A DNA stretch of 62,688 bases, from assembly GCA_027483445.1 (NCBI GenBank), contig JAIXUS010000063.1, forward strand, positions 1 to 62,688, given 5' to 3'. Source of the DNA: Bacteroidota bacterium (GTDB taxonomy: Bacteria; Bacteroidota; Bacteroidia; M30B66). The translations under genes were made by a program, and so were the position numbers. The number at the start of each line of letters is the position of its first letter. Positions within the stretch are counted from its first letter, which is position 1. Positions 1 to 62,688 of this stretch are shown piece by piece. The notes beneath the pieces were generated by a model that was given only the letters and a program-made list of their open reading frames with translations, did no database searches and had not been told where the DNA came from.

Positions 1-801
1 CATGTTGTTCAAGGCATTGTTGGTCGCAAATGCGAATGCCTGAGCACGAATTTCAAGTCCTATTGGGAAGCCACCTGTTTCGGAGTGGATGTTACCTTTA
101 TCGTTAAACACCCACCAAAGTGTTTGGTCGCCGAAAAGGCGGGCCTGACAGCCGAGGTTTCCGGAAATATCATAGGCTGGGTGCTCCGGAATACCTGCTG
201 TATCGCGGAACGAAGGATCATACAATCCGTCGTTGTTTAAGTCGATAAACGGGGCTAATTGCAGGGCAAAACCTGATGCAGCATCGCCGTTACCTGGCCA
301 AGTTTCTATCGCTTCGCTGGGCGAAGGCGTTAAGCCCAACACATACTCTTCTACTTCCTGACGGGTAATCTTCCAATGCCTGTCGTAAGCCAAACATACA
401 TCAGAAGTAACAGAAGCGTCTTGAAGCTTCAAAGGACCAGGCCAAAAGTCATTACCGGTTTGGCGGTAAGTCATCGCGGCGACCTTCAAGTTTCCGCCAT
501 TGTCAACGCCACCAATCCACAAGGCTGAAGCAAAAGCTGAGTGCTTGTTGGAGCCCTTGGGCACCTCATAACGAGGGGCGTTGTTCAAATCCCACCACAT
601 GTCGCCCGATGTAAAAATCAGGGCGCGTACGTTGTTCAAGTCCAAGTCGGTACGACCAGCACCCGGAGCGCAAGCCGCAGCACCAGAGTTGGTGCTGGTT
701 GGCGCAGCAACCTTGCCGCCGTTGAGTCCGACATTCTCTCTTGCCGACGCTTGAACTCCAAGCAGAACTGCAAAAGCAGAAATATAGAGGCTAAGTTTCA
801 T
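1..801 (-). CDS. Secreted protein, partner of the adjacent TonB receptor (C-terminus cut by window edge)
   Basis: The gene is cut by the left window edge; 267 codons are visible from an ATG at 801-799 on the minus strand. The protein starts with a clear signal peptide (basic start, hydrophobic core, cleavage near VQASA-RE) followed by an Asn/Gly/Trp-rich extracellular sequence containing LIFTSGDMWWDLNNAPRYE and ALWIGGVDNGG. Large secreted proteins of this kind commonly follow a SusC-like receptor in Flavobacteriales and usually end in a type IX sorting domain, but the C-terminus here lies outside the window. Only 20 nt separate it from the receptor stop, so the two are probably co-transcribed. 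No enzymatic motif is recognised. The reading frame is certain; a role in surface capture or display is inferred from context only. Confidence 0.8.
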   Translation of the reverse strand, partial: MKLSLYISAFAVLLGVQASARENVGLNGGKVAAPTSTNSGAAACAPGAGRTDLDLNNVRALIFTSGDMWWDLNNAPRYEVPKGSNKHSAFASALWIGGVDNGGNLKVAAMTYRQTGNDFWPGPLKLQDASVTSDVCLAYDRHWKITRQEVEEYVLGLTPSPSEAIETWPGNGDAASGFALQLAPFIDLNNDGLYDPSFRDTAGIPEHPAYDISGNLGCQARLFGDQTLWWVFNDKGNIHSETGGFPIGLEIRAQAFAFATNNALNNM

Positions 802-821
802 GGTACTCAGTTTTTTAAAAA

Positions 822-3800
822 TCAGAAATTAAGAATGGCTCCGATACGAATGATTCGTGGACGGGCGAAATTGTTGGGATCATTGATTTTTGCAGTGTAC
901 AAGTCAGCAAATGAAATTGGATCAACTTGACCGGCAATAATTGGTTGAGAAGTCGCTGCATTCAAGAATCCATCATCATTAGGATTACCTGTTGCACGGT
1001 AAACACCAACCACGTTGCGGGCATCGAGTAAGTTCTGAACGAAGCAATAGATCTGCAAGTCGGCAGTCTTACGCTCATCTCCCTCTTTCTTACCATACTT
1101 CAGGGTGAAGGTCTTGTCTACACGCATGTTAATACGGAACTGGAAAGGCAAACGTGATCCGTTCAATGAGCCTTTAAGCTGTGGACGGTTAGCGATACCA
1201 AAGGCTCCATCCTGAGTAAATACTGCAGAACGGCTGTATGGAGTTCCTGAATTGGCCAAAACCACGAAGTTCACACCTGAATTCGAGAAAATGTCCTTGC
1301 CAAACATTCTTGGACCGTTGTACAATTTGCCTTCATCGAAACGGAAGTCAAAGGTGGTCTGGAACTGGTGACGAACGTCGAAGCTCAAGGGAATGGTTGT
1401 TCTCAAGTTAGGTTGACCTGATTGAATCAGGTTCAGACCTGTTGATGAGCTTGACCCCGTTCCATCGGCGAATTGAAGCGTGTAGTTTGCAGTAAGGCGC
1501 ACATTTCCAGTACGACGAAGATCGTAGGCAAGCGACATCCCTTTAACTGTACCAAAGTCGATGTTTCCAAAAGTGGTATAGTTTACAGGGAAAGCATAGT
1601 TCACCGGTATCACCTGGATCAGATTACGCAATTCACGATAGAAAGCTGAAATGGTGAGGGCTGAACTCGAATTCAATGCCTGCTTAAAGCCCACTTCGTA
1701 ATCGATGGTGCGCTGAGGCTGCAAATCAGGATTATTGATTACCGCACCAATGTTGTTAGCGATAAACAAATAGTCTAATGGGTCGAAGCGAACACCATCC
1801 GTTGGACGCTGAGTAAGCACATCGTAGTGTGCAAAAAACTGAGCTACGTCGGAGATCGGGAACTGGAATGCTACACGTGGCATAACGTTCCACTGTGGTC
1901 TGTAGTCGCGGAAAGCCGAGGAACGCAATACTTGATTGTCGGGATCCAATAAGGCTGGGGTGGCACGACCGGTTGAAGACGACTGAGCAATCACGATAGG
2001 GTCGGCAACCTCTTGACCATCGCGGTTAAACCAACGGTTTCCGGTACGGTAACCTACGATATTATCTACATCTTGTAAATTGGTATTGTTGATGTCGCGA
2101 ACGTATACTACATAATCATCACCAATATTTGCCGGACGCTCGTAATCGTTAGCACCATAGGTAAACTCACCGGCTTTGCGGGTCTCGTACAATACAAATG
2201 GATCGATAGGAACCGGCTGATTGGCATCGAAACGGTCGACGCGAACACCCACGTTGAAAATCAGGTCGCGGAAGGCAAACTTATCTTGAATGTAACCGGC
2301 GTAATAAAGCGGCGTGAAGGCTCCCACCTGACGCGAGAAATCTCCGCGACCGTCGCGATCGTTGAAGAATCCGTCGAGCGATTGACGACCACGTACCTTG
2401 TTTCCGTATGCATCGTAACCAAAGTATGAAACCAAAGAAGCTCCACCACCACCGTTGAACAACTCATCGGCGCTAAACATGTCGATAGAGAAATTCGAGG
2501 GATTAAGGTTATCGATATCAATCCAATCAGTACCATTCACGGCAAGTCCTAATTTCTCACGCAATGAGCGATCAAAGGTTGACTGTGAAGATGCGTTGTA
2601 GAAACGGCTGTAGTTTATGGTATCATTGAATGCTCCCTCACTGTTAAATACCGCAATTGGGTTGGCCAAATCAAGTTGCTCAATGTGACGATTGGTTAAC
2701 TGACGCATGATTGTCCAAAGTCGCTGAGGCCCAATAAAGTAATTACGGTCGGTACGTTGCTCAATTTCAAAACCGAAAGCAATTTCGTGACCTTTGATAT
2801 CCACGGAAGCATTACCGGTCAAGCGGAACTGCTCATTGTTTGCTTTCTGCCATCCATCCCAATTAAACCCGGTATTCTGATAGAGGGAATAAACTGCGTC
2901 TGGATTATCTCCGTTCAACAAACCACCGCCTTGAATAACCTGGAAGAGGTTTTCAGAAAACCCATCAACGATTCCATTACTTTGATTGTAGTATTGGGTG
3001 GTGTAATTTGAAGTAAGCGGATTAAGAGGAGATGGCTCATACGCGAAACGTGTATCGCGGAAACCATTTTGAACAAATCCACCCAAAATGGCAGTACCTA
3101 CTGTATCGAAGCCAAACTGGTAGAAAGGGACTTTGGTGGTAGTAAACTGTCCTACGTGACCGTAGTGAAAGAAATTATCACGGTGGCGGTTATTGAAGCG
3201 CTCAATGTTGTTTGAGGTGTAGTCGGCCTGAACAGTGTAAAAGAAGTTCTTAAAGTTTGAAGCCGATTTCTCTTGTTCAGTTGAGCTTCCTCCGAAACGC
3301 TGCGTGAACTTACCATATACTCGGTAAGTATTGTCGATTCGACGTGGATTGTTGTCGAAGTTAAACATGGTAAATGTGTAAATCGACTCAAAGCGATCGA
3401 AATAATCCCAGGTACCACCCAAGGTAAAGTTGATGTTATCGCTGAGGCGGAAGTCGATTTTTCCAGCCATACTAACGCGATCAGCACTAAAGTTTGGACG
3501 ACGCTTCACCACTTCGAAGTCGTTGGCACGCACGTATTGTGCATTCAATACGTTACCGATACCGAGTGGTGCGGGGCGAAGCGGATTGGCCGAGATTTCG
3601 TCGAGACGATCTTGGCGGAGACGGGTAATCCCAACAGCAGATGGATCACGGTCAGCTTCGCGGCTCAACTCAGAAGAGAAGAAGAAACCGATGAATGGCT
3701 TCTTGGTTCCATCAGCCATTTTCTTAGAGGCAATGGGGCCGGTAAGGTTAAAACCAAGGAGGTTGTAGCCATATCCGTCGACAGAGCGCACCAATTCGAG

Positions 3801-4499
3801 ACCTCCATTAAACTGAGGAGATGGCCCCCGTGTGGTGATAGAAATAACCCCACCGGTAGCATCACCGAACATGGCCGGAACACCTCCGGTAATAATCTGA
3901 ATTTGCTCGATACCTTGTTGAGGAATGTTTGTTGACCCCCTCACCTTGATACCGTCTACAAAGTAAAACGTGGCGTCATCCCGCGAACCGCGTACGTTAA
4001 TCGCGTCGCCCTCATCGGCTTGGGTTACCCCGGCTGTAGTAGCAGCTACCGACTGAACACTTCGGGTAGGAAGCGCATAAATCTCCTCCTTCGTTACCGT
4101 TTTACCGGTGTAGTCATCAATCAGAGGTACATCGTACTCCACTACTTCGAAGGTGGTAATTTCTACAACCGACGACTCTAACTTTACATCGAGTGTTGTG
4201 ATTTTACCCCCGGAGATTACCACTCCTGTAGTTTTGATGGGTTTGTAACCAACGTAGGTGGTCTTCACTTCATACGAGCCCGGGTTGATGGGCTTGATGA
4301 GGAATTCCCCGTTGATGTTAGATTGTCCGGCTCCAGCCTGAATCCCTCCGTTCTCAACGACTACGTTGGCGAACGGAATGGGCTCTCCGGTTTTGGCATC
4401 AGTGATGGTTCCCTTCAATGTTCCGGCGCCTGTTTGAGCTAGAGCCGCAACAGAGAGAGAAAGGATGCCAACTAGTGTCAGGTAAAAGTTTCTTACCAT
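822..4499 (-). CDS. TonB-dependent receptor with N-terminal carboxypeptidase-regulatory-like domain
   Basis: This is an outer-membrane TonB-dependent receptor of 1225 residues. The start is taken at the ATG at 4499-4497 because it directly precedes a signal peptide (MVRNFYLTLVGILSLSVAALA). The frame stays open for 37 more codons upstream, but that part has no signal-peptide character. After the signal comes a carboxypeptidase-regulatory-like/CNA-B fold (GTLKGTITDAKTGEPIPFANV), typical of Bacteroidota receptors. The plug domain follows (DAINVRGSRDDATFYFVDGI, then GVPAMFGDATGGVISI), and then a long beta-barrel rich in aromatic and Asn residues that ends in a terminal strand (RIIRIGAILNF). It likely imports a large substrate such as a peptide, glycan or metal complex across the outer membrane using the proton-motive force through TonB. 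The substrate cannot be deduced. The secreted protein gene just downstream is its probable operon partner. Confidence 0.93.
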   Translation of the reverse strand: MVRNFYLTLVGILSLSVAALAQTGAGTLKGTITDAKTGEPIPFANVVVENGGIQAGAGQSNINGEFLIKPINPGSYEVKTTYVGYKPIKTTGVVISGGKITTLDVKLESSVVEITTFEVVEYDVPLIDDYTGKTVTKEEIYALPTRSVQSVAATTAGVTQADEGDAINVRGSRDDATFYFVDGIKVRGSTNIPQQGIEQIQIITGGVPAMFGDATGGVISITTRGPSPQFNGGLELVRSVDGYGYNLLGFNLTGPIASKKMADGTKKPFIGFFFSSELSREADRDPSAVGITRLRQDRLDEISANPLRPAPLGIGNVLNAQYVRANDFEVVKRRPNFSADRVSMAGKIDFRLSDNINFTLGGTWDYFDRFESIYTFTMFNFDNNPRRIDNTYRVYGKFTQRFGGSSTEQEKSASNFKNFFYTVQADYTSNNIERFNNRHRDNFFHYGHVGQFTTTKVPFYQFGFDTVGTAILGGFVQNGFRDTRFAYEPSPLNPLTSNYTTQYYNQSNGIVDGFSENLFQVIQGGGLLNGDNPDAVYSLYQNTGFNWDGWQKANNEQFRLTGNASVDIKGHEIAFGFEIEQRTDRNYFIGPQRLWTIMRQLTNRHIEQLDLANPIAVFNSEGAFNDTINYSRFYNASSQSTFDRSLREKLGLAVNGTDWIDIDNLNPSNFSIDMFSADELFNGGGGASLVSYFGYDAYGNKVRGRQSLDGFFNDRDGRGDFSRQVGAFTPLYYAGYIQDKFAFRDLIFNVGVRVDRFDANQPVPIDPFVLYETRKAGEFTYGANDYERPANIGDDYVVYVRDINNTNLQDVDNIVGYRTGNRWFNRDGQEVADPIVIAQSSSTGRATPALLDPDNQVLRSSAFRDYRPQWNVMPRVAFQFPISDVAQFFAHYDVLTQRPTDGVRFDPLDYLFIANNIGAVINNPDLQPQRTIDYEVGFKQALNSSSALTISAFYRELRNLIQVIPVNYAFPVNYTTFGNIDFGTVKGMSLAYDLRRTGNVRLTANYTLQFADGTGSSSSTGLNLIQSGQPNLRTTIPLSFDVRHQFQTTFDFRFDEGKLYNGPRMFGKDIFSNSGVNFVVLANSGTPYSRSAVFTQDGAFGIANRPQLKGSLNGSRLPFQFRINMRVDKTFTLKYGKKEGDERKTADLQIYCFVQNLLDARNVVGVYRATGNPNDDGFLNAATSQPIIAGQVDPISFADLYTAKINDPNNFARPRIIRIGAILNF

Positions 4500-4955
4500 A
4501 CTCTGTAGGTTAAAAGATCCACGTTTTTTCAAGGTTGCTAAGATAGAAATTGAATGTGTCGTGCTTAAAAATTTGGTAAAAAATAGATATCTATCTGTTA
4601 ACCAAATCATTAAACTCGTTACTCTCCTCCAATTACTACTGATTGCAACCAGTAAAAACCAGCTTAAATCGGATTCAAATCATTGACTATTAAATCATTG
4701 AGAAATTCGTAATGCTGTTTTGGCCCTTATTCTCTCGCACTTTTAAATTTAGCATACTCACTTTCAAACCTTTAACTACAAATTGAACCGCCTTCCGAAA
4801 TTTCCTGTAACAAAAGTGCTGCGTATTTCGTCGCCAAGCAAAGACAAGATGATGCGTTTATCGCTTCATTTCGAGCTTACTTTTGCGCCTCAGAAGGCAG
4901 GAATTAGCGTTTTTGATTGATTTACTGATACTTAACAAGTAATATTCGCATAACA
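4500..4955. other. Intergenic region upstream of the TonB receptor; no gene seen
   Basis: This 456-nt stretch is the leader and promoter region of the receptor and the region downstream of the small basic-protein gene. A 10-bp direct repeat (AAATCATTGA) occurs at 4677-4686 and 4692-4701, with starts 15 bp apart, and could be an operator. A plus-strand TACTTTTG lies at 4878-4885 but no gene starts after it. I found no convincing TAnnTTTG element for the receptor on the minus strand. Confidence 0.5.
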
Positions 4956-5225
4956 CTAAAAGCGTTTTCGCTTCTTCTTTCGGTTCAATTTGTCAGATTG
5001 CTTCTTCGCTTTTTTCATACGCTTTTTCGTAGCCTTGTCTTGAATATCAAGGTGTCGCTTCTTCAGGCGCTCTTCCGCCTTACGCTGTTTCTCAATCTGT
5101 TTTTCCTTCTTCTTGCGTAACTCCTTCTTTTGCTTTTCGCTCGATTTGGGCTTTACCTGCGCTTCGGCGGTGCCAACAACCATAAGGATTAGCATTATAA
5201 AGGTCCAGATTCTGAATCTATACAT
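4956..5225 (-). CDS. Small secreted Lys/Arg-rich protein
   Basis: The product has 89 residues. Residues 1-22 form a signal peptide (MYRFRIWTFIMLILMVVGTAEA). The mature part is almost entirely charged: runs of KKELRKKKEKQIEKQ and KKRMKKAKKQSDKLN form a probable single alpha-helix or coiled coil with a strongly positive net charge. Such short, secreted, highly basic proteins are frequent and poorly characterised in Flavobacteriia; binding to nucleic acid, LPS or peptidoglycan is conceivable but unproven. It is transcribed divergently from the Rieske-like lipoprotein gene, with 65 nt between the two starts. The coding call rests on the signal peptide followed by an uninterrupted, compositionally coherent mature region. 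Confidence 0.7.
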   Translation of the reverse strand: MYRFRIWTFIMLILMVVGTAEAQVKPKSSEKQKKELRKKKEKQIEKQRKAEERLKKRHLDIQDKATKKRMKKAKKQSDKLNRKKKRKRF

Positions 5226-5262
5226 ATCTCGAATTTACTGTTTAAGCAGAGCAGATATACGA

Positions 5263-5270
5263 TAAATTTG
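5263..5270 (+). promoter_or_regulatory. Bacteroidota -7 element (TAAATTTG) for the Rieske-like gene
   Basis: This is an exact match to TAnnTTTG, 20 nt before the ATG at 5291. No clear TTG is seen at the -33 position. Confidence 0.5.
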
Positions 5271-5290
5271 TCAATCGACGTTTCGAAAGT

Positions 5291-5728
5291 ATGTTCTGGA
5301 AAAATTTACGCTTACTCGCACTTTTAGGCTTGCCTCTTTTCTGGGCCTGTAAGAAGGAGAATATTAACGAGCAGCTTGGAATTCCATTCGTAAATGTCTC
5401 ACGATACATTTTCCTGAACGACCCTCTGTACACAAGTTTAAACCCCATTGGTGGCTTTGCCTTTATTGATGGTGGCTCAAGAGGAATCGTAGTCTATCGC
5501 CGGAGCTTCGATGAATTTGTGGCTTTCGACCGACATTGCACCTGGCAAACCGAACAAGCCTGTCAGATTCAACCCGATACTGCCACCACGGTTCTGCTAA
5601 ACTGCCCATGTTGTACCTCCAGATTTTCAATCGTAGATGGAGCAGTAATTAACGGTCCGGCCATCAATGCCTTACTGCCATACAGGGCCCAAATTAGTAG
5701 CCCTGGAACACTACATATATATAATTGA
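5291..5728 (+). CDS. Lipoprotein with a degenerate Rieske-type fold
   Basis: The product is a 145-residue lipoprotein: a signal peptide ends in a lipobox (LFWAC, Cys20). The C-terminal half resembles Rieske [2Fe-2S] domains, with an 'aFDRHCTW' segment (His82, Cys83), 'LNCPCCTSRF' (Cys105, Cys107, Cys108) and the typical ending DGAVINGPA followed by LLPY. Canonical Rieske ligands are CxH and CxxH. Here the first box reads H-C rather than C-x-H, and the second reads C-P-C-C where the ligand His would be, so neither His is in place. Related Bacteroidota lipoproteins with a Rieske fold often have incomplete ligands. The protein may bind a different cofactor or none. It probably faces the periplasm. 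It is a single gene upstream of ribF. Confidence 0.75.
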   Translation: MFWKNLRLLALLGLPLFWACKKENINEQLGIPFVNVSRYIFLNDPLYTSLNPIGGFAFIDGGSRGIVVYRRSFDEFVAFDRHCTWQTEQACQIQPDTATTVLLNCPCCTSRFSIVDGAVINGPAINALLPYRAQISSPGTLHIYN

Positions 5729-5899
5729 ATTCTGCACTATAAGCATTTCAATCCATAAAGTATCGAAACGCAGTGGGCTGAGCTCTCAATACAACGCCGG
5801 GTTAATACAACAAGCGCCAATAAAGCGCAGCCGAGCCGATTGCTTCATGCCTTCATCTACAGTCATCTTTACAGAATCTGAATTGCCCTTTCCTTTTTG

Positions 5900-5907
5900 T
5901 ACGTTTG
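5900..5907 (+). promoter_or_regulatory. -7 element (TACGTTTG) for ribF; decides the start codon
   Basis: This exact TAnnTTTG match lies inside the longest possible reading frame of ribF, which could begin at a TTG at 5897. Transcription from this box would begin around 5911, so translation must start downstream; the GTG at 5915 fits. Confidence 0.55.
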
Positions 5908-5914
5908 CAGCGCT

Positions 5915-6847
5915 GTGCGCATTCACTATCAACACTTGCAGGAACCGTTTCCGGTAAATCCGGTAGTTACTGTCGGAACATTCGACGGAGTTCATCTTGG
6001 CCACCAAACCATACTCGCCCGACTTCGCGAAACGGCCCAACGCTTAAAGGGCGAAACAGTGGTAATCACCTTCGACCCTCACCCCAGAGCCGTTTTACGA
6101 CCCGATGATGATTCTCTGCATATCTTGCAAACTGTTCCGGAAAAAGCCGAAAGATTGGAGGCTTTAGGCATCGATCATCTGCTCATTCTCCAATTTACCA
6201 AAGAATTCGCCGCCCTGAGCTACAATGAATTTGTAGAACAGGTATTGGTACAAACCGTAGGAACACGACATCTCATTGTAGGCTACGACCATCAATTTGG
6301 AAGAAACCGAGAAGGATCATTTGCCAATCTTCGTCAGCTCGGACAACTGTTCAATTTCAATGTGGAAGAAATTCCAGCCCATGAAATCGACGAGGTTACG
6401 ATTAGTTCTACCCGTATTCGAAATGCATTACTAAGCGGTGAGGTAAGCCATGCCGCAGCCTATCTTGGATACCCTTACAACCTAACTACCAATGTAGTAG
6501 AAGGTAATCAGCTTGGAAGAACCATTGGCTTCCCAACGGCAAACCTTGAAATTCCCGGAGACCGAAAATTAATTCCGGCCAATGGCGTTTATGCTGTAAC
6601 CGTTCGCCACCAAAAAAACGTATACGCCGGCATGCTCAACATCGGCTTTCGACCAACCGTTTCCAACATGCAACAAAGGGTTGCTGAAGTGCATCTATTA
6701 AATTTCAATGGAAACTTATACGGACAAGTGCTTCAGGTTGAATTCGTTGAACGCATCAGAAATGAGCAAAAATTTGAAAGCCTTGAGGCCTTGGTGGAGC
6801 AATTACACCGAGATGAACATCAGGTTAGAGCGATTTTTCAACGATGA
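5915..6847 (+). CDS. ribF: Bifunctional riboflavin kinase / FAD synthetase RibF
   Basis: RibF phosphorylates riboflavin to FMN and adenylates FMN to FAD in the cytoplasm. The N-terminal FAD synthetase domain carries the nucleotidyltransferase signature VTVGTFDGVHLGHQ, then ITFDPHPR and VGYDHQFGRNREGS, with ISSTRIRNALLSGE at the end of the domain. The C-terminal riboflavin kinase domain shows LGRTIGFPTANLEIP, NGVYAV and AGMLNIGFRPTV. A GTG start at 5915 gives 310 residues, a normal RibF length. It is preferred over an in-frame TTG at 5897 because the -7 element TACGTTTG occupies 5900-5907. The stop codon overlaps the next start as ATGA (6844-6847), implying translational coupling to the leucine-rich-repeat gene. 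Confidence 0.95.
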   Translation: MRIHYQHLQEPFPVNPVVTVGTFDGVHLGHQTILARLRETAQRLKGETVVITFDPHPRAVLRPDDDSLHILQTVPEKAERLEALGIDHLLILQFTKEFAALSYNEFVEQVLVQTVGTRHLIVGYDHQFGRNREGSFANLRQLGQLFNFNVEEIPAHEIDEVTISSTRIRNALLSGEVSHAAAYLGYPYNLTTNVVEGNQLGRTIGFPTANLEIPGDRKLIPANGVYAVTVRHQKNVYAGMLNIGFRPTVSNMQQRVAEVHLLNFNGNLYGQVLQVEFVERIRNEQKFESLEALVEQLHRDEHQVRAIFQR

Positions 6848-7434
6848 AATTTAAGCTGCTGTTTTTACTGTTGATGGCAGCCTCCTTATGGCTGGAAGCA
6901 CAGCCGCGCTACGCGCTTGAAGGCAAGGCTTACACAAGCCTCAAAGCCGCGTTGCTGGAGCCCGACTCGGTAGTCATCCTGCGGTTACGCAGAAAAAAAC
7001 TAGACAGCTTCCCGCCCGAAATCCTGCAATTCAAGAACTTAAGAGAGCTGGACCTGGGAAATAACCGCATTACGGATTTACCGGAAAACATCGGAGTTCT
7101 CGAAAAACTGGAAATACTCAATTTGGAGCGTAACAAGATTAAGGTTGTGGGAAAAGAAATTGGGCAGCTACGGCGACTTCGTTATCTCGACCTTGGGCTG
7201 AATCAAATTGAAGTATTGCCGAATGAGGTTGGAAAACTAATCAACCTTGAATTTCTGCAGATCTGGGGAAATGAAATTACAATGCTGCCCCAAAGCGTTT
7301 CAAAACTTGAGAATTTGCGTTGGCTCGACATGAGAGCCATCATCCTTACACCTTCTGAACGCGCCAACATTAGCGATTTATTGAGCTCAAAAACGGAAGT
7401 TTTGCTTTCTCCCGACTGCAATTGTGGGAAATAA
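6844..7434 (+). CDS. Secreted leucine-rich-repeat protein
   Basis: The product has 196 residues. A signal peptide (MKFKLLFLLLMAASLWLEA) is followed by about five 23-residue leucine-rich repeats of the pattern LxxLxxLxLxxNxIxxLPxxIGxLxxL. Visible examples are LRELDLGNNRITDLPENIG, LEILNLERNKIKVVGKEIG, LRYLDLGLNQIEVLPNEVG and LEFLQIWGNEITMLP. The protein ends in a short Cys-containing tail (SPDCNCGK). Such LRR solenoids mediate protein binding; the partner here is unknown. The gene overlaps ribF by 4 nt (ATGA), so it is probably made from the same mRNA, although no functional link to flavin synthesis is evident. Confidence 0.85.
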   Translation: MKFKLLFLLLMAASLWLEAQPRYALEGKAYTSLKAALLEPDSVVILRLRRKKLDSFPPEILQFKNLRELDLGNNRITDLPENIGVLEKLEILNLERNKIKVVGKEIGQLRRLRYLDLGLNQIEVLPNEVGKLINLEFLQIWGNEITMLPQSVSKLENLRWLDMRAIILTPSERANISDLLSSKTEVLLSPDCNCGK

Positions 7435-7436
7435 TA

Positions 7437-7460
7437 AAGGACGACCCAAAAGTCGCCCTT
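7437..7460. terminator. Hairpin between convergent LRR and clpX genes
   Basis: A 9-bp stem with one mismatch (AAGGACGAC / GTCGCCCTT) and a 6-nt loop sits between the converging genes. It could serve both strands, although no strong T-run follows it. Confidence 0.45.
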
Positions 7461-7487
7461 CATACAGTATTTCAATTGAATAGCAGC

Positions 7488-8726
7488 CTACGCGGCCTTA
7501 AGCCGAGACAGTTTTAGCTTATCGAATTTCTCTTTGGCGTAGTCTTCCGTGAGCACGAACTCCTTTTTCCCAGCCTGAGAGGGTAACTCAAACATCAGGT
7601 CGGTGAGCAAGCCTTCGCAAATCGAGCGCAATCCACGTGCTCCGAGTTTGTACTCGATGGCCTTGCTGACAATAAAATCGATTACACCTTCGCCAAATTG
7701 CAGGGCCACACCATCCATTGCGAAGAGCTTCTGATATTGCTTCACCAGCGCATTTTTGGGTTCCGTGAGAATCCGTTTCAGAGTCTCAGCATCAAGCGGA
7801 TTTAGGTATGAAACCACTGGCAAACGGCCAATTAATTCGGGAATCAAACCAAAGCTTTTCAAATCCTGAGAGTTCACATACTGCAGCAAATTGTCCTTAT
7901 CGACCCATTCGTGCTCCTTTCCGCTGGAATAACCTATGGTTTGGGTTTGCATTCGGCGGGCAATCTTTTTATCGATGCCATCGAAGGCTCCGCCGCAAAT
8001 AAAGAGGATATTACGGGTATCAACAGGAACCATTTTTTGCTCTGGATGCTTTCGACCGCCTTGTGGCGGAACATTCACCACCGATCCTTCCAGGAGCTTG
8101 AGCAACCCTTGCTGGACGCCTTCGCCTGAAACATCGCGGGTAATGGATGGATTGTCGCTTTTTCGGGCAATCTTATCGATTTCATCAATGAAGACAATTC
8201 CGCGTTGAGCCGCTTCCACGTTATAGTCGGCAGCCTGTAGCAAACGTGCCAGGATACTCTCAACGTCCTCACCCACATAGCCGGCCTCGGTAAGTACCGT
8301 TGCATCGGCTATGCAGAAAGGCACATTGAGAATTTTCGAAATGGTGCGCGCCAGTAAGGTTTTACCTGTACCGGTTTCCCCAATCAAGATGATATTTGAT
8401 TTTTCGATCTCAGTATCGTCTTCTTTCTTGGAAGGCTTTTGAGTAAGGCGCTTATAGTGGTTGTAAACCGCAACAGACAATACCTTTTTGGCATCTTCTT
8501 GACCAATTACGTAAGCATCCAAATGCTCCTTAATCTCCTGAGGCTTTATCAGCTTAATGTCCTGACGCAGAGTACTACCGGCCCGTTCGCTGAGTTCTTC
8601 GGAAATTATTGCATGCGCCTGGTTCACGCACATGTCGCAAATAAATGCGTCCAATCCGGCAATCAGTATGGCGGTTTCCTTTTTACTACGCCCGCAGAAG
8701 GAGCATTTTTCTTTGATTTTTTCCAT
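7488..8726 (-). CDS. clpX: ATP-dependent Clp protease ATP-binding subunit ClpX
   Basis: ClpX is the AAA+ unfoldase that feeds substrates to ClpP. At 412 residues it is full length. The N-terminal zinc-binding domain has Cys8, Cys11, Cys30 and Cys33. Walker A is GETGTGKT (116-123), the pore loop is GYVG (149-152), and Walker B is IVFIDEID (177-184). The ClpP-contacting loop, IGF in E. coli, reads IGY (QTIGYSSGK). The C-terminal AAA+ small domain is present ([14 protein letters not shown]). clpP lies upstream on the same strand with 30 nt between stop and start, the usual clpP-clpX operon. Start and length agree with the family. Confidence 0.97.
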
Positions 8727-8756
8727 AAAGGGCGTAATCAGATACGCGACAAACGC

Positions 8757-9431
8757 TTATTTGTTGCGAACCAAAATTTCGTCAATCATACCGTACTCGC
8801 GGGCTTCGCCTGCTGTCATCCAGTAATCACGATCGGAATCTTTTTCTACTTTGTCGTAAGGCTGATTCGAGTGCAAAGCTATAATATCATACAGTTCCTT
8901 TTTCAACTTTTGAATTTCGCGCGCCGTAATTTCGATATCAGATGCTTGTCCTTGCGCTCCACCCATTGGCTGGTGAATCATAATCCGCGCATGCTTCAAG
9001 GCTGTACGTTTTTTAGGGGCTCCGGCACAAAGCAATACAGCTCCCATCGAAGCGGCCATACCTGTACAAATGGTAGCCACATCAGGTGCGATGTATTGCA
9101 TCGTATCGTAAATCCCTAAGCCTGCGTAAACTGAGCCACCCGGACTATTCATATAAATCTGAATGTCTTTCTTGGCATCCACACTTTCGAGGAACAGAAG
9201 CTGCGCCTGAACGATATTGGCTACGTAATCGTTGATGCCAACACCTAGAAAGATGATGCGATCCATCATCAACCGCGAAAAAACATCCATTTGAGCAATG
9301 TTTAATTGGCGCTCTTCAATGATGGTCGGCGAAATGTAATCGGCAGCAATCGAAGTGTAATTGTGTAATGTGGCTGAACTGATTCCGCGGTGCTTTACCG
9401 CAAATTTTTGAAACTCATCTGGTCTAAACAT
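8757..9431 (-). CDS. clpP: ATP-dependent Clp protease proteolytic subunit ClpP
   Basis: ClpP is the serine protease chamber of the Clp machine. The catalytic triad is visible with the expected spacing: Ser128 in GMAASMGA, His153 in MIHQPMGG and Asp202 in SDRDYW. The Ser-His (25) and His-Asp (49) distances match E. coli ClpP. SPGGSVYAGLGIYDTM is the strand-helix turn of the fold. The protein has 224 residues with an N-terminal extension of about 30 residues, common for ClpP propeptides in this phylum. It is followed by clpX, so unfoldase and protease should be made together. Confidence 0.97.
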   Translation of the reverse strand: MFRPDEFQKFAVKHRGISSATLHNYTSIAADYISPTIIEERQLNIAQMDVFSRLMMDRIIFLGVGINDYVANIVQAQLLFLESVDAKKDIQIYMNSPGGSVYAGLGIYDTMQYIAPDVATICTGMAASMGAVLLCAGAPKKRTALKHARIMIHQPMGGAQGQASDIEITAREIQKLKKELYDIIALHSNQPYDKVEKDSDRDYWMTAGEAREYGMIDEILVRNK

Positions 9432-9612
9432 GGGTTGTAGGTTTGGTGGAAGCTAGTCATGAATTATGCCCGACAAATGGATGCGCCAAATTGACGCTTT
9501 GTCTGACAGGCGAAATTTCTGCAAATTGAGTTCACAAGAACGAGGCATGTGCAGGAAGATTTCAACAGCAAACCGAAATTATCGATGCTTTGTTCGAGTT
9601 CGGGCCGGTTTG

Positions 9613-9636
9613 TTTCCCCGTTCGGGGGGATGACAT
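9613..9636 (+). repeat. Short hairpin repeat, copy 1 (TTTCCCC-loop-GGGGGGATGACAT)
   Basis: A hairpin with a 4-bp CCCC/GGGG stem is followed by GGATGACAT. A second copy with the same flanking TTTCCC and GGGGATGACAT lies at 45334-45359 on the same strand. Only two copies are in the window; the number in the genome is unknown. Confidence 0.45.
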
Positions 9637-9692
9637 GCCGGTAGCTTTGGGACAATGTTAACATCAAACGCCTTTCGATACGAATAATTTAC

Positions 9693-9700
9693 TACTTTTG
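9693..9700 (+). promoter_or_regulatory. -7 element (TACTTTTG) for ahcY
   Basis: An exact TAnnTTTG match lies 33 nt before the ahcY ATG at 9734, giving a predicted leader of roughly 30 nt. Confidence 0.55.
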
Positions 9701-9733
9701 CCCATCTTTTAACACGAATTCAATTACAAACAC

Positions 9734-11056
9734 ATGGACAACAACGTAGCGGTAGACACCTACATTCCGTACAAAGTGAAAGATATCTCTCTGGCAGAGT
9801 GGGGGCGCAAGGAAATTAAACTTGCTGAGGCAGAAATGCCCGGATTGATGGCTCTTCGTCAGGAATACGGACCAACAAAGCCGCTCAGTGGCGCCCGTAT
9901 CGCTGGCTGTCTTCACATGACTATCCAAACAGCTGTGCTCATCGAAACGCTCGTTGAGCTGGGTGCTGAAGTAACCTGGTCATCTTGCAACATTTTCTCC
10001 ACACAAGACCATGCCGCCGCGGCTATAGCAGCTGCCGGTATTTCTGTGTATGCCTGGAAAGGAATGACCGCAGAAGAATTTGATTGGTGTATCGAACAAA
10101 CCCTGTTTTTCGGAAAAGACCGTCAGCCCTTGAACATGATTCTCGATGATGGTGGCGACCTTACAAACATGGTGTTCGACAAATACCCTGAACTGGCAGC
10201 CGGAATCCGTGGGCTTTCTGAAGAAACAACCACCGGTGTTCACCGCTTGTATGAGCGCATGAAAAAAGGTACACTCCTCGTTCCTGCCATCAATATTAAC
10301 GACTCTGTAACCAAATCGAAATTCGACAACAAATACGGATGCCGCGAATCACTCGTTGATGCCATCCGCCGCGCGACCGATGTTATGCTCGCCGGAAAGG
10401 TAGCCGTTGTTGCCGGTTATGGCGACGTAGGAAAAGGTTCTGCACAATCGCTTTCTTCGCAAGGCGTGCGTGTAATCGTTACCGAAATCGACCCAATCTG
10501 CGCCCTTCAGGCTTGCATGGATGGCTATCAGGTTATGAAAATGGACAATGCCGTTAAGCAGGCAGACATTATTGTAACAGCGACCGGAAATAAGGACATT
10601 GTTACCGAGCGTCACTTCCGTGCCATGAAGCACAACGCCATCGTGTGTAACATTGGTCACTTCGATACCGAAATCGACATGGCCTGGTTGAATGCAAACT
10701 ATGGCAATTCCAAAGATGAAATCAAGCCTCAGGTTGATAAGTACACGGTAGATGGAAAAGACCTCATCGTGCTGGCCGAAGGTCGACTTGTAAATCTTGG
10801 TTGCGCTACCGGCCACCCATCGTTTGTGATGTCGAACTCCTTCACCAACCAAACCCTTGCTCAACTCGAGCTATGGACCAATACCTCTGCCTACGAGAAA
10901 AAGGTTTACACCTTGCCAAAGCATTTGGATGAAAAAGTAGCATTCCTTCACCTGGGTAAATTGGGTGCCGAACTGGATGTGCTCGATTCAGAACAAGCCG
11001 AATACATCGGTGTGGATGTAAAAGGGCCGTTCAAGCCGGAGTACTACCGCTATTAA
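9734..11056 (+). CDS. ahcY: Adenosylhomocysteinase (S-adenosyl-L-homocysteine hydrolase)
   Basis: This enzyme hydrolyses S-adenosylhomocysteine to adenosine and homocysteine, relieving product inhibition of methyltransferases. It is cytoplasmic, NAD-dependent and usually tetrameric. The 440 residues show the substrate-domain motifs ([31 protein letters not shown]) and the catalytic segment [14 protein letters not shown] with Lys194 and Asp198. The NAD-binding Rossmann motif is GYGDVGKG (228-235). The C-terminus is FKPEYYRY, the canonical ending whose Lys-x-x-x-Tyr contacts NAD of the neighbouring subunit. It is a single gene with its own -7 element and a strong terminator at 11076-11108. Confidence 0.98.
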
Positions 11057-11075
11057 TATTTCGTTTTTCGAATCA

Positions 11076-11108
11076 CAAAACCCCGCCCAACAGCGGGGTT
11101 TTGTTTTT
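11076..11108 (+). terminator. Rho-independent terminator after ahcY
   Basis: A perfect 11-bp stem CAAAACCCCGC / GCGGGGTTTTG with a 6-nt loop is followed by five T residues. It sits 20 nt after the ahcY stop. Confidence 0.9.
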
Positions 11109-11156
11109 CACTCCTCAACCTAAGTCTCCAAACGACTATGCACAAGGCAAACACAT

Positions 11157-11164
11157 TACTTTTG
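11157..11164 (+). promoter_or_regulatory. -7 element (TACTTTTG) for cinA
   Basis: This exact TAnnTTTG match lies upstream of the ATG at 11179. It sits inside the longest open frame, which reaches back to 11101, and so supports the downstream start with a leader of about 11 nt. Confidence 0.55.
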
Positions 11165-11178
11165 CCCAAATTCAGATT

Positions 11179-12426
11179 ATGCGTTGTGAGATAATTACCA
11201 TTGGTGATGAGATTCTGATTGGCCAGATTGTCGACACCAATTCGGCCTGGATGGCGGTAGAATTGAATAAAGTTGGGGTTGATGTGGTGCAGATTACCTC
11301 CATTTCAGACCAGAAGGCGCACATTCTAAAGGCGCTGACAGATGCCTCAACGCGGGCAGAGCTTGTTTTAATTACCGGCGGACTTGGTCCGACAAAAGAC
11401 GATGTAACCAAAGTTTGCCTTTGCGAATTTTTAGACTGCAAGCTGGTGTTTAACGAGGAGCAGTTTGCTGTTGTAGAGCGCATTTTCAAATCGTATGGAA
11501 GAACCGTAAGCGAGATCAACCGAAAGCAGGCCGAGGTTCCTGAAGCTTCAATATGCCTGGTAAATTCGCAGGGAACGGCACCTGGAATGTGGTTCGAAAA
11601 AAACAACACCGTTTATGTTTCAATGCCTGGTGTTCCTTACGAAATGAAGCACCTCATGCAGAGCCAAGTATTGCCTCGAATCCGTGAGCGATTTACCATG
11701 CCGGTTATCCTGCACCGTACCTTTTGCACACAGGGTGTTGGAGAAAGCTTACTGGCCAGCTGGATAGAAGACTGGGAAAACAAGCTGCCAAAGCACATCA
11801 AATTAGCCTATTTGCCATCAACAGGCATGGTAAGGCTTCGACTTAGCGCTCGCGGAACCGACGAAAACCAGCTCAGGCTAGAATTAGAAGGACTGGGCGA
11901 CGCATTGTATGCGCAAATCGGGAAACATATTTATGCCGAGGGCGAGAAGACCTTGCCGGAAGTGATTCAAGAGATGCTGATCGCCCGAAAGAGTACTCTG
12001 GGTACCGCCGAGAGTTGCACCGGGGGAGCCATTGCGGCTATGCTTACAGCCGTTCCGGGTGCTTCAGCCTATTTCCAGGGAAGCACCATAACTTACAGCA
12101 ATGCCTTGAAGACAAAAATTCTCGGCGTTCGTGAGCAAAGCCTCCAAGCCTTTGGAGCTGTGAGTGAAGCTGTGGTACGAGAGATGGCCGAAGGACTGAG
12201 AGCGCTTTACAATATCGACTACAGCATCTCAGTATCTGGCATTGCAGGCCCTGACGGGGGCACAGAGGAAAAGCCTGTTGGTACTGTTTGGATTGGCATT
12301 GGAACACCCCATGGCACCTTTGCCAAACAGTTTCGTTTTAGCACCGACCGAGGTCGAAATATTCAGATGGCATCGTTGTCGGCCCTCAACTACCTGCGCC
12401 GTATTTTATTGGGTATTGATGATTAG
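11179..12426 (+). CDS. cinA: CinA family protein (nicotinamide-nucleotide amidohydrolase / competence-damage protein)
   Basis: The protein has 415 residues and two domains. The N-terminal molybdopterin-binding-like (COG1058) domain contains ITIGDEILIGQIVDTNS and LVLITGGLGPTKDD; in this family it acts as an ADP-ribose pyrophosphatase-type domain. The C-terminal CinA domain has GTAESCTGGAIAAMLT, SYSVSGIAGPDGG-type and KPVGTVWIGIG segments; it deamidates nicotinamide mononucleotide in pyridine nucleotide salvage. The ATG at 11179 is chosen because MRCEIITIGDE matches the usual CinA N-terminus and the upstream frame contains the -7 box and terminator. Its stop overlaps the stop of the converging lipoprotein gene by 3 nt. 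A link to DNA uptake is historical rather than shown. Confidence 0.93.
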   Translation: MRCEIITIGDEILIGQIVDTNSAWMAVELNKVGVDVVQITSISDQKAHILKALTDASTRAELVLITGGLGPTKDDVTKVCLCEFLDCKLVFNEEQFAVVERIFKSYGRTVSEINRKQAEVPEASICLVNSQGTAPGMWFEKNNTVYVSMPGVPYEMKHLMQSQVLPRIRERFTMPVILHRTFCTQGVGESLLASWIEDWENKLPKHIKLAYLPSTGMVRLRLSARGTDENQLRLELEGLGDALYAQIGKHIYAEGEKTLPEVIQEMLIARKSTLGTAESCTGGAIAAMLTAVPGASAYFQGSTITYSNALKTKILGVREQSLQAFGAVSEAVVREMAEGLRALYNIDYSISVSGIAGPDGGTEEKPVGTVWIGIGTPHGTFAKQFRFSTDRGRNIQMASLSALNYLRRILLGIDD

Positions 12427-12929
12427 TCGCGAAAAAGTGCGGCCCCACGATATCGAACAATACCATTGGCCCTTGTGAGGCGATATTCAGTTTCAATAAG
12501 GGTATCTAAGGGATTAAGAATGAAGTTTCCCTGAATAATCAGCGAATCCTCGAAAGGCTGTTCAGGAATAGATAGGGTAAAAGGTTGGGCTGTAGCAAAA
12601 ATGGTATCAGACAGGGTACCATCGCTGTTTTTCCAAAAGAGCTGTACCCTCGAACGGTCGTTTTCAAACACCCGAATATCCATCAATCGGAGATCATTAT
12701 ATAAAAAGGTGTTTTGCCCGGGACCGGCTTGAATAGAATCGTACCAATCCCATTTGCCGCGGAAAGGGTCAGCATCGTACCGGCAATTTCCATCGTCGCT
12801 ATCGGCTTTGGCATCATAATTTCCCGCTTTAGGATCGGTACAGCCTTCGGTGTCGCAGGAGGAAAGCGAAAAACCCAGTGCAATTAAGGTGAATAAAGAA
12901 GGAATTAGAAAACGCATACGTCTATTCAT
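12423..12929 (-). CDS. Lipoprotein with N-terminal GCTD...DDGNC motif (paralog of the gene at 13006)
   Basis: The product has 168 residues with a signal peptide and lipobox (SLSSC), followed at once by TEGCTDPKAGNYDAKADSDDGNC. That pattern of Cys, Asp and Asn is a widespread extracellular motif of marine Bacteroidota whose function is unknown. The rest is beta-rich and resembles a lipocalin-like or calycin-type domain (FRGKWDWYDS near the start, RYRGAALFRD at the end), but I cannot assign a family. ATG starts at 12929 and 12917 are both possible; a -7 element at 12940-12947 suits either. It is transcribed toward cinA, and the two stop codons overlap. Confidence 0.75.
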   Translation of the reverse strand: MNRRMRFLIPSLFTLIALGFSLSSCDTEGCTDPKAGNYDAKADSDDGNCRYDADPFRGKWDWYDSIQAGPGQNTFLYNDLRLMDIRVFENDRSRVQLFWKNSDGTLSDTIFATAQPFTLSIPEQPFEDSLIIQGNFILNPLDTLIETEYRLTRANGIVRYRGAALFRD

Positions 12930-12939
12930 GAAAGTCACA

Positions 12940-12947
12940 CAAAAATA
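12940..12947 (-). promoter_or_regulatory. -7 element (TATTTTTG) for the 12423 lipoprotein gene
   Basis: This is an exact TAnnTTTG match on the minus strand, 10 nt before the ATG at 12929. Confidence 0.5.
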
Positions 12948-12956
12948 AAAGGCAAC

Positions 12957-12987
12957 AAAAAAAGGGGAACGCGAGCTCCCCTTTTTT
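12957..12987 (-). terminator. Terminator after the 13006 lipoprotein gene
   Basis: An A-run, GGGGA stem, short loop, TCCCC and T-run form a symmetric hairpin (AAAAAAGGGGA / TCCCCTTTTTT) that can work on both strands. It isolates the 13006 gene from its paralog. Confidence 0.8.
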
Positions 12988-13005
12988 ATTGAATTATTTT
13001 TTGAA

Positions 13006-13485
13006 TTAGCTACGTGTACCGTTCACTGTGCAAGTGAAGGTTGAGCCGTCCACTTCGAAAGTGTAAGTAAGTGTAAGTGAGTTTCCACTCAGTGATCCAT
13101 TACCGCTTAACAATGACTGACCATTGCCCAATGAGCCTGGTTGTACGGTGAATGAAGAACCAGTTACAGTGGCATTGATAACGATAGCGTCACCAAAACC
13201 AGCGAAGTTTTTAATAGTGATCAGGTTAGTTGCACCTACTCCAGCAGAAATCTCCATGTTGAATGATTCACCTGGAATGCAACCATCTGTTGCGTTGTTG
13301 TATTTTCCGATGAAAGCATCACGCTCATAAGTACATGATCCATCATCTTCGTCTGCCTTCTCATCGTAGTTGGTTGCAGTTTCGTCGGTACAACCTTCTG
13401 TGCTACAGCTTGTAAAAGTAGAAACAAACATGAACATCGACAGCGAGAGGATAGCTGTACCGGTAATTTTGAGTGCCTTTTTCAT
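13006..13485 (-). CDS. Lipoprotein with N-terminal GCTD...DDGSC motif
   Basis: The product has 159 residues. The signal peptide MKKALKITGTAILSLSMFMF leads to a lipobox (FTSC), followed by STEGCTDETATNYDEKADEDDGSC, the same motif as in the neighbouring paralog. The mature domain is Gly/Ser/Thr-rich and beta-rich (EISAGVGATNLITIKNFAG, ending SLTYTFEVDGSTFTCTVNG). The start at 13485 is chosen because a full -33/-7 promoter lies just upstream; the frame extends 15 codons further without signal character. Function is unknown. The tandem arrangement with the 12423 gene suggests duplication. Confidence 0.78.
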   Translation of the reverse strand: MKKALKITGTAILSLSMFMFVSTFTSCSTEGCTDETATNYDEKADEDDGSCTYERDAFIGKYNNATDGCIPGESFNMEISAGVGATNLITIKNFAGFGDAIVINATVTGSSFTVQPGSLGNGQSLLSGNGSLSGNSLTLTYTFEVDGSTFTCTVNGTRS

Positions 13486-13501
13486 TTGTGTTTTTTTTTT
13501 G

Positions 13502-13530
13502 CAAACATAAAAAAAGTTAAAACATGTCAA
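13502..13530 (-). promoter_or_regulatory. -33/-7 promoter for the 13006 lipoprotein gene
   Basis: On the minus strand TTG (13530-13528) is followed by 18 nt and then TATGTTTG (13509-13502). This matches the Bacteroidota sigma-A consensus TTG-N17-23-TAnnTTTG, 16 nt before the ATG. Confidence 0.7.
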
Positions 13531-13550
13531 TACCTTAATTGACTAATGTA

Positions 13551-13558
13551 TAAATTTG
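13551..13558 (+). promoter_or_regulatory. -7 element (TAAATTTG) for the Ala-rich lipoprotein gene
   Basis: This is an exact TAnnTTTG match, 26 nt before the ATG at 13585 and divergent from the 13502-13530 promoter. Confidence 0.5.
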
Positions 13559-13584
13559 CTCCGTTTTAAAACAACACACTAAAA

Positions 13585-14013
13585 ATGAAAAAAGGTCTTT
13601 TTTTAACTGTTATCGCAGGTTCCCTGCTTGTATTTGCCTCATGTGGAGGTAATGCTGACGCTGACAAAGCTAAAGCTGCTGCCGATTCTGCTCGTGTTGC
13701 AGACTCTTTAGCTGCAATTGCCGCAAAAGAAGCCGCTGCTGCTGATTCTGCCGCAAAAGCTGCTGCAGAACAAGCACGTTTAGATTCTATTGCAAACGCT
13801 GAAGCACAAGCTGCTGCAAGCAAAGGGGGTTCAAAATCTAGCAGACCATCAGGTGGAAGCTCAACCACAAAGCCTGCTGAAGAACCTAAGAAAACCGAAC
13901 CTACACCTGCCGGAAGCCGCGGCGGTGCTTCAGGCGCGGGCTCTGGAGATTCGAAAAGCGGAACAGGAACACCTGCTGGTAAGCGTGGTGGAATGAACCC
14001 AAAACAAAACTAA
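13585..14013 (+). CDS. Ala-rich low-complexity lipoprotein A
   Basis: The product has 142 residues. It starts with a lipoprotein signal (MKKGLFLTVIAGSLLVFASC, Cys20) followed by GGNADADKAKAAADSARVAD. The middle is an Ala/Asp/Ser/Lys-rich helix with repeated 'ADSxAA' units (about residues 25-75). The C-terminal half is a disordered Gly/Ser/Pro/Thr/Lys tail with the motifs TPAGSRGG and TPAGKRGGMNP. The N-terminal 40 residues are nearly the same as those of the next gene, so the pair arose by duplication. It is probably anchored in the periplasm or on the outer membrane; a spacer or peptidoglycan-associated role is possible but not shown. A strong terminator follows. Confidence 0.78.
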   Translation: MKKGLFLTVIAGSLLVFASCGGNADADKAKAAADSARVADSLAAIAAKEAAAADSAAKAAAEQARLDSIANAEAQAAASKGGSKSSRPSGGSSTTKPAEEPKKTEPTPAGSRGGASGAGSGDSKSGTGTPAGKRGGMNPKQN

Positions 14014-14040
14014 TTAGCTGCCAATCAGCTACTTAGACTT

Positions 14041-14100
14041 AAAACCTAAAAGCTTTTAACAAAATTTAACGATTTTGTTGGGAGCTTTTAGGTTTTTTTT
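14041..14100 (+). terminator. Long two-stem terminator after Ala-rich lipoprotein A
   Basis: An outer 13-bp stem (AAACCTAAAAGCT / AGCTTTTAGGTTT) encloses an inner AACAAAA / TTTTGTT stem and ends in a run of T. The 3' arm also contains the -33 TTG of the next promoter. Confidence 0.85.
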
Positions 14101-14107
14101 ATTTTTG
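14078..14107 (+). promoter_or_regulatory. -33/-7 promoter for Ala-rich lipoprotein B, embedded in the preceding terminator
   Basis: TTG (14078-14080), 19 nt and TATTTTTG (14100-14107) form a consensus promoter. The -33 lies inside the upstream terminator hairpin and the -7 begins at the last T of its T-run. Confidence 0.7.
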
Positions 14108-14141
14108 TCCCGCTGAAACAATTCAAAAACAAACACACACA

Positions 14142-14375
14142 ATGAAAAACGTATTTTTCGCAGTTGTTACCGCTGGTGTGGTAGCACTCGCTTCTTGCGG
14201 TGGAAACGCTGAAGACAAAGCTAAAGCTGCTGCTGATTCTGCACGCATCGCTGATTCAATCGCTGCTGTACAAGCTCAGGCTGCTGCTGATTCTGCTGCT
14301 GCCGCTGCTGCTGCTGCCGACACTACTAAGAAAGATTCTGCTGCTGCTGCCGCTCCTGCTGCTCCTGCAAAGTAA
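14142..14375 (+). CDS. Ala-rich low-complexity lipoprotein B
   Basis: The product has 77 residues. The signal peptide and lipobox (ALASC) are followed by GGNAEDKAKAAADSARIAD, closely matching lipoprotein A at 13585. The remainder is Ala/Asp/Ser repeats ending in an Ala/Pro tail. Composition suggests one long amphipathic helix, somewhat like small Lpp-type envelope lipoproteins, although no C-terminal Lys or Arg anchor motif of Lpp is present. It has its own promoter (14078-14107) and terminator (14390-14425), so it is an independent unit and could be highly expressed. Confidence 0.75.
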   Translation: MKNVFFAVVTAGVVALASCGGNAEDKAKAAADSARIADSIAAVQAQAAADSAAAAAAAADTTKKDSAAAAAPAAPAK

Positions 14376-14389
14376 TCTTTTAACACTGC

Positions 14390-14425
14390 AAAAAGCCCGG
14401 CACTTTGAAAGTACCGGGCTTTTTT
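14390..14425. terminator. Bidirectional terminator
   Basis: The stem AAAAAGCCCGG-C-ACTT / AAGT-A-CCGGGCTTTTT, with a TGA loop and a T-run, serves Ala-rich lipoprotein B on the plus strand. On the minus strand it serves the 37-residue membrane peptide ending at 14438. Confidence 0.85.
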
Positions 14426-14437
14426 GTTTTCTTATCT

Positions 14438-14551
14438 TTATGAACCGCAGGAATCGCAGCTGCCTTTGCTTTTCGATGGCTTTCGGTACAATCGGTACCA
14501 GAGCCATACCACTGCGCCCAAAAACACCCCGAAAACCAAGATTTCCTGCAT
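14438..14551 (-). CDS. 37-residue FeoB-associated-type Cys-rich membrane peptide
   Basis: This gene encodes 37 residues: one N-terminal transmembrane helix (about residues 4-18, ILVFGVFLGAVVWLW), a basic Arg/Lys stretch, and the tail KGSCDSCGS. A single helix with a CxxC-type tail is the hallmark of the small FeoB-associated Cys-rich membrane proteins, and the tail could bind a metal. No feoA or feoB is in the window. The reading frame is supported by an exact -7 box TAATTTTG (14563-14556) whose end is 4 nt from the ATG, and by a terminator immediately after the stop. It is divergent from the E1 dehydrogenase gene. Confidence 0.75.
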   Translation of the reverse strand: MQEILVFGVFLGAVVWLWYRLYRKPSKSKGSCDSCGS

Positions 14552-14555
14552 GCTG

Positions 14556-14590
14556 CAAAATTAGGTTTTTCGGCTAATTTTGCCGCCAAA
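14556..14590 (-). promoter_or_regulatory. Promoter of the 37-residue membrane peptide (predicted leaderless)
   Basis: On the minus strand TTTG (14590-14587), 23 nt and TAATTTTG (14563-14556) are followed by CAGC and then the ATG. Transcription should begin at or next to the start codon. Confidence 0.6.
14575..14582 (+). promoter_or_regulatory. -7 element (TAATTTTG) for the E1 dehydrogenase gene
   Basis: This exact match lies 19 nt before the ATG at 14602, back to back with the divergent minus-strand promoter. Confidence 0.55.
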
Positions 14591-14601
14591 TCCTCCGCTG
14601 A

Positions 14602-16587
14602 ATGCAGCTCACTTTCCAACGTAAAGGCAAATCCGACGATCAACTCATCAAAATCTACCGGGAACTATTACTCCCCCGTATGATTGAAGAGAAAATGCTC
14701 AACCTACTCAGGCAAGGCAAAATCTCGAAGTGGTTCTCCGGGATCGGACAAGAAGCCATCTCCGTAGGAACCGTGATGGCCATGGACCCAGAGGAATACA
14801 TTCTGCCCATGCACCGGAATTTGGGCATTTTCACCGGTCGTGGAATGCCTTTTCATCAACTCTTCACCCAGTGGCAAGGCAAGAAAAACGGCTACTCCAA
14901 AGGCCGCGAACGCTCCTTCCACTTTGGCTCTCAGGCCCATAAAGTGGTGGGTATGATTTCTCACCTCGGCCCTCAAATGGGCATCGCCGACGGTATTGCG
15001 CTGGCCCACAAACTCAAAAAAGAAAACCTGGTTACCGCTGTATTCACCGGCGATGGCGGAAGCTCGGAAGGAGACTTCCACGAATCCATCAACGTGGCCG
15101 CAGTTTGGGACTTGCCCGTTATCTTCATCATCGAAAATAACGGCTATGGCCTCTCTACCCCTTCTTCAGAACAGTTTCGCTTTAAATCATTCACCGAAAA
15201 GGGCCCGGGCTACGGCATTCCAACACGGCAAGTAGATGGAAACAATGTGCTTGATGTGTACGATGCGGTAAGCGAAATCCGACAAAGCATTCAACACGAA
15301 CCAAAGCCCTGGCTCTTAGAATGCATGACCTTCCGCATGCGCGGCCACGAAGAAGCCTCCGGAACGAAGTATGTACCACAAGAACTCTTCGATCTCTGGG
15401 GCAAAAAAGACCCGGTTCAAAACTATGAGGCCTGGCTGCTCCAGCAAGGAGTACTCAGCGACAAGCAAATACAAGACATACGGTCGGAATTTAAAGCCTA
15501 CATCGAAGAGGGTGTGCAAAAAACCTTTGCCGAACCGGAGATTGTTCCTGATACCGCTGAAGAAATCGCCGATGTTTACGCACCGTTTTCAAATGCCGTA
15601 ACTCCGCCAGCCTCCTCAAATACAAGTACCAAACGACTGGTTGATGCCATTTCCGACGGACTCGCTCAAGCCATGGAAAAGCACCCTGAATTGGTGCTGA
15701 TGGGACAGGACATTGCCGAATATGGCGGGGTATTTAAAATTACTGAAGGCTTCGTTGAACGCTTCGGTAAAGATCGGGTGAGAAATACACCGCTTTGCGA
15801 AGCAGCCATCGTTGGGGCTGGTTTAGGGCTTTCTATTAAGGGCATGAAGGCCATGGTGGAAATGCAATTTGCTGATTTTGTGACCGAAGGTTTCAATCAA
15901 ATCGTGAACAACCTAGCAAAAATCCACTATCGATGGGGGCAAAATGCCGATGTTGTAGTGCGTATGCCTACTGGCGCAGGCGTTGCTGCCGGCCCCTTTC
16001 ACAGCCAAAGTAATGAGGCCTGGTTCACCCATACTCCGGGACTGAAAGTGGTTTATCCGGCTTTTCCAAATGATGCCAAAGGATTGTTACTCGCCGCTTT
16101 TGAAGACCCGAATCCGGTGCTGTTTTTTGAACACAAAGCCCTTTACCGAAGCATTAGCGGTGAAGTGTACGACGATTACTTCACGCTTCCACTCGGCAAA
16201 GCGGCATTGCTCAAAGAAGGTAGCGATCTAACCATTGTAACTTATGGCTTTGGCGTGCATTGGGCCTTGGAAACCATGGCCAGACATCCCGAAATTGAAG
16301 CCGACCTCATCGACCTCCGCAGCTTACTTCCGCTCGATGAGGAAGCCATCTTTAACAGCGTTCGCAAAACCGGAAAAGTAATTATTCTTCACGAAGATTG
16401 CTTAAGTGGTGGCTGGGGCGCCGAGATTGCCGCACGCATCAGCGAACATTGTTTTGAGGCCCTCGATGCACCGGTTGTACGCTCGGCAAGTCTCGATACA
16501 CCCGTGCCATTTTCGGCCGAGCTGGAATGGAACTTTTTACCCAAACAGCGCTTTGAAAAGCAGCTCCTTGAGCTGCATCAATACTAA
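14602..16587 (+). CDS. Fused alpha-beta E1 component of a 2-oxoacid dehydrogenase (branched-chain type)
   Basis: The product has 661 residues and combines the E1-alpha (about 1-330) and E1-beta (about 345-661) chains that are separate in most bacteria. The thiamine diphosphate motif is GDG (150-152) through NN (179-180). The RDRHR-like segment ILPMHRNLGIFTGRG resembles the entry loop of E1-alpha. The beta half shows MGQDIAEYGGVFKIT, NTPLCEAAIVGAGLGLSI, MQFADF and EDCLSGGWGAEIAARI. Together with E2 and E3, which are not in the window, it would decarboxylate branched-chain 2-oxoacids (or pyruvate) and acylate lipoyl-E2 in the cytoplasm. Fusions of this kind are common in Bacteroidota. The exact substrate cannot be read from the sequence. 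Confidence 0.92.
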   Translation: MQLTFQRKGKSDDQLIKIYRELLLPRMIEEKMLNLLRQGKISKWFSGIGQEAISVGTVMAMDPEEYILPMHRNLGIFTGRGMPFHQLFTQWQGKKNGYSKGRERSFHFGSQAHKVVGMISHLGPQMGIADGIALAHKLKKENLVTAVFTGDGGSSEGDFHESINVAAVWDLPVIFIIENNGYGLSTPSSEQFRFKSFTEKGPGYGIPTRQVDGNNVLDVYDAVSEIRQSIQHEPKPWLLECMTFRMRGHEEASGTKYVPQELFDLWGKKDPVQNYEAWLLQQGVLSDKQIQDIRSEFKAYIEEGVQKTFAEPEIVPDTAEEIADVYAPFSNAVTPPASSNTSTKRLVDAISDGLAQAMEKHPELVLMGQDIAEYGGVFKITEGFVERFGKDRVRNTPLCEAAIVGAGLGLSIKGMKAMVEMQFADFVTEGFNQIVNNLAKIHYRWGQNADVVVRMPTGAGVAAGPFHSQSNEAWFTHTPGLKVVYPAFPNDAKGLLLAAFEDPNPVLFFEHKALYRSISGEVYDDYFTLPLGKAALLKEGSDLTIVTYGFGVHWALETMARHPEIEADLIDLRSLLPLDEEAIFNSVRKTGKVIILHEDCLSGGWGAEIAARISEHCFEALDAPVVRSASLDTPVPFSAELEWNFLPKQRFEKQLLELHQY

Positions 16588-16607
16588 GCCCCAGCTGCAA
16601 TCTACTC

Positions 16608-17588
16608 ATGCTTCCGAATCGCGGCACTCCCCATGTTTTCATTACCGGAGTGGCCGGATTTATTGGCGCTGCACTTGCTCAACGCTTGCTTGAGGCCGGT
16701 TATACAGTAAGTGGTCTTGATAATTTTAGCTATGGAAGTCGCGAGCAAGTGCAGATTCTGCTCAAACATCCTGAATTCCAGTTTTTTGAAGCCAACCTTG
16801 AAGCATTTACGTTTCCGCCCGGCTGCAAGCCCGACGCCATTGTGCATCTGGCTTCCCTGAAAATCCCGAGGTATGGAAATGCCCTGAATACCTTGCAACA
16901 CAACACACTTGGAGTCGAAAGGGTGTGTCAATGGTGCCTCGAACATCAAGCGCATTTGCTCTTCGCCTCCACTTCTGATGTATATGGCTTGAGCACGGCC
17001 ATCCCATTTCATGAAGAATCGCCTACAGCCATTGGGAATCCAGCTGTTCCCCGCTGGTCGTACGCCCTTTCGAAACTGTATGGCGAACACCTTATTCATG
17101 CACTGGCTGAGGCTAAGGGACTTCGATTCACCATAGCACGTCTATTCGGTACATACGGACCGGGGCAACGCTACGATTGGTGGGGCGGACCACAAGGGGT
17201 GTTTCTCCGACTGGCCGAGGCCGGACAAACCCTTGAAGTGCATGGCGACGGACAGCAAACCCGTTGCTTTATTTTTATCAGCGACACTGTGAGAGCGTTA
17301 CAGCTCTTACTTGAGCACTCGGAGGCAAAAGGACAAATTATAAACGTAGGCGCCTTCCCGGATGAAGAAATAAGCATGCTCAATCTCGCCAAATGGCTGT
17401 GGATGAGCCTCCGACCCAACGAAGAGCCCAAAATTGAACTGGTGCCTTACAGTCACTTTGGTCGCTATGAAGACGTACAACGTCGCGTTCCTGATTTGCA
17501 GAAAATCAACGCTTTGGGCTTCATTCCTCAGGTTCGCTTGCACGAAGGCTTGATGCGACTCCGCGATTTTTACCTCTCCACACGATGA
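16608..17588 (+). CDS. NAD-dependent epimerase/dehydratase (extended SDR)
   Basis: The product is a 326-residue nucleotide-sugar-modifying extended SDR. The N-terminal Rossmann motif is TGVAGFIG (GxxGxxG), the catalytic Ser/Thr lies in LLFASTSDVYG, and the Tyr-Lys pair is in WSYALSKLYGE. ARLFGTYGPGQRYDWWGG and GQQTRCFIFISDTVRAL are typical of UDP-glucose 4-epimerase or dTDP-glucose-dehydratase relatives. It overlaps the following glycosyltransferase by 4 nt (ATGA at 17585-17588), so the two are coupled and probably act together in surface polysaccharide or glycoprotein synthesis. The sugar is not determinable. Confidence 0.9.
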   Translation: MLPNRGTPHVFITGVAGFIGAALAQRLLEAGYTVSGLDNFSYGSREQVQILLKHPEFQFFEANLEAFTFPPGCKPDAIVHLASLKIPRYGNALNTLQHNTLGVERVCQWCLEHQAHLLFASTSDVYGLSTAIPFHEESPTAIGNPAVPRWSYALSKLYGEHLIHALAEAKGLRFTIARLFGTYGPGQRYDWWGGPQGVFLRLAEAGQTLEVHGDGQQTRCFIFISDTVRALQLLLEHSEAKGQIINVGAFPDEEISMLNLAKWLWMSLRPNEEPKIELVPYSHFGRYEDVQRRVPDLQKINALGFIPQVRLHEGLMRLRDFYLSTR

Positions 17589-18313
17589 AGGAGGACATTC
17601 GGTATTACTTTCTGATTCCGGTCTACAATGAAGAAGCGAACATAGCGCTGTTGGCCGATGACCTGAGTCGCTTCGCGGATGACCTTTCACCTTTCATTGT
17701 TTTCATCGACGATGCATCAACAGATCGCACCTGCGCCGAAATATCCAGGCTTTTCCCCTCAGAACGCTGTCAAATAGTGAAGAAAGCGCAAAGAGCCGGG
17801 GCCGGAGATTCGTTCAACAATGGCTTTTTGTTCTTACAAAATCGGCTGCGTTCGCAGGATGTCGTGGTGATGATGGAAGGAGATGGCACTTCAGATCTGA
17901 GCATTTTGGCACAATTGCTCGAAGCCCTTCACAACGGATCTGATGTTGCCCTTGCTTCGGTGTACGCCAAGGGAGGAGGATTTGACCAAACAACCTGGCT
18001 CAGAAAAAGCATCTCAGCTTGCGCCAATATACTGATGCGCTGGCGGTTTGGATTAAAAGCCAAAACGGTCTCCAGTTTTTATCGTGCCCTGAAGGGCGAG
18101 CTGGTTTTGCAAATGATGGCGCGCTTTAATCCATTGATTACCGAAAAGGGCTATACCTCAATGATTGAGCTGTTAATTAAGGCCGGCCGGTGTAAGGCCA
18201 TCATCACCGAAGTTCCCATGCAACTTCATTCCAAACGCAGAAAGGGTAAATCAAAGATGAGCATTGTTCCGGTCGCGCTCGATTACCTGAAACTCCTGCT
18301 AAAACGGTACTAA
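17585..18313 (+). CDS. Glycosyltransferase family 2 (dolichol-phosphate-mannose-synthase-like)
   Basis: The product is a 242-residue GT-A-fold glycosyltransferase. Key motifs are FLIPVYNEEANI (nucleotide binding), VFIDDASTDRT and VVVMMEGDGTSD, the latter being the DxD-equivalent metal site. The C-terminal part has ITEKGYTSMIELLIKAGRCKA and EVPMQLHSKRRKGKSKMS, which resemble the acceptor region of polyprenyl-phosphate glycosyltransferases. No C-terminal transmembrane pair is present, so it is probably membrane-peripheral. It is coupled to the epimerase upstream by an ATGA overlap. A likely role is transfer of a sugar to a lipid carrier for cell-surface glycans. Confidence 0.88.
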   Translation: MKEDIRYYFLIPVYNEEANIALLADDLSRFADDLSPFIVFIDDASTDRTCAEISRLFPSERCQIVKKAQRAGAGDSFNNGFLFLQNRLRSQDVVVMMEGDGTSDLSILAQLLEALHNGSDVALASVYAKGGGFDQTTWLRKSISACANILMRWRFGLKAKTVSSFYRALKGELVLQMMARFNPLITEKGYTSMIELLIKAGRCKAIITEVPMQLHSKRRKGKSKMSIVPVALDYLKLLLKRY

Positions 18314-18400
18314 AAGCTGTTGGCCGGCGAGTAACCATGGTTTGCCGGAAAATAAGCCTCGATTTTCCCGAAACACCGGAGTTTTGTTCACGTAAAATAC

Positions 18401-18408
18401 TACTTTTG
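18401..18408 (+). promoter_or_regulatory. -7 element (TACTTTTG) for corA
   Basis: This exact match lies 48 nt before the ATG at 18457, with TTTG 14 nt upstream as a short-spaced -33 candidate. It lies within the upstream extension of the corA frame and argues for the 18457 start. Confidence 0.5.
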
Positions 18409-18456
18409 CGGGGCCTTCGGGCAACCGGTATTAACCTATTTCTGCAGCTATGGACG

Positions 18457-19389
18457 ATGATCACCCTGTACAAATCAACCAACCGCAGACTGGAACAAAT
18501 TCAGAAGCCGGAGCCTGGCTGCTGGATTAATGTTGTAGATCCCAGTGAAGAGGAGCTTGCCTGGCTCCTTAGAGAACTTCCGTTTACGGAAGAATACCTG
18601 CAAGACCCTCTCGACATCGACGAAAAAGCCCGCGCAGAGCGAGATGAGGATGTATTGTTTACCCTGATTCGAATCCCGCATTTTCAAGGGAAAAAAGACG
18701 AAACGCCCTTCATTACAATCCCCTTGGGTGTGGTGATGAACAACGACTATATAGTAACCATTGCCAAAGAAGAAAACGTGATTATTCAGGAGTTTGAGAA
18801 TAACCGCGTGAAGAACCTCAATACGGCAAAGCACTACCGTTTTTTGTTGCTCATCCTTCTAAAAACCGCAGCCAAGTACTTGATGCACCTGCGGGAAATC
18901 AACAAGACCGTCGACAAAATCGAGGATGCCTTGCAAGACAGCATGCGAAATCAGGACATCTTCGATTTGCTCAAGTATCAAAAGGCTTTGATTTTTTACA
19001 CCACAGCCTTGAAGTCGAACGAATTGATGATGGCAAGGTTGAATCGCCTTCAATTGCTAAGAACTTACGAAGAAGATGAAGAGCTTTTTCAGGATGTTGT
19101 AACCGAATTCCAGCAGGCAATTGAGATGACCAATATCTCAAGCAATATTGTTGTGCAGATGACCACCGCGTATGCCTCGATCATCAACAACAACATGAAT
19201 AAAATCATCAAAACCCTCACCTTGATAACCATTGTACTGTATGTACCAACGCTTATTGCGAGCTTTTTCGGAATGAACGTTGAGCTTCCCGGGCAACACA
19301 GCCCCAATGCCTTCGGTATCATCTTGAGTATTTCACTGGCTTTGAGTGCGTCGATTTTATTTATCTTCCTTCGCCGCCGTTGGTTTTAA
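18457..19389 (+). CDS. corA: CorA-type magnesium/cobalt transporter
   Basis: The product is a 310-residue inner-membrane divalent cation channel. The large N-terminal cytoplasmic domain includes CWINVVDPSEEELAWL and a long helical stretch (LREINKTVDKIEDALQ, EFQQAIEMTNISSNIVVQM). The two C-terminal transmembrane helices are separated by the signature loop, here SFFGMNVELPG, where the GMN selectivity motif is intact. The protein ends in a basic tail (LRRRWF), as expected. The ATG at 18457 is preferred because the longer frame back to 18337 would include the -7 box and give an atypical N-terminus. The M48 protease gene starts 2 nt after the stop, suggesting co-transcription. Confidence 0.93.
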   Translation: MITLYKSTNRRLEQIQKPEPGCWINVVDPSEEELAWLLRELPFTEEYLQDPLDIDEKARAERDEDVLFTLIRIPHFQGKKDETPFITIPLGVVMNNDYIVTIAKEENVIIQEFENNRVKNLNTAKHYRFLLLILLKTAAKYLMHLREINKTVDKIEDALQDSMRNQDIFDLLKYQKALIFYTTALKSNELMMARLNRLQLLRTYEEDEELFQDVVTEFQQAIEMTNISSNIVVQMTTAYASIINNNMNKIIKTLTLITIVLYVPTLIASFFGMNVELPGQHSPNAFGIILSISLALSASILFIFLRRRWF

Positions 19390-19391
19390 TT

Positions 19392-20453
19392 ATGGGAACA
19401 GCGCTTTTGCAGAAGCCGGGAAGTCCGGCCCGCCCCACCGATTTTCAATTTAGCAATGCTCAACTGCTTCTTGAGCAAGGGCGTTTCGCCATACAGGCCA
19501 GCGACCTGAAGGAGGTTCGCTACCCCAAAAAGAACTTCGCTTTTCTTGAGCTAAGGAGCGGCGAAACGGTAGAAATCCAATACCCCAATATTCGTGGTTT
19601 GCTGCAGGCTGAGCTTGGCAGTTTTAACGAGCGAATTTCCTTCTTCGAAAGGGCAATGGGCAGAGGTATTTGGCCAATCGCAATATTTTTGGTGATGACC
19701 TTGCTCATTTTACTGAGCATTTGGTTTTGGCTTTTACCCTTTATTGCCTTCAAAGCCGCTGATGCCTTCCCCAAATCGCAGGAAATCGAATTGGGGAAGG
19801 CCCTTTACGCTCAGTATATGGTTACGGAAAAGGTCGATTCGGCGGGTTCAGCCTTGCTCAACGAGTATGCGCGGCAAATGCAGTTTCCCGGCGACTACCC
19901 CTTGCATTTCACCCTCGTTCAGGCGGAAACGGTGAATGCTTTTGCCTTACCGGGCGAACATATTGTGGTGTATTCTGGCATTCTTAAAGGCATGAAGCAC
20001 GAAGGTCAACTTGCAGCCTTATTGGCCCACGAAGCTTCTCATGTTGTTCAGCGCCACTCTATAAAATCGATGATGCGCGAATTGGCCGGAAGCATAGTAC
20101 TCAATTTGGTTTTGGGTGATGCCGGCGCGGTGTCGGGCACGCTCGCTTCGCAGGCCGAGGGTTTTAGAAGCCTTTCCTATTCACGCAGTTTGGAAACGGA
20201 AGCCGACCTGAAAGGCCTGGAAATACTGAGAAACAATTCGATAGACCCTAAAGGGATGACCGATTTATTGCTTCAACTCAACGAGGCCGGCGGAGGCGCT
20301 CATCCACCGGAATTTTTAAGTACACATCCCCTGCCTGAAAGCCGGATTGAAAATCTAAAAGAAGCCATTTCAAATGCCGGTGCGGTCCGGAGCGATACCC
20401 TCAACCCTACCCTATTCCAACAGCTTAAATCCAGAGCGGCATCTGCATTTTAG
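19392..20453 (+). CDS. M48 family metallopeptidase, membrane-anchored
   Basis: The product has 353 residues. After a soluble N-terminal domain of about 90 residues comes one transmembrane helix (IAIFLVMTLLILLSIWFWLLPFI). The M48 catalytic domain follows, with the zinc motif HEASH in LLAHEASHVVQRHS and the third ligand Glu in LETEADLKGLEIL. THPLPESRIENL near the C-terminus is also typical of M48 proteins. The family includes HtpX and periplasmic BepA/YfgC-like proteases that remove misfolded membrane proteins. The N-terminal domain before the membrane helix is unusual and not recognised. The gene follows corA by 2 nt and converges on the crotonase gene with 6 nt between stops. Confidence 0.9.
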   Translation: MGTALLQKPGSPARPTDFQFSNAQLLLEQGRFAIQASDLKEVRYPKKNFAFLELRSGETVEIQYPNIRGLLQAELGSFNERISFFERAMGRGIWPIAIFLVMTLLILLSIWFWLLPFIAFKAADAFPKSQEIELGKALYAQYMVTEKVDSAGSALLNEYARQMQFPGDYPLHFTLVQAETVNAFALPGEHIVVYSGILKGMKHEGQLAALLAHEASHVVQRHSIKSMMRELAGSIVLNLVLGDAGAVSGTLASQAEGFRSLSYSRSLETEADLKGLEILRNNSIDPKGMTDLLLQLNEAGGGAHPPEFLSTHPLPESRIENLKEAISNAGAVRSDTLNPTLFQQLKSRAASAF

Positions 20454-20459
20454 TTCAAA

Positions 20460-21230
20460 TTACCCTTGCTTACCGCCTTTTAGCCGTTCGGCAAGATGAC
20501 GAAAGTGTGTCCTCGACTCCTCGGTCCACCATTGCTTAAAGGTAGGCTCAAAGCTGGTTTGAAAGTCTGTTCGAATCCGCATCAAAAGCGCGTTGCGGAA
20601 GTTCAGTTTGCTTTGCGCCCAAACCCGTGTGCTGAATTTAAGATACGCCTTCAATTTATCCAGCGCTACCTGCTCTACCTCAGCCAAAGGAACAACGGCC
20701 TGAACAAGCCCATTGGAAAGGGCTTCCTGAGGGGAATGCATCTTGCCATCCAACAAATACTGATAGGCTTTATTCCGACCAAGTACAAAGCTATAGAGGT
20801 GATAAATGGTTTCGGGAATAACGATTCCAATTTCTACTTCATTGAGACCAATACGGTAAGGTCCTTCGGCCATCACGCGGTAATCGGCACACAGCGAAAA
20901 CAGTGTACCTCCGGCCTCACAATGGCCGGTAATGGCATTAACCAGCGGTTTGGGGAAAGCCACCATTAAGCGAAGCAAACGGTCGAAATCGCGCCAAAAG
21001 TCGAGCACCTTAATTTCGTTATACTCATATATCTCAATCAAATCGAGCCCGGCAGAGAAAAACTCACCCCGGCCGGTAAGTAAAACCCCACGCACATGCT
21101 CATTGGCCTTGAGCTCGAGGATTGCCTGGGTGAGCTCAGAAATCAACAATTGGTTAATGGCATTGGCCTTTCCGCGTTGAAGACGAATAGTGGCGATATC
21201 ACCCTCGATGATGGTGCTGATGGTTTGCAT
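20460..21230 (-). CDS. Crotonase-fold protein, delta3,delta2-enoyl-CoA isomerase-like
   Basis: The product is a 256-residue crotonase-superfamily enzyme. The oxyanion-hole segment is GEFFSAGLDL and the second core motif is GHCEAGGTLFSLCADYRVMA, followed by GLNEVEIGIVIPE. By eye it aligns best with mitochondrial-type enoyl-CoA isomerase (ECI1/DCI): the Glu that acts as general base in the second motif (GLNE) is present, while the first Glu needed for hydration in true enoyl-CoA hydratases is replaced by Leu (GGTLFSL). It would shift the double bond of 3-enoyl-CoA to the 2-position during oxidation of unsaturated fatty acids. The start is the ATG at 21230, six bases into a longer TTG-initiated frame. 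Confidence 0.85.
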   Translation of the reverse strand: MQTISTIIEGDIATIRLQRGKANAINQLLISELTQAILELKANEHVRGVLLTGRGEFFSAGLDLIEIYEYNEIKVLDFWRDFDRLLRLMVAFPKPLVNAITGHCEAGGTLFSLCADYRVMAEGPYRIGLNEVEIGIVIPETIYHLYSFVLGRNKAYQYLLDGKMHSPQEALSNGLVQAVVPLAEVEQVALDKLKAYLKFSTRVWAQSKLNFRNALLMRIRTDFQTSFEPTFKQWWTEESRTHFRHLAERLKGGKQG

Positions 21231-21372
21231 AGTCAATGGTATGCGGCGAATTTAGGCGAAACCGGCAAATCCTTCACCTTTGAATTTGTTGATGAGGAAA
21301 TAATCCCTCCTTACAGCCGTTAACCTGTTCATAACTAATCGTAAGCACAGGGCATACCGCCTGACGAATTGG

Positions 21373-21380
21373 TAAATTTG
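21373..21380 (+). promoter_or_regulatory. -7 element (TAAATTTG) for the 87-residue protein
   Basis: This exact TAnnTTTG match lies 31 nt before the ATG at 21412. Confidence 0.5.
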
Positions 21381-21411
21381 ACAAACAACTTCATTAAAAA
21401 CTACTGTTATC

Positions 21412-21675
21412 ATGTCGTTAACACAGGAACAAGAAAAAGCACTGCAGCAGTTGAATAAGGTATTTCGCCGTTTCGAAGTGCAGGCCGAACTGACCTCTGA
21501 TGACCCGGAGCAGTTGGTTCATCAATTCATGCTGGAAGAGTTTCCTCTTGTAAGTCCAGATGCGGAACACATGCAAAAGCTCTCCGATATGAGAAAATCG
21601 TTGCTTGGAGGGAAATCAGCAACACCAGTAGCTAAGCTTGCCGAAAATGGCGACTTTCAGCGCTCTTTTGAATAA
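21412..21675 (+). CDS. Small hypothetical cytoplasmic protein
   Basis: The product has 87 residues, no signal peptide and no membrane segment. It is hydrophilic and mostly helical (SLTQEQEKALQQLNKVFRRF, then HMQKLSDMRKSLLGG) and ends in an acidic and aromatic tail (FQRSFE). I recognise no family. It has a -7 element upstream and an 11-bp hairpin downstream (21702-21730), consistent with a short single-gene unit. Confidence 0.6.
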   Translation: MSLTQEQEKALQQLNKVFRRFEVQAELTSDDPEQLVHQFMLEEFPLVSPDAEHMQKLSDMRKSLLGGKSATPVAKLAENGDFQRSFE

Positions 21676-21701
21676 GGTTAAGATTAGACTTCGCTTTATT
21701 G

Positions 21702-21730
21702 AACATGCTGCCCTAACTTGGCGGCATGTT
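21702..21730 (+). promoter_or_regulatory. Hairpin enclosing the start codon of the M28 peptidase gene
   Basis: An 11-bp stem (AACATGCTGCC / GGCGGCATGTT, one G-T pair) with a 7-nt loop places the peptidase ATG (21726-21728) inside its 3' arm. It may terminate the upstream gene, limit translation of the peptidase, or both. Confidence 0.55.
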
Positions 21731-23087
21731 TCGTTTTAAACACATTGGTTGGGCTTTTTTGCTAATTGGCCAAACAGGACTTGGGCAGAACAAGGCCGAT
21801 TCGCTGTTCATCCGAAAAATTTTTGATTCGGCCCTTACCCAGAGCCGATGCTACGAAGATTTAAGGTACCTCTGTAAATCTATAGGCCCTCGATTAAGCG
21901 GTTCGCCGGGTGCCGCGCAGGCTGTCGACTTTATGGAAACAGTGATGAAACGTGAGCGCTTCGACACTGTGTTTCGACAAGAAACCATGGTACCGCATTG
22001 GGTGAGAGGTTCGGTTTGCACAGTCAAAGAGCTGGAAAGCGGCCGAAATATCAAAGCCTGCGCTCTGGGTGGAAGCGAAGGAGGCCAGGCCGAGGCTGAG
22101 GTTTTGGAGGTTCAGCGACTTGAGCAACTCGACAGCCTGGGCGAAAAAGCCATCAAAGGAAAGATTGTGTACTTCAGCCGTCCAATGGAACCCCGGCACA
22201 TACACACCTTCGAAGCCTATGGCGGATGCGTGGATCAACGCTGGGCCGGGCCTGCAAAAGCGTCAAAGTACGGAGCACTGGCCACACTTGTAAGGTCAAT
22301 GAACTTGCGAGAAGACGGTTTCCCTCATACCGGAAGCATGACCTATGACAGCTTATACCCAAAAATTCCGGCCTTGGCCATCTCCACCGAAGATGCAACA
22401 TGGCTCAGCCGTCAAATGGCCAATCGTAAAAAAGTGGTCATTCGTATTGAAGACAACAGCCGCACCCTACCCGACACCCTTTCGCACAATGTGGTGGGCG
22501 AACTCCGTGGAACTGAAAAAGCAAACGAGTTTATTGTGGTTGGCGGACATTTAGATGCCTGGGACAATGGAGAAGGTGCACATGACGATGGCGCCGGATG
22601 CGTGCACAGTATTGAGGCCCTCCGCATCTTGAAAAATCTGGGGTACACTCCCAGAAGAAGCCTTAGGGCTGTAATGTTCATGAATGAAGAAAACGGGCTT
22701 CGTGGCGGAAAACGCTACGCTTTTTTGGCCGATTCATTACAAGAAAAGCACGTTTATGCAATTGAGTCGGACCGTGGCGGATTTACACCACGTGGCTTTT
22801 ATGTCGACCACAACAATCCGGAAGAGGTCGGAAAAGTTAAGCGCTTTAAGCCCTTGCTCGAACCTTACGGCCTTCACGATTTTAAGAAGGGCGGTGGCGG
22901 TGCCGACATCAATCCACTTAAGCCTCAAGGTACCATTTGCATTGGATTTGTGCCTGATTCTCAGCGGTATTTCGACCATCACCATGCCGAATACGACACC
23001 TTTGAACACATCAATAAACGTGAGCTCGAACTGGGGGCTGCATCCATTGCCGCACTTATCTATCTACTCGATCAATACACACCCTGA
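21726..23087 (+). CDS. Secreted M28 family zinc aminopeptidase/carboxypeptidase
   Basis: The product has 453 residues: a signal peptide (FLLIGQTGLG), a protease-associated (PA) insert near residues 120-230, and an M28 catalytic core. The two-zinc ligands are in GGHLDAWD (His and Asp), AHDDGAG (bridging Asp), MNEENGLRG (Glu pair), IESDRGG (Asp) and YFDHHHAEYDT (His). This matches plasma-glutamate-carboxypeptidase-like exopeptidases of Bacteroidota. It is likely exported to the periplasm to trim peptides for uptake. No sorting domain is present at the C-terminus. The start codon is buried in a hairpin (21702-21730). Confidence 0.93.
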   Translation: MFRFKHIGWAFLLIGQTGLGQNKADSLFIRKIFDSALTQSRCYEDLRYLCKSIGPRLSGSPGAAQAVDFMETVMKRERFDTVFRQETMVPHWVRGSVCTVKELESGRNIKACALGGSEGGQAEAEVLEVQRLEQLDSLGEKAIKGKIVYFSRPMEPRHIHTFEAYGGCVDQRWAGPAKASKYGALATLVRSMNLREDGFPHTGSMTYDSLYPKIPALAISTEDATWLSRQMANRKKVVIRIEDNSRTLPDTLSHNVVGELRGTEKANEFIVVGGHLDAWDNGEGAHDDGAGCVHSIEALRILKNLGYTPRRSLRAVMFMNEENGLRGGKRYAFLADSLQEKHVYAIESDRGGFTPRGFYVDHNNPEEVGKVKRFKPLLEPYGLHDFKKGGGGADINPLKPQGTICIGFVPDSQRYFDHHHAEYDTFEHINKRELELGAASIAALIYLLDQYTP

Positions 23088-23094
23088 AAAAGTA

Positions 23095-23128
23095 AATCCC
23101 CGCTGAACCATCACAAACAGCGGGGATT
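23095..23128. terminator. Bidirectional terminator between the M28 peptidase and the tRNA-like gene
   Basis: A perfect 11-bp stem (AATCCCCGCTG / CAGCGGGGATT) with a 12-nt loop is flanked by T-rich sequence when read on the minus strand. It closes both the peptidase (plus) and the tRNA-like RNA (minus). Confidence 0.8.
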
Positions 23129-23147
23129 AGGGGTATTGGGGGTAATT

Positions 23148-23301
23148 TGGCTGTAGAGGAAGGATTCGAACCTTCACGAGGAGGTTAGCCAGTGTTCAAA
23201 CCTCATTGCTGAGGGGAGTGGTCAACCCTTTAAACACCGTTTATCCCTGGATCCTCACCCCCGAGACAAGAGGGATTGTCTGCCAGTTTCAACACCCTAC
23301 A
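23148..23301 (-). ncRNA. tRNA-like RNA (class II, Leu-type) with an 82-nt structured insertion, 154 nt
   Basis: On the minus strand the 5' arm (23301-23295) TGTAGGG pairs with CTCTACA (23158-23152), followed by G and an encoded CCA (to 23148). Next come TG, then a Leu-type D-arm TTG-AAACTGGCAGA-CAA (23292-23276), then an anticodon arm CCCTC-TTGTCTC-GGGGG (23274-23258). The T-arm is GAAGG-TTCGAAT-CCTTC (23175-23159). Between the anticodon arm and T-arm, where a class II variable arm of about 15 nt belongs, lie 82 nt (23257-23176). These fold into GAGGA/TCCTC, an 11-bp stem CGGTGTTTAAA/TTTGAACACTG, and a CCTCA-GCAA-TGAGG hairpin. The formal anticodon would be GUC with an unusual U at position 37. 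It has its own -33/-7 promoter and terminator. It could be an aberrant tRNA, a tRNA with an intron, or a tRNA-derived regulatory RNA. Confidence 0.75.
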
Positions 23302-23313
23302 ATTCAACTGCGA

Positions 23314-23346
23314 CAAATGTAGGAAAATCGATAATTATGATGCAAA
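23314..23346 (-). promoter_or_regulatory. -33/-7 promoter of the tRNA-like gene
   Basis: On the minus strand TTTG (23346-23343), 21 nt and TACATTTG (23321-23314) match the Bacteroidota consensus. The predicted start is about 23310, roughly 9 nt before the acceptor stem. Confidence 0.65.
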
Positions 23347-23461
23347 TAATTCAATGATTATTTTTAATTTTTATGTATTTGATAATGTTTTAGCGATTTC
23401 AATGCGAATCCATCCGCATATACAGATGTGATTTCTTGTATTTTTAACAATTTGGTGGCTA

Positions 23462-23495
23462 CAAAAAAGTCCGGGCAGCATAAGCAACCCGGACT
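23462..23495 (-). terminator. Terminator after the choice-of-anchor-V protein gene
   Basis: Read on the minus strand, AGTCCGGG / CCCGGACT (8 bp, 12-nt loop) is followed by TTTTTTGT. It lies 20 nt past the stop of the 23516 gene. Confidence 0.85.
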
Positions 23496-23515
23496 CAAAC
23501 AACGTTGGCGGCAGT

Positions 23516-24967
23516 TTAGCGCAGCACCTTTAAAGTATGCGGCCCAACGCGGAAAAGGTACATTCCACTTGGAACCACAGCATTCCACACTATTTGTGTT
23601 TGCTGCTGGATGGCAATTCGTTCCAGCACCCGCCCTTGAAGGTCGCTGATTTCGACGAACTCATATTGAGGAAGTTTGTTAGATGCAAGACAAACCCAAT
23701 CGGCTGCCGGTTGCGGAAAGACCTTCCAGCTTTCTTCAACAAGATTAACGCGTGTGGGTTCAAAGTCGAAAGGTGCTGAAACCGGGCTTTGACAAAACAA
23801 ACCATTGATGGCCACCACTTCATACTGGCCGGCTTGAGTGGCGAAAATAACAGAGTCTGTTTGCTCCTCGATTTCAAGGCCATCCACAAACCATGTATAA
23901 AAATCGGCGTCAACACTGGCTTGCAGTTGTCCGTTGTCGTTAATGAAAATAGAGGGTGTTTCAGGTATATCTGTTACGTTCACAACCACAGGTTCTGTTT
24001 GAGCGGTGCCACAAATGTTGGTACTGCTCACAGAATAAGAGCCTGAACCTGAAACCACGATAGAGTTTGAGGTTTCGCCACCAGGTTGCCACACTAAATT
24101 GGAGCCTCCAAGGCTTAAGGTAACTGTTTCGCCTTCGCAAAGCTCAGTACCTTCGGCCCCGACCTGAATGTCGCCTAAAACAGGTGGTCCGGCAATGGCT
24201 GTTAGCGTAATGCTTTGGTTTTGAATACAAGATCCTTGGGTATTGATTAATTCGTAGATGCCTCCGGCATTGGCCTGAATGGTTTGTCCGCTGCCGGCAG
24301 ACAGACCATTGATTGTCCATTGATTACCGGTGGCAAAATTCGAACTGAGGGTAACTGGATTGTCGGCGCAAAAAACATTGTTTCCTGAATTGGTGAGACT
24401 AAGTGCCGTTGCAGGGTTTACCGTAAGGCTTCCGTTAAAAATCAAGTCGCCGGTAGTGTTTCCACCACTGTTGGTCGCATTCATGGCCGCGTAGAAATTC
24501 ACAGTGCCTGAAGCAGGAGCGGTCCACTGGAATGTCCAGGTGCGGCTGTTCGCGGATGACTGCGCGGTGCCTGCCGAAGTATGGGTAATGTAGCGGCCCG
24601 AACTCTGAAGCTGGGTTTGGCTGCCTGCAATTAAAGTACCTGCAGTAGCGCCTCCATCGAATTGTGGGGAGAGGCTAAACCCAAACTTAGTTCTACCGGG
24701 AGAGGTTACAAATACGTTGATGGTGTAGGTTTGTCCGGGTGTGTAGCCACAGGCCGGAATATCTGTAGTAATCCAATTGTTTTGGAGTGTTGAACCTCCA
24801 CCGTGACAGCCAGAACCGGTTCCACACGTGCGTCCACTAAACTCAAATGGAGAGCCGGTATAGCCTACAGGAGCTGCACCTGTGTTGGAATGGGCATGGG
24901 TATCGGGCCACAAGGCAATGCCCACGCAAATAAAGATAGAGAAGGCAATGAGTAAATTTTTCTTCAT
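23516..24967 (-). CDS. T9SS-exported protein with choice-of-anchor-V domain and sorting domain
   Basis: The product has 483 residues with a signal peptide (LLIAFSIFICVGIALW). Residues 30-190 form a choice-of-anchor-V type domain, recognised by GYTGSP, TCGTGSGCHGGG, YTPGQTYTINVFV and YAAMNATNSGG. Then come Ig-like or PKD-like beta domains. The C-terminal type IX sorting domain of about 75 residues (WKVFPQPAADWV, LQGRVLERI, GMYLFRVG) ends in LKVLR. The Cys-x5-Cys-His element resembles, but does not equal, a CxxCH heme motif. The protein is expected to be secreted across the outer membrane and attached to the surface or released. It has a paralog at 49681-50931 with the same order of domains. 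Confidence 0.88.
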   Translation of the reverse strand: MKKNLLIAFSIFICVGIALWPDTHAHSNTGAAPVGYTGSPFEFSGRTCGTGSGCHGGGSTLQNNWITTDIPACGYTPGQTYTINVFVTSPGRTKFGFSLSPQFDGGATAGTLIAGSQTQLQSSGRYITHTSAGTAQSSANSRTWTFQWTAPASGTVNFYAAMNATNSGGNTTGDLIFNGSLTVNPATALSLTNSGNNVFCADNPVTLSSNFATGNQWTINGLSAGSGQTIQANAGGIYELINTQGSCIQNQSITLTAIAGPPVLGDIQVGAEGTELCEGETVTLSLGGSNLVWQPGGETSNSIVVSGSGSYSVSSTNICGTAQTEPVVVNVTDIPETPSIFINDNGQLQASVDADFYTWFVDGLEIEEQTDSVIFATQAGQYEVVAINGLFCQSPVSAPFDFEPTRVNLVEESWKVFPQPAADWVCLASNKLPQYEFVEISDLQGRVLERIAIQQQTQIVWNAVVPSGMYLFRVGPHTLKVLR

Positions 24968-25010
24968 GGTTGAGGGTTTGGATTTGCTAAGTAACGCTTA
25001 TTGAGTGGAT

Positions 25011-25667
25011 TCAGTTCAAAAATGATAAAACCTCCTGTTCGGTAAGTGGATAAACCTGCGTACCGGCATTTATTTCTACAACATCGAGCCCGGTAAACGA
25101 GCCAAAAGCAGGCAGAATGCACCACTCGTTTCGCTTCACGACAAAGCAAGGGAGCCTGAGAGACTGCCGGCCTTTGCCTCTAAGCACAGTGCCGGGGTGC
25201 AGGTGGCCGGAAATGCCAGCTCCAGCATGGGGCAATTCGTCGTGACTGAGGATCATGCCGCTACGTTGAAGCTCGCTGCTGTGGTGTAACCAACCTTGTG
25301 CATGCAGGTGTCGAAGCATGGGCTTATCGTGGTTTCCTGGAATCACAATCCATTGGCAATGTGCATACTGCCGACGAAAATCGATAAGGTGACCCCATTC
25401 GTTGTTGGCCTGATCGTGGAAAAAATCGCCGAGGAAGAGGACTTCACTGGGCTTGTGTTGAACAATCAGAGCGCTAAGTCGATCGAGGTCTTTGCTAAAC
25501 ATAGCGTGTGGAACCGGAATACCTGCTTTTCGGAAGTGGGCGGTTTTTCCGAAGTGGGCGTCGGCAATCAGCAGGCTTCGGCTCGACTCAATCCATGCAG
25601 CACGTTGAGGCAGCAATGTAAGCGATTCTGTGGCCCCCGAAAGTTGAATGTTAATACTGCCAGTCAC
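25011..25667 (-). CDS. pdeM: Ligase-associated DNA damage response endonuclease PdeM (metallophosphoesterase)
   Basis: The product is a 218-residue calcineurin-like phosphoesterase. The metal-binding motifs appear in order: DAHFGK (DxH), GDFFHD (GDxxxD), GNHDK (GNHD), ILSHDE and GHLHPG (GHxH). The length and the HFGKTAHFRKAGIPVP segment match the PdeM family, whose genes usually sit with a ligase and a helicase in a DNA repair cluster. Those partners are not visible here, so this copy is isolated. The start is a GTG at 25667, placed 4 nt after a -7 element, predicting a leaderless mRNA. It is divergent from the 25704 lipoprotein gene. Confidence 0.9.
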   Translation of the reverse strand: MTGSINIQLSGATESLTLLPQRAAWIESSRSLLIADAHFGKTAHFRKAGIPVPHAMFSKDLDRLSALIVQHKPSEVLFLGDFFHDQANNEWGHLIDFRRQYAHCQWIVIPGNHDKPMLRHLHAQGWLHHSSELQRSGMILSHDELPHAGAGISGHLHPGTVLRGKGRQSLRLPCFVVKRNEWCILPAFGSFTGLDVVEINAGTQVYPLTEQEVLSFLN

Positions 25668-25671
25668 AGCG

Positions 25672-25679
25672 CAAAAGTA
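25672..25679 (-). promoter_or_regulatory. -7 element (TACTTTTG) for pdeM, predicted leaderless
   Basis: On the minus strand TACTTTTG ends 4 nt before the GTG start of pdeM. Confidence 0.6.
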
Positions 25680-25691
25680 AGGCTGAGGTGG

Positions 25692-25699
25692 TACATTTG
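25692..25699 (+). promoter_or_regulatory. -7 element (TACATTTG) for the 25704 lipoprotein, predicted leaderless
   Basis: TACATTTG is followed by CAGC and then the ATG at 25704. It faces away from the pdeM promoter within a 36-nt intergenic region. Confidence 0.6.
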
Positions 25700-25703
25700 C
25701 AGC

Positions 25704-26288
25704 ATGAAGAACTGGGGCATTTTATGTTTGGTTTTATTGGTGATGGCTTGTCGTGGCGACCGAAAGCAGCGTGATGTTCGTAAACTCTCGTGGTTTGAGA
25801 CCCATGCAGATGCGCGAAACTCGGTGGTTGATTTTAGGGTTCCGGCTTCGGAGCTTGAGCGTCGCAAGGAAGCATTCTCCCTGTTGGCCGATAGCTTAAA
25901 AAAGAAGCATTTGATTGAGATTCGGTGGATTGGATATACTCCGGGTTCGTTGCGCGACACTTTAGCCGCAGAAACGCGGGCTTCGTTGGTTGAAATCAGA
26001 GGCAAGGAATTGGAACTTGGGGTTAGCTCGGGCTGGCTGATGGGGCCTTTTGACAGGCTGATACCGGCTTCGAAGAAATATCCAACCGACAAGGAATCGT
26101 GGCGGATTTCGGACGGTGTGACAAGCTCGGGTTTTGCTGTTCCCTGTGTGATTTGTGAAGCGGACACTTTAGGCCAAGTTCCATTTCTTGCAATACCGGT
26201 AAAGGGCAAATCGCAGGCTGGAGGGATGGTTTTGCTCGACTACATGTTAGAGGCCGGGAAAAAACAATTAGAAACCAAGGCTCAATAG
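25704..26288 (+). CDS. Lipoprotein of unknown function
   Basis: The product has 194 residues. The signal peptide MKNWGILCLVLLVMACRGD has a clear lipobox (VMAC). The mature protein is mixed alpha/beta with an Arg-rich first half (GDRKQRDVRKLSW) and no recognised catalytic motif; SDGVTSSGFAVPCVICEAD contains the only mature Cys pair (CVIC) and might be structural. A longer frame upstream overlaps pdeM on the other strand and is not believed. The start at 25704 is fixed by the lipobox and by the adjoining -7 element. No functional prediction is offered. Confidence 0.75.
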   Translation: MKNWGILCLVLLVMACRGDRKQRDVRKLSWFETHADARNSVVDFRVPASELERRKEAFSLLADSLKKKHLIEIRWIGYTPGSLRDTLAAETRASLVEIRGKELELGVSSGWLMGPFDRLIPASKKYPTDKESWRISDGVTSSGFAVPCVICEADTLGQVPFLAIPVKGKSQAGGMVLLDYMLEAGKKQLETKAQ

Positions 26289-26345
26289 GGTATTGGGAAG
26301 GGCTTGCAGCTTGCTCAACGAACTGAGAATTAAAGACGCAATGTG

Positions 26346-26373
26346 GACCAGGGATCGCAGTGGAAAGCGGCGC
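26346..26373. repeat. Possible short intergenic element, copy 1 (CCAGGGAT...GGAAAGC)
   Basis: ACCAGGGATCGCAGTGGAAAGC resembles the start and end of GCCAGGGATTGGAG...GCGCGGAAAGCC at 49602-49642. Both lie in non-coding DNA downstream of genes. The evidence is two copies only, compared by eye. Confidence 0.3.
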
Positions 26374-26499
26374 CTGAATGAAGAGGCTCAGCGGCGAAGC
26401 CTATTGTGTTGCTGAATTAGGCGCCCTTGAAACGAAGAGCCCGGTGCTGTGTGCGGGTGTTGCGGGAGGGCAAGCAGGGCCCCTGAAAATAAAACAAAA

Positions 26500-26529
26500 A
26501 ATCCCCGAAAGCACTGGCCATCGGGGATT
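26500..26529 (-). terminator. Terminator of efp
   Basis: A 9-bp stem AATCCCCGA / TCGGGGATT with a 12-nt loop is followed on the minus strand by TTTTTTGTTTTATTTT. It lies 18 nt after the efp stop. The remaining 200 nt of this gap hold the possible repeat at 26346 and nothing else recognised. Confidence 0.85.
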
Positions 26530-26547
26530 GCTGAACAATCAGACAAA

Positions 26548-27108
26548 TTATTTTACGCGTTCGAGGTATTCGCCGGTGCGGGTGTCGATTTTGATGCGCT
26601 CGCCAATGTTGATGAACAGTGGAATTGAAACGCTGGCGCCAGTTTCGACGGTTGCAGGCTTGAGTGTTTTGGTGGCTGTGTCGCCTTTTACGCCGGGTTC
26701 GGTGTAGGTAATTTCGAGCTCGACTTGCTTGGGTGGCTCGGCATAGATTACGTTGTCGCCTTCGAAGGCTGCGTAGATTTCCATGCCTTCTTTCATGAAT
26801 TTTACGCCATCGCCAAACAGCACTTCATCGATGTATGTTTGCTCGTAGGTTTCATTGTCCATGCACACGAGGTTGTTGCCTTCTTTGTAGCTGAACAAAA
26901 GTGGGCGCATCTCAACGCGAACGACTTCAATTTCTTCGCCGGAGCGGAAACGGTTTTCGGCCGATTTGCCATTTTTTATGTTGCGCATCTTGGCTTGATA
27001 GAAGGCGCGGAGGTTGCCAGGAGTGCGGTGTTGCCATTCAGTGATGACACAGAGTTCGCCGTTATAGCGGATGAAGGTTCCTACAGAAACGTCTTGGGTA
27101 GTAGCCAT
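26548..27108 (-). CDS. efp: Translation elongation factor P
   Basis: EF-P binds between the ribosomal P and E sites and relieves stalling at polyproline. The 186 residues show the N-terminal KOW-like domain, the central OB domain (VCMDNETYEQTYID) and the C-terminal OB domain (DTATKTLKPATVETGASVSIPLFINIGERIKIDTRTGEYLERV), which is strongly conserved. The tip loop, PGKGxAF in most EF-Ps with a modified Lys, reads PGNLRAF here: residue 32 is Asn and residue 34 is Arg, so no Lys is present at the modified position. The ATG at 27108 is preferred to a TTG six bases upstream. Confidence 0.95.
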   Translation of the reverse strand: MATTQDVSVGTFIRYNGELCVITEWQHRTPGNLRAFYQAKMRNIKNGKSAENRFRSGEEIEVVRVEMRPLLFSYKEGNNLVCMDNETYEQTYIDEVLFGDGVKFMKEGMEIYAAFEGDNVIYAEPPKQVELEITYTEPGVKGDTATKTLKPATVETGASVSIPLFINIGERIKIDTRTGEYLERVK

Positions 27109-27240
27109 AAACAAATTTTAAGGTCGCGAAGGTAAGGAAATGTTTGGTATCCGTTAAAGGTCTTAAGTTGAAAGGTAAAAGTGGAGCTTGTGGGGATTTA
27201 AAGGAGGCAATTTGTTAACATTAGACTTGAAAACCTGTGG

Positions 27241-27960
27241 CTAATTTCCCACTAAGCGAAGGTCGGCGGTTACTTCGGAAAATTCATCTCTACGTTGAAT
27301 AAATCGGAAGAGTTTTTCGGCGACGGATTCGGGTGAATCCAAGGCTCCATCGGCATGATAGTTCTTAAATCGCTCCAATAAAGGAAAATCATTCGGGTTT
27401 GTTTGCCTGATTTGTTGCTGCATTCGGGTATCAATAATTCCCGGAGCTACAGAAAAGACGCGGAAATTACTTTTACCGACAGTTTTCCATTCCATATCCA
27501 ATACGCGGCTAAACATATCTAATCCTGCTTTGGAAGCACAGTAAACAGCCCAGCAGGGATAGGCATTTCGACCGGCTCCGGAGCTGATGTTGCACAAGGT
27601 AAATTGGCCGCGATAATTATCAATTTGTGTAATAACCTGATGACTCAATTCAATCGCGGAATTTAAATTCACCTGAAGGGCGTCGTTAATGGCATTTAAA
27701 CCAACTGCCTCAGAGCCGAGATAGCCTATGGGACCCACCAATGCAGCATTGTTGATCCATACTAATTCTTCGGCGTCCGTATCCACCGCTATCTTCGGCA
27801 GAGGCCGATGAAGCAGATTGAGCTCAATGGCCGTATAGTAAGGATGGACAATAGCATGCGTTCGTCCGAGTCCTACCACCTTCCAGCCGTTCGACAAATA
27901 ATGCAATGCAAGTGCATAACCCAAGCCTCTTGAAACTCCAGTAATATAAACAGTTTTCAT
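27241..27960 (-). CDS. Short-chain dehydrogenase/reductase
   Basis: The product is a 239-residue classical SDR. The cofactor motif is TGVSRGLG, the structural motif is WINNAAL, the catalytic Ser is in NISSGAGR, and YCASK carries the Tyr and Lys. VAPGIIDTRMQQQIR is typical of the sepiapterin-reductase/benzil-reductase-like branch, which uses NADPH to reduce small carbonyl substrates. The start follows the stop of the PLP enzyme gene by 1 nt on the minus strand, so the two are translated from one mRNA. The substrate is not evident; linkage to the trans-sulfuration enzyme may be only organisational. Confidence 0.88.
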   Translation of the reverse strand: MKTVYITGVSRGLGYALALHYLSNGWKVVGLGRTHAIVHPYYTAIELNLLHRPLPKIAVDTDAEELVWINNAALVGPIGYLGSEAVGLNAINDALQVNLNSAIELSHQVITQIDNYRGQFTLCNISSGAGRNAYPCWAVYCASKAGLDMFSRVLDMEWKTVGKSNFRVFSVAPGIIDTRMQQQIRQTNPNDFPLLERFKNYHADGALDSPESVAEKLFRFIQRRDEFSEVTADLRLVGN

Positions 27961-27961
27961 T

Positions 27962-29107
27962 CTAAACGCGGTCAAGTGCAGCACTCAGGTCGGCGATTAA
28001 GTCATCTGCATCTTCGATTCCTACGCTGAGGCGAATCAAGCCATCAACAACGCCTACTTTTTCTCGTTCCAATTTCGGAATTGAAGCATGGGTCATAGAA
28101 GCCGGATGGTTGATGAGCGACTCTACGCCGCCTAAACTTTCGGCAAGTGAGAACAAATGCGTATGAGTAAGCATCCGCTTCGCGGCGTCGAGGCTTTCGT
28201 CTTTGAGTAAAATGCTCATCATTCCACCAAAATCGCGCATTTGACGTTTCGCAATTTCGTGTCCTGGATGATCCTCAAAACCTGGCCAATACACTTTCCC
28301 AACTTTTGGATGATTTCGGAGAAAATGGGCTATCTTTTTTCCGTTTTCGCAATGGGCTTTCATGCGAACATGCAGTGTTTTCAAGCCTCGAAGGACGAGA
28401 AAGCAATCCATCGGACCGGGAACTGCGCCACAGCTTTTTTGGATGAAATAGAGTTTTTCACGCAATTCGTCACTGTTAAGCATGATGCATCCATGAATTA
28501 CATCAGAATGCCCGCCCAAATATTTTGTTGCTGAATGCATTACAATGTCGGCCCCTAAATCCAGAGGGTTTTGCAGCCACGGTGTGGCAAAAGTGTTGTC
28601 GACCACCAACAACAGGCGATTTGCTTTACAAATGGCCGAAATGGCCGAAATATCGCTGATACTCATCAATGGATTGGTGGGCGTTTCGGTCCACACCATT
28701 TTTGTATTGGCATTGATGAGTGCTGCAATATTTTCGGGATTTTCCATATCCACAAAGTGAAAACGAATTCCCATGGGCTCAAAAATCTTGGTGAAGATGC
28801 GGTATGTTCCTCCATACATGTCGTGGGCTGCAATCACCTCATCTCCAGGGCGTAGAAGTTTCATGATGGCGTCGGTGGCGGCTACCCCCGAGCCAAAGCT
28901 CAGGCCATGACGGGCGTTTTCGATCGAAGCTAAACAATCTTCCAAGGCCTTCCGGGTTGGATTTTGAGAACGGGCATATTCGTAACCCTTGTGTGTTGCC
29001 GGAGCCTCCTGAACATAGGTAGAAGTTTGGAATATTGGCGTCATAATCGCACCGGTTGAAGGATCGGGCGCTTGTCCGGCGTGAATGAGTCGAGTGGCGA
29101 GTTTCAT
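27962..29107 (-). CDS. Cys/Met metabolism PLP-dependent enzyme (cystathionine gamma-synthase/lyase family)
   Basis: The product is a 381-residue trans-sulfuration enzyme. Residues 1-60 hold TRLIHAGQAPDPSTGA and YEYARSQNPTRKALE. VVDNTFATPWLQNP contains the PLP-contacting Asp, and HSATKYLGGHSD contains the Schiff-base Lys195. SLAESLGGVESLINHPASMTH near the C-terminus is a strong family signature. It could act as cystathionine gamma-synthase, gamma-lyase or a related sulfhydrylase; these are not safely separable by eye. A lyase activity would release H2S, which is notable given the persulfide-oxidising genes that begin 390 nt away. The start is at 29107; an in-frame extension of 21 codons upstream looks non-coding. 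Confidence 0.92.
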   Translation of the reverse strand: MKLATRLIHAGQAPDPSTGAIMTPIFQTSTYVQEAPATHKGYEYARSQNPTRKALEDCLASIENARHGLSFGSGVAATDAIMKLLRPGDEVIAAHDMYGGTYRIFTKIFEPMGIRFHFVDMENPENIAALINANTKMVWTETPTNPLMSISDISAISAICKANRLLLVVDNTFATPWLQNPLDLGADIVMHSATKYLGGHSDVIHGCIMLNSDELREKLYFIQKSCGAVPGPMDCFLVLRGLKTLHVRMKAHCENGKKIAHFLRNHPKVGKVYWPGFEDHPGHEIAKRQMRDFGGMMSILLKDESLDAAKRMLTHTHLFSLAESLGGVESLINHPASMTHASIPKLEREKVGVVDGLIRLSVGIEDADDLIADLSAALDRV

Positions 29108-29493
29108 AGTGAACAATTCGGGAACAAAGAAAGGAAAATCGGAGCATAGGAAGGGCGTGATGCCGATCACAAATAATTACCTGCGTATAAAGCCAATGAC
29201 TGATAGGAAACTGCTGAAATACACTCAATGGATGAATTCACAAAAATCGAGATTTGTGTATATAAAACCTTAGTTCAAAGAATTCTCGGTACTGTCTCAA
29301 TTCGTCATTCACTCCTGAATTTGTTTAGCCCATTACTTCGTTGACCTGAGGTGCAGTAGTTATTTCATGGTAAACGGCTGCGTACACTGCATGTGTAACA
29401 CTTCTAGTCTACTCTACTCGATCAAACCTGATAAAAATCATTTTTGGTACGAATTAAAACGCTCAATTTTGTTGTGCCAAATCAAATAACACT
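29108..29493. other. Divergent intergenic region; no gene seen
   Basis: These 386 nt separate the divergent PLP-enzyme and persulfide dioxygenase genes. A small inverted repeat CACAAA...TTTGTG lies near 29239-29258. No exact TAnnTTTG and no xTGA-N6-TCAC site of the type found at 35343, 36391 and 38722 is visible upstream of 29494. Confidence 0.5.
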
Positions 29494-30900
29494 ATGAAAA
29501 TCGAACAAATGTATACCGGCTGTTTGGCCGAGGCAGCCTACTACATAGAAAGTAACGGTGAAGTGGCCATTATTGATCCCTTGCGCGATGCAGCGCCATA
29601 TATCGAAAAAGCGAAACAAAACGGAGCTCAAATTAAGTTTGTGCTGGAAACCCATTTCCATGCAGACTTTGTTTCAGGCCACCTTGATTTGGCGGAAAAA
29701 ACTGGAGCAACCATTGTGTATGGTCCCACTGCAAACCCCGAATTTACTGCACATGTGGCTACTGACAACGAAATACTGAAATTGGGAAATGTCGAAATTA
29801 AAGTGTTGCATACTCCCGGGCATACCATGGAATCGAGTACTTATTTATTGTTAGACGAACAAGGTCGGGAAGTAGCAATTTTTACAGGCGATACTCTATT
29901 TATTGGAGATGTTGGTCGACCTGATTTAGCTGTAAAATCTGATTTAAGCCGTGAAGACCTTGCAGGTTATTTATATGACTCGATAAATCAAAAAATAATG
30001 TCATTGCCAGACTCCGTTATTGTTTATCCCAATCATGGAGCAGGTTCAGCGTGTGGGAAAAACATGAGCAAGGAAACTTTCGATACACTGGGCAATCAAA
30101 AAAAGACGAATTACGCCTTACAACCGATGAGTAAATCTGCATTTATTGCGGCAGTTACTGATGGTTTAGTTGCGCCACCGCAGTATTTTCCTAAAAATGC
30201 AGTGATGAATAAATCGGGTTATGAAGCTTTTGATAACGTGCTAAAAAAAGGCCTCACTCCATTGAGCGTGGGTGAGTTTATAACCATACGTGAGAGCTTA
30301 AATGCTTTAGTAATTGATACCCGTAAAAAAGAGGATTATGCAAAAGCCCATATTCCCGGCTCGTGGTTTATTGGAATTGAAGATAGCTTTGCTCCATGGG
30401 TTGGTATTTTAGTTGAAGATTTGAAAAAGCCCATTTTATTTTTGTCCGATAAGGATTCTGAATGTGAGGTTGTAACAAGGCTCTCCCGTGTGGGATACGA
30501 CAATGCATTAGGGTATTTACAAGGGGGCATTGAGGCTTGGGTGAAAGCGGGGGAAATTGTGCAAAAACTGGAAGAAATCTCAGCATTTGAATTTGCGAGA
30601 AAATATGCAACAAAACATTTGAATCTGCTGGATGTTCGGCGCAGAAGCGAGTTTGAATCTAAGCACATTATTGGCGCTGAAAACCTACCGCTCGACTTTA
30701 TTCACAGCGAAATCACAAAAATTAATGCATCTGAAACCTATTATGTTCATTGCGCTGGGGGCTATCGTTCGGTTATTGCTTGTTCTGTTCTAAAGTCGAA
30801 AGGTTTTCTGAACGTGGTGAATATTTTAGGAGGATTTAAGTCGCTTAAGGAAACACCATTAGAGAGAACACAGTTTAAATCCCCCAAAACCATGCTTTAA
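29494..30900 (+). CDS. Persulfide dioxygenase-rhodanese fusion (CstB/PRF-like), paralog 1
   Basis: The product has 468 residues. The N-terminal metallo-beta-lactamase-fold persulfide dioxygenase (about 1-240) has THFHADFVSGH (His54, His56, Asp58), HTPGHTMES, GDTLFIGDVGRPDL and PNHGAGSACGKN. Two rhodanese domains follow. The middle one (about 255-355) has LFLSDKDSE where the active Cys should be, so it is probably inactive. The C-terminal one (about 365-455) carries VHCAGGYRS with its catalytic Cys. Such fusions oxidise low-molecular-weight persulfides and pass sulfane sulfur to sulfite to give thiosulfate, detoxifying H2S-derived species in the cytoplasm. It is a close paralog of the 33872 gene but stands alone, on the opposite strand, without the shared Crp-type site. 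Confidence 0.92.
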   Translation: MKIEQMYTGCLAEAAYYIESNGEVAIIDPLRDAAPYIEKAKQNGAQIKFVLETHFHADFVSGHLDLAEKTGATIVYGPTANPEFTAHVATDNEILKLGNVEIKVLHTPGHTMESSTYLLLDEQGREVAIFTGDTLFIGDVGRPDLAVKSDLSREDLAGYLYDSINQKIMSLPDSVIVYPNHGAGSACGKNMSKETFDTLGNQKKTNYALQPMSKSAFIAAVTDGLVAPPQYFPKNAVMNKSGYEAFDNVLKKGLTPLSVGEFITIRESLNALVIDTRKKEDYAKAHIPGSWFIGIEDSFAPWVGILVEDLKKPILFLSDKDSECEVVTRLSRVGYDNALGYLQGGIEAWVKAGEIVQKLEEISAFEFARKYATKHLNLLDVRRRSEFESKHIIGAENLPLDFIHSEITKINASETYYVHCAGGYRSVIACSVLKSKGFLNVVNILGGFKSLKETPLERTQFKSPKTML

Positions 30901-31340
30901 ATTGAGTTATTTCTTCCTGAAAAGCGCTTTGAAAGATAATTCAATTCGTTGAATTAATTGTTAGAAACGTATGTGTTGAGCGCAATGTGGGCGCATGCCT
31001 TTTTCTGCTTTTTCGTGCATTCGGCTTAATCAATAGGCACCGCGCTTTTCGCCTTTAGGCCCTACTCACCCCGTTCACGGTTGCTGACGGATTCAAGCTC
31101 TAGCGCACGCAATTTCGTCTTTTGGCAAATTCATTCATCACAAAATTTGATTTAAAAATTTTGCAAAAAACTTGAAACACTTTCAACTGCGACTCACCGA
31201 CGTCAGAAATATTCCTTCTCAAACCTTTGTGTTGATGAACTTTGGGAATCTATATTTCTGATTTGTTACACTAAAGACTTTCATAATCATGCCGTAAAAA
31301 ACAACTATCATCTATAAAAAACAAGACAAACCCTTGGTAA
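30901..31340. other. Intergenic region between converging genes; no gene seen
   Basis: These 440 nt lie downstream of both flanking genes. A perfect 7-bp hairpin with a TTCG tetraloop (AATTCAA-TTCG-TTGAATT, 30938-30955) is the only structure noticed and could be a weak terminator for the persulfide dioxygenase gene. No frame with coding character was found. Confidence 0.5.
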
Positions 31341-32651
31341 TTAAAATCTACCGTTTGAAATTCTACCCCATTTATGATAAGTGGTTTTAGCGTAGTTACT
31401 GTATATAACTAACTTCAATGACGCAGCAAAGAAGGCTATGCCACCATTTATGTCTGTGGGTTGATTAAAGTAAGTAGGAATATAACCGGCATTCAGATTA
31501 AGCTCCAAACCATTCCTTGTAAAAGATCCATCAAGACGGTAAGATTGGCGAAAAAAAGGTTTAGACTTGACAGTGCGTTTAGGTTTTTGTTTGTAAAGAG
31601 GAATATTAATGTCTAGACCAAATCCAGCGGTATAGAAGTTCGCGGAGCGTTTTGTGGTTATTGTAGAGTCTGCCACATCGAGAAGGTTTGAAATTGAACC
31701 CGAGGTCGCAGAACCAAAAGCCTTCACATTAAAATACTTGGTACTTAAAATTCTGGCACCCAACATTAAGCTAATTACACTCATTCGAACTCCCGAACTT
31801 TCCACGATAGTTTGTCCGTCGATCGCCGGGATAGAGAACTCCCCATTGGTTAACCTTGAACTAAGTAATCCCAGAATTTGAATATTCCATCTTTGTTTAA
31901 ATTCTATTCCAAGATTAAACGTTAACGAATACCTATTATTGATATAATCTTGAATAGGACCGACCATTACACCCTGAGCATATCCCAGTCCACTCCAAAT
32001 TGAACGATCGATTGTCCGCCTTTTTGTGCGTAACATCCTTTCTAGAAATGCGTGGCACCCGCAGTCGGGATATAACTGAATTAACTTAGATGCTCGGTTG
32101 GTTTCACTATTAAATAATTCGTGCTTTTCTCCAAGAGACAATAGAATCATATCCCAATAAAATGATAACGCTTCTTTTTCCGGTTGTGTAATCAGAGCTT
32201 TGTTTATTTTCTCTTTGATTTCTTGAGATTTCTCAATCCAATAAGGGAGCAAATCTTTACCAAAATTTCCACAAGAAAAATTGGGGAAGAGCGCTCCCTC
32301 CGCCCTTAACTCGGTGAAGTAATCTGTGCCTTCTCGCAGATCGGACATAATCTGACTGTACTCGCCTAACCAGAAAGAGAGAATATGCGATTCTCCTTCA
32401 GTCAATAAAGGTCTTTGAAGATAAATGCGATCAACGGTTTCATGGGTGAGGTGAACTTTGTTGTATTTCCTTAAAAATGCTGTATCCTTTAACGTGATAG
32501 CACTTATTATCTCCGATCGTAAATTGCATCCTGCCCTGATGAAGCTGTCGGTTTCTGCAATGAAAAGATAAGTATGCCTCCTTGGTGTTTGACTTTTCAG
32601 GAAGAGAGGAAGAATAGATAGATATGCCGTTAGCAGTAAAATAAGTTTCAT
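31341..32651 (-). CDS. Secreted or outer-membrane protein of unknown function
   Basis: The product has 436 residues. A signal peptide (MKLILLLTAYLSILPLFLKS) precedes a mostly helical N-terminal half with three Cys residues (FSCGN, PDCGCHAF). The C-terminal half has alternating beta-strand-like segments (GLGYAQGVMVGPIQDYINN, NVKAFGSATSGS, FYTAGFGLDINIPLY, LELNLNAGYIPTYF), suggesting an outer-membrane barrel. I recognise no family. The gene is visibly more AT-rich than its neighbours and is flanked by 440 and 175 nt of non-coding DNA, which may mean recent acquisition. Its position next to the sulfur operon gives no firm functional hint. Confidence 0.7.
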   Translation of the reverse strand: MKLILLLTAYLSILPLFLKSQTPRRHTYLFIAETDSFIRAGCNLRSEIISAITLKDTAFLRKYNKVHLTHETVDRIYLQRPLLTEGESHILSFWLGEYSQIMSDLREGTDYFTELRAEGALFPNFSCGNFGKDLLPYWIEKSQEIKEKINKALITQPEKEALSFYWDMILLSLGEKHELFNSETNRASKLIQLYPDCGCHAFLERMLRTKRRTIDRSIWSGLGYAQGVMVGPIQDYINNRYSLTFNLGIEFKQRWNIQILGLLSSRLTNGEFSIPAIDGQTIVESSGVRMSVISLMLGARILSTKYFNVKAFGSATSGSISNLLDVADSTITTKRSANFYTAGFGLDINIPLYKQKPKRTVKSKPFFRQSYRLDGSFTRNGLELNLNAGYIPTYFNQPTDINGGIAFFAASLKLVIYSNYAKTTYHKWGRISNGRF

Positions 32652-32826
32652 TTAACAAACTTAACGGCATTAAATTCATTGTAATCGAAGACTAATAATT
32701 TTAATAGAATTTTAACCTCTTTGAAGACTATATATGACTCATTTTAAAAATTGAAAAACCATAAATGAATAAGAACAAAGGCGTTCCTTTTTTTGTAAAT
32801 AAAATTAGAATATAAATTTGATTTTA

Positions 32827-33051
32827 CTATGGTTTATCTACCTCCGTATTTTTTGGTTTGTTTTTTTCAGATAAAAACAAACCTGGCAGCATCGCCCCAA
32901 GAACCATACAGTAAATGGTGCTATTCAGGGCACTGCCTGTGATTGAACAACCGTTTACACACCCGTAAAAATACCAGTATGTATACCCGACAATTGCACC
33001 TAGTAATGCACTAAGAAAAGTCCAACGACGGCTGATTATCCATTTACGCAT
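32827..33051 (-). CDS. Small membrane protein (DUF6132-like) with paired Cys
   Basis: The product has 74 residues and two transmembrane helices (FLSALLGAIVGYTYWYFYG and TIYCMVLGAMLPGLFL). Between them lies GCVNGCSITGS, a Cys-x3-Cys loop that resembles motifs of small sulfur-handling membrane proteins such as the YeeE/YedE and DUF6132 groups. It is the last gene of a five-gene minus-strand run: persulfide dioxygenase, rhodanese, rhodanese, a DUF2892-like protein and this one. Gaps are 28, 2, 4 and 9 nt. A role in moving or anchoring sulfane sulfur at the membrane is an inference from context. Confidence 0.75.
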   Translation of the reverse strand: MRKWIISRRWTFLSALLGAIVGYTYWYFYGCVNGCSITGSALNSTIYCMVLGAMLPGLFLSEKNKPKNTEVDKP

Positions 33052-33060
33052 TGTAACAAT

Positions 33061-33243
33061 TTATTGTTGAGGATTCGAACAAGAGCTTCCACATCCTGTA
33101 TTTAAAATAGCCATTGCAATTAAAATTCCAGCAGCGAGAGCAATGCTCCATGAGTGTTGATTCCATGCTTCAAACAAAAACGAAACCCCCAAAAGGAGTC
33201 TTAATACTCGCATGAAATTCCAATTGTAAAGAAGGAATTTCAT
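33061..33243 (-). CDS. YgaP-like (DUF2892) small membrane protein with Cys tail
   Basis: The product has 60 residues. It has the DUF2892 pattern MRVLRLLLGVSFLFEAWN then WSIALAAGILIAMAILN, two transmembrane segments, and a tail GCGSSCSNPQQ. In E. coli YgaP a rhodanese domain is fused to this membrane segment; here the rhodanese (33248-33556) is encoded just upstream with 4 nt between genes, so the pair looks like a split YgaP. The ATG at 33243 is chosen because the longer frame would overlap the rhodanese gene and lacks membrane character. The terminal Cys pair may accept persulfide sulfur (inference). Confidence 0.75.
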   Translation of the reverse strand: MKFLLYNWNFMRVLRLLLGVSFLFEAWNQHSWSIALAAGILIAMAILNTGCGSSCSNPQQ

Positions 33244-33247
33244 GTAA

Positions 33248-33556
33248 TCACCGAATCTTTGAAAACAAAATATTCCATGGCCCGCCATTGTAGCACTCGA
33301 TTCCGGCGTTGGCAAGAATAGATCTTGCCATTCCACTTCGCGCTCCACTTCGGCAACAGGTAATAACCGGCTTGTTTTTCTTGCGAATTTCTTCTACCTT
33401 GTTCTTGATAGAATCCACAGGAATATTCAGAGACCCTGGAATGTGACCTGCCTTATATTCAGTGGCGGATCTCACATCAATGATTATAGCGCCATTTTGA
33501 ACCAGCTGTTTAAAATCTGTTGGAGCCCCAAACAATTTCTTAAAAATCCCGAACAT
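33248..33556 (-). CDS. Single-domain rhodanese A
   Basis: The product is a 102-residue rhodanese with IDVRSATEYKAGHIPGSLNI and the active loop TCCRSGARSGMA. The second Cys of the CC pair is in the catalytic position, and the loop length of six residues is that of a sulfur-specific rhodanese. It would carry sulfur as a cysteine persulfide between donors and acceptors in the cytoplasm or at the membrane with the DUF2892-like partner. It is very similar in its core to the next rhodanese upstream, so tandem duplication is likely. Confidence 0.9.
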   Translation of the reverse strand: MFGIFKKLFGAPTDFKQLVQNGAIIIDVRSATEYKAGHIPGSLNIPVDSIKNKVEEIRKKNKPVITCCRSGARSGMARSILANAGIECYNGGPWNILFSKIR

Positions 33557-33558
33557 AA

Positions 33559-33843
33559 TTAAGCTTGTATTAACGACATTAAATCATAAATGCTTCCACC
33601 GTTGTAGACTTCAGTAACGCCGGCTTGTTTGAGCACTGCCAGTGCCATTCCGCTGCGGGCTCCACTTCGACAAAATACCATTATGGGTTTACTCATTTTT
33701 TGAATTTCCTTGGCTCGCATTTGGATTTGCTCAACCGGAATATTGATTGCACCTGACAAGGGTTCCATTTTAAATTCCAAAGGACTACGGACATCAATGA
33801 GCGTAGCTGATGGGTTTTTCAATATTGCTTCTGGAGTGTTCAT
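33559..33843 (-). CDS. Single-domain rhodanese B
   Basis: The product is a 94-residue rhodanese: LIDVRSPLEFKMEPLSGAINI and the active loop VFCRSGARSGMA with the catalytic Cys. It lies 28 nt after the persulfide dioxygenase stop and 2 nt before rhodanese A, so it belongs to the same operon. It could take sulfane sulfur from the glutathione-like persulfide pool or return it to the dioxygenase-rhodanese fusion. Confidence 0.9.
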   Translation of the reverse strand: MNTPEAILKNPSATLIDVRSPLEFKMEPLSGAINIPVEQIQMRAKEIQKMSKPIMVFCRSGARSGMALAVLKQAGVTEVYNGGSIYDLMSLIQA

Positions 33844-33871
33844 GTGTAAGTTGTTTTTATTGGAAAATCAG

Positions 33872-35287
33872 TTAAAGCAGTGTTGTCGGGCAAACGTATT
33901 CTGAAACCTTCATTCGGCCGTTTTCCTTGATGGCTTTAAATCCACCTTTTACATCAATCAGATTATCGTAACCTCTTGCCTTAAGAATTGAGGCAAAAAT
34001 CATAGAGCGATAACCGCCGGCACAATGCACAAAATAGGTCTTGTTTTTATCCACCTTCAGCATGCTTTCGTTGATGTAATCTAGAGGTGCATTGGTGGCT
34101 TCAAGTAGATGTTCGCTTAAGTATTCACTGTTTTTGCGTACATCGAGTATTTCAAAGCTTCCTTTGGAGGAAGATTCAGCCATTTCTTCGGCACTTACTG
34201 ATTGAATTTTATCCAACTCACGGCCATCGTCCTCCCAAGTTTGAATACCTCCCTGTAAAAAACCAAGGGTGTTATCATATCCAACACGGGCTAAACGGGT
34301 AACCACTTCTTCTTCGCGGCCCGGTTCAGTAACCAGTAAAATTGGATGTTGAATGTCAGGAATAAGTGCACCAACCCAAGGGGCGAAACCTCCATCAATT
34401 CCAATATTGATTGAATTCGGAATAAATGCCTTAGCAAATACCTGAGCATCACGTGTGTCGAGAATAATTGCTGAAGTTTCATTGGCAGCGGCTTCAAAAG
34501 CGGCCGGACTCAAGGCAGTAGTTCCTTGACGCAGCACCTCATCAATGCTCGAATATCCTTTTTTGTTCATGGCAACATTCAGCGGGAAATATGCGGGTGG
34601 AGGCATCAATCCGGTTGTTACTTCTTTCACAAATTCAGCCATTGTCATATCAGCGCGCAAGGCATAATTGGTTCTCTTCTGATTCCCGAGCGTATCTGAA
34701 GTCTCCTTACTCATGTTCTTACCACATGCCGAACCTGCTCCGTGTGCCGGGTAAACGATGATTTCATCGTTAAGCGGCATTATTTTATTCCTCAATGAAT
34801 CGAATAAAGTTTCGGCCAATTGTTCCTGAGTCAGGTGAGCCGCCTTTTGGGCTAAATCCGGGCGACCAACATCGCCTATAAACAGTGTATCGCCGCTGAA
34901 TAGCGCAATATCTTTTCCGTTCTCATCACGCAGCAGATAACATGTACTTTCCATCGTATGGCCTGGTGTATGAAGAACCTTAATACTCACATTTCCCAAT
35001 TTAAATTCCTCATCATCACGAGCGATATAGGCATCAAAATCAGGATTTGCATTGGGTCCGTAAATAATCTTTCCACCTGTTTTTGAAGCAAGATCAAGGT
35101 GACCGGAAACAAAATCCGCATGAAAGTGGGTTTCAAAAACATATTTAATTTTCACACCGGCCTTTTCAGCTTTTTCAATGTAAGGAGCCACTTCACGCAA
35201 AGGGTCAATTACGGCCGCTTCGCCATTGCTTTCGATGAAATAAGCACCCTGGGCAAGGCACCCGGTATAGATTTGTTCTATTTTCAT
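33872..35287 (-). CDS. Persulfide dioxygenase-rhodanese fusion (CstB/PRF-like), paralog 2
   Basis: The product has 471 residues and the same domain order as paralog 1 at 29494. The dioxygenase domain has THFHADFVSGH, HTPGHTMES, GDTLFIGDVGRPDL and PAHGAGSACGKN. The middle rhodanese is Cys-less (ILLVTEPGREEE). The C-terminal rhodanese is active (VHCAGGYRSM). The ATG at 35287 aligns with paralog 1 (MKIEQ.YTGCL). It leads a five-gene operon with two rhodaneses and two small membrane proteins. Upstream lies a GTGA-N6-TCAC palindrome (35343-35356), 22 nt from a GAATTTTG -7-like box. The operon is therefore probably activated by the Crp-like regulator at 36417 when persulfide or H2S rises. Confidence 0.93.
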   Translation of the reverse strand: MKIEQIYTGCLAQGAYFIESNGEAAVIDPLREVAPYIEKAEKAGVKIKYVFETHFHADFVSGHLDLASKTGGKIIYGPNANPDFDAYIARDDEEFKLGNVSIKVLHTPGHTMESTCYLLRDENGKDIALFSGDTLFIGDVGRPDLAQKAAHLTQEQLAETLFDSLRNKIMPLNDEIIVYPAHGAGSACGKNMSKETSDTLGNQKRTNYALRADMTMAEFVKEVTTGLMPPPAYFPLNVAMNKKGYSSIDEVLRQGTTALSPAAFEAAANETSAIILDTRDAQVFAKAFIPNSINIGIDGGFAPWVGALIPDIQHPILLVTEPGREEEVVTRLARVGYDNTLGFLQGGIQTWEDDGRELDKIQSVSAEEMAESSSKGSFEILDVRKNSEYLSEHLLEATNAPLDYINESMLKVDKNKTYFVHCAGGYRSMIFASILKARGYDNLIDVKGGFKAIKENGRMKVSEYVCPTTLL

Positions 35288-35312
35288 GACCAACGATTTC
35301 AATTTGATTGGG

Positions 35313-35356
35313 CAAAATTCCTTCGCTTTAAAATACTATGTCGTGACATCCATCAC
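35313..35356 (-). promoter_or_regulatory. Crp-type site A and promoter of the persulfide operon
   Basis: GTGACATCCATCAC (35356-35343) is followed by 22 nt and then GAATTTTG (35320-35313), one base off TAnnTTTG. The palindrome centre falls near -41 from the expected start, the class II activator position. The spacing and much of the intervening sequence are the same as at 36361-36404. Confidence 0.65.
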
Positions 35357-35551
35357 ATGAAACACTTTTTGGGGTGTATTTTATCAATTGAAACCCGGAA
35401 AGCTGCACTCCACCTAAATTCCAAACATTACAATAACGCAAAGAAAAGCTTGAGCTTTATGAATATCATTGAGTTAGTTTGGCCATCAATTTATACCTTG
35501 ATGTGACTGTGCGTTGAGCAGCTAATCCAATTGATTAAGAACCCAAATAGG

Positions 35552-36346
35552 CTATTTTAGCAGTTGAGAAATCAAAATATAGACACCCATTACCAAAACA
35601 AACCAGCCAAAACCGACCTTCAGCTTATTGCCGTCTACCTTTCGGGCGAGTGCGTTACCGATAAAAATTCCAACGATGGCCAATGCTGAAACGCTGAGGA
35701 GCAAAACCCAATCGAATGGATACTTCCCGAGGTCGCCGGTGAAACCAATCAATGATTTCGCGGCAATAATCAATAAAGATGTGCCGACCGCCTGCTTCAT
35801 TGGCAATTTGCTCAATACAACCAGTGCAGGGATAATTAAAAACCCACCTCCAGCGCCCACCAAACCGGTGAGAACCCCATCTACAGAACCTTCTAAGAAA
35901 ATTATCGGGTAATTAAATTCTTGCGGTTTATCAGTTTCTTGGATTTTATTCTTGGGTTTGCGAATCATTGAAATCGATGCGGCGACCATTAAAACAGCAA
36001 ATAAACCCATCAATAAAACAGGGCGAGTAACTTCAAAACTGCCAATAAAGAAAACCGAATCCGGAATGGCCGGCACAATAAACTTTCTCGTTGCGTATAC
36101 CGCGGCAATGGATGGAATACCAAAAATAATGGCTGTTCTCAGATTTACCAAGCCTTCTTTAAATTTAGGAATCGCGCCTACCAATGCAGTAGCTCCAACA
36201 ATGAATAAAGAATACGCCATGGCAACTATTGGATCTACATTAAACAGGTACACCAAAACCGGAACGGTAAGTATTGAACCACCACCTCCAATTAATCCTA
36301 GCGAAATTCCGATAATAAGCGAAGCGATGTAACCCAAAATTTCCAT
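35552..36346 (-). CDS. TauE/SafE family sulfite/organosulfur exporter
   Basis: The product is a 264-residue inner-membrane protein with about eight transmembrane segments in two homologous halves. Each half starts with a TauE/SafE signature: GISLGLIGGGGSILTVPVLV and LTGLVGAGGGFLIIPALVVL. Family members export sulfite, sulfoacetate or related anions. Next to persulfide dioxygenases, which generate sulfite, the likely job is sulfite or thiosulfate efflux. The ATG at 36346 is used; an upstream in-frame extension runs into the regulatory palindrome and is rejected. It is transcribed from its own promoter with Crp-type site B. Confidence 0.9.
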   Translation of the reverse strand: MEILGYIASLIIGISLGLIGGGGSILTVPVLVYLFNVDPIVAMAYSLFIVGATALVGAIPKFKEGLVNLRTAIIFGIPSIAAVYATRKFIVPAIPDSVFFIGSFEVTRPVLLMGLFAVLMVAASISMIRKPKNKIQETDKPQEFNYPIIFLEGSVDGVLTGLVGAGGGFLIIPALVVLSKLPMKQAVGTSLLIIAAKSLIGFTGDLGKYPFDWVLLLSVSALAIVGIFIGNALARKVDGNKLKVGFGWFVLVMGVYILISQLLK

Positions 36347-36360
36347 AGTGTATTTTGAGA

Positions 36361-36404
36361 CAAAATTCCTGTGCTTTACTGTGACGCTTCGTGACAAACA
36401 TCAC
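36361..36404 (-). promoter_or_regulatory. Crp-type site B and promoter of the TauE/SafE gene
   Basis: GTGACAAACATCAC (36404-36391), 22 nt and GAATTTTG (36368-36361) repeat the site A layout exactly, including the identical 8-base -7-like box. The ATG follows 14 nt later. Confidence 0.65.
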
Positions 36405-36416
36405 AAGCAGGACAGA

Positions 36417-37067
36417 TTAACGCAAGTAGGCCGATAAATCGAGCAATTCGATATGGTCTTTTGATAACTTTACCACTCCATTCTCTGATAATTTTTTTAA
36501 CAAACGGGAAATAACTTCTCGGGAAGAATTAAGCTCTGAAGCGATATCCGTAATAGATTGCTTAATATTTTTTGTTTTATGGGTGTCGGAATACCGTTTG
36601 AGAAAAAAAACCAAACGCTCATCCATATTGCGAAAGGCCACATGATCAAGTGTATTTAGCACTTCATCGAATCGTGCGCGGTAATTTTGCAATACAAAAT
36701 AATACCACGACTTGTACTTAGCCATCCATTCATCCATTTTGGCCAAGGGAACAGTTAGTACCTCAACCTTCGTTTCGGCTTTAGCCATGAGCTGACTGGC
36801 TTCAAAACGGGCTGCACAAATCATGGAGAGCGCGCAAGCCTGACCTGATTCAAGGTAATACATCAAAAACTCATTGCCTTCGTCATCTTCCCGATACACC
36901 TTAACAATTCCTTGTGTAATGAGAATCACATTTCGAAAATGCTGACCCGTTTTCATGAGATAATCGCCGGGCTCAAACATTTTAACAACCGCTACATCAG
37001 CGATATTTTTCACCAATTCAGGCTCAAACTCCGGATAATTTGTACGAATCAACTGCTCTTCAACCAT
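36417..37067 (-). CDS. Crp/Fnr family transcriptional regulator
   Basis: The product has 216 residues. An N-terminal cyclic-nucleotide-binding-like beta-roll (FEPGDYLMKTGQHFRNVILI, QGIVKVYRED) leads into a dimerisation helix and a winged helix-turn-helix (TDIASELNSSREVISRLLKKL). The recognition helix carries Arg-Glu-x-x-Ser-Arg; in Crp the matching Arg and Glu read the GTGA half-site, which fits the GTGA-N6-TCAC palindromes nearby. No FNR-type Fe-S Cys cluster is present. Cys78 and Cys84 in the effector region (QACALSMICAAR) are candidates for thiol or persulfide sensing (inference). It lies 24 nt downstream of the Kelch-like gene and should be co-transcribed with it from site C, giving autoregulation. 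Confidence 0.9.
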   Translation of the reverse strand: MVEEQLIRTNYPEFEPELVKNIADVAVVKMFEPGDYLMKTGQHFRNVILITQGIVKVYREDDEGNEFLMYYLESGQACALSMICAARFEASQLMAKAETKVEVLTVPLAKMDEWMAKYKSWYYFVLQNYRARFDEVLNTLDHVAFRNMDERLVFFLKRYSDTHKTKNIKQSITDIASELNSSREVISRLLKKLSENGVVKLSKDHIELLDLSAYLR

Positions 37068-37091
37068 ACCGCAAATTACGAGAATCTTTAA

Positions 37092-38687
37092 TTATTCTGA
37101 GACTAAAATGCGCATTGTGCTTTTAACACCTGCACTTTCAACTTTAAGCAGATATAATCCAGGATTTAAGCCTTTCCGAAATTCAAATTCGGTTTTTAAA
37201 TTACCGGAAAATTGATTCCGTAATTTCTTTTTTGCAACTTCTTTCCCGGTAGATGAATACAAGAAAAGCTCCACATCACCTGAGGTTTCAAGATTAAACT
37301 CCACAAAAAGGTGGTCATTTACCGGACATGGATAGGCCCGTAATTGAAACACAGGAGAAAAGGTAACGGCGTTAAGCGGATTCTCCGGGTAATACCAGAC
37401 TTCGATAATTCCGTCGTCGGCCCGGCTTTGGCTTCCATCGTTGACCCAAAATATATTGGGTGCGTCTGAGTCAATCCCTCCAACAATAAACCCTAACAAT
37501 AAAGAATCGGTTTCATTGCCGCTCAACACAATCACCTCATCGTGTTGAATAGTTAATCCTGATGCAGGTATGAACTCTGCTCCTGCCCCTTTTAGTCGCG
37601 ACATATTTATTGGAAGCGGAATTTCACTTAATTGACCGTTATTACTGCGTTGTACATCGGTAATGGCATTTACAAATGGCACATTGTTATCTTGTACCAA
37701 TAAACCACTTGCGTCGCGCGAATACTGGGCCATCCCACCAAAAAATACAGTATGCATTTGTTGCTCCGATTGCACGTAAACCGGCATTACTGCACAATGG
37801 TAATGATTTAAATACTGAAGAAAATCAGGCTCTTCAAATGATTCCTCTTCTGTAATTGTGATGGCATTTAAATACGGTAAATCTAAATCGGTTCGAAATA
37901 CGCCCGAATAAATGGTATAGGCCGGAGCACCACCGGGCAGAATTTGACCAACCAAATTATAGTCTCTCCGGTGAAATTTCGCAGTATCTATCCATTCCGA
38001 ATAATTCGAAACGATGGGTAAATCATCGGCATAATCAATGGTAAATTGTCGAAGAGCATTGGTATATGTTTGCGTAAAACTCGGACCGTTCATTGGGTTG
38101 TAGCGCCCTTCGAATCGATGACCACCTACAATCATAAATTGATTTGATAAAAAAGCAGCATGTCCTCCGGTAATGGCCAATCGTTCATCTTCGCTGAAAC
38201 GAAAAAATGTAGAAATATCGCCTCCTTGTTGAATTGCAGCAATTAAACCGGCAACATCATTAATTTCTGTGAGCAACGGAAAGGTAATGTGATCTTGGGC
38301 CGTTTCGCTAAAACCATAACCGCCCATAAGCCAAAGGGTATTGTTACGCTGAATAAACTGCATATTGGTTGATTGCAGTTGCTCCCGAAGCCTTGCGGGC
38401 AATACACTTAGGGAGGTCGACCAACTCTGTTGGGCAACTGGATCTATCGCCCAAATGGATGCGGGGCGACCGCCGGCATCAAAAGAAGCAAACGGTTGTC
38501 GGCGATGCAACCCATCTATTCGACCACCCAACAATAGGATGGCATTTCCGGATTTGGCCCAGGCAAAACTTTGAAGGGCCGGCTGACCAAACGAGGCCTT
38601 TGGTTTGAGCTGAATATTTAGTGTTTGTGCCTGAAGCCATCCTAACACACCAAACAACAACAATACAATACCCGAATACCGAATCAT
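37092..38687 (-). CDS. Kelch-like beta-propeller protein with T9SS sorting domain
   Basis: The product has 531 residues and a signal peptide (IVLLLFGVLGWLQA). Kelch-type Gly-Gly turns recur: ILLLGGRID, WLMGGYGF, MIVGGHRF, VFFGGMAQ and FIVGGIDS, consistent with a beta-propeller. The last 80 residues form a type IX sorting domain (LRAYPCPVNDHLFVEF, LFLYSSTGKEV, GLYLLKVES) ending in MRILVSE. The protein should be secreted to the cell surface. The function is unknown; its promoter carries the same Crp-type site as the persulfide genes, so it may respond to the same signal. The ATG at 38687 lies 4 nt after the -7-like box; a longer frame reaches 38750 across the operator and is rejected. Confidence 0.85.
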   Translation of the reverse strand: MIRYSGIVLLLFGVLGWLQAQTLNIQLKPKASFGQPALQSFAWAKSGNAILLLGGRIDGLHRRQPFASFDAGGRPASIWAIDPVAQQSWSTSLSVLPARLREQLQSTNMQFIQRNNTLWLMGGYGFSETAQDHITFPLLTEINDVAGLIAAIQQGGDISTFFRFSEDERLAITGGHAAFLSNQFMIVGGHRFEGRYNPMNGPSFTQTYTNALRQFTIDYADDLPIVSNYSEWIDTAKFHRRDYNLVGQILPGGAPAYTIYSGVFRTDLDLPYLNAITITEEESFEEPDFLQYLNHYHCAVMPVYVQSEQQMHTVFFGGMAQYSRDASGLLVQDNNVPFVNAITDVQRSNNGQLSEIPLPINMSRLKGAGAEFIPASGLTIQHDEVIVLSGNETDSLLLGFIVGGIDSDAPNIFWVNDGSQSRADDGIIEVWYYPENPLNAVTFSPVFQLRAYPCPVNDHLFVEFNLETSGDVELFLYSSTGKEVAKKKLRNQFSGNLKTEFEFRKGLNPGLYLLKVESAGVKSTMRILVSE

Positions 38688-38691
38688 GGTG

Positions 38692-38735
38692 CAAAGAAAT
38701 GCAAGGTAAAATGGGTATACTATGACAAATGTCAC
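38692..38735 (-). promoter_or_regulatory. Crp-type site C and promoter of the Kelch-like gene and regulator
   Basis: ATGACAAATGTCAC (reverse complement GTGACATTTGTCAT; 38735-38722), 22 nt and TTTCTTTG (38699-38692) reproduce the geometry of sites A and B. The ATG is 4 nt beyond the box. Confidence 0.6.
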
Positions 38736-38845
38736 GTTACTCAATTTCATGTTTTAACGAAAAAACGCTTCAAAAGCCACCCGTGAATTAGTGCTCCCGT
38801 CAACAATTGCCTACCTTTCGGCTCGAAACTATTGCCCGAAAAACT

Positions 38846-39166
38846 ATGCAAAAATGGATGTTTGGAATTTTACTCGCGGTGTTTTCGGCCTGCGGCGGAA
38901 ATACGTTAAAACAACCCGAAAACGATGCGCAAACGCCCGAAAACACGATTGCGCTCTTGTATGAAACAAAATGTGGAATTTGCCATGGGAAAGACGGGAA
39001 CATGGGAGCCGGTGGAGCAAGAAAGCTGAGTGAATCGACCCTCGACAAGTCGGCAGTACAGCTACAAATCAGCAACGGAAAAGGCGCAATGCCAGCCTTT
39101 GAAAGCCAATTGAGCCCGGAAGAAATTTCGGCCCTGGCCGATTATGTAATTGCACTCCGAAAATAA
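38846..39166 (+). CDS. Cytochrome c (single-heme) lipoprotein
   Basis: The product has 106 residues. A signal peptide ends in a probable lipobox (VFSAC). The class I cytochrome c domain has CGICH (CxxCH heme attachment) near residue 50 and a distal Met in GKGAMPAF. The C-terminal helix is LSPEEISALADYVIALRK, a classic ending. It is expected to be a periplasmic electron carrier anchored to a membrane. The ATG at 38846 is chosen so that the signal peptide starts the protein. The CoA-transferase gene follows after 8 nt, although a functional link is not obvious. Confidence 0.9.
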   Translation: MQKWMFGILLAVFSACGGNTLKQPENDAQTPENTIALLYETKCGICHGKDGNMGAGGARKLSESTLDKSAVQLQISNGKGAMPAFESQLSPEEISALADYVIALRK

Positions 39167-39174
39167 AAAATCGT

Positions 39175-40461
39175 ATGGCCCTCAAATCCGAATTGTATAC
39201 CAATGCCGAAGAGGCGATATCGAAAATTCAATCGGGATTTCGGGTTTTTGTCCATGGTAGTGCAGCTACGCCCATCCACTTGATTCGGGAGTTGATTCGG
39301 CAGAAAGACCGTCTCGAACAGGTTGAATTGGTGAGCATTACCTTACAAGGGCTTAGCCTCAACGACCCTTCGCTGGAAGGCCACTTTTACATCAACTCCT
39401 TGTTTGTTTCTGAGAGCACCAGAGGCGCGGTAAACAGCAGCCGAGGCGATTATGTGCCGGTATTTCTGAGTGAAATTCCATTGCTTTTTAAACGGGGTAT
39501 TTTACCCATCGATGTGGCTATTGTGCAAGTGTCGCCGCCCGACGCGCATGGGTACTGCTCGTTGGGCACCTCAGTTGATGTGGCCCGATCAGCCCTTGAA
39601 TGCGCACGCATCGTAATTGCGCAAGTAAACCCCAACATGCCCCGCGTGCACGGCGATGCCTTTGTACCTTTTGACCGTTTCAATTGCGCGGTTTGGGTTG
39701 ATGAGCCCTTGCCTGAGGTTAATTATGCCTCTAAAGCAAACAACGACACTGTAGCCATCGGTAAGCGCGTGGCGGAACTTGTTGAAGATGGCGCAACCTT
39801 GCAAATGGGCATTGGCGCGATTCCCGACGGAGTGCTCAAGGAGTTGAAGCACCACAAAAACCTTGGCCTGCACACCGAAATGTTCTCCGATGGCGTAATC
39901 GATCTCATCGAAGGGGGTGTCATCAACAATAGCCAGAAAAAAATTGTAAACGGCTACTGTGTTACCGGTTTCATGCTGGGAAGCCGCCGCCTTTACGACT
40001 TTGTGAACGACAATCCCATTGTAAAAGCGATGGATATTGCCTACGTGAACGACCCTCGCATCATTAGCCAAAATCCAAAGGTAACGGCCATCAATTCGGC
40101 GATCGAAATCGACCTTACCGGCCAGGTTTGCTCCGATTCCATTGGCACCTTTCAATACTCAGGCATTGGCGGGCAGATGGATTTCATCCGCGGAGCGGCA
40201 CTCTCAGAAGGCGGAAAACCAATCATTGCCCTTCCCTCCACCACGTCAAAAGGCATTTCGCGCATTGTTCCTGAGCTAAAATCGGGCGCCGGCGTTGTAA
40301 CCACGCGTGGGCACATTCACTGGGTGGTAACCGAATTCGGAGCGGTAAATTTATTCGGAATGAACCTGGAGCAAAGGGCCAAGGCACTAATCGTACTGGC
40401 GCATCCCGACCACCGCGAGCAGCTCGAAAAGGCCATGCATGAGCGCTTCCTGAAGGCTTAA
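39175..40461 (+). CDS. Acetyl-CoA hydrolase/CoA-transferase family (4-hydroxybutyrate/acetate CoA-transferase-like)
   Basis: The product has 428 residues. The family signatures are LVSITLQGLSLNDPSLEGHF, VDVAIVQVSPPDAHGYCSLG and GATLQMGIGAIPDGVL. The catalytic Glu is in LGLHTEMFSDGV, where it forms the acyl-glutamyl-CoA intermediate. SGIGGQMDFIRGAALSEGGK and VTEFGAVNLFGMNLEQRA follow in the C-terminal domain. The enzyme exchanges CoA between acetate and a second acid (4-hydroxybutyrate, butyrate or succinate) or hydrolyses acetyl-CoA. The acceptor cannot be told by eye. It is probably in one transcript with the DUF1801 gene 3 nt downstream. Confidence 0.92.
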   Translation: MALKSELYTNAEEAISKIQSGFRVFVHGSAATPIHLIRELIRQKDRLEQVELVSITLQGLSLNDPSLEGHFYINSLFVSESTRGAVNSSRGDYVPVFLSEIPLLFKRGILPIDVAIVQVSPPDAHGYCSLGTSVDVARSALECARIVIAQVNPNMPRVHGDAFVPFDRFNCAVWVDEPLPEVNYASKANNDTVAIGKRVAELVEDGATLQMGIGAIPDGVLKELKHHKNLGLHTEMFSDGVIDLIEGGVINNSQKKIVNGYCVTGFMLGSRRLYDFVNDNPIVKAMDIAYVNDPRIISQNPKVTAINSAIEIDLTGQVCSDSIGTFQYSGIGGQMDFIRGAALSEGGKPIIALPSTTSKGISRIVPELKSGAGVVTTRGHIHWVVTEFGAVNLFGMNLEQRAKALIVLAHPDHREQLEKAMHERFLKA

Positions 40462-40464
40462 ACG

Positions 40465-40866
40465 ATGAGCACAAGCATCGAGAATTATTTGATTAGCCTG
40501 TCGGCGGATGACACCGCGGCCGGAACGTGGCTAAACAGCACCATTGACCGTGTTTTGCAAAATTCGGAAGCGAAAATTTGGCACGGGCATCCGGTTTGGT
40601 TTATGGAGGGCAATCCGATTGTTGGATTTAGCCGCTTGAAAGATGGCCTGCGCCTGCTGTTCTGGAGCGGACAGTCGTTTGAAGAGCCTTTGCTTGTGGC
40701 TGAAGGTCGGTTTAAAGCCGCCGAATTCAGACTGGGAATACCGCCAATTTTGCCCCAAGAAACAGATCTGATTCGCTGGTTAATCAAGGCGCAAGCAATA
40801 CAATGGGACTATAAAAACCTTGTAAAACATAAGGGTCGGCTCGAAAAGCTCAGCGCCTTTGATTAA
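40465..40866 (+). CDS. DUF1801 domain protein
   Basis: The product is a 133-residue cytoplasmic protein of the DUF1801/YdhG fold, recognised by SEAKIWHGHPVWFMEGNPIVGFSRLKDGLRLLFW-type sequence in residues 34-70 and a helical C-terminus. Relatives have been proposed as frataxin-like iron chaperones, but this is not established. The start is 3 nt after the CoA-transferase stop. Confidence 0.85.
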   Translation: MSTSIENYLISLSADDTAAGTWLNSTIDRVLQNSEAKIWHGHPVWFMEGNPIVGFSRLKDGLRLLFWSGQSFEEPLLVAEGRFKAAEFRLGIPPILPQETDLIRWLIKAQAIQWDYKNLVKHKGRLEKLSAFD

Positions 40867-40895
40867 TTCATCAGCCCTAGGCGACTCCGAAACCC

Positions 40896-40903
40896 TATCT
40901 TTG
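40896..40903 (+). promoter_or_regulatory. -7 element (TATCTTTG) for rlmI, predicted leaderless
   Basis: This exact TAnnTTTG match is followed by CGCC and then the ATG at 40908. Confidence 0.6.
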
Positions 40904-40907
40904 CGCC

Positions 40908-42083
40908 ATGCAAACAGCCGGAGCCGTACATTTGAAATTTGGCAAGGAACGGTCATTACAACGTTTTCACCCCTGGGTTTTCTCTGGAGCCATTCACCGC
41001 ATCGAAGGCGACCCGGCCGATGGAGCGCGGGTGAGCGTTTTTGATGGCAAAGGCGCAATGCTCGGCTGGGGGCATTACCAGCGGGGCTCAATTACCGTGA
41101 GAATGCTGGGCTTTGGCGAACATTTGCCTGAAGGGAGATTTTGGAATCATGCCATGGACCGTTGCTTTGAGCACCGCCGCCGCGTAGGCTTGCCCAACAA
41201 AAACACCCGAATCTTTCGATTGGTGCATGGCGAAGGCGACCAGCTTCCCGGACTGGTGGTTGATGTGTATGGAGAAGTGGCTGTGGTGCAATGCCATTCG
41301 CTGGGCATGCTTGCCGAGCGGGAAGCCATCGCCCATGGTATTGTAGAAGCGTCGAACGGCCTTATTTCAGTGGTGTACGACAAATCGGCCGAGGCTCTCG
41401 GAAAACGCGAAGGCAACGGCTTGCTGTATGGTGAAATGCCGGCAGAAACCGTTTACAATGAGCACGGACACTTGTTCAATGTTGATTTTGTGAGCGGACA
41501 AAAAACGGGGTTTTTCATCGACCAACGGGAGAACCGACAGCTTTTGCATCAGTATTCGGAAGGCAAAAAGGTGTTAAATACATTTTGCTATACCGGCGGT
41601 TTTTCGGTGTTTGCCCTTGCAGGAGGAGCCTCGTTTGTTGATTCGGTTGACAGTTCAAAAAAGGCCATCGCGCTTACGCGCCAAAACGTAGAATTGAATG
41701 GCTTCGACGAAAGCCGACATTCGGCATTGGTAGCTGATGTACCGGAGTGGCTCAAGACACACCGTGAGGCTTACGACATTATTATTCTCGACCCACCCGC
41801 CTTTGCCAAGCACCTCGATGCCCGCCACAAAGCAGTACAGGCATACAAGAGGTTGAATTTACTGGCCCTGGAGCAGATTCGCCCGGGTGGCTTATTGTTT
41901 ACCTTTTCGTGCAGCCAGGTAGTAGACCGGGAATTGTTCAGGCATACCCTTACTGCTGCAGCCATTGAATCGGGTCGTAAAACAGCTATTCTCCACCAGC
42001 TTACCCAGCCGGCCGATCACCCGGTGAGCATTTACCATCCTGAAGGGGAATACCTGAAAGGCCTTGTTTTACAGGTAGATTAA
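40908..42083 (+). CDS. rlmI: 23S rRNA (cytosine-C5) methyltransferase RlmI-like
   Basis: The product is a 391-residue class I SAM-dependent RNA methyltransferase. The N-terminal PUA-like domain (about 1-75) includes HPWVFSGAI. A linker with LVHGEGDQLPGLVVDVYG leads to the EEHEE domain. The catalytic domain has GQKTGFFIDQRENR, VLNTFCYTGGFSVFA (SAM motif I), IILDPPAFAK (motif IV) and TFSCSQ (motif VI, containing the catalytic Cys). This order is typical of RlmI, which methylates C1962 of 23S rRNA. The start lies 4 nt after a -7 element. Confidence 0.93.
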   Translation: MQTAGAVHLKFGKERSLQRFHPWVFSGAIHRIEGDPADGARVSVFDGKGAMLGWGHYQRGSITVRMLGFGEHLPEGRFWNHAMDRCFEHRRRVGLPNKNTRIFRLVHGEGDQLPGLVVDVYGEVAVVQCHSLGMLAEREAIAHGIVEASNGLISVVYDKSAEALGKREGNGLLYGEMPAETVYNEHGHLFNVDFVSGQKTGFFIDQRENRQLLHQYSEGKKVLNTFCYTGGFSVFALAGGASFVDSVDSSKKAIALTRQNVELNGFDESRHSALVADVPEWLKTHREAYDIIILDPPAFAKHLDARHKAVQAYKRLNLLALEQIRPGGLLFTFSCSQVVDRELFRHTLTAAAIESGRKTAILHQLTQPADHPVSIYHPEGEYLKGLVLQVD

Positions 42084-42094
42084 CGATTTCAATC

Positions 42095-43444
42095 ATGTCG
42101 AACACCATACAAAGCACGGTGAGTAGCCGGCGCATCCTTCAGCTTGCCCTGCCCATTATTTTGGGCGGAATTGCACAGAATGTGATTTTGGCCACCGACG
42201 TGATTTTCATGTCGCGCGTAGATGAAGTCGCCCTGGATGCCGTGGGCATTGCCGGCTTGTTTTTCAGTACAGTGTATATCATCGGACTCGGTTTTTCGAC
42301 CGGGGTTCAGATCATCATTGCCCGCCGACACGGCGAAAAGCAGCACAAAGCCATTGGTAATCTGTTCGACAACAGCCTGTTGTTTTTATTCCTCACTTCA
42401 ATAGTGCTTTGGTTAGGCATGGAAGTGCTGGGGCCGCCCATTTTGAAGTCGTTGATTAGCTCTGATGCCGTATACCAATCGGCCGTAGTTTACCTGGATC
42501 AACGTGCCTGGGGGATTACCTTTGCGATGGTTAATCTGGCATTTCGTGCCTTTTTTATCGGGGTTTCCTCCTCGGCAATTATCATCTGGAGTACAATTGG
42601 TATCGCCGTAAGCAATGGGCTTTTAAACTACGGACTTATTTTCGGGAACTGGGGAATGCCGCAGCTCGGAATCGCCGGTTCTGCAATTGCCTCTTCGTTG
42701 TCGGAGATTGTTGGTTTGTGCATTTTCCTTAGCTACACACTGGGGAAAAGGCTACATAAAGCATTTTCGTTGTTTGAAAGCTGGAAATGGGATTGGCCGG
42801 CCATGCGCTTGATTTTGAATACAGCCATGCCGGTGATGTTTCAATATTTCATTTCGCACGCCGGTTGGTTTTTGTTCTTCATTGTAATTGAGCACAATGG
42901 TGAACGAGCACTGGCGATTTCGGTCCTAATCAGGATGATATATATGTTCCAGATGGTTCCATTTTGGGGCTTCAGTGCGGCTACGAACACGCTTGTATCG
43001 TTTGTGATCGGCGAGGGCCGCAATGATCAAGTAATGCCGATACTGAAAAAGATTACAGTGTATGCCTTAGTTTCATGCTTACCGCTCGTAGCGCTCAACC
43101 TCATTGCGCCGGAATGGGTGCTTGGGCTTGCGGTAGATCCGATGCACGGTGAGTTGATACAAGATGCCATCCCAACATTGTATGTGATTTCGTCGGCGCT
43201 CATTTTCTTCGCCTTAGCGATGACCTGGTTCAGCGGCGTAAGCGGAAGCGGCAACACCCGAACAGCATTGTGGATTGAAACCGGCGCAATCTTGGTTTAC
43301 CTGATTATGGCCTATATATTAGGAATGATTGTGGAGGCCGATGTTCACATCATTTGGCTTACCGAGCCGTTTTACTTTCTGGTGCTGGGTTTTGTGTCGT
43401 ATCTGTATATTCGCAGTGGTCGCTGGAAAGGAAAACAGATTTAA
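42095..43444 (+). CDS. MATE family multidrug/cation efflux transporter
   Basis: The product is a 449-residue integral membrane protein with about 12 transmembrane helices in two six-helix halves. The first helix has LQLALPIILGGIAQNVILATDVIFMSR, a MATE signature with the conserved Pro and Asp. VNLAFRAFFIGVSSS and LNYGLIFGNWGMPQLGIAGSAIASSL mark the first half and SGVSGSGNTRTALWIE the second. MATE proteins export drugs, cations or flavins using Na+ or H+ gradients. The start is 11 nt after the rlmI stop, so it may be co-transcribed. Confidence 0.92.
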   Translation: MSNTIQSTVSSRRILQLALPIILGGIAQNVILATDVIFMSRVDEVALDAVGIAGLFFSTVYIIGLGFSTGVQIIIARRHGEKQHKAIGNLFDNSLLFLFLTSIVLWLGMEVLGPPILKSLISSDAVYQSAVVYLDQRAWGITFAMVNLAFRAFFIGVSSSAIIIWSTIGIAVSNGLLNYGLIFGNWGMPQLGIAGSAIASSLSEIVGLCIFLSYTLGKRLHKAFSLFESWKWDWPAMRLILNTAMPVMFQYFISHAGWFLFFIVIEHNGERALAISVLIRMIYMFQMVPFWGFSAATNTLVSFVIGEGRNDQVMPILKKITVYALVSCLPLVALNLIAPEWVLGLAVDPMHGELIQDAIPTLYVISSALIFFALAMTWFSGVSGSGNTRTALWIETGAILVYLIMAYILGMIVEADVHIIWLTEPFYFLVLGFVSYLYIRSGRWKGKQI

Positions 43445-43552
43445 GTCCTTAACCTTGATTTGTGGACAGTTTGTGGATTCAATTTGATAACATCTGATTA
43501 ACTTTCCACTGAATTACTATGGATATTTTCGCAACGGAAACCTAGAAAGTGT

Positions 43553-44236
43553 ATGAGCATAGAAAAGCCGAAGATACTGTTGGTGGATGACGAACCGGAT
43601 ATTCTTGAGTTTATCAGCTACAACCTCAACAAAGAAGGGTTTGAGGTTTACACCAGCAACAACGGAAAGGATGCCATTAAAATTGCCAGACAGGAAAAGC
43701 CTTCGCTCATCATTTTAGATGTGATGATGCCTGATTTGGATGGTATTGAAACCTGTAGAGTCATTCGCGAAACACCAGAACTGAAAGAAGTACTCATCGC
43801 CTTTCTCACCGCCAGAAACGAAGATTACAGTCAGATTGCCGGCTTTGACGCCGGTGCCGACGACTACATCAACAAGCCCATTAAGCCCAGGGTACTTGTA
43901 AGTAGAGTTAAAGCGTTGATGCGCCGTGCCGGAAAAATAAGTGGTGGTGATGAAGTGCTCGACATCAATGGTTTTATGATTGATCGGGAGAAATACCTCA
44001 TCATCAAAGACAACCGGCAGTATAACCTACCCAAAAAAGAATTTGAGCTCATCGCTTTATTGGCTTCTAAACCCGGGAAAGTCTTTACTCGTGAGGATAT
44101 TCTGAAAAGTGTTTGGGGTGATGACGTGGTGGTTGGCGACCGAACCATCGATGTTCATATCAGAAAACTTCGAGAAAAGCTGGGAGATAACTACATTCGC
44201 ACCATTAAAGGTGTAGGTTACAAATTTGAGTTCTAA
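43553..44236 (+). CDS. Two-component response regulator, OmpR/PhoB type
   Basis: The product has 227 residues. The receiver domain (1-120) has ILLVDDEPD, the phospho-acceptor Asp56 in LDVMMP, the switch Thr in LTARNED and INKPIKP with the conserved Lys. The DNA-binding domain (about 130-227) is a winged helix ending in IDVHIRKLREKLGDNYIRTIKGVGYKFE. It resembles PhoB, commonly linked to phosphate limitation, but the signal cannot be deduced. The histidine kinase gene overlaps its 3' end. Confidence 0.94.
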   Translation: MSIEKPKILLVDDEPDILEFISYNLNKEGFEVYTSNNGKDAIKIARQEKPSLIILDVMMPDLDGIETCRVIRETPELKEVLIAFLTARNEDYSQIAGFDAGADDYINKPIKPRVLVSRVKALMRRAGKISGGDEVLDINGFMIDREKYLIIKDNRQYNLPKKEFELIALLASKPGKVFTREDILKSVWGDDVVVGDRTIDVHIRKLREKLGDNYIRTIKGVGYKFEF

Positions 44237-45311
44237 AGTTCCATTTTTCCAAAAGGCTAATACCTCCACGCCCCGGAGCCTGGCGCTGTTTCTCAGCGTA
44301 TGGTTTGCTGCGTGCGTTGGTGTTTTCGTGGGTTTAACCGAATACCTCTTTCACAAGCAATACACGATTTGGGTGCCCGCTGTGGTAACGGTGTTCACCT
44401 TCGTGCTTTCGTTTTTTCTTTTTCAGTACACGGTAGAGCGATTTATTTACCGAAAAATTAAGGTCATCTACAAGAACATCCACCAGCTGAAGCTCAAGAA
44501 AGGCCAAAAACCCAAGTCGGTCGATTTAAATACAGACATTATCGCCGCCGTAAATAAAGATGTGGAGGCTTGGGCGAAAGATCAGAAGGAAGAGATCGAG
44601 TACCTGAAAAACCTTGAAAACTATCGACGTGAGTTTTTGGGCAATGTGAGTCATGAGTTAAAAACCCCGATTTTCAATATTCAGGGCTACATCATGACCT
44701 TGCTGGAGGGCGGTTTAGAAGACGACAAGATAAACCGAACTTACCTTGAGCGCGCTGAGAAGAGTGTTGAGCGGATGGTGAATATTGTGGAGGACCTCGA
44801 GATCATCACCCAGTTTGAAAGCGGCCAGCTTATTCTTCACAAAGAGAAATTCGATATTGTAGAGCTGGCGCGCGATACGATGAGCAGCATTCAGTACTCG
44901 GCCGAGAAGAACAATGTTCGCCTTGTATTCAAAGACCATTACGAGAAGCCCATTTACGTGAAGGCCGACCGGGAAGCCATACAAAAGGTGATTTCCAATC
45001 TGCTGGTCAATTCGATTAAATACTGCAAACCAAGCGGAATTGGCGAAACCAAAATTTCGTTTTACGATATGGATGAGAACATCCTCGTAGAGGTTTCCGA
45101 CAATGGCATTGGCATCGCGCAGGAGCATATTCCGCGGCTATTTGAGCGCTTCTACCGCGTCGACCGTAGCCGTTCGCGCGATATTGGCGGCACCGGACTC
45201 GGTTTGTCGATTGTAAAACACATCATCGAAGCCCACAATCAGACCATCAATGTGCGCAGCACCGTTGGTTTGGGCACCACCTTTGGCTTCACCTTGCAAA
45301 AGGTTAAGTAA
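44226..45311 (+). CDS. Sensor histidine kinase, PhoR-like, TTG start
   Basis: The product has 361 residues. Two N-terminal transmembrane helices (SLALFLSVWFAACVGVFVG and WVPAVVTVFTFVLSFFLF) leave almost no periplasmic loop. The phospho-acceptor H-box is FLGNVSHELKTPIF (His143). The ATPase domain has NLLVNSIKYCK (N box), VSDNGIGI (G1), LFERFYRV (F box) and GGTGLGLSIVK (G2). No ATG occurs before residue 150; the only sensible start is the TTG at 44226, which overlaps the last 11 nt of the response regulator gene and implies coupled translation. With so short an extracellular part it probably senses through the membrane or a partner protein. Confidence 0.92.
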   Translation: MSSKVPFFQKANTSTPRSLALFLSVWFAACVGVFVGLTEYLFHKQYTIWVPAVVTVFTFVLSFFLFQYTVERFIYRKIKVIYKNIHQLKLKKGQKPKSVDLNTDIIAAVNKDVEAWAKDQKEEIEYLKNLENYRREFLGNVSHELKTPIFNIQGYIMTLLEGGLEDDKINRTYLERAEKSVERMVNIVEDLEIITQFESGQLILHKEKFDIVELARDTMSSIQYSAEKNNVRLVFKDHYEKPIYVKADREAIQKVISNLLVNSIKYCKPSGIGETKISFYDMDENILVEVSDNGIGIAQEHIPRLFERFYRVDRSRSRDIGGTGLGLSIVKHIIEAHNQTINVRSTVGLGTTFGFTLQKVK

Positions 45312-45833
45312 CCACATTTTTAGGTTTAGGGGCTTTCCCGCTTTACGCGGGGATGACATTAGCGCTCGGTTGCTGATTGGCGTGTTTGGCGAATTGTCTC
45401 TCAATCGCATTCCTGACCAAAGCTTGCAGAAAAATCAATAATGCTGAAGAATCAAGATGCTAGAGCAGTCTTGTGTATGATATTTTATGTGCAGCGGATG
45501 GAAAAACTAAAGCCACAATTGGGGCTAAGCTTCTGTAAATAAAACTATTGAGTGTTTTCAGTAAGCCCTACTTAGGTGGTCAGTGGTTGGTTATTCAAGC
45601 TCAAACCATGAGCGGCGAATTGCGACAGGTTTAGAAAAAAATCGACATCTGTAATTTTTTTTCGGGCTCGTGCATTTTAATACCTATTGCTTTGAATATC
45701 AATACTTTAAAACTACTGTCTAACTTGTTTTTAGGGCCAAAATGGGTATAAATACCTAAAATTTAACATGAATCACCGAAACCTTACATAACATCCGGCG
45801 TAACAGAGGGCATACTAACCTTAACCTTTTCTT
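45312..45833. other. 522-nt intergenic region upstream of the VWA protein; no gene seen
   Basis: This region holds the hairpin repeat at 45334-45359, an AT-rich stretch with TTGCTTTG near 45686 (one base off a -7 box), and TATAAATACC-like sequence near 45746. A 34-codon ATG frame at 45441-45545 has no signal or family character and is not believed. Confidence 0.5.
45334..45359 (+). repeat. Short hairpin repeat, copy 2
   Basis: TTTCCCGCTTTACGCGGGGATGACAT: a perfect 5-bp stem CCCGC/GCGGG followed by GATGACAT, matching the copy at 9613-9636 in its flanks. It lies 22 nt after the histidine kinase stop. Confidence 0.45.
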
Positions 45834-48800
45834 ATGAAAAACAAGTTCAGAAATCTAACCTGCCTTACTGCAGCGCTTGCCGGACTCTTATGGGCCGGTT
45901 TAAGTACAACAGTAAATGCACAGAACCAACAGCTTTTGGGTACACCGCTGCAGCAGCAGTCTACCCGTCAGTCTGCCGGAAGTCAGACTCCTTCGGAGGA
46001 TGACATTGTAGTTCCTCCGGGAGTGAACCGTATGGCATACATTCACAGCTTGTACAATAGTCCGCAAGCGATGAGTGCTGCACCACAAGTTGCTCCGAAT
46101 CCAGACATGCCGTCTTCGTTGTTGTGTCAGGATTTTCGTGTAATCTTTGTATTGGATGAATCAGGATCAATCGACAACACCGAATCGCAGCTTGTTCGTC
46201 AGGGCGTTCGTTCGTTGGCTTTGGCCTTGTTAAATTCGGGTGCCGACTTGCATGTAATTGAGTTTGCCACTGAGGCTTCTGTGATTAATCTGGGAGGTTC
46301 TTTAGTAACCCCTACATTTATTAATAACCTGAACCTTTACCTTGGCAACAACAATAACAATTCAGGCAACCCTGGTTTCAATGGTCAGCGTTACCGCACC
46401 TTTGCAGCCGGTTGCGACGGCCGTACCAACTGGGAAGCCGGTTTAATTGCAGCCCAGGGCATTGCTGCCGACCTGGTGATTTTCTTCACCGACGGTAACC
46501 CAACAGCTTACAATGTAACCAATGGCAATTGTGCCGGTGGAACTGTGGCTATAGGTAACACAGGCGGTGTTCCTGTTTTCCCAGGCTTTAGCAATACTAC
46601 CGCATTGAACAACGCGATTGTTCAGGCGAACGCTGTTAAGGCACAAGGAAAGCACATGTTTGTAGCTGCTGTTGGCGATGACTTAAACCTGAGCAACTGT
46701 CAGAAAATTTCCGGTAACGATAATTTCGCCGTAAGCAACAACGTATTTACTGCTGATTATGTAGTAGGACAATTCGAAACTCTGGCTTTCCAACTTGAAG
46801 CTGCTGCAAACAATGTATGCGGAACCGAACTTTCGATTTCAAAAACGGTGAGCACTCCTTCAACTTGCGTGGGTTCACAGGTAACCTTTACCATTTCGGT
46901 AACCAACACAGGTGGAGATTTCAACTTTACTGCCGTAAACACCCGCATTCAGGATGTAGTGCCATCTGGCTTTAGCAACCCACAAATTGTGGCTCCAGTT
47001 CCTGTAGGCGCTTCATTCTCAGGAAACACCTTAAACTACAACATTGGAGATCTTGCTGCCGGTCAAACACGTAGCATCAGCTTTACAGCTACTGTGATGG
47101 TTCCTCCTGCCTCTTTTAACAACGTGGCTACTGCTGATGCGAACAATGCAAACCTTGTTTCTGATGATGCACCATTTACTCCAGACTACGCCGTAACTAC
47201 CGTAAACGAAACCGCTTGTATCAGCTACACCTGGTTTGGTACAACCTACACCTCTTCTGGTTCTTATGAGCGTACATTCAACAATGCGAATGGTTGTCCA
47301 CAAAAAGAAATTCTAAACCTGACCATTACTCCACAGCCTGCACAACCACAAACTGCTTGCTGGCAAACTGCAACCTTCAATGCTTCAACTTGCTCTTGGG
47401 ATATTACCGGAACACAGCCACAAGCACCTGAAGTAGCTTGCTACCAAACTGCTACCTTTAACCCAACAACTTGTTCTTACGACGTAACAGGTTCTGAACC
47501 AGTAGCTCCTGAAGTAGCTTGCTACCAAACAGCTACCTTCAACCCAAGCACTTGCTCGTATGATGTAACAGGCTCTATGCCTCCAATGCCAGAAATTGAG
47601 TCTTACCAAACAGCGACTTTCAACGAAGTAAGCTGCCAGTGGGACGTAACCGGAAATCCTCCAACTGAAGGATGCTATGGTGCAGAAGTATGGGCCTTCT
47701 CACAAGGTAATACTAAATCAGGTGGAGATGTTCGTCCTGAGCGTTCATTTGCAATCAGAGCTTTGGGTGCACCTAACGGACAAACTCCTGCTATTTACGC
47801 TCCTTATCAGGAATTCGTAGCACTTGGTTTCGGTGGTTCAATCGAGATTCGTTTTGAAAATCCAATTGCCAATGGTCCAGGCGCCGACATTAAGATTTGG
47901 GAATCTTCAGCAGGCTCTAACAACGAAACTGCAACAATATCAGTTTCTCAGGATGGTTTAGGATACTTCCCTGTAGGTACAATCACCATGGATGGTGAGG
48001 TTGACTTTGCCTCTGCTTTCTCTGACTACATTCAGTATGTAAAAATCACCGACATTACCAACCCAGCAACTTGGGGTAACAGCGATGTAGCGGATGGTTT
48101 CGATGTTGATGCAGTAGAATGCTTGCACGGTGCTTATCAAATTCCTACTCCTCAAACTTGCGCTCCGGTAGAGTACATGGATTTCTTCCAAGGACCTTCA
48201 AACGACTTGCTGACCCCTGTTGCTGATGCCCGCTCTAACCCTTATGAAGCATTAGGTACACCAGAAAACAGCGATGCTGTAACTTCTCCTGAAAACAACA
48301 ACTTCGTAAGCCTTGGCTTCGGTGGTTCAATCGTGTTGAAGTTTGGTTACCCGATTAAAAACGGTCCTGGCGACGACATCTTCGTGGTTGAAACAACCTT
48401 TAACAGCGCTGGTGCAAACCGTTGCAGCCGTTACCCTGAGCGTATCCGCGTATTTGCTTCACAAGACAACTGCAACTGGGTATACCTTGGCGAAAACTGC
48501 CAGGACACTTACTTCGACCTCAAAGGTTTGAACTGGGCACAGTATGTAAAATTGGTTGACGTATCTGATCCAACAGCCTTCAACGGTTTGGTAGACGGTT
48601 ACGACCTCGACGGTGTTCTTTGTCTGCATGGTGAAGAAACCAACCCAACACCTACTGAACTTGTATTTGGTTCGGCACAAGAAGTTATTGATTACAATCC
48701 TGGCGATCGTGCAAACGGTACTGATATCGTAGAAAATCGCCGTCAACCAGGCCATTCGCTTGGCATGCCACAAAACACCGACGTAGTAAACTTTGTTGCC

Positions 48801-49436
48801 CTTGGTTTCAATGGTTCATTGACTGTGAAGTTTGACTATGTAATCTTCGATGCTCCAGGTGCTGATATTCACATGGTAGAAACTACTTTCGGTAGCGCTA
48901 CCTGTACTTCTTACCCTGAGCGTGCCATGGTAGAAGGTTCTTTGGATGGCGAAAACTGGGTAGTATTGGATGAGGAAATCTGTTTGGATGGTTCTATTGA
49001 TGTAGCAGCTGCCGGTGCAATCCAGTACATCCGCGTAACTGACCGTTCAAAAGCAACTGATTTTGGTGGCTCAGCCGATGGTTATGATGTAGATGGATTT
49101 GTGGTTCTGCACTCTTGTGCAAGCGCTCCTGCTCGTCTTGCCGATCCAAATGCTGACAACGTAAGCGTAGCTGATGAGGTAATTTCAAGCACTGCCTATC
49201 CTAACCCATTCGATGCTGACGTTCAGGTGAGCATCAACACCGGCGATCAGGATGATGTTGTGGTAATCCGCGTGATGAACAACCTCGGACAGGTAGTTAT
49301 GACTAAGCGTCTCAATGTTGCGCCTTCGAGCGAAATTGTTGAAACACTCAGCTTACAAGGTTTGCGCAGCGGTATCTACATGCTCAATGTTGAAACCAGC
49401 AATGCTGTAGAAACCATCAAACTGGTGAAGAAATAA
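45834..49436 (+). CDS. Large T9SS surface protein with VWA, DUF11-like and repeated domains
   Basis: The product has 1200 residues. A signal peptide (TCLTAALAGLLWAGLSTTVNA) is followed by a von Willebrand factor A domain (about 100-330) with an intact metal site: DESGS, the Thr of GRTNWEAG and FFTDGNP. A DUF11-type CNA repeat follows (ISKTVSTPSTCVGSQVTF to SFTATVMVPP). Four tandem 28-residue repeats come next, built on ACYQTATFNPSTCSYDVTG (about 507-607). Three related domains of about 155 residues follow (616-770, 775-935, 940-1090), each with an 'ALGxP', 'VALGFGGSI..KF' and 'YVKIxDxT..DGxDVDxxxCLHG' core. The type IX sorting domain closes the chain (SSTAYPNPFDADVQ, ETIKLVKK). It is probably a metal-dependent surface adhesin. 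It has a strong terminator at 49455. Confidence 0.92.
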   Translation: MKNKFRNLTCLTAALAGLLWAGLSTTVNAQNQQLLGTPLQQQSTRQSAGSQTPSEDDIVVPPGVNRMAYIHSLYNSPQAMSAAPQVAPNPDMPSSLLCQDFRVIFVLDESGSIDNTESQLVRQGVRSLALALLNSGADLHVIEFATEASVINLGGSLVTPTFINNLNLYLGNNNNNSGNPGFNGQRYRTFAAGCDGRTNWEAGLIAAQGIAADLVIFFTDGNPTAYNVTNGNCAGGTVAIGNTGGVPVFPGFSNTTALNNAIVQANAVKAQGKHMFVAAVGDDLNLSNCQKISGNDNFAVSNNVFTADYVVGQFETLAFQLEAAANNVCGTELSISKTVSTPSTCVGSQVTFTISVTNTGGDFNFTAVNTRIQDVVPSGFSNPQIVAPVPVGASFSGNTLNYNIGDLAAGQTRSISFTATVMVPPASFNNVATADANNANLVSDDAPFTPDYAVTTVNETACISYTWFGTTYTSSGSYERTFNNANGCPQKEILNLTITPQPAQPQTACWQTATFNASTCSWDITGTQPQAPEVACYQTATFNPTTCSYDVTGSEPVAPEVACYQTATFNPSTCSYDVTGSMPPMPEIESYQTATFNEVSCQWDVTGNPPTEGCYGAEVWAFSQGNTKSGGDVRPERSFAIRALGAPNGQTPAIYAPYQEFVALGFGGSIEIRFENPIANGPGADIKIWESSAGSNNETATISVSQDGLGYFPVGTITMDGEVDFASAFSDYIQYVKITDITNPATWGNSDVADGFDVDAVECLHGAYQIPTPQTCAPVEYMDFFQGPSNDLLTPVADARSNPYEALGTPENSDAVTSPENNNFVSLGFGGSIVLKFGYPIKNGPGDDIFVVETTFNSAGANRCSRYPERIRVFASQDNCNWVYLGENCQDTYFDLKGLNWAQYVKLVDVSDPTAFNGLVDGYDLDGVLCLHGEETNPTPTELVFGSAQEVIDYNPGDRANGTDIVENRRQPGHSLGMPQNTDVVNFVALGFNGSLTVKFDYVIFDAPGADIHMVETTFGSATCTSYPERAMVEGSLDGENWVVLDEEICLDGSIDVAAAGAIQYIRVTDRSKATDFGGSADGYDVDGFVVLHSCASAPARLADPNADNVSVADEVISSTAYPNPFDADVQVSINTGDQDDVVVIRVMNNLGQVVMTKRLNVAPSSEIVETLSLQGLRSGIYMLNVETSNAVETIKLVKK

Positions 49437-49454
49437 TCACAACAGTTTAAATTG

Positions 49455-49491
49455 AAAAAGCCCGCTATCAGCAATGGTAGCGGGCTTTTTT
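49455..49491 (+). terminator. Terminator after the VWA protein gene
   Basis: A perfect 13-bp stem AAAAAGCCCGCTA / TAGCGGGCTTTTT with a 10-nt loop and a continuing T-run lies 18 nt after the stop. Confidence 0.92.
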
Positions 49492-49601
49492 GTTGGAAGA
49501 AATTTGAATGAACAACCACAAATGGTCGTTGATTTAATGCAGAGTTTGATAGAGCAATGAGCACACATTTTACCCTGTACTTTCGGGTAAAACACGAGTG
49601 G

Positions 49602-49642
49602 GCCAGGGATTGGAGCTGGCTGCCGTGCAGCGCGGAAAGCCC
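49602..49642. repeat. Possible short intergenic element, copy 2 (CCAGGGAT...CGGAAAGCC)
   Basis: GCCAGGGATTGGAGCTGGC with GCAGCGCGGAAAGCCCGG resembles the element at 26346-26373. It lies between converging genes. Confidence 0.3.
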
Positions 49643-49680
49643 GGTTCAGGCCCCCAAAACCTGGACAAGCAAAGCGGGCT

Positions 49681-50931
49681 TTAATGAGCGATTACGATTT
49701 TCTGTGCTGAGCCGGCCATCGATAGATAATACACGCCCGGAATTAAAGTGGTGTTCCATGTTGTTTTTCCTTTTTCTACCTGAAGTTCCAGCACCTTTCT
49801 TCCGGTAGCATCGCGCACCTGCATGGTGCCTTTGCGGGCTGAAACCAGCGTTATTGTTGAAAACGAGGGTGATGGATTGGGGAAAACCGAAAGCTGAGAC
49901 TTGCTTATAACACCTTTTAAACCAACGGTTTGCAAAACAATCGGCTCCGAAATTCCGCTGCTACAACCATTAAAAGAGGTGAGGCTTAAGGTGTATGAGC
50001 CCGTGTCTGTTGGAACGAATAGAGACGATGTGGCGCCGGGAATTGGCACTCCGTTTTGATACCAGGTATAAAGGTATGGGCCGGTAATGGAGCTTTCCAG
50101 ACCGGTTTCGGAGGCGCTGAAGAGAATTTCGGGTGTTGGAGGAGGGGTTTCAAATGAAACATTGATGGGTGCAGAGGTGGAGGTGCCGCAAGGGTTAGTT
50201 ACGGTTACCTGGTAGGTTCCGGGCTGGCTGACAGAAATTTCTTGCGTGCTTGCATTGCCGGGTGCCCACACGATGCCTTCGGTGTAATTGGTCGACAGGG
50301 TGATGGAGGTTCCTTCGCAAGCTATGGTTTCGCCGAAGATGATTGGCGGTTCAGGGTTTTGGCCTTCGAAAATGTTGAGGTTTGAGTTGAAAATCAAGTC
50401 TCCCGAACTGGCGTTGTTGCTATTGCTGGCATTGAGGGCGGCATAGAAGGTAACCTGACCGGATCCGGCGGGTGGGGCGATCCAATCGAACGACCAAACT
50501 CGGGTATTGGGTGCGCTTTCGGCGGTTCCGGCTCCGGTATGGGTTAGATATCGGCCGTTACCGTTGAGTTGTGTTCCGGTGGAGGCGATCATGGTTCCGG
50601 CGGTGGCTCCCGAGGCCAATTGCGGCGAGATGCTAAACCCGAACTCGTTGCGACCGGCCACAGAGATGCTCAGGGTGATCGTGTAGGTTTGTCCGGGCGT
50701 GTAGCCGCAAGCGGGCACATTGCTGGTTATCATGCCTTGCTGAAAGGTTGTTCCAGTGCCGGAATGGCAGCCTCCGTTTTGGCTGGCGCAGGTTCGGGCG
50801 TTATTTTCATTGGGCGAACCGGTGTAACCCGCTGGGGCTCCAGAATTATTGGAATGAACATCAACCGTATTGAAACAATTGAGAAGCTGAATAAACAAGG
50901 CGAATGGTAGAAACCAAAGAAATTTCTTCAT
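49681..50931 (-). CDS. T9SS-exported choice-of-anchor-V protein, paralog of 23516
   Basis: The product has 416 residues: a signal peptide (MKKFLWFLPFALFIQLL), then GYTGSPNENNARTCASQNGGCHSG, CGYTPGQTYTITLSI, FGFSISPQLASGATAGTMIA and YAALNASNSNNASSGDLIFN. This is the same choice-of-anchor-V layout as at 23516-24967, with Cys-x6-Cys-His in place of Cys-x5-Cys-His. PKD/Ig-like strands follow. The C-terminal type IX sorting domain is LSVFPNPSPSFSTITL, VRDATGRKVLELQV and GVYYLSMAG. The two genes appear to be dispersed duplicates. A -7 element (TAGATTTG) lies 26 nt upstream. Confidence 0.88.
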   Translation of the reverse strand: MKKFLWFLPFALFIQLLNCFNTVDVHSNNSGAPAGYTGSPNENNARTCASQNGGCHSGTGTTFQQGMITSNVPACGYTPGQTYTITLSISVAGRNEFGFSISPQLASGATAGTMIASTGTQLNGNGRYLTHTGAGTAESAPNTRVWSFDWIAPPAGSGQVTFYAALNASNSNNASSGDLIFNSNLNIFEGQNPEPPIIFGETIACEGTSITLSTNYTEGIVWAPGNASTQEISVSQPGTYQVTVTNPCGTSTSAPINVSFETPPPTPEILFSASETGLESSITGPYLYTWYQNGVPIPGATSSLFVPTDTGSYTLSLTSFNGCSSGISEPIVLQTVGLKGVISKSQLSVFPNPSPSFSTITLVSARKGTMQVRDATGRKVLELQVEKGKTTWNTTLIPGVYYLSMAGSAQKIVIAH

Positions 50932-50957
50932 GTAGTAGGCTGATATTTCGGTACAAA

Positions 50958-50965
50958 CAAATCTA
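50958..50965 (-). promoter_or_regulatory. -7 element (TAGATTTG) for the 49681 gene
   Basis: This exact TAnnTTTG match on the minus strand lies 26 nt before the ATG at 50931. Confidence 0.5.
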
Positions 50966-51151
50966 CTATTTTTTTAATCCCATGTTTTGCGCCAGAACCT
51001 TGAACAAGAAACCGCAAAGAAAAACGCTCGAAGGCTCAGACTTAAATCATGCAATTAATTGACGTTCTTTATATTACATCAAAAACATAAGAATAGCATC
51101 GGACTAAAAAATGAGTACCAACACCCAATCCGACTAAAGAGGTAAATTATG

Positions 51152-51159
51152 TAATTTTG
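51152..51159 (+). promoter_or_regulatory. -7 element (TAATTTTG), candidate promoter of the giant adhesin
   Basis: An exact match followed by CAGC, as in the leaderless promoters, but no start codon follows. The next plausible start is 51347, giving an unusually long leader. Confidence 0.4.
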
Positions 51160-51346
51160 CAGCGAAAATTTGGCCTAACCTTTTTTCATTATACTTCTAA
51201 AGAAAGCTAGTCTCTGGCAAATCGTCGGCAGGAAGAAATATGCATTTTCCTTACGTTGAATTCACCATGGGTGCTATCACTCAATTAAAGCTATAATGTA
51301 ACTCACATTTAGGTTAGTCGTAATGAAGGCAAAACAAATATAAAAT

Positions 51347-54300
51347 ATGAGCAGACATATACTTGCTTCAAGCTCAATCTTAATTGTAAAATCACCTTTA
51401 AAGAGGTGCATAATTGATTTAGAAACGCTGTTAATTAAACAGCGGCTGAGGACCTATTTATTGCTCTCTGTTCTACTTTTTTCAAGTGGAATCAGTTTAG
51501 CGCAATCGATTTTCACCAACCCAATTACCGGCTCTTCAATTTCAGCCAATCCATACTCAACTGGACAGGTACTGAATGCCAATATAACATCCACAGGTAT
51601 TGGAAGAGGTTCGGGACTTTCAGCATCAGCTGTTAATGATCGATACAATGTTACCAGTGCTAATGCAAGTTCGCTTTCCAACGCCTTGAGTGGAAATGAC
51701 TTTTTTGAATTTTCAATTACACCAAACTCATGTTTTGAAATCAACTTCATTAGTTTAACCTACATCTCACAAATCTCTGGTGGGGGAATAAACCTCGCTT
51801 TGCGATCCAATCGAGATTCATATGCATCAAATATTGCTACATCAACCGCAACCACCGGCACAACAATATCACTAGGCGCTGCAGCATTTCAGAACATCCG
51901 AACAAATATTACATTTAGGCTGTATGTATGGGGGGCGAGTGGATCTGGAACACAGTTTTCTATCAACAGCTTCACATTTAATGGGGCCGTAGCGGCATGG
52001 ACGAATACTACTACTGCAGGATCTTCTGCTCCAACACTCTGTGTGAATACTCCATTAACAAACATTACCCACACTACAACGGGAGCAACAGGAATTGGAA
52101 CTGCAACAGGACTACCATCTGGTGTAACAGCAACTTGGTCAGCCAACACCATCACCATCAGCGGCACTCCAACTGCTTCTGGAACATTTAACTACAGCAT
52201 TCCTTTGACTGGTGGATGCGGATCGGTTAATGCAACTGGGACAATTACTGTAACTCCAATAAAGACTGTTGGATCAGCTTCTTCCACTCCAACACTTTGT
52301 ACAAACACACCACTTACAAACATTACACATACAACCACAGGGGCTACAGGAATCGGAACAGCTACTGGACTTCCAGCCGGCGTTACGGCTGCTTTTGCAT
52401 CCAATACAATCACCATCAGCGGTACTCCAACGGCTTTTGGAACATTTAACTACAGCATTCCTTTGACTGGTGGATGCGGATCGGTTAATGCAACTGGAAC
52501 CATCACCGTTTTAAACGGTACGATAGATTATGCGAATCTACAATTCCCGGGTAGCCCGACGATTTGTATTGGGAATAACCTAACAGCCTTTGGCCGAATT
52601 TATAAGGCGGGAGTTACCGAAGCTGCAGGCGCCAACCCAATTGTTGAAGCGCAGATCGGATATAACGCTACGAATACAAATCCCAATACATGGGCGGCCG
52701 GTAACTGGACAAATGCTACCTACAATGTGCAAGTCGGCAACGACGATGAGTATGTCGGTTCGTTTGGCTCTGCGCTTGTTGCCGGAACCTATTATTATGC
52801 ATTTCGCTACAGGATGAATGGCTGCGCTTGGCAGTATGGCGGTTTCAACGGAACTGGTGGCGGTTTTTATAATGGATCGACCAACAACAATGGTGTGTTA
52901 ACGATAAGTCCGAACAACACGCCTGGAACTGCTTCGAGTAACCCAACACTTTGTATCAATACTCCATTAACCAATATTACGCGAACAACCACTGGCGCAA
53001 CTGGCATCGGAGCTGCAACAGGTCTACCTGCCGGTGTAACGGCAGCTTTTGCTTCCAATACCATCACCATCAGCGGCACTCCAACGGCTTCTGGAACATT
53101 TAACTACAGCATTCCATTAACTGGTGGTTGTGGAACTGCAAATGCAACAGGAACTATTACAGTTACTCCGGCAAACACCATTTCTCTTACATCCGCTGTT
53201 GGATCAAATAGTCAGCTTCGTTGTATCAATACAGCCATTACCACTATAACCTACGCAACAAGCGGTGCTACCGGTGCTACATTCAGTGGATTACCTCCTG
53301 GTGTTAGTGGTGCGTGGGCTGCTGGCGTTGCAACGATAAGCGGAACACCAACAGCTTATGGTTTTTACAATTACACCGTTACGTTAACAGGTGGATGCGG
53401 TAGCGTAACAGCAACCGGTTCTATAAATGTAAACGGACTTGATTATGCAAACCTACAGTTTCCGGCGAGTGCAAGCATTTGTGTGGGAAATACATTTACA
53501 GCCTTTGGACAAGTCTATGAGCTAGGTATTACCGAGGCAGCCGGCGCAAACGCGAACATCTCAGTCCAGTATGGTTATAACAACAGCAATACTGATCCAT
53601 CTACCTGGCCTGCAGGTAACTGGTCTGCTGCAAGCTACAATTTGCAGGCAGGCAACAATGATGAGTACACTGCAACCGGTGTTGCCTTGGGTGCCGGTAC
53701 CTGGTATTACACCTTTCGTTATTCCATCAATGGTTGTTCTTGGCAGTATGGCGGATACAGTGCAACCGGTGGCGGATTTTGGAACGGAACAACGAATGTG
53801 AGCGGAGTTGTAACTGTGACTCCAGCTCCCAATGCTGGTACGCTAAGCGGTACGCAAAATATTTGTGCAGCCGGAACTACAACATTTACGACTAGCGGAA
53901 ATGCTGGCGGTACTTGGACATCAAACGCTACAGGTATAGCCACAGTTAACAACAGCACGGGTGCTATTACGGGTGTTGCTGCTGGAACTGCGACAATCAC
54001 CTACACCGTAACTGGAACTGGCGGATGTGCCAACGCTACAGCCACCAGAACCGTTACAGTTACCGCTGCTCCAAATGCCGGAACGCTGAGCGGAACGCAG
54101 AACATTTGCGCAGCCGGAACTACAACATTTACTTCTAGCGGAAATGCTGGAGGTGCTTGGACATCAGATGCGACGGGCATAGCCACTGTTAACGTCAGCA
54201 CAGGTGTTATAACGGGTGTTGCTGCTGGAACAGCCAACATTACTTACACCGTAACCGGAACGGGCGGGTGTGCTAATGCTACCGCCACTAGAACCGTTAC

Positions 54301-57300
54301 AGTTACTGCAGCACCTAATGCAGGAACGCTGAGCGGAACCCAAAATATTTGTATTGCAGGAACAACTTCTTTCTGGACCAACGGAAACGCCGGTGGAACT
54401 TGGTCATCGAACGCTACAGGTATAGCCACAGTTAACAGCAGCACAGGTGCTATTACAGGTGTTGCTGCTGGAACTGCGACTATTACCTACACGGTAGCTG
54501 GAACTGGTGGGTGTGCTAATGCCACCGCCACTAGAACCGTTACGGTAGCGCCGAATAATACTGCTGGAACGGTTTCTTCGAATCCAACACTTTGTATAAA
54601 TACAGCGCTTACAGCAATCACCCGTACAACAACAGGTGCAACCGGTATTGGAACAGCTACTGGCCTTCCGGCAGGTGTTACAGCTACTTGGGCTTCTAAC
54701 GTGCTTACCATCAGCGGTACACCAACTGCTTCTGGAACATTTAACTACAGCATTCCTTTAACAGGTGGTTGTGGAGCGGTGAATGCTACTGGTACGATCA
54801 CGGTTACTCCGGCAAACACTGCAGGAACTGCTTCTTCGAATCCAACGCTTTGTATCAACACGGCTTTAACCAACATCACCAGAACAACAACTGGCGCAAC
54901 CGGCATCGGAGCTCCAACTGGACTTCCTGCTGGCGTTACTGCTGCTTGGGCTGCGAATACGATTACTGTCAGTGGTACACCAACAGCAGTTGGAACATTT
55001 AACTACAGTATTCCTTTAACAGGTGGATGTGGAGCAGTGAGTGCCACAGGAACAATCACTGTTACTCCGGCGAATACTGTGACACTTTCATCTGCAGCTG
55101 GTACAAATGCACAAACACGTTGCATTAACACAGCCATTACGAATATCACGTATGCTACAACAACTGCAACAGGCGCTACATTCAGCGGCTTACCTGCAGG
55201 TGTTAATGGTGTATGGGCATCGAACGTTGCTACCATCAGCGGAACGCCAACAGCTGCTGGAACTTTTAATTACACGGTTACTTTAACAGGGGGTTGTGGA
55301 GCGGTGAATGCTACTGGAACAATCACGGTTACTCCTGCAAATACTGCTGGAACAGCTTCTTCGAATCCAACGCTTTGTATCAATACAGCGCTTACAGCAA
55401 TCACCCGTACAACAACAGGTGCAACCGGTATCGGAACAGCTACTGGACTTCCGGCAGGTGTTACAGCTACTTGGGCTTCGAATGTGCTTACAATCAGTGG
55501 TACGCCAACAGCTGCTGGAACATTTAACTATAGCATTCCATTAACCGGCGGCTGCGGATCTGTAAATGCAACTGGAACGATTACCGTTACTGCAGCTCCG
55601 ACAGTTGGAGCGACCGCAAATTTCACTACAATTTGCTCTGGCGGAACAATAAATCTTACTGGTACAAGCAATGTCAGCAATATTGTTGTAGGTCAAGAAA
55701 ATTTTGAGAATACATCGACTTACACAGCAGTTAATGGTCAAACCAGAACAGGGACTTCAGCTTCAAGCGATCGTCCTGCAAATGTGTCTTTTGTAACTTC
55801 TCCAACAACCTCTTACTCGGCTAATGACGAAACTGCAACAATTACAACACAAAACTTTACCGGACTCACGCCTGGAGCAGCAAAATTCGTTACGATGCGA
55901 CTGGCCGCCTTTTCTATAGGGTCTTCAAGCGGTGGATTAGATTCAGGCGACGACGTTACGGTTGAGATTTCTTTGAACGGAGGCTCTACCTATTCACGAG
56001 AAATTGAAGTGAATGGGAATAGTAATTGTCATTGGGGTTTTACGTCAGGTACAGGTGTGGCAGCTACAACATATGATGGAGATAATACAGCTACCGTTTT
56101 TGCTCCAGCTGGCGGTGGCGCAAGAACTACCGATGGTTTTAGCACATTGCAGATTAGTTTGCCAACGAGTGCAACTCAAGTAAGAGTTCGAGTGACAATG
56201 AGTAATAGCAGTAATAGTGAATCATGGGTGATTGATGACATTATCGTTTCTAGTGGCCCAACTTATTCTTGGACCTCAGCTCCTGCAGGCTTTACTTCAT
56301 CATTACAAAATCCTACCGGAGTTGTGGTTTCTGGCAATACAACTTATACGCTTACTGTAACCAACCCAACTACAGGGTGTTCGAATTCAAGTTCTGTTTC
56401 AATCACTGCTAATCCAAACAACACAGTAGGAGCAGCATCTTCTACTCCTACACTTTGTAACAACACTGCTCTAACTGCAATAACACACACAACAACCGGA
56501 GCAACTAGTATCGGAACAGCAACAGGACTTCCATCGGGTGTTACAGCTGCTTTTGCATCCAATACAATTACCATAAGCGGCACGCCTACTGCTTCTGGAA
56601 CATTTAACTACAGCATTCCTTTAACGGGTTGTGGAGCAGTGAGTGCAACAGGAACGATTACAGTTACACCAAATCCCACAGTGAATGTGGGCCCTGGTTT
56701 AGCAGCGATTTGTCAAGGGGGCGTTTCTGCGAACCTTGGAGGAAGTGTCACCAGTCCTGCTTCTGGTGGAACCTGGTCGACAACTTCTGGAGGAACATTC
56801 TCACCAAGTGCAACAGCATTAAATGCGACATGGACACCGCCGGCTGGATTTGTAGGTACTGCCACACTCACTCTTACATCATTTGGAGGTAGCTGTGGAA
56901 TTGCGACGGGATCAAAAAATATCACAGTAAATCCATTGCCAGCAAATGCTGGAACGATCACAGGCACCGCGACTGTGTGTCAAAATCAAACAAGCGTAGT
57001 TTATTCAATTCCAGCAATTGCTAATGCGACAAGTTATACTTGGTCATACTCAGGAACAGGCTTTACAGCTTCTGGAAGTACTGCCTCTATTTTTGGATCA
57101 TTCTCAGCTTCGGCAACTTCGGGTATTTTAACTGTTAGAGGAGTTAACTCTTGCGGAAACGGGCCTGTATCAGCCAACTTCGCCATTACGGTAAATTCAG
57201 TACCGTCAGCGGCAGGTGTTATTACAGGTAGTCCTTCTTTGTGTCAAGGCCAAACAGGAGTTTCATTTTCTGTTCCTCCAATTCCCGGGGCAACCAGCTA

Positions 57301-60300
57301 TCAGTGGACTTATTCAGGCACCGGCTTTACAGCTTCAGGTAGCACAGCTACAATTACCGCGAACTTTTCTCCAACCGCCACGGCGGGCAACCTTACAGTA
57401 CGAGGAGTAAACAGTTGCGGAAACGGGGTGGCATCGGCGAATTTCCCCATTTCACTGGCTCAATTGCCCGGAACCCCCGGAACCATTTTGGGTCCTTCTA
57501 CAGTTTGCCGCGGACAAGTTGGTTTCACCTTCACCATTCCGGCCATTGCCAATGCTACAAGTTACAGCTGGGTTTACACTGGAACAGGGATCACATTTTC
57601 TGGCAATACCTCAACAGTAACAGCGATAATTAGCAATACAGCAACATCAGGTGTATTGAGGGTTCGTGGTGTTAGTGCTTGTTTGAATGGGCCATTTAGT
57701 GCTGATTTTCCAGTAACTGTTATTGAGGCCCCTGTAGTTTCGATTTCGAGCAACTATTGCGGAAACCCGGGTTTTGTCATCTTAACAGCCAGTTCAGGAT
57801 TCACAAACTACGTATGGAGCACCGGTGCAACAACCTCATTCATCAACGCCGACATTGCCGGCCAGTACACCGTAACAGTGGCGAATGCCTTCGGTTGTAT
57901 GGCTTCAGCCTCGGTAGGGGTAGCCACCGAATTGGTTACTAACGGGAAGTTTGATTTGGGCAATACCGGCTTTTCGACCAACTACAATTTTGTAGCGAAT
58001 ATAGCAGGTCAAACTGAAATGTATCCTGAAGGTACTTACGCTGTTGTTCCAAATGCCAATTCTGTACACGACCAATTCTGGGGAACCGGAAGAACACCTA
58101 GCGGAGGACCCTTCATGGTGGTCAATGGTCACCCGGCATTGGGCCAGGCTGTTTGGTCGCAAAACAATATTCCAGTGCAACCCAATACCACATATTACTT
58201 TTCGGCTTGGGGCTTAAGTGTGGTAAACGGCAACAATGCGGCATTGCGCTTTACCATCAACGGCAATCAGGTGGGAACAATCGCCAACTTGCCAAACGGT
58301 TACAGCAGTACCGCCGGCCCATTTAACTGGGTGCGCTTTTATGGATCATGGAACTCCGGATTTGAAACAGAAGCCGACCTTTCAATCATTAACCTAAATA
58401 CAATTCTGGGGGGTAACGATTTTGGTTTGGATGACATTTCGTTTGGTACACTTTCGCCAATCCCTTTAACCGCAGTACCTGGCACCTCCAATGGAACCAA
58501 TGTTTGTCAAGGCAGCCAACTCGTTTTGAACGCCAATGCTGTTGGCGGTGCGAGTCCGTTTACTTACAGCTGGACTGGTCCAAACGGCTTTAGTTCGTCT
58601 GACATGAACCCGGTAGTAACCACCAATGCCACTGCAGCCGTAGCCGGCATTTACACCGTAACCGTAACCGATGGTTTCGGATGCTCGGTAAGTTCTGACT
58701 TCAACCTCAGCGTGAGTCCATTACCGGCCAATCGCATGCCGGTGGCTACTGTGCCTTCAGTTTGTGTGGATGGCAATTCGGCCATCAACCTGCCGCTTTC
58801 GCAAACCGGAGTTAGTTATCAGTTGCGCAACGAGGCTAATGATGCTCCTGTTGGAGACCCTATTGCGGGAACGGGTGGAACGATTTCCTTCCCGGTTGAA
58901 AATCTCAACCAAACAACTACATACAACGTTTTGGCTACCGGAAATCTTAGCCAGTGTTCTGTAGAGATGACCAACTTGGCCACTATTACCGTAGCTACCA
59001 CTCCTGTTCTGTCGATTACGAACCAGGCCATCTGTTCGGGAACTGTGAACCTCACAGCGCCTGCGGTTACGGCAGGAAGTACCGGTGGTGGAACCTTAAG
59101 CTATTGGACAAATGCCGCGGGCACCGTTGCCTTGAGCAATCCATCCACAGTGAGTGCCTCAGGAACCTATTACATCAGAAGTACGGTTGGCTCCTGCAGC
59201 GACATTGAACCGGTTTCTGTATCAATTTCGACCAGCCCACTAGTAGGCTTCAGCTATCCGGGTTCGCCGTATTGTAGCATTGGCAGCGATCCTACGGCTG
59301 TGCTTAACTCCGGGGCCGTAGCCGGAACCTTCTCGTGTGCCAACGCCGGCCTTGTTTTCTCTAATCCTGCCACAGGTGCCATTGACCTTTCGGCCAGTAC
59401 ACCCGGAACCTATACGATTGTAAATACGGTTAGCCCTACGGGCGGATGTCCAACCGTGTCGGCCAATGCCACTGTCGGAATTACCCAGGCTCCACTCACC
59501 GGGTTTAGCTATCCTGAGGGTAACGATTTCTGCCAGATTTATAATGCCACCAATCCGGCCCCTATCTTCGATCCGGGTGCAGCAGCCGGAACATTCCAAT
59601 CGACCTTTGGATTAAGCTTCGTAAGTACCAGTACCGGTGTGGTGAACCTTGCCGCCTCAACACCGGGTAACTATGCCATTTGGAACAGCAGACCTGCCAT
59701 TGGAGGCTGTGCGGCTCAGAGCGATACGGTGTTTATTGATATCAACCCATACGTTTTTGCGGGAACGGTAAGCTCATCGGTATCCGACGATTTGATCTGC
59801 CTTGGCGAAACTGTCGATTTATTCTCACAAACCTCGGCGTATAACAGTGTACTGCTTCGTGAGCGTTTTAATGGTACCATCAACAACTGGGTTCGCGCCA
59901 ACTCATCTTCAGGAGGCACAGTAGCCAATGCGGCATGGACCCTAAGACCAAACAATTATAATTACGGAGGAAACCACCGCTCCAACGACGATACACAGTT
60001 TTACATGTCGAATAGTGAAGCTCAAGCCGGCACAACTACCATCACCACGCTTCGTTCGCCTGTGATGAATACCGTGGGCTACACCTCACTGAGCATGGAT
60101 TTTTTCCATTTCTTCAATACAACCAATACAACCGACTCCGCTCAGGTGCAGGTTTCGTTAAACAACAGTACCTGGACAACTGTAGCCACTTACACTACCA
60201 ATCGAGGCGGAGCCACTTCATTTACGAACCAGGTCATCAACCTTGATGCCTATATTGGTCAGCCAATCTTTTACGTTCGTTTCCGTTACCGGGCCACCAA

Positions 60301-62688
60301 CGACCGCTTGTGGGCGATCGACAATGTGTCGCTTACCGGAAACTGTATCAGGTACAATTACAATTGGGTATCGGCTCCGGCAGGGTTTACCTCTACACAG
60401 GCCGATCCGGTTGGAGTGGCACCTCCGCAAAACTCATTCTACGTGGTAAACGCGACCAATACATTCGGTTGTAGCAATCCCGCCTCGCCACTACCGGTAA
60501 CCGTGAACGATTTGCCGGTCTTAACCAGTCCGCTAACACCTCCGGCAGTTTGTGGTAACGAGCTGTTTAATTATACTCCCACTGCAACCCCAGCAGGGGC
60601 TACGGTTAGCTGGACACGTCCGGTAGCTACAGGCATTACCAATCCGGCCATCACCACACAACAAGCAGGAATTGTTTCAGAAACGCTTGAGAACATTACG
60701 GGTACCGACCAAAATGTGGTGTATAACTTCACCTTGAATAACAACGGTTGTTCGCAAATTGTACCTGTAACAGTGGGCATCAAGCCTGTTCCGGTGATTG
60801 ATATCGGAAGTAATCTTGTGGCCTGCAACGGATCGCCGGTACAGCTGAGCACAACAGTAGTAAACGGCTTAAATGTAAGCAGTTACAACTGGACGCCGGC
60901 TACAGGACTCAACAATACGCTCATTGGCGACCCAACAGCAACGCTCAGCACGGCCAGTCAATCGTACTCTGTTTCGGTAACGGCCAGCAACGGTTGCGTG
61001 GGCACCAGCAATGCAGTTACGATCAGTAATTTTGGCTTTGGAGGCACTGCCGGGCTTTGGCAGGGAACTCAGAACAGCAATTGGGACGACTGCCGAAACT
61101 GGGCTGATGGGAAAGTTCCGGACGCCTTAACAAACGTAACTATTGATGGGAATGCGACCAATGATTTGATGATTACCGGAAATCAAACCTGCAACAGTTT
61201 GTTCTTCCAATCGACCGGCAATGGATCGAGAACCGTCACACTCATTGCCAATAGCACACTTACAGTTATCGGAAATGTCGGATTGAGCAAATCTGGTGGT
61301 ACCGGAAGCATACGCCTGCGGGTGATGAACAACGCCACATTATCCTGCAACAACCTTTCGATAGCGGGCAGTGGGCCTGGTGCCGCAAACGCCATCGTTG
61401 AAAAAGAAGCTGTCAACTCGAGTATCATAGTTAACGGAAGTCTAAGTTTGGACCCGGGGGCCTTGCTCGATATGAGCGATAATAACAACGCTACGCAGGA
61501 TGGCATGCTGAATCTAAAAGGAGACTTCGTGAACAATGCACAGTCTTCCGATTGCAATTCAGGAAACACTACTATTGTTTTCAATGGAAACAGCCTTCAA
61601 ACCATTACCAGCCCTGCCAACCAAATGTTTGGTAAAGTTGTGATGGACAATAGTTCCACGGGTGGAGTGCGTTTGAACAATAGTATTCGAATTCAGGATG
61701 GAATCGACTTTGTAAACGGGGTGATTGACCTTAACCAACATGTGCTTACCCTTGGATCTGCTTCAAACAATGCCACAATTACCGGAAGCGGAAACAACAG
61801 TTATATTTTAGCTTGGGACGGCGCCGATAACGGTACTGTTGTCCATCATGTTAACAGCGGCAGTGCTTCTTATATCTTCCCTGTGGGCGATTTGATGGAG
61901 TACACCCCATTTACGGTTAATCTGAACTCCGCAAGCTTAAGCAATGCGACGATTACCGCCAAGCTTTACGCAATGGCACATCCTAACATTGTTTCGAGTA
62001 CAAATTACATTGGACGCTATTGGAGCATTGAGCCGAGTGGCATCAGCAATCCCAATTATAGCGTTGAGTATGGTTATGCTGCTGCCGATATCTTTGGTAG
62101 TGAAGCCTTCCTGCTACCGGCTAAGTATTCGGCCAGTACAGGCGGATGGCAAAGCTGCATGGAAAGCGGCTCAAATGCCATGATTGGAAATGGTAGTGTT
62201 CAGGCGGGAACGAACATCCTTACATGGACCGGCTTGAACAGCTTCAGCGAGTTTACAGCCATTGGAAATGGAGTTCCACTTCCGATTGAACTGCTGAGCT
62301 TTACTGCCGAACCTGTAGGGTCGGAGGTGCACCTCACTTGGATAACCGCCACGGAGACCAATAACAGTCACTTTACCGTAGAGCGAAGCAACGACGGCCA
62401 ACACTTTGAAAAAGTAGCAGAGCTTCCGGGTGCAGGCAATAGCAACGTGGTGTTGAATTACAGTGCCGTAGATCCTAAGCCATACCTTGGAGTGAGCTAT
62501 TACCGCTTGAAACAAACCGATTACAACGGCGAGTTTTCATACAGCGAGTGGGCCGTGGTAAACTTCAGTAACGAAGCGCCAATCGACATTACGAATGTTT
62601 ACCCCGATCCGAACATTGGTGCCTTACAGATTCAATGCACCAATCCGGCAAACCAGGAAGTGCAGGTAACCATTTTCGATGCGGGCGG
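51347..62688 (+). CDS. Giant repeat-rich T9SS surface adhesin (C-terminus cut by window edge)
   Basis: A single open frame runs from the ATG at 51347 to the right edge, more than 3780 codons. The signal peptide (LRTYLLLSVLLFSSGISLA) comes after an unusually long N-terminal region of about 34 residues. An N-terminal beta domain is followed by nine Ig-like (He-PIG-type) repeats around ISGTPTASGTFNYSIPLTGG, and two copies of a module starting DYANLQFP. Three BIG-type repeats have the core TATGIATVNxSTGxITGVAAGT, and three PKD-like repeats are built on SYTWSYSGTGFTASGS. Carbohydrate-binding-like domains (58-60.3 kb) and a beta-helix-like region (61.0-61.8 kb) follow. The end (ITNVYPDPNIGALQIQ) is the start of a type IX sorting domain, so only about 50 residues are missing. 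It is probably exported to the surface for attachment or gliding. Confidence 0.93.
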   Translation, partial: MSRHILASSSILIVKSPLKRCIIDLETLLIKQRLRTYLLLSVLLFSSGISLAQSIFTNPITGSSISANPYSTGQVLNANITSTGIGRGSGLSASAVNDRYNVTSANASSLSNALSGNDFFEFSITPNSCFEINFISLTYISQISGGGINLALRSNRDSYASNIATSTATTGTTISLGAAAFQNIRTNITFRLYVWGASGSGTQFSINSFTFNGAVAAWTNTTTAGSSAPTLCVNTPLTNITHTTTGATGIGTATGLPSGVTATWSANTITISGTPTASGTFNYSIPLTGGCGSVNATGTITVTPIKTVGSASSTPTLCTNTPLTNITHTTTGATGIGTATGLPAGVTAAFASNTITISGTPTAFGTFNYSIPLTGGCGSVNATGTITVLNGTIDYANLQFPGSPTICIGNNLTAFGRIYKAGVTEAAGANPIVEAQIGYNATNTNPNTWAAGNWTNATYNVQVGNDDEYVGSFGSALVAGTYYYAFRYRMNGCAWQYGGFNGTGGGFYNGSTNNNGVLTISPNNTPGTASSNPTLCINTPLTNITRTTTGATGIGAATGLPAGVTAAFASNTITISGTPTASGTFNYSIPLTGGCGTANATGTITVTPANTISLTSAVGSNSQLRCINTAITTITYATSGATGATFSGLPPGVSGAWAAGVATISGTPTAYGFYNYTVTLTGGCGSVTATGSINVNGLDYANLQFPASASICVGNTFTAFGQVYELGITEAAGANANISVQYGYNNSNTDPSTWPAGNWSAASYNLQAGNNDEYTATGVALGAGTWYYTFRYSINGCSWQYGGYSATGGGFWNGTTNVSGVVTVTPAPNAGTLSGTQNICAAGTTTFTTSGNAGGTWTSNATGIATVNNSTGAITGVAAGTATITYTVTGTGGCANATATRTVTVTAAPNAGTLSGTQNICAAGTTTFTSSGNAGGAWTSDATGIATVNVSTGVITGVAAGTANITYTVTGTGGCANATATRTVTVTAAPNAGTLSGTQNICIAGTTSFWTNGNAGGTWSSNATGIATVNSSTGAITGVAAGTATITYTVAGTGGCANATATRTVTVAPNNTAGTVSSNPTLCINTALTAITRTTTGATGIGTATGLPAGVTATWASNVLTISGTPTASGTFNYSIPLTGGCGAVNATGTITVTPANTAGTASSNPTLCINTALTNITRTTTGATGIGAPTGLPAGVTAAWAANTITVSGTPTAVGTFNYSIPLTGGCGAVSATGTITVTPANTVTLSSAAGTNAQTRCINTAITNITYATTTATGATFSGLPAGVNGVWASNVATISGTPTAAGTFNYTVTLTGGCGAVNATGTITVTPANTAGTASSNPTLCINTALTAITRTTTGATGIGTATGLPAGVTATWASNVLTISGTPTAAGTFNYSIPLTGGCGSVNATGTITVTAAPTVGATANFTTICSGGTINLTGTSNVSNIVVGQENFENTSTYTAVNGQTRTGTSASSDRPANVSFVTSPTTSYSANDETATITTQNFTGLTPGAAKFVTMRLAAFSIGSSSGGLDSGDDVTVEISLNGGSTYSREIEVNGNSNCHWGFTSGTGVAATTYDGDNTATVFAPAGGGARTTDGFSTLQISLPTSATQVRVRVTMSNSSNSESWVIDDIIVSSGPTYSWTSAPAGFTSSLQNPTGVVVSGNTTYTLTVTNPTTGCSNSSSVSITANPNNTVGAASSTPTLCNNTALTAITHTTTGATSIGTATGLPSGVTAAFASNTITISGTPTASGTFNYSIPLTGCGAVSATGTITVTPNPTVNVGPGLAAICQGGVSANLGGSVTSPASGGTWSTTSGGTFSPSATALNATWTPPAGFVGTATLTLTSFGGSCGIATGSKNITVNPLPANAGTITGTATVCQNQTSVVYSIPAIANATSYTWSYSGTGFTASGSTASIFGSFSASATSGILTVRGVNSCGNGPVSANFAITVNSVPSAAGVITGSPSLCQGQTGVSFSVPPIPGATSYQWTYSGTGFTASGSTATITANFSPTATAGNLTVRGVNSCGNGVASANFPISLAQLPGTPGTILGPSTVCRGQVGFTFTIPAIANATSYSWVYTGTGITFSGNTSTVTAIISNTATSGVLRVRGVSACLNGPFSADFPVTVIEAPVVSISSNYCGNPGFVILTASSGFTNYVWSTGATTSFINADIAGQYTVTVANAFGCMASASVGVATELVTNGKFDLGNTGFSTNYNFVANIAGQTEMYPEGTYAVVPNANSVHDQFWGTGRTPSGGPFMVVNGHPALGQAVWSQNNIPVQPNTTYYFSAWGLSVVNGNNAALRFTINGNQVGTIANLPNGYSSTAGPFNWVRFYGSWNSGFETEADLSIINLNTILGGNDFGLDDISFGTLSPIPLTAVPGTSNGTNVCQGSQLVLNANAVGGASPFTYSWTGPNGFSSSDMNPVVTTNATAAVAGIYTVTVTDGFGCSVSSDFNLSVSPLPANRMPVATVPSVCVDGNSAINLPLSQTGVSYQLRNEANDAPVGDPIAGTGGTISFPVENLNQTTTYNVLATGNLSQCSVEMTNLATITVATTPVLSITNQAICSGTVNLTAPAVTAGSTGGGTLSYWTNAAGTVALSNPSTVSASGTYYIRSTVGSCSDIEPVSVSISTSPLVGFSYPGSPYCSIGSDPTAVLNSGAVAGTFSCANAGLVFSNPATGAIDLSASTPGTYTIVNTVSPTGGCPTVSANATVGITQAPLTGFSYPEGNDFCQIYNATNPAPIFDPGAAAGTFQSTFGLSFVSTSTGVVNLAASTPGNYAIWNSRPAIGGCAAQSDTVFIDINPYVFAGTVSSSVSDDLICLGETVDLFSQTSAYNSVLLRERFNGTINNWVRANSSSGGTVANAAWTLRPNNYNYGGNHRSNDDTQFYMSNSEAQAGTTTITTLRSPVMNTVGYTSLSMDFFHFFNTTNTTDSAQVQVSLNNSTWTTVATYTTNRGGATSFTNQVINLDAYIGQPIFYVRFRYRATNDRLWAIDNVSLTGNCIRYNYNWVSAPAGFTSTQADPVGVAPPQNSFYVVNATNTFGCSNPASPLPVTVNDLPVLTSPLTPPAVCGNELFNYTPTATPAGATVSWTRPVATGITNPAITTQQAGIVSETLENITGTDQNVVYNFTLNNNGCSQIVPVTVGIKPVPVIDIGSNLVACNGSPVQLSTTVVNGLNVSSYNWTPATGLNNTLIGDPTATLSTASQSYSVSVTASNGCVGTSNAVTISNFGFGGTAGLWQGTQNSNWDDCRNWADGKVPDALTNVTIDGNATNDLMITGNQTCNSLFFQSTGNGSRTVTLIANSTLTVIGNVGLSKSGGTGSIRLRVMNNATLSCNNLSIAGSGPGAANAIVEKEAVNSSIIVNGSLSLDPGALLDMSDNNNATQDGMLNLKGDFVNNAQSSDCNSGNTTIVFNGNSLQTITSPANQMFGKVVMDNSSTGGVRLNNSIRIQDGIDFVNGVIDLNQHVLTLGSASNNATITGSGNNSYILAWDGADNGTVVHHVNSGSASYIFPVGDLMEYTPFTVNLNSASLSNATITAKLYAMAHPNIVSSTNYIGRYWSIEPSGISNPNYSVEYGYAAADIFGSEAFLLPAKYSASTGGWQSCMESGSNAMIGNGSVQAGTNILTWTGLNSFSEFTAIGNGVPLPIELLSFTAEPVGSEVHLTWITATETNNSHFTVERSNDGQHFEKVAELPGAGNSNVVLNYSAVDPKPYLGVSYYRLKQTDYNGEFSYSEWAVVNFSNEAPIDITNVYPDPNIGALQIQCTNPANQEVQVTIFDAG
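52519..53820 (+). repeat. Duplicated ~390-nt module (DYANLQFP...WQYGG) in the adhesin gene
   Basis: Two copies, at about 52519-52911 and 53434-53820, encode an aromatic-rich domain with FRYRMNGCAWQYGGF or FRYSINGCSWQYGGY. They are separated by two Ig-like units, suggesting block duplication of [Ig-like + module]. Confidence 0.75.
53824..54550 (+). repeat. Three tandem BIG-type repeats in the adhesin gene
   Basis: Three units of about 243 nt encode PNAGTLSGTQNIC to GVAAGTATITYTVTGTGGC. They are tandem and closely similar in DNA as well as protein. Confidence 0.8.
56932..57730 (+). repeat. Three PKD-like repeats in the adhesin gene
   Basis: Three units of about 258-280 nt encode GTITGTATVCQNQTSVVYSI-like starts, SYTWSYSGTGFTASGS-like cores and LTVRGVNSCGNG ends. 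The third unit is the most divergent. Confidence 0.75.

Follow-up and report, generated by a model that had tools for sequence, protein, structure and literature searches.

A Conserved tRNA-like RNA of Bacteroidota with a Giant Variable Arm, a Candidate Carrier for Making Asparagine from Aspartate

Introduction

The tRNA-dependent synthesis of asparagine with GatCAB is known from Deinococcus, Thermus, and Bdellovibrio and is found where a genome encodes AsnRS and GlnRS but no asparagine synthetase (PMC4206432). The carrier in this pathway is the decoding tRNA-Asn, an RNA with U1-A72 that is charged by AspRS and amidated by GatCAB, and a non-discriminating AspRS is needed. In 2014, GatCAB was noted to persist in Bacteroidota that have GlnRS as well as AsnRS and are without classical asparagine synthetases, which was ascribed only to a possible non-discriminating AspRS (PMC4206432). 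The identity determinants of aspartate are G73, G34, U35, C36, and C38 (PMC9976931). U1-A72 permits amidation by GatCAB, whereas G1-C72 and U20a block the amidation of tRNA-Asp (PMC9976931), and U1-A72 is the pair recognised by bacterial GatCAB (PMC4206432). In bacterial tRNA-Asp, G1-C72 is strictly conserved and helps to position the acceptor end in AspRS (PMC9976931).

Here, a family of tRNA-like RNAs from Bacteroidota is described that likewise bears U1-A72 and would likewise be charged by AspRS and amidated by GatCAB. In contrast to the pathway above, the carrier would be a separate, non-decoding RNA with an aspartate anticodon, so that a discriminating AspRS would suffice. Neither Rfam 15 nor the literature searched, which comprised open-licence papers, yielded an earlier description of the family, and it is apparently undescribed. 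The type of pathway is known; the new part would be its dedicated carrier, giant-armed and non-decoding, for which no earlier example was found.

Other unusual RNAs offer partial parallels. In staphylococci, a non-decoding tRNA-Gly serves cell wall synthesis, namely the wall bridges. The RNA described here is similarly proposed to come from a tRNA gene specialised for non-ribosomal use, but the staphylococcal tRNA-Gly has no giant arm, involves no amidation, and carries another amino acid. Allo-tRNAs and selC-type tRNAs are also naturally odd and have a long variable arm. However, their acceptor is lengthened (8/4, 9/3, or 13 bp), whereas the present family combines a 7-bp acceptor with a 5-bp T-stem and has a far larger arm. 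Class II tRNAs (Leu/Ser/Tyr) have a variable arm of about 10–25 nt, and this class is excluded by an arm of 41–148 nt (median 73 nt), by the GUC anticodon, and by G73. The family resembles tmRNA in having tRNA-like ends on a longer RNA; this assignment was rejected, as no tag frame was recognised, the anticodon arm is complete, and neither Rfam nor ARAGORN gave a tmRNA match. Nor is the family an ordinary tRNA; it has a pyrimidine at position 37, a giant arm, and the composite identity described below.

The RNA of the Window and Its Flanking Signals

The window, i.e., the whole stretch of DNA that was analysed, comprises 62,688 nucleotides from a Bacteroidota bacterium. An earlier note, made from these letters alone, had placed a tRNA frame on the minus strand, and its coordinates and sequence were confirmed exactly. 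The RNA occupies positions 23148–23301 (154 nt) from U1 (23301) to the encoded CCA (23150–23148) and scores 156.9 bits with the covariance model (R1). All of the features that follow lie on the minus strand. The acceptor stem of 7 bp is formed by UGUAGGG (23295–23301), in which U1, G2, and U3 are near-invariant across the family, and CUCUACA (23152–23158), with A72 at 23152; the invariant discriminator G73 stands at 23151. The D-arm UUG-AAACUGGCAGA-CAA (23276–23292) has a 3-bp stem, resembles that of tRNA-Gln, and is without U20a. The anticodon arm CCCUC-UUGUCUC-GGGGG (23258–23274), with a 5-bp stem, is matched best by tRNA-Asp, and its anticodon G34 U35 C36 (23265–23267) is followed by U37 and C38. 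Covariation supports the T-arm GAAGG-UUCGAAU-CCUUC (23159–23175).

An insert between the anticodon arm and the T-arm is present as the earlier note had it, although its length is 81 nt (23177–23257) and not 82. Covariation and comparison identify it as an enlarged variable arm. Its stem 1 (5 bp) pairs UGAGG (23253–23257) with 23177–23181, and an internal loop follows in which the motif GGGAUAAA (23240–23247) faces GCUAAC (23184–23189), both conserved in the alignment of homologs. The covarying stem 2, or helix 5, pairs 23233–23239 with 23190–23196 (7 bp). Farther in lie the motif GGGUUGACCAC of long-arm forms (23218–23228), which is carried by about half of the members (62/121), and the hairpin CCUCA-GCAA-UGAGG (23201–23214), in which other pairs substitute in the relatives L003–L006. 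The GCAA-capped hairpin was thus predicted correctly, but conservation describes the 11-bp helix proposed with it better as the 5-bp stem, the GGGAUAAA/GCUAAC loop, and the 7-bp stem with the hairpin.

A promoter and a terminator of the RNA's own, both claimed before, were seen by inspection. The promoter TTTG-N21-TACATTTG (23314–23346) is of the Bacteroidota type and is a consensus match only, and the terminator (23095–23128) consists of the hairpin AATCCCCGCTG...CAGCGGGGATT and a T-rich run. Terminators also stand 3' of homologs. In family f1, the terminator loop GUUUGUGAUGGUUC is kept (in the window and downstream of L003–L006) despite differing flanks. In Cyclobacteriaceae-type loci (L063, L073, L081, L083, L088, L114, and L131), the 3' trailer AGGTTATTTTGGGTTTATTGTTAATTGACTAAAGC is kept near-perfectly, more so than parts of the RNA, and L067 and L093 have related trailers. 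Upstream of many members, AYAY is conserved immediately 5' of U1. Between the -7 box and the RNA, many members (e.g., L073, L081, L130, and L132) have inverted repeats that possibly form a leader hairpin or a regulator site.

Recognition by Standard Tools

Checks with ARAGORN and Rfam, which had been suggested earlier, were run, and neither recognised the window copy. ARAGORN reported nothing within the window, and there was no Rfam match within it at gathering scores. At E-value thresholds, the window RNA gave only a trivial, T-arm-like match of 17 nt on the opposite strand. In RF00005 (tRNA, threshold of 29 bits), the short-arm member L014 reaches 40.3 bits, and the window copy falls below. 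ARAGORN overlooked the RNA at 28/28 loci tested; given these misses, the annotations of many genomes are probably without it. The folding energy of the window RNA is like that of shuffled sequence (z = -0.23). With both programs silent and an ordinary folding energy, the single sequence provides weak evidence, and it is homology and covariation, not folding energy, that raise the RNA above chance.

A Widespread and Structurally Conserved Family

The RNA of the window is a real member of a conserved, widespread RNA family of Bacteroidota. A DNA search of 60 relatives returned homologs from the window's family as well as from several others in the class. A covariance model, built from an alignment of thirteen homologs, was run on 395 genomes of the class, where members score at least 79 bits and ordinary tRNAs about 50–68 bits. 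Genomes with a strong match (E of 1e-18 or better), 67 of the 395, are referred to as RNA-positive. A pattern scan of named genomes yielded at least 119 stretches, nearly all from Bacteroidota, with Chitinophaga, Cyclobacterium, Flammeovirga, Lunatimonas, Saprospiraceae, and Cryomorpha among the groups represented. As the pattern contained GTC and GGCAG, conservation at these sites was re-measured on an unbiased set of 89 distinct members, for which the covariance score was the sole criterion. One locus labelled Thermoanaerobaculia (L084) has two copies and is probably a Bacteroidota contaminant.

Many genomes hold a single copy, and in some, from several lineages, tandem arrays of 2–4 copies are found. 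Several arrays have one terminator, placed after the last copy, which implies that the copies are processed from a shared precursor. A locus of the window's genus (L007/L247, G001:C84:5356-5502) is without most of the anticodon loop (CCCTCTCGGGGG) and is probably a broken copy or an assembly error. In L013:1405-1537, there is an insertion in the D-loop (CGGTCTGAATGACCA).

Structure is conserved throughout the family. When 121 distinct members were parsed through anchors in the sequence and not by pairing, the stems of the acceptor, D-arm, anticodon arm, variable arm, and T-arm proved to be paired in 88–100% of cases, with compensatory types. In the alignment made with the model (107 distinct sequences), which leans toward structure, 95.9% of the pair cells are paired (85.5% after shuffling) and 397 cells show double changes (118 after shuffling). 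The same alignment shows changes on both sides at all 7 of the 7 pairs of helix 5, inside the arm, and acceptor pairs 4–7 covary freely. Absence of homologs or decay in relatives, which had been named as signs of a pseudogene, is not the pattern seen: there is a family with compensatory changes and one decayed copy, L007/L247. The idea of a new tRNA-derived RNA or expanded-arm tRNA fits what was found, i.e., a conserved family with compensatory changes inside the arm itself. That of an intron-bearing tRNA finds no support: the insert occupies the variable region, its structure is kept by every member, and no intact member of the core family is without it. No intronless core member was seen; there is one 77-nt short-arm relative, in G065 (L289).

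The end of the acceptor deserves two further remarks. Position -1 is C or T in 108/121 members, so that a further pair with G73 could form in most of them and an 8-bp acceptor is possible. The encoded C74 was considered as a special trait and rejected, because normal tRNAs of the same genome mostly encode C74.

Composite Identity

The anticodon arm is nearest to the tRNA-Asp of the same genome in 120/121 members, and nucleotides 1–26 are nearest to its tRNA-Gln in 115/121. A mismatch between the GUC anticodon and the body had been pointed out before, and it was the key clue to a composite identity: the body resembles tRNA-Gln more than the tRNA-Leu first named, and the anticodon arm is of the tRNA-Asp type. 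The RNA is like tRNA-Asp (GUC) in its anticodon arm, C38, G73, and G2-C71 and unlike it in having U1-A72 instead of G1-C72, no U20a, a pyrimidine at 37, a different D-arm, and a variable arm of 41–148 nt. With the tRNA-Gln (UUG) of the same genome, it shares the first three acceptor pairs UGU/ACA and the D-arm ACUGGCA, whereas the anticodon, the discriminator (A73 in tRNA-Gln), and the variable arm differ.

In the unbiased set, U1-A72, G2-C71, and G73 are each present in 89/89 members, U35 and C36 in 88/88, G34 in 83/88, and C38 in 87/89; U1-A72 is also found in 120/121 of the anchor-parsed members. U20a is absent in 121/121, with C-A-G after G18 G19, although this set was selected partly on GGCAG; the unbiased set has C-A after G18 G19 in 83/89 members and C-U in one. 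The RNA thus bears the aspartate determinants and, with U1-A72 and without U20a, the amidation signals at once.

Other traits argue against decoding. The odd pyrimidine at position 37, noticed in the loop TTGTCTC of the window copy, turned out to be a family trait (118/121), while the inspected tRNAs of the same genome have a purine. U33 is replaced in 18/121 members (G33 in 17). The pyrimidine at 37 and the loss of U33 suggest that the RNA is non-decoding, and the genome also has a normal tRNA-Asp.

Family f49 departs from this picture. Its loci L259 and L263 (G191 and G369) have CUC for GUC, and the 77-nt L289 (G065) has AUC and a short variable region. AsnA is found in G191, whose RNA is without G34, and in G065, which has the short degenerate relative only. 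It is as if the charging signals decay in this family where an asparagine synthetase is present.

Genomic Neighbourhood and Co-Occurrence

A divergent gene for a regulator of the Lrp/AsnC type adjoins the RNA in 25/60 assessable named loci, from many genera, and in many other genomes. Within NCBIfam, AsnC matches it best but does not reach the curated cut-off, and the protein is thus only AsnC-like. The window's own family has the regulator at another place, not adjacent to the RNA. The asnA of E. coli is divergent from the gene of its activator AsnC (PMC8707732), so the RNA beside the AsnC-type gene takes the place held there by asnA. Among 14 loci fetched from Bacteroidota, AsnC was never seen beside AsnA or AsnB.

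The presence of GatCAB was judged from GatB alone. GatB occurs in 67/67 RNA-positive genomes and, over the cut-off, in 293/395 of the class overall (hypergeometric p 2e-10). A panel of 80 genomes, 40 RNA-positive and 40 RNA-negative, was compared further. AsnRS is present in 80/80 and GlnRS in 43. In the genomes with GlnRS, all of which have AsnRS, GatB is found in 26/26 RNA-positive but in 1/17 RNA-negative genomes (Fisher p 6e-11); the p values for co-occurrence ignore shared ancestry. GatCAB is dispensable for Gln-tRNA where GlnRS is present, and 23 of the 24 RNA-negative genomes of the panel with GatB are without GlnRS. The sole panel genome with GatB and GlnRS and without the RNA is G019, where a divergent GatB lies within an open frame of 1120 aa and is perhaps a fusion; G019 and other f11 genomes have a divergent GatB of about 360 bits. 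Families f35 and f40 hold both RNA states, and both follow the GatB rule.

The E. coli-type AsnB (NF006949) is found in 0/40 RNA-positive and 8/40 RNA-negative genomes, and AsnA in 2/40 and 4/40, respectively. NF006949 was used as the stricter model, since TIGR01536 is uninformative owing to many paralogs. AsnB-like proteins that match TIGR01536 occur in most RNA-positive genomes, and asparagine could consequently come by another route.

A Proposed Carrier for Making Asparagine and Its Alternatives

On balance, the RNA is probably a tRNA-like carrier that does not decode and that serves to make asparagine from aspartate. From the family, its structure, the determinants, co-occurrence, and synteny, we infer the following course. 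The RNA would be transcribed, in some species as a tandem precursor, and processed like a tRNA, as the arrays suggest. AspRS would charge it with aspartate by way of G34, U35, C36, C38, and G73, and GatCAB would amidate the bound aspartate, given U1-A72 and the lack of U20a that set the RNA apart from tRNA-Asp. The resulting Asn-RNA may then yield asparagine, most simply by deacylation, perhaps under AsnC-type control in many species. The pyrimidine at 37 and the large arm might bar entry into the ribosome, bind AspRS or GatCAB, or both.

There are three main doubts about the carrier model. The AsnB-like proteins are one. U1-A72 is another, as its departure from the bacterial G1-C72 may weaken charging by AspRS. 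The third is steric: so long a variable arm could be hard for a class II synthetase such as AspRS to accommodate. Moreover, neither a deacylase nor any other user of Asn-RNA came to light, which counts against the model.

An RNA charged by AspRS, and perhaps amidated, could instead be a sensor or regulator that reports the supply of aspartate and asparagine to AspRS, GatCAB, or an AsnC-type regulator, or that titrates AspRS, without being a bulk source of asparagine. The adjacent regulator, the single copy in many genomes, and arm motifs that could bind a protein would suit such a role. Nevertheless, it is unlikely, since a pure sensor or titrator of AspRS has no need of an invariant U1-A72, the retention of GatB would not hinge on the RNA, and tandem arrays of 2–4 copies in several lineages suggest a bulk need. 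Somewhat less plausible still is a role as donor outside the ribosome, in which aspartyl- or asparaginyl-RNA would pass its amino acid to a peptide, a lipid, or the cell envelope, as with the staphylococcal tRNA-Gly. Here, a transferase gene would be looked for nearby, and it is never a recurrent neighbour; the recurrent families, not all of which were identified, include the AsnC-type regulator and none recognised as an amino acid transferase. The combination of non-decoding traits (pyrimidine 37, G33 in 17/121, and the giant arm) with an intact charging set speaks for this role.

It is very improbable that the RNA decodes GAC/GAU as a tRNA-Asp isoacceptor whose variable arm has expanded, even though GUC, C38, and G73 are present. 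It has neither G1-C72 nor a short variable loop, a normal tRNA-Asp already exists in the same genome, and U1-A72 would expose it to amidation, with Asp misread as Asn. The pyrimidine at 37, against a purine in the inspected tRNAs of the genome, and the replaced U33 also tell against decoding. Hardly any weight is left for a pseudogene or a tRNA broken by a random insertion or an intron. Although L007/L247 is without its anticodon loop and ARAGORN reports no tRNA, this reading is refuted by covariation, seen as compensatory changes in the helices of the acceptor, the variable arm, and the T-arm; members are spread over many families, the RNA has its own promoter and terminator, and the core family is without an uninterrupted version.

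Significance

The carrier model can be put in a stronger form, to which we would give about an even chance. Dedicated non-decoding tRNAs of Bacteroidota would serve solely to carry aspartate to GatCAB. The RNA would replace asparagine synthetase and would be the cause of keeping GatCAB despite GlnRS and AsnRS, AsnC-type regulators would control it divergently, and the arm would keep it out of translation. The carrier hypothesis is directly testable. If it is true, it would explain why GatCAB is kept in Bacteroidota that have GlnRS and AsnRS and are without classical asparagine synthetases, and it would provide an example of a tRNA with a metabolic job and a conserved architecture of its own.
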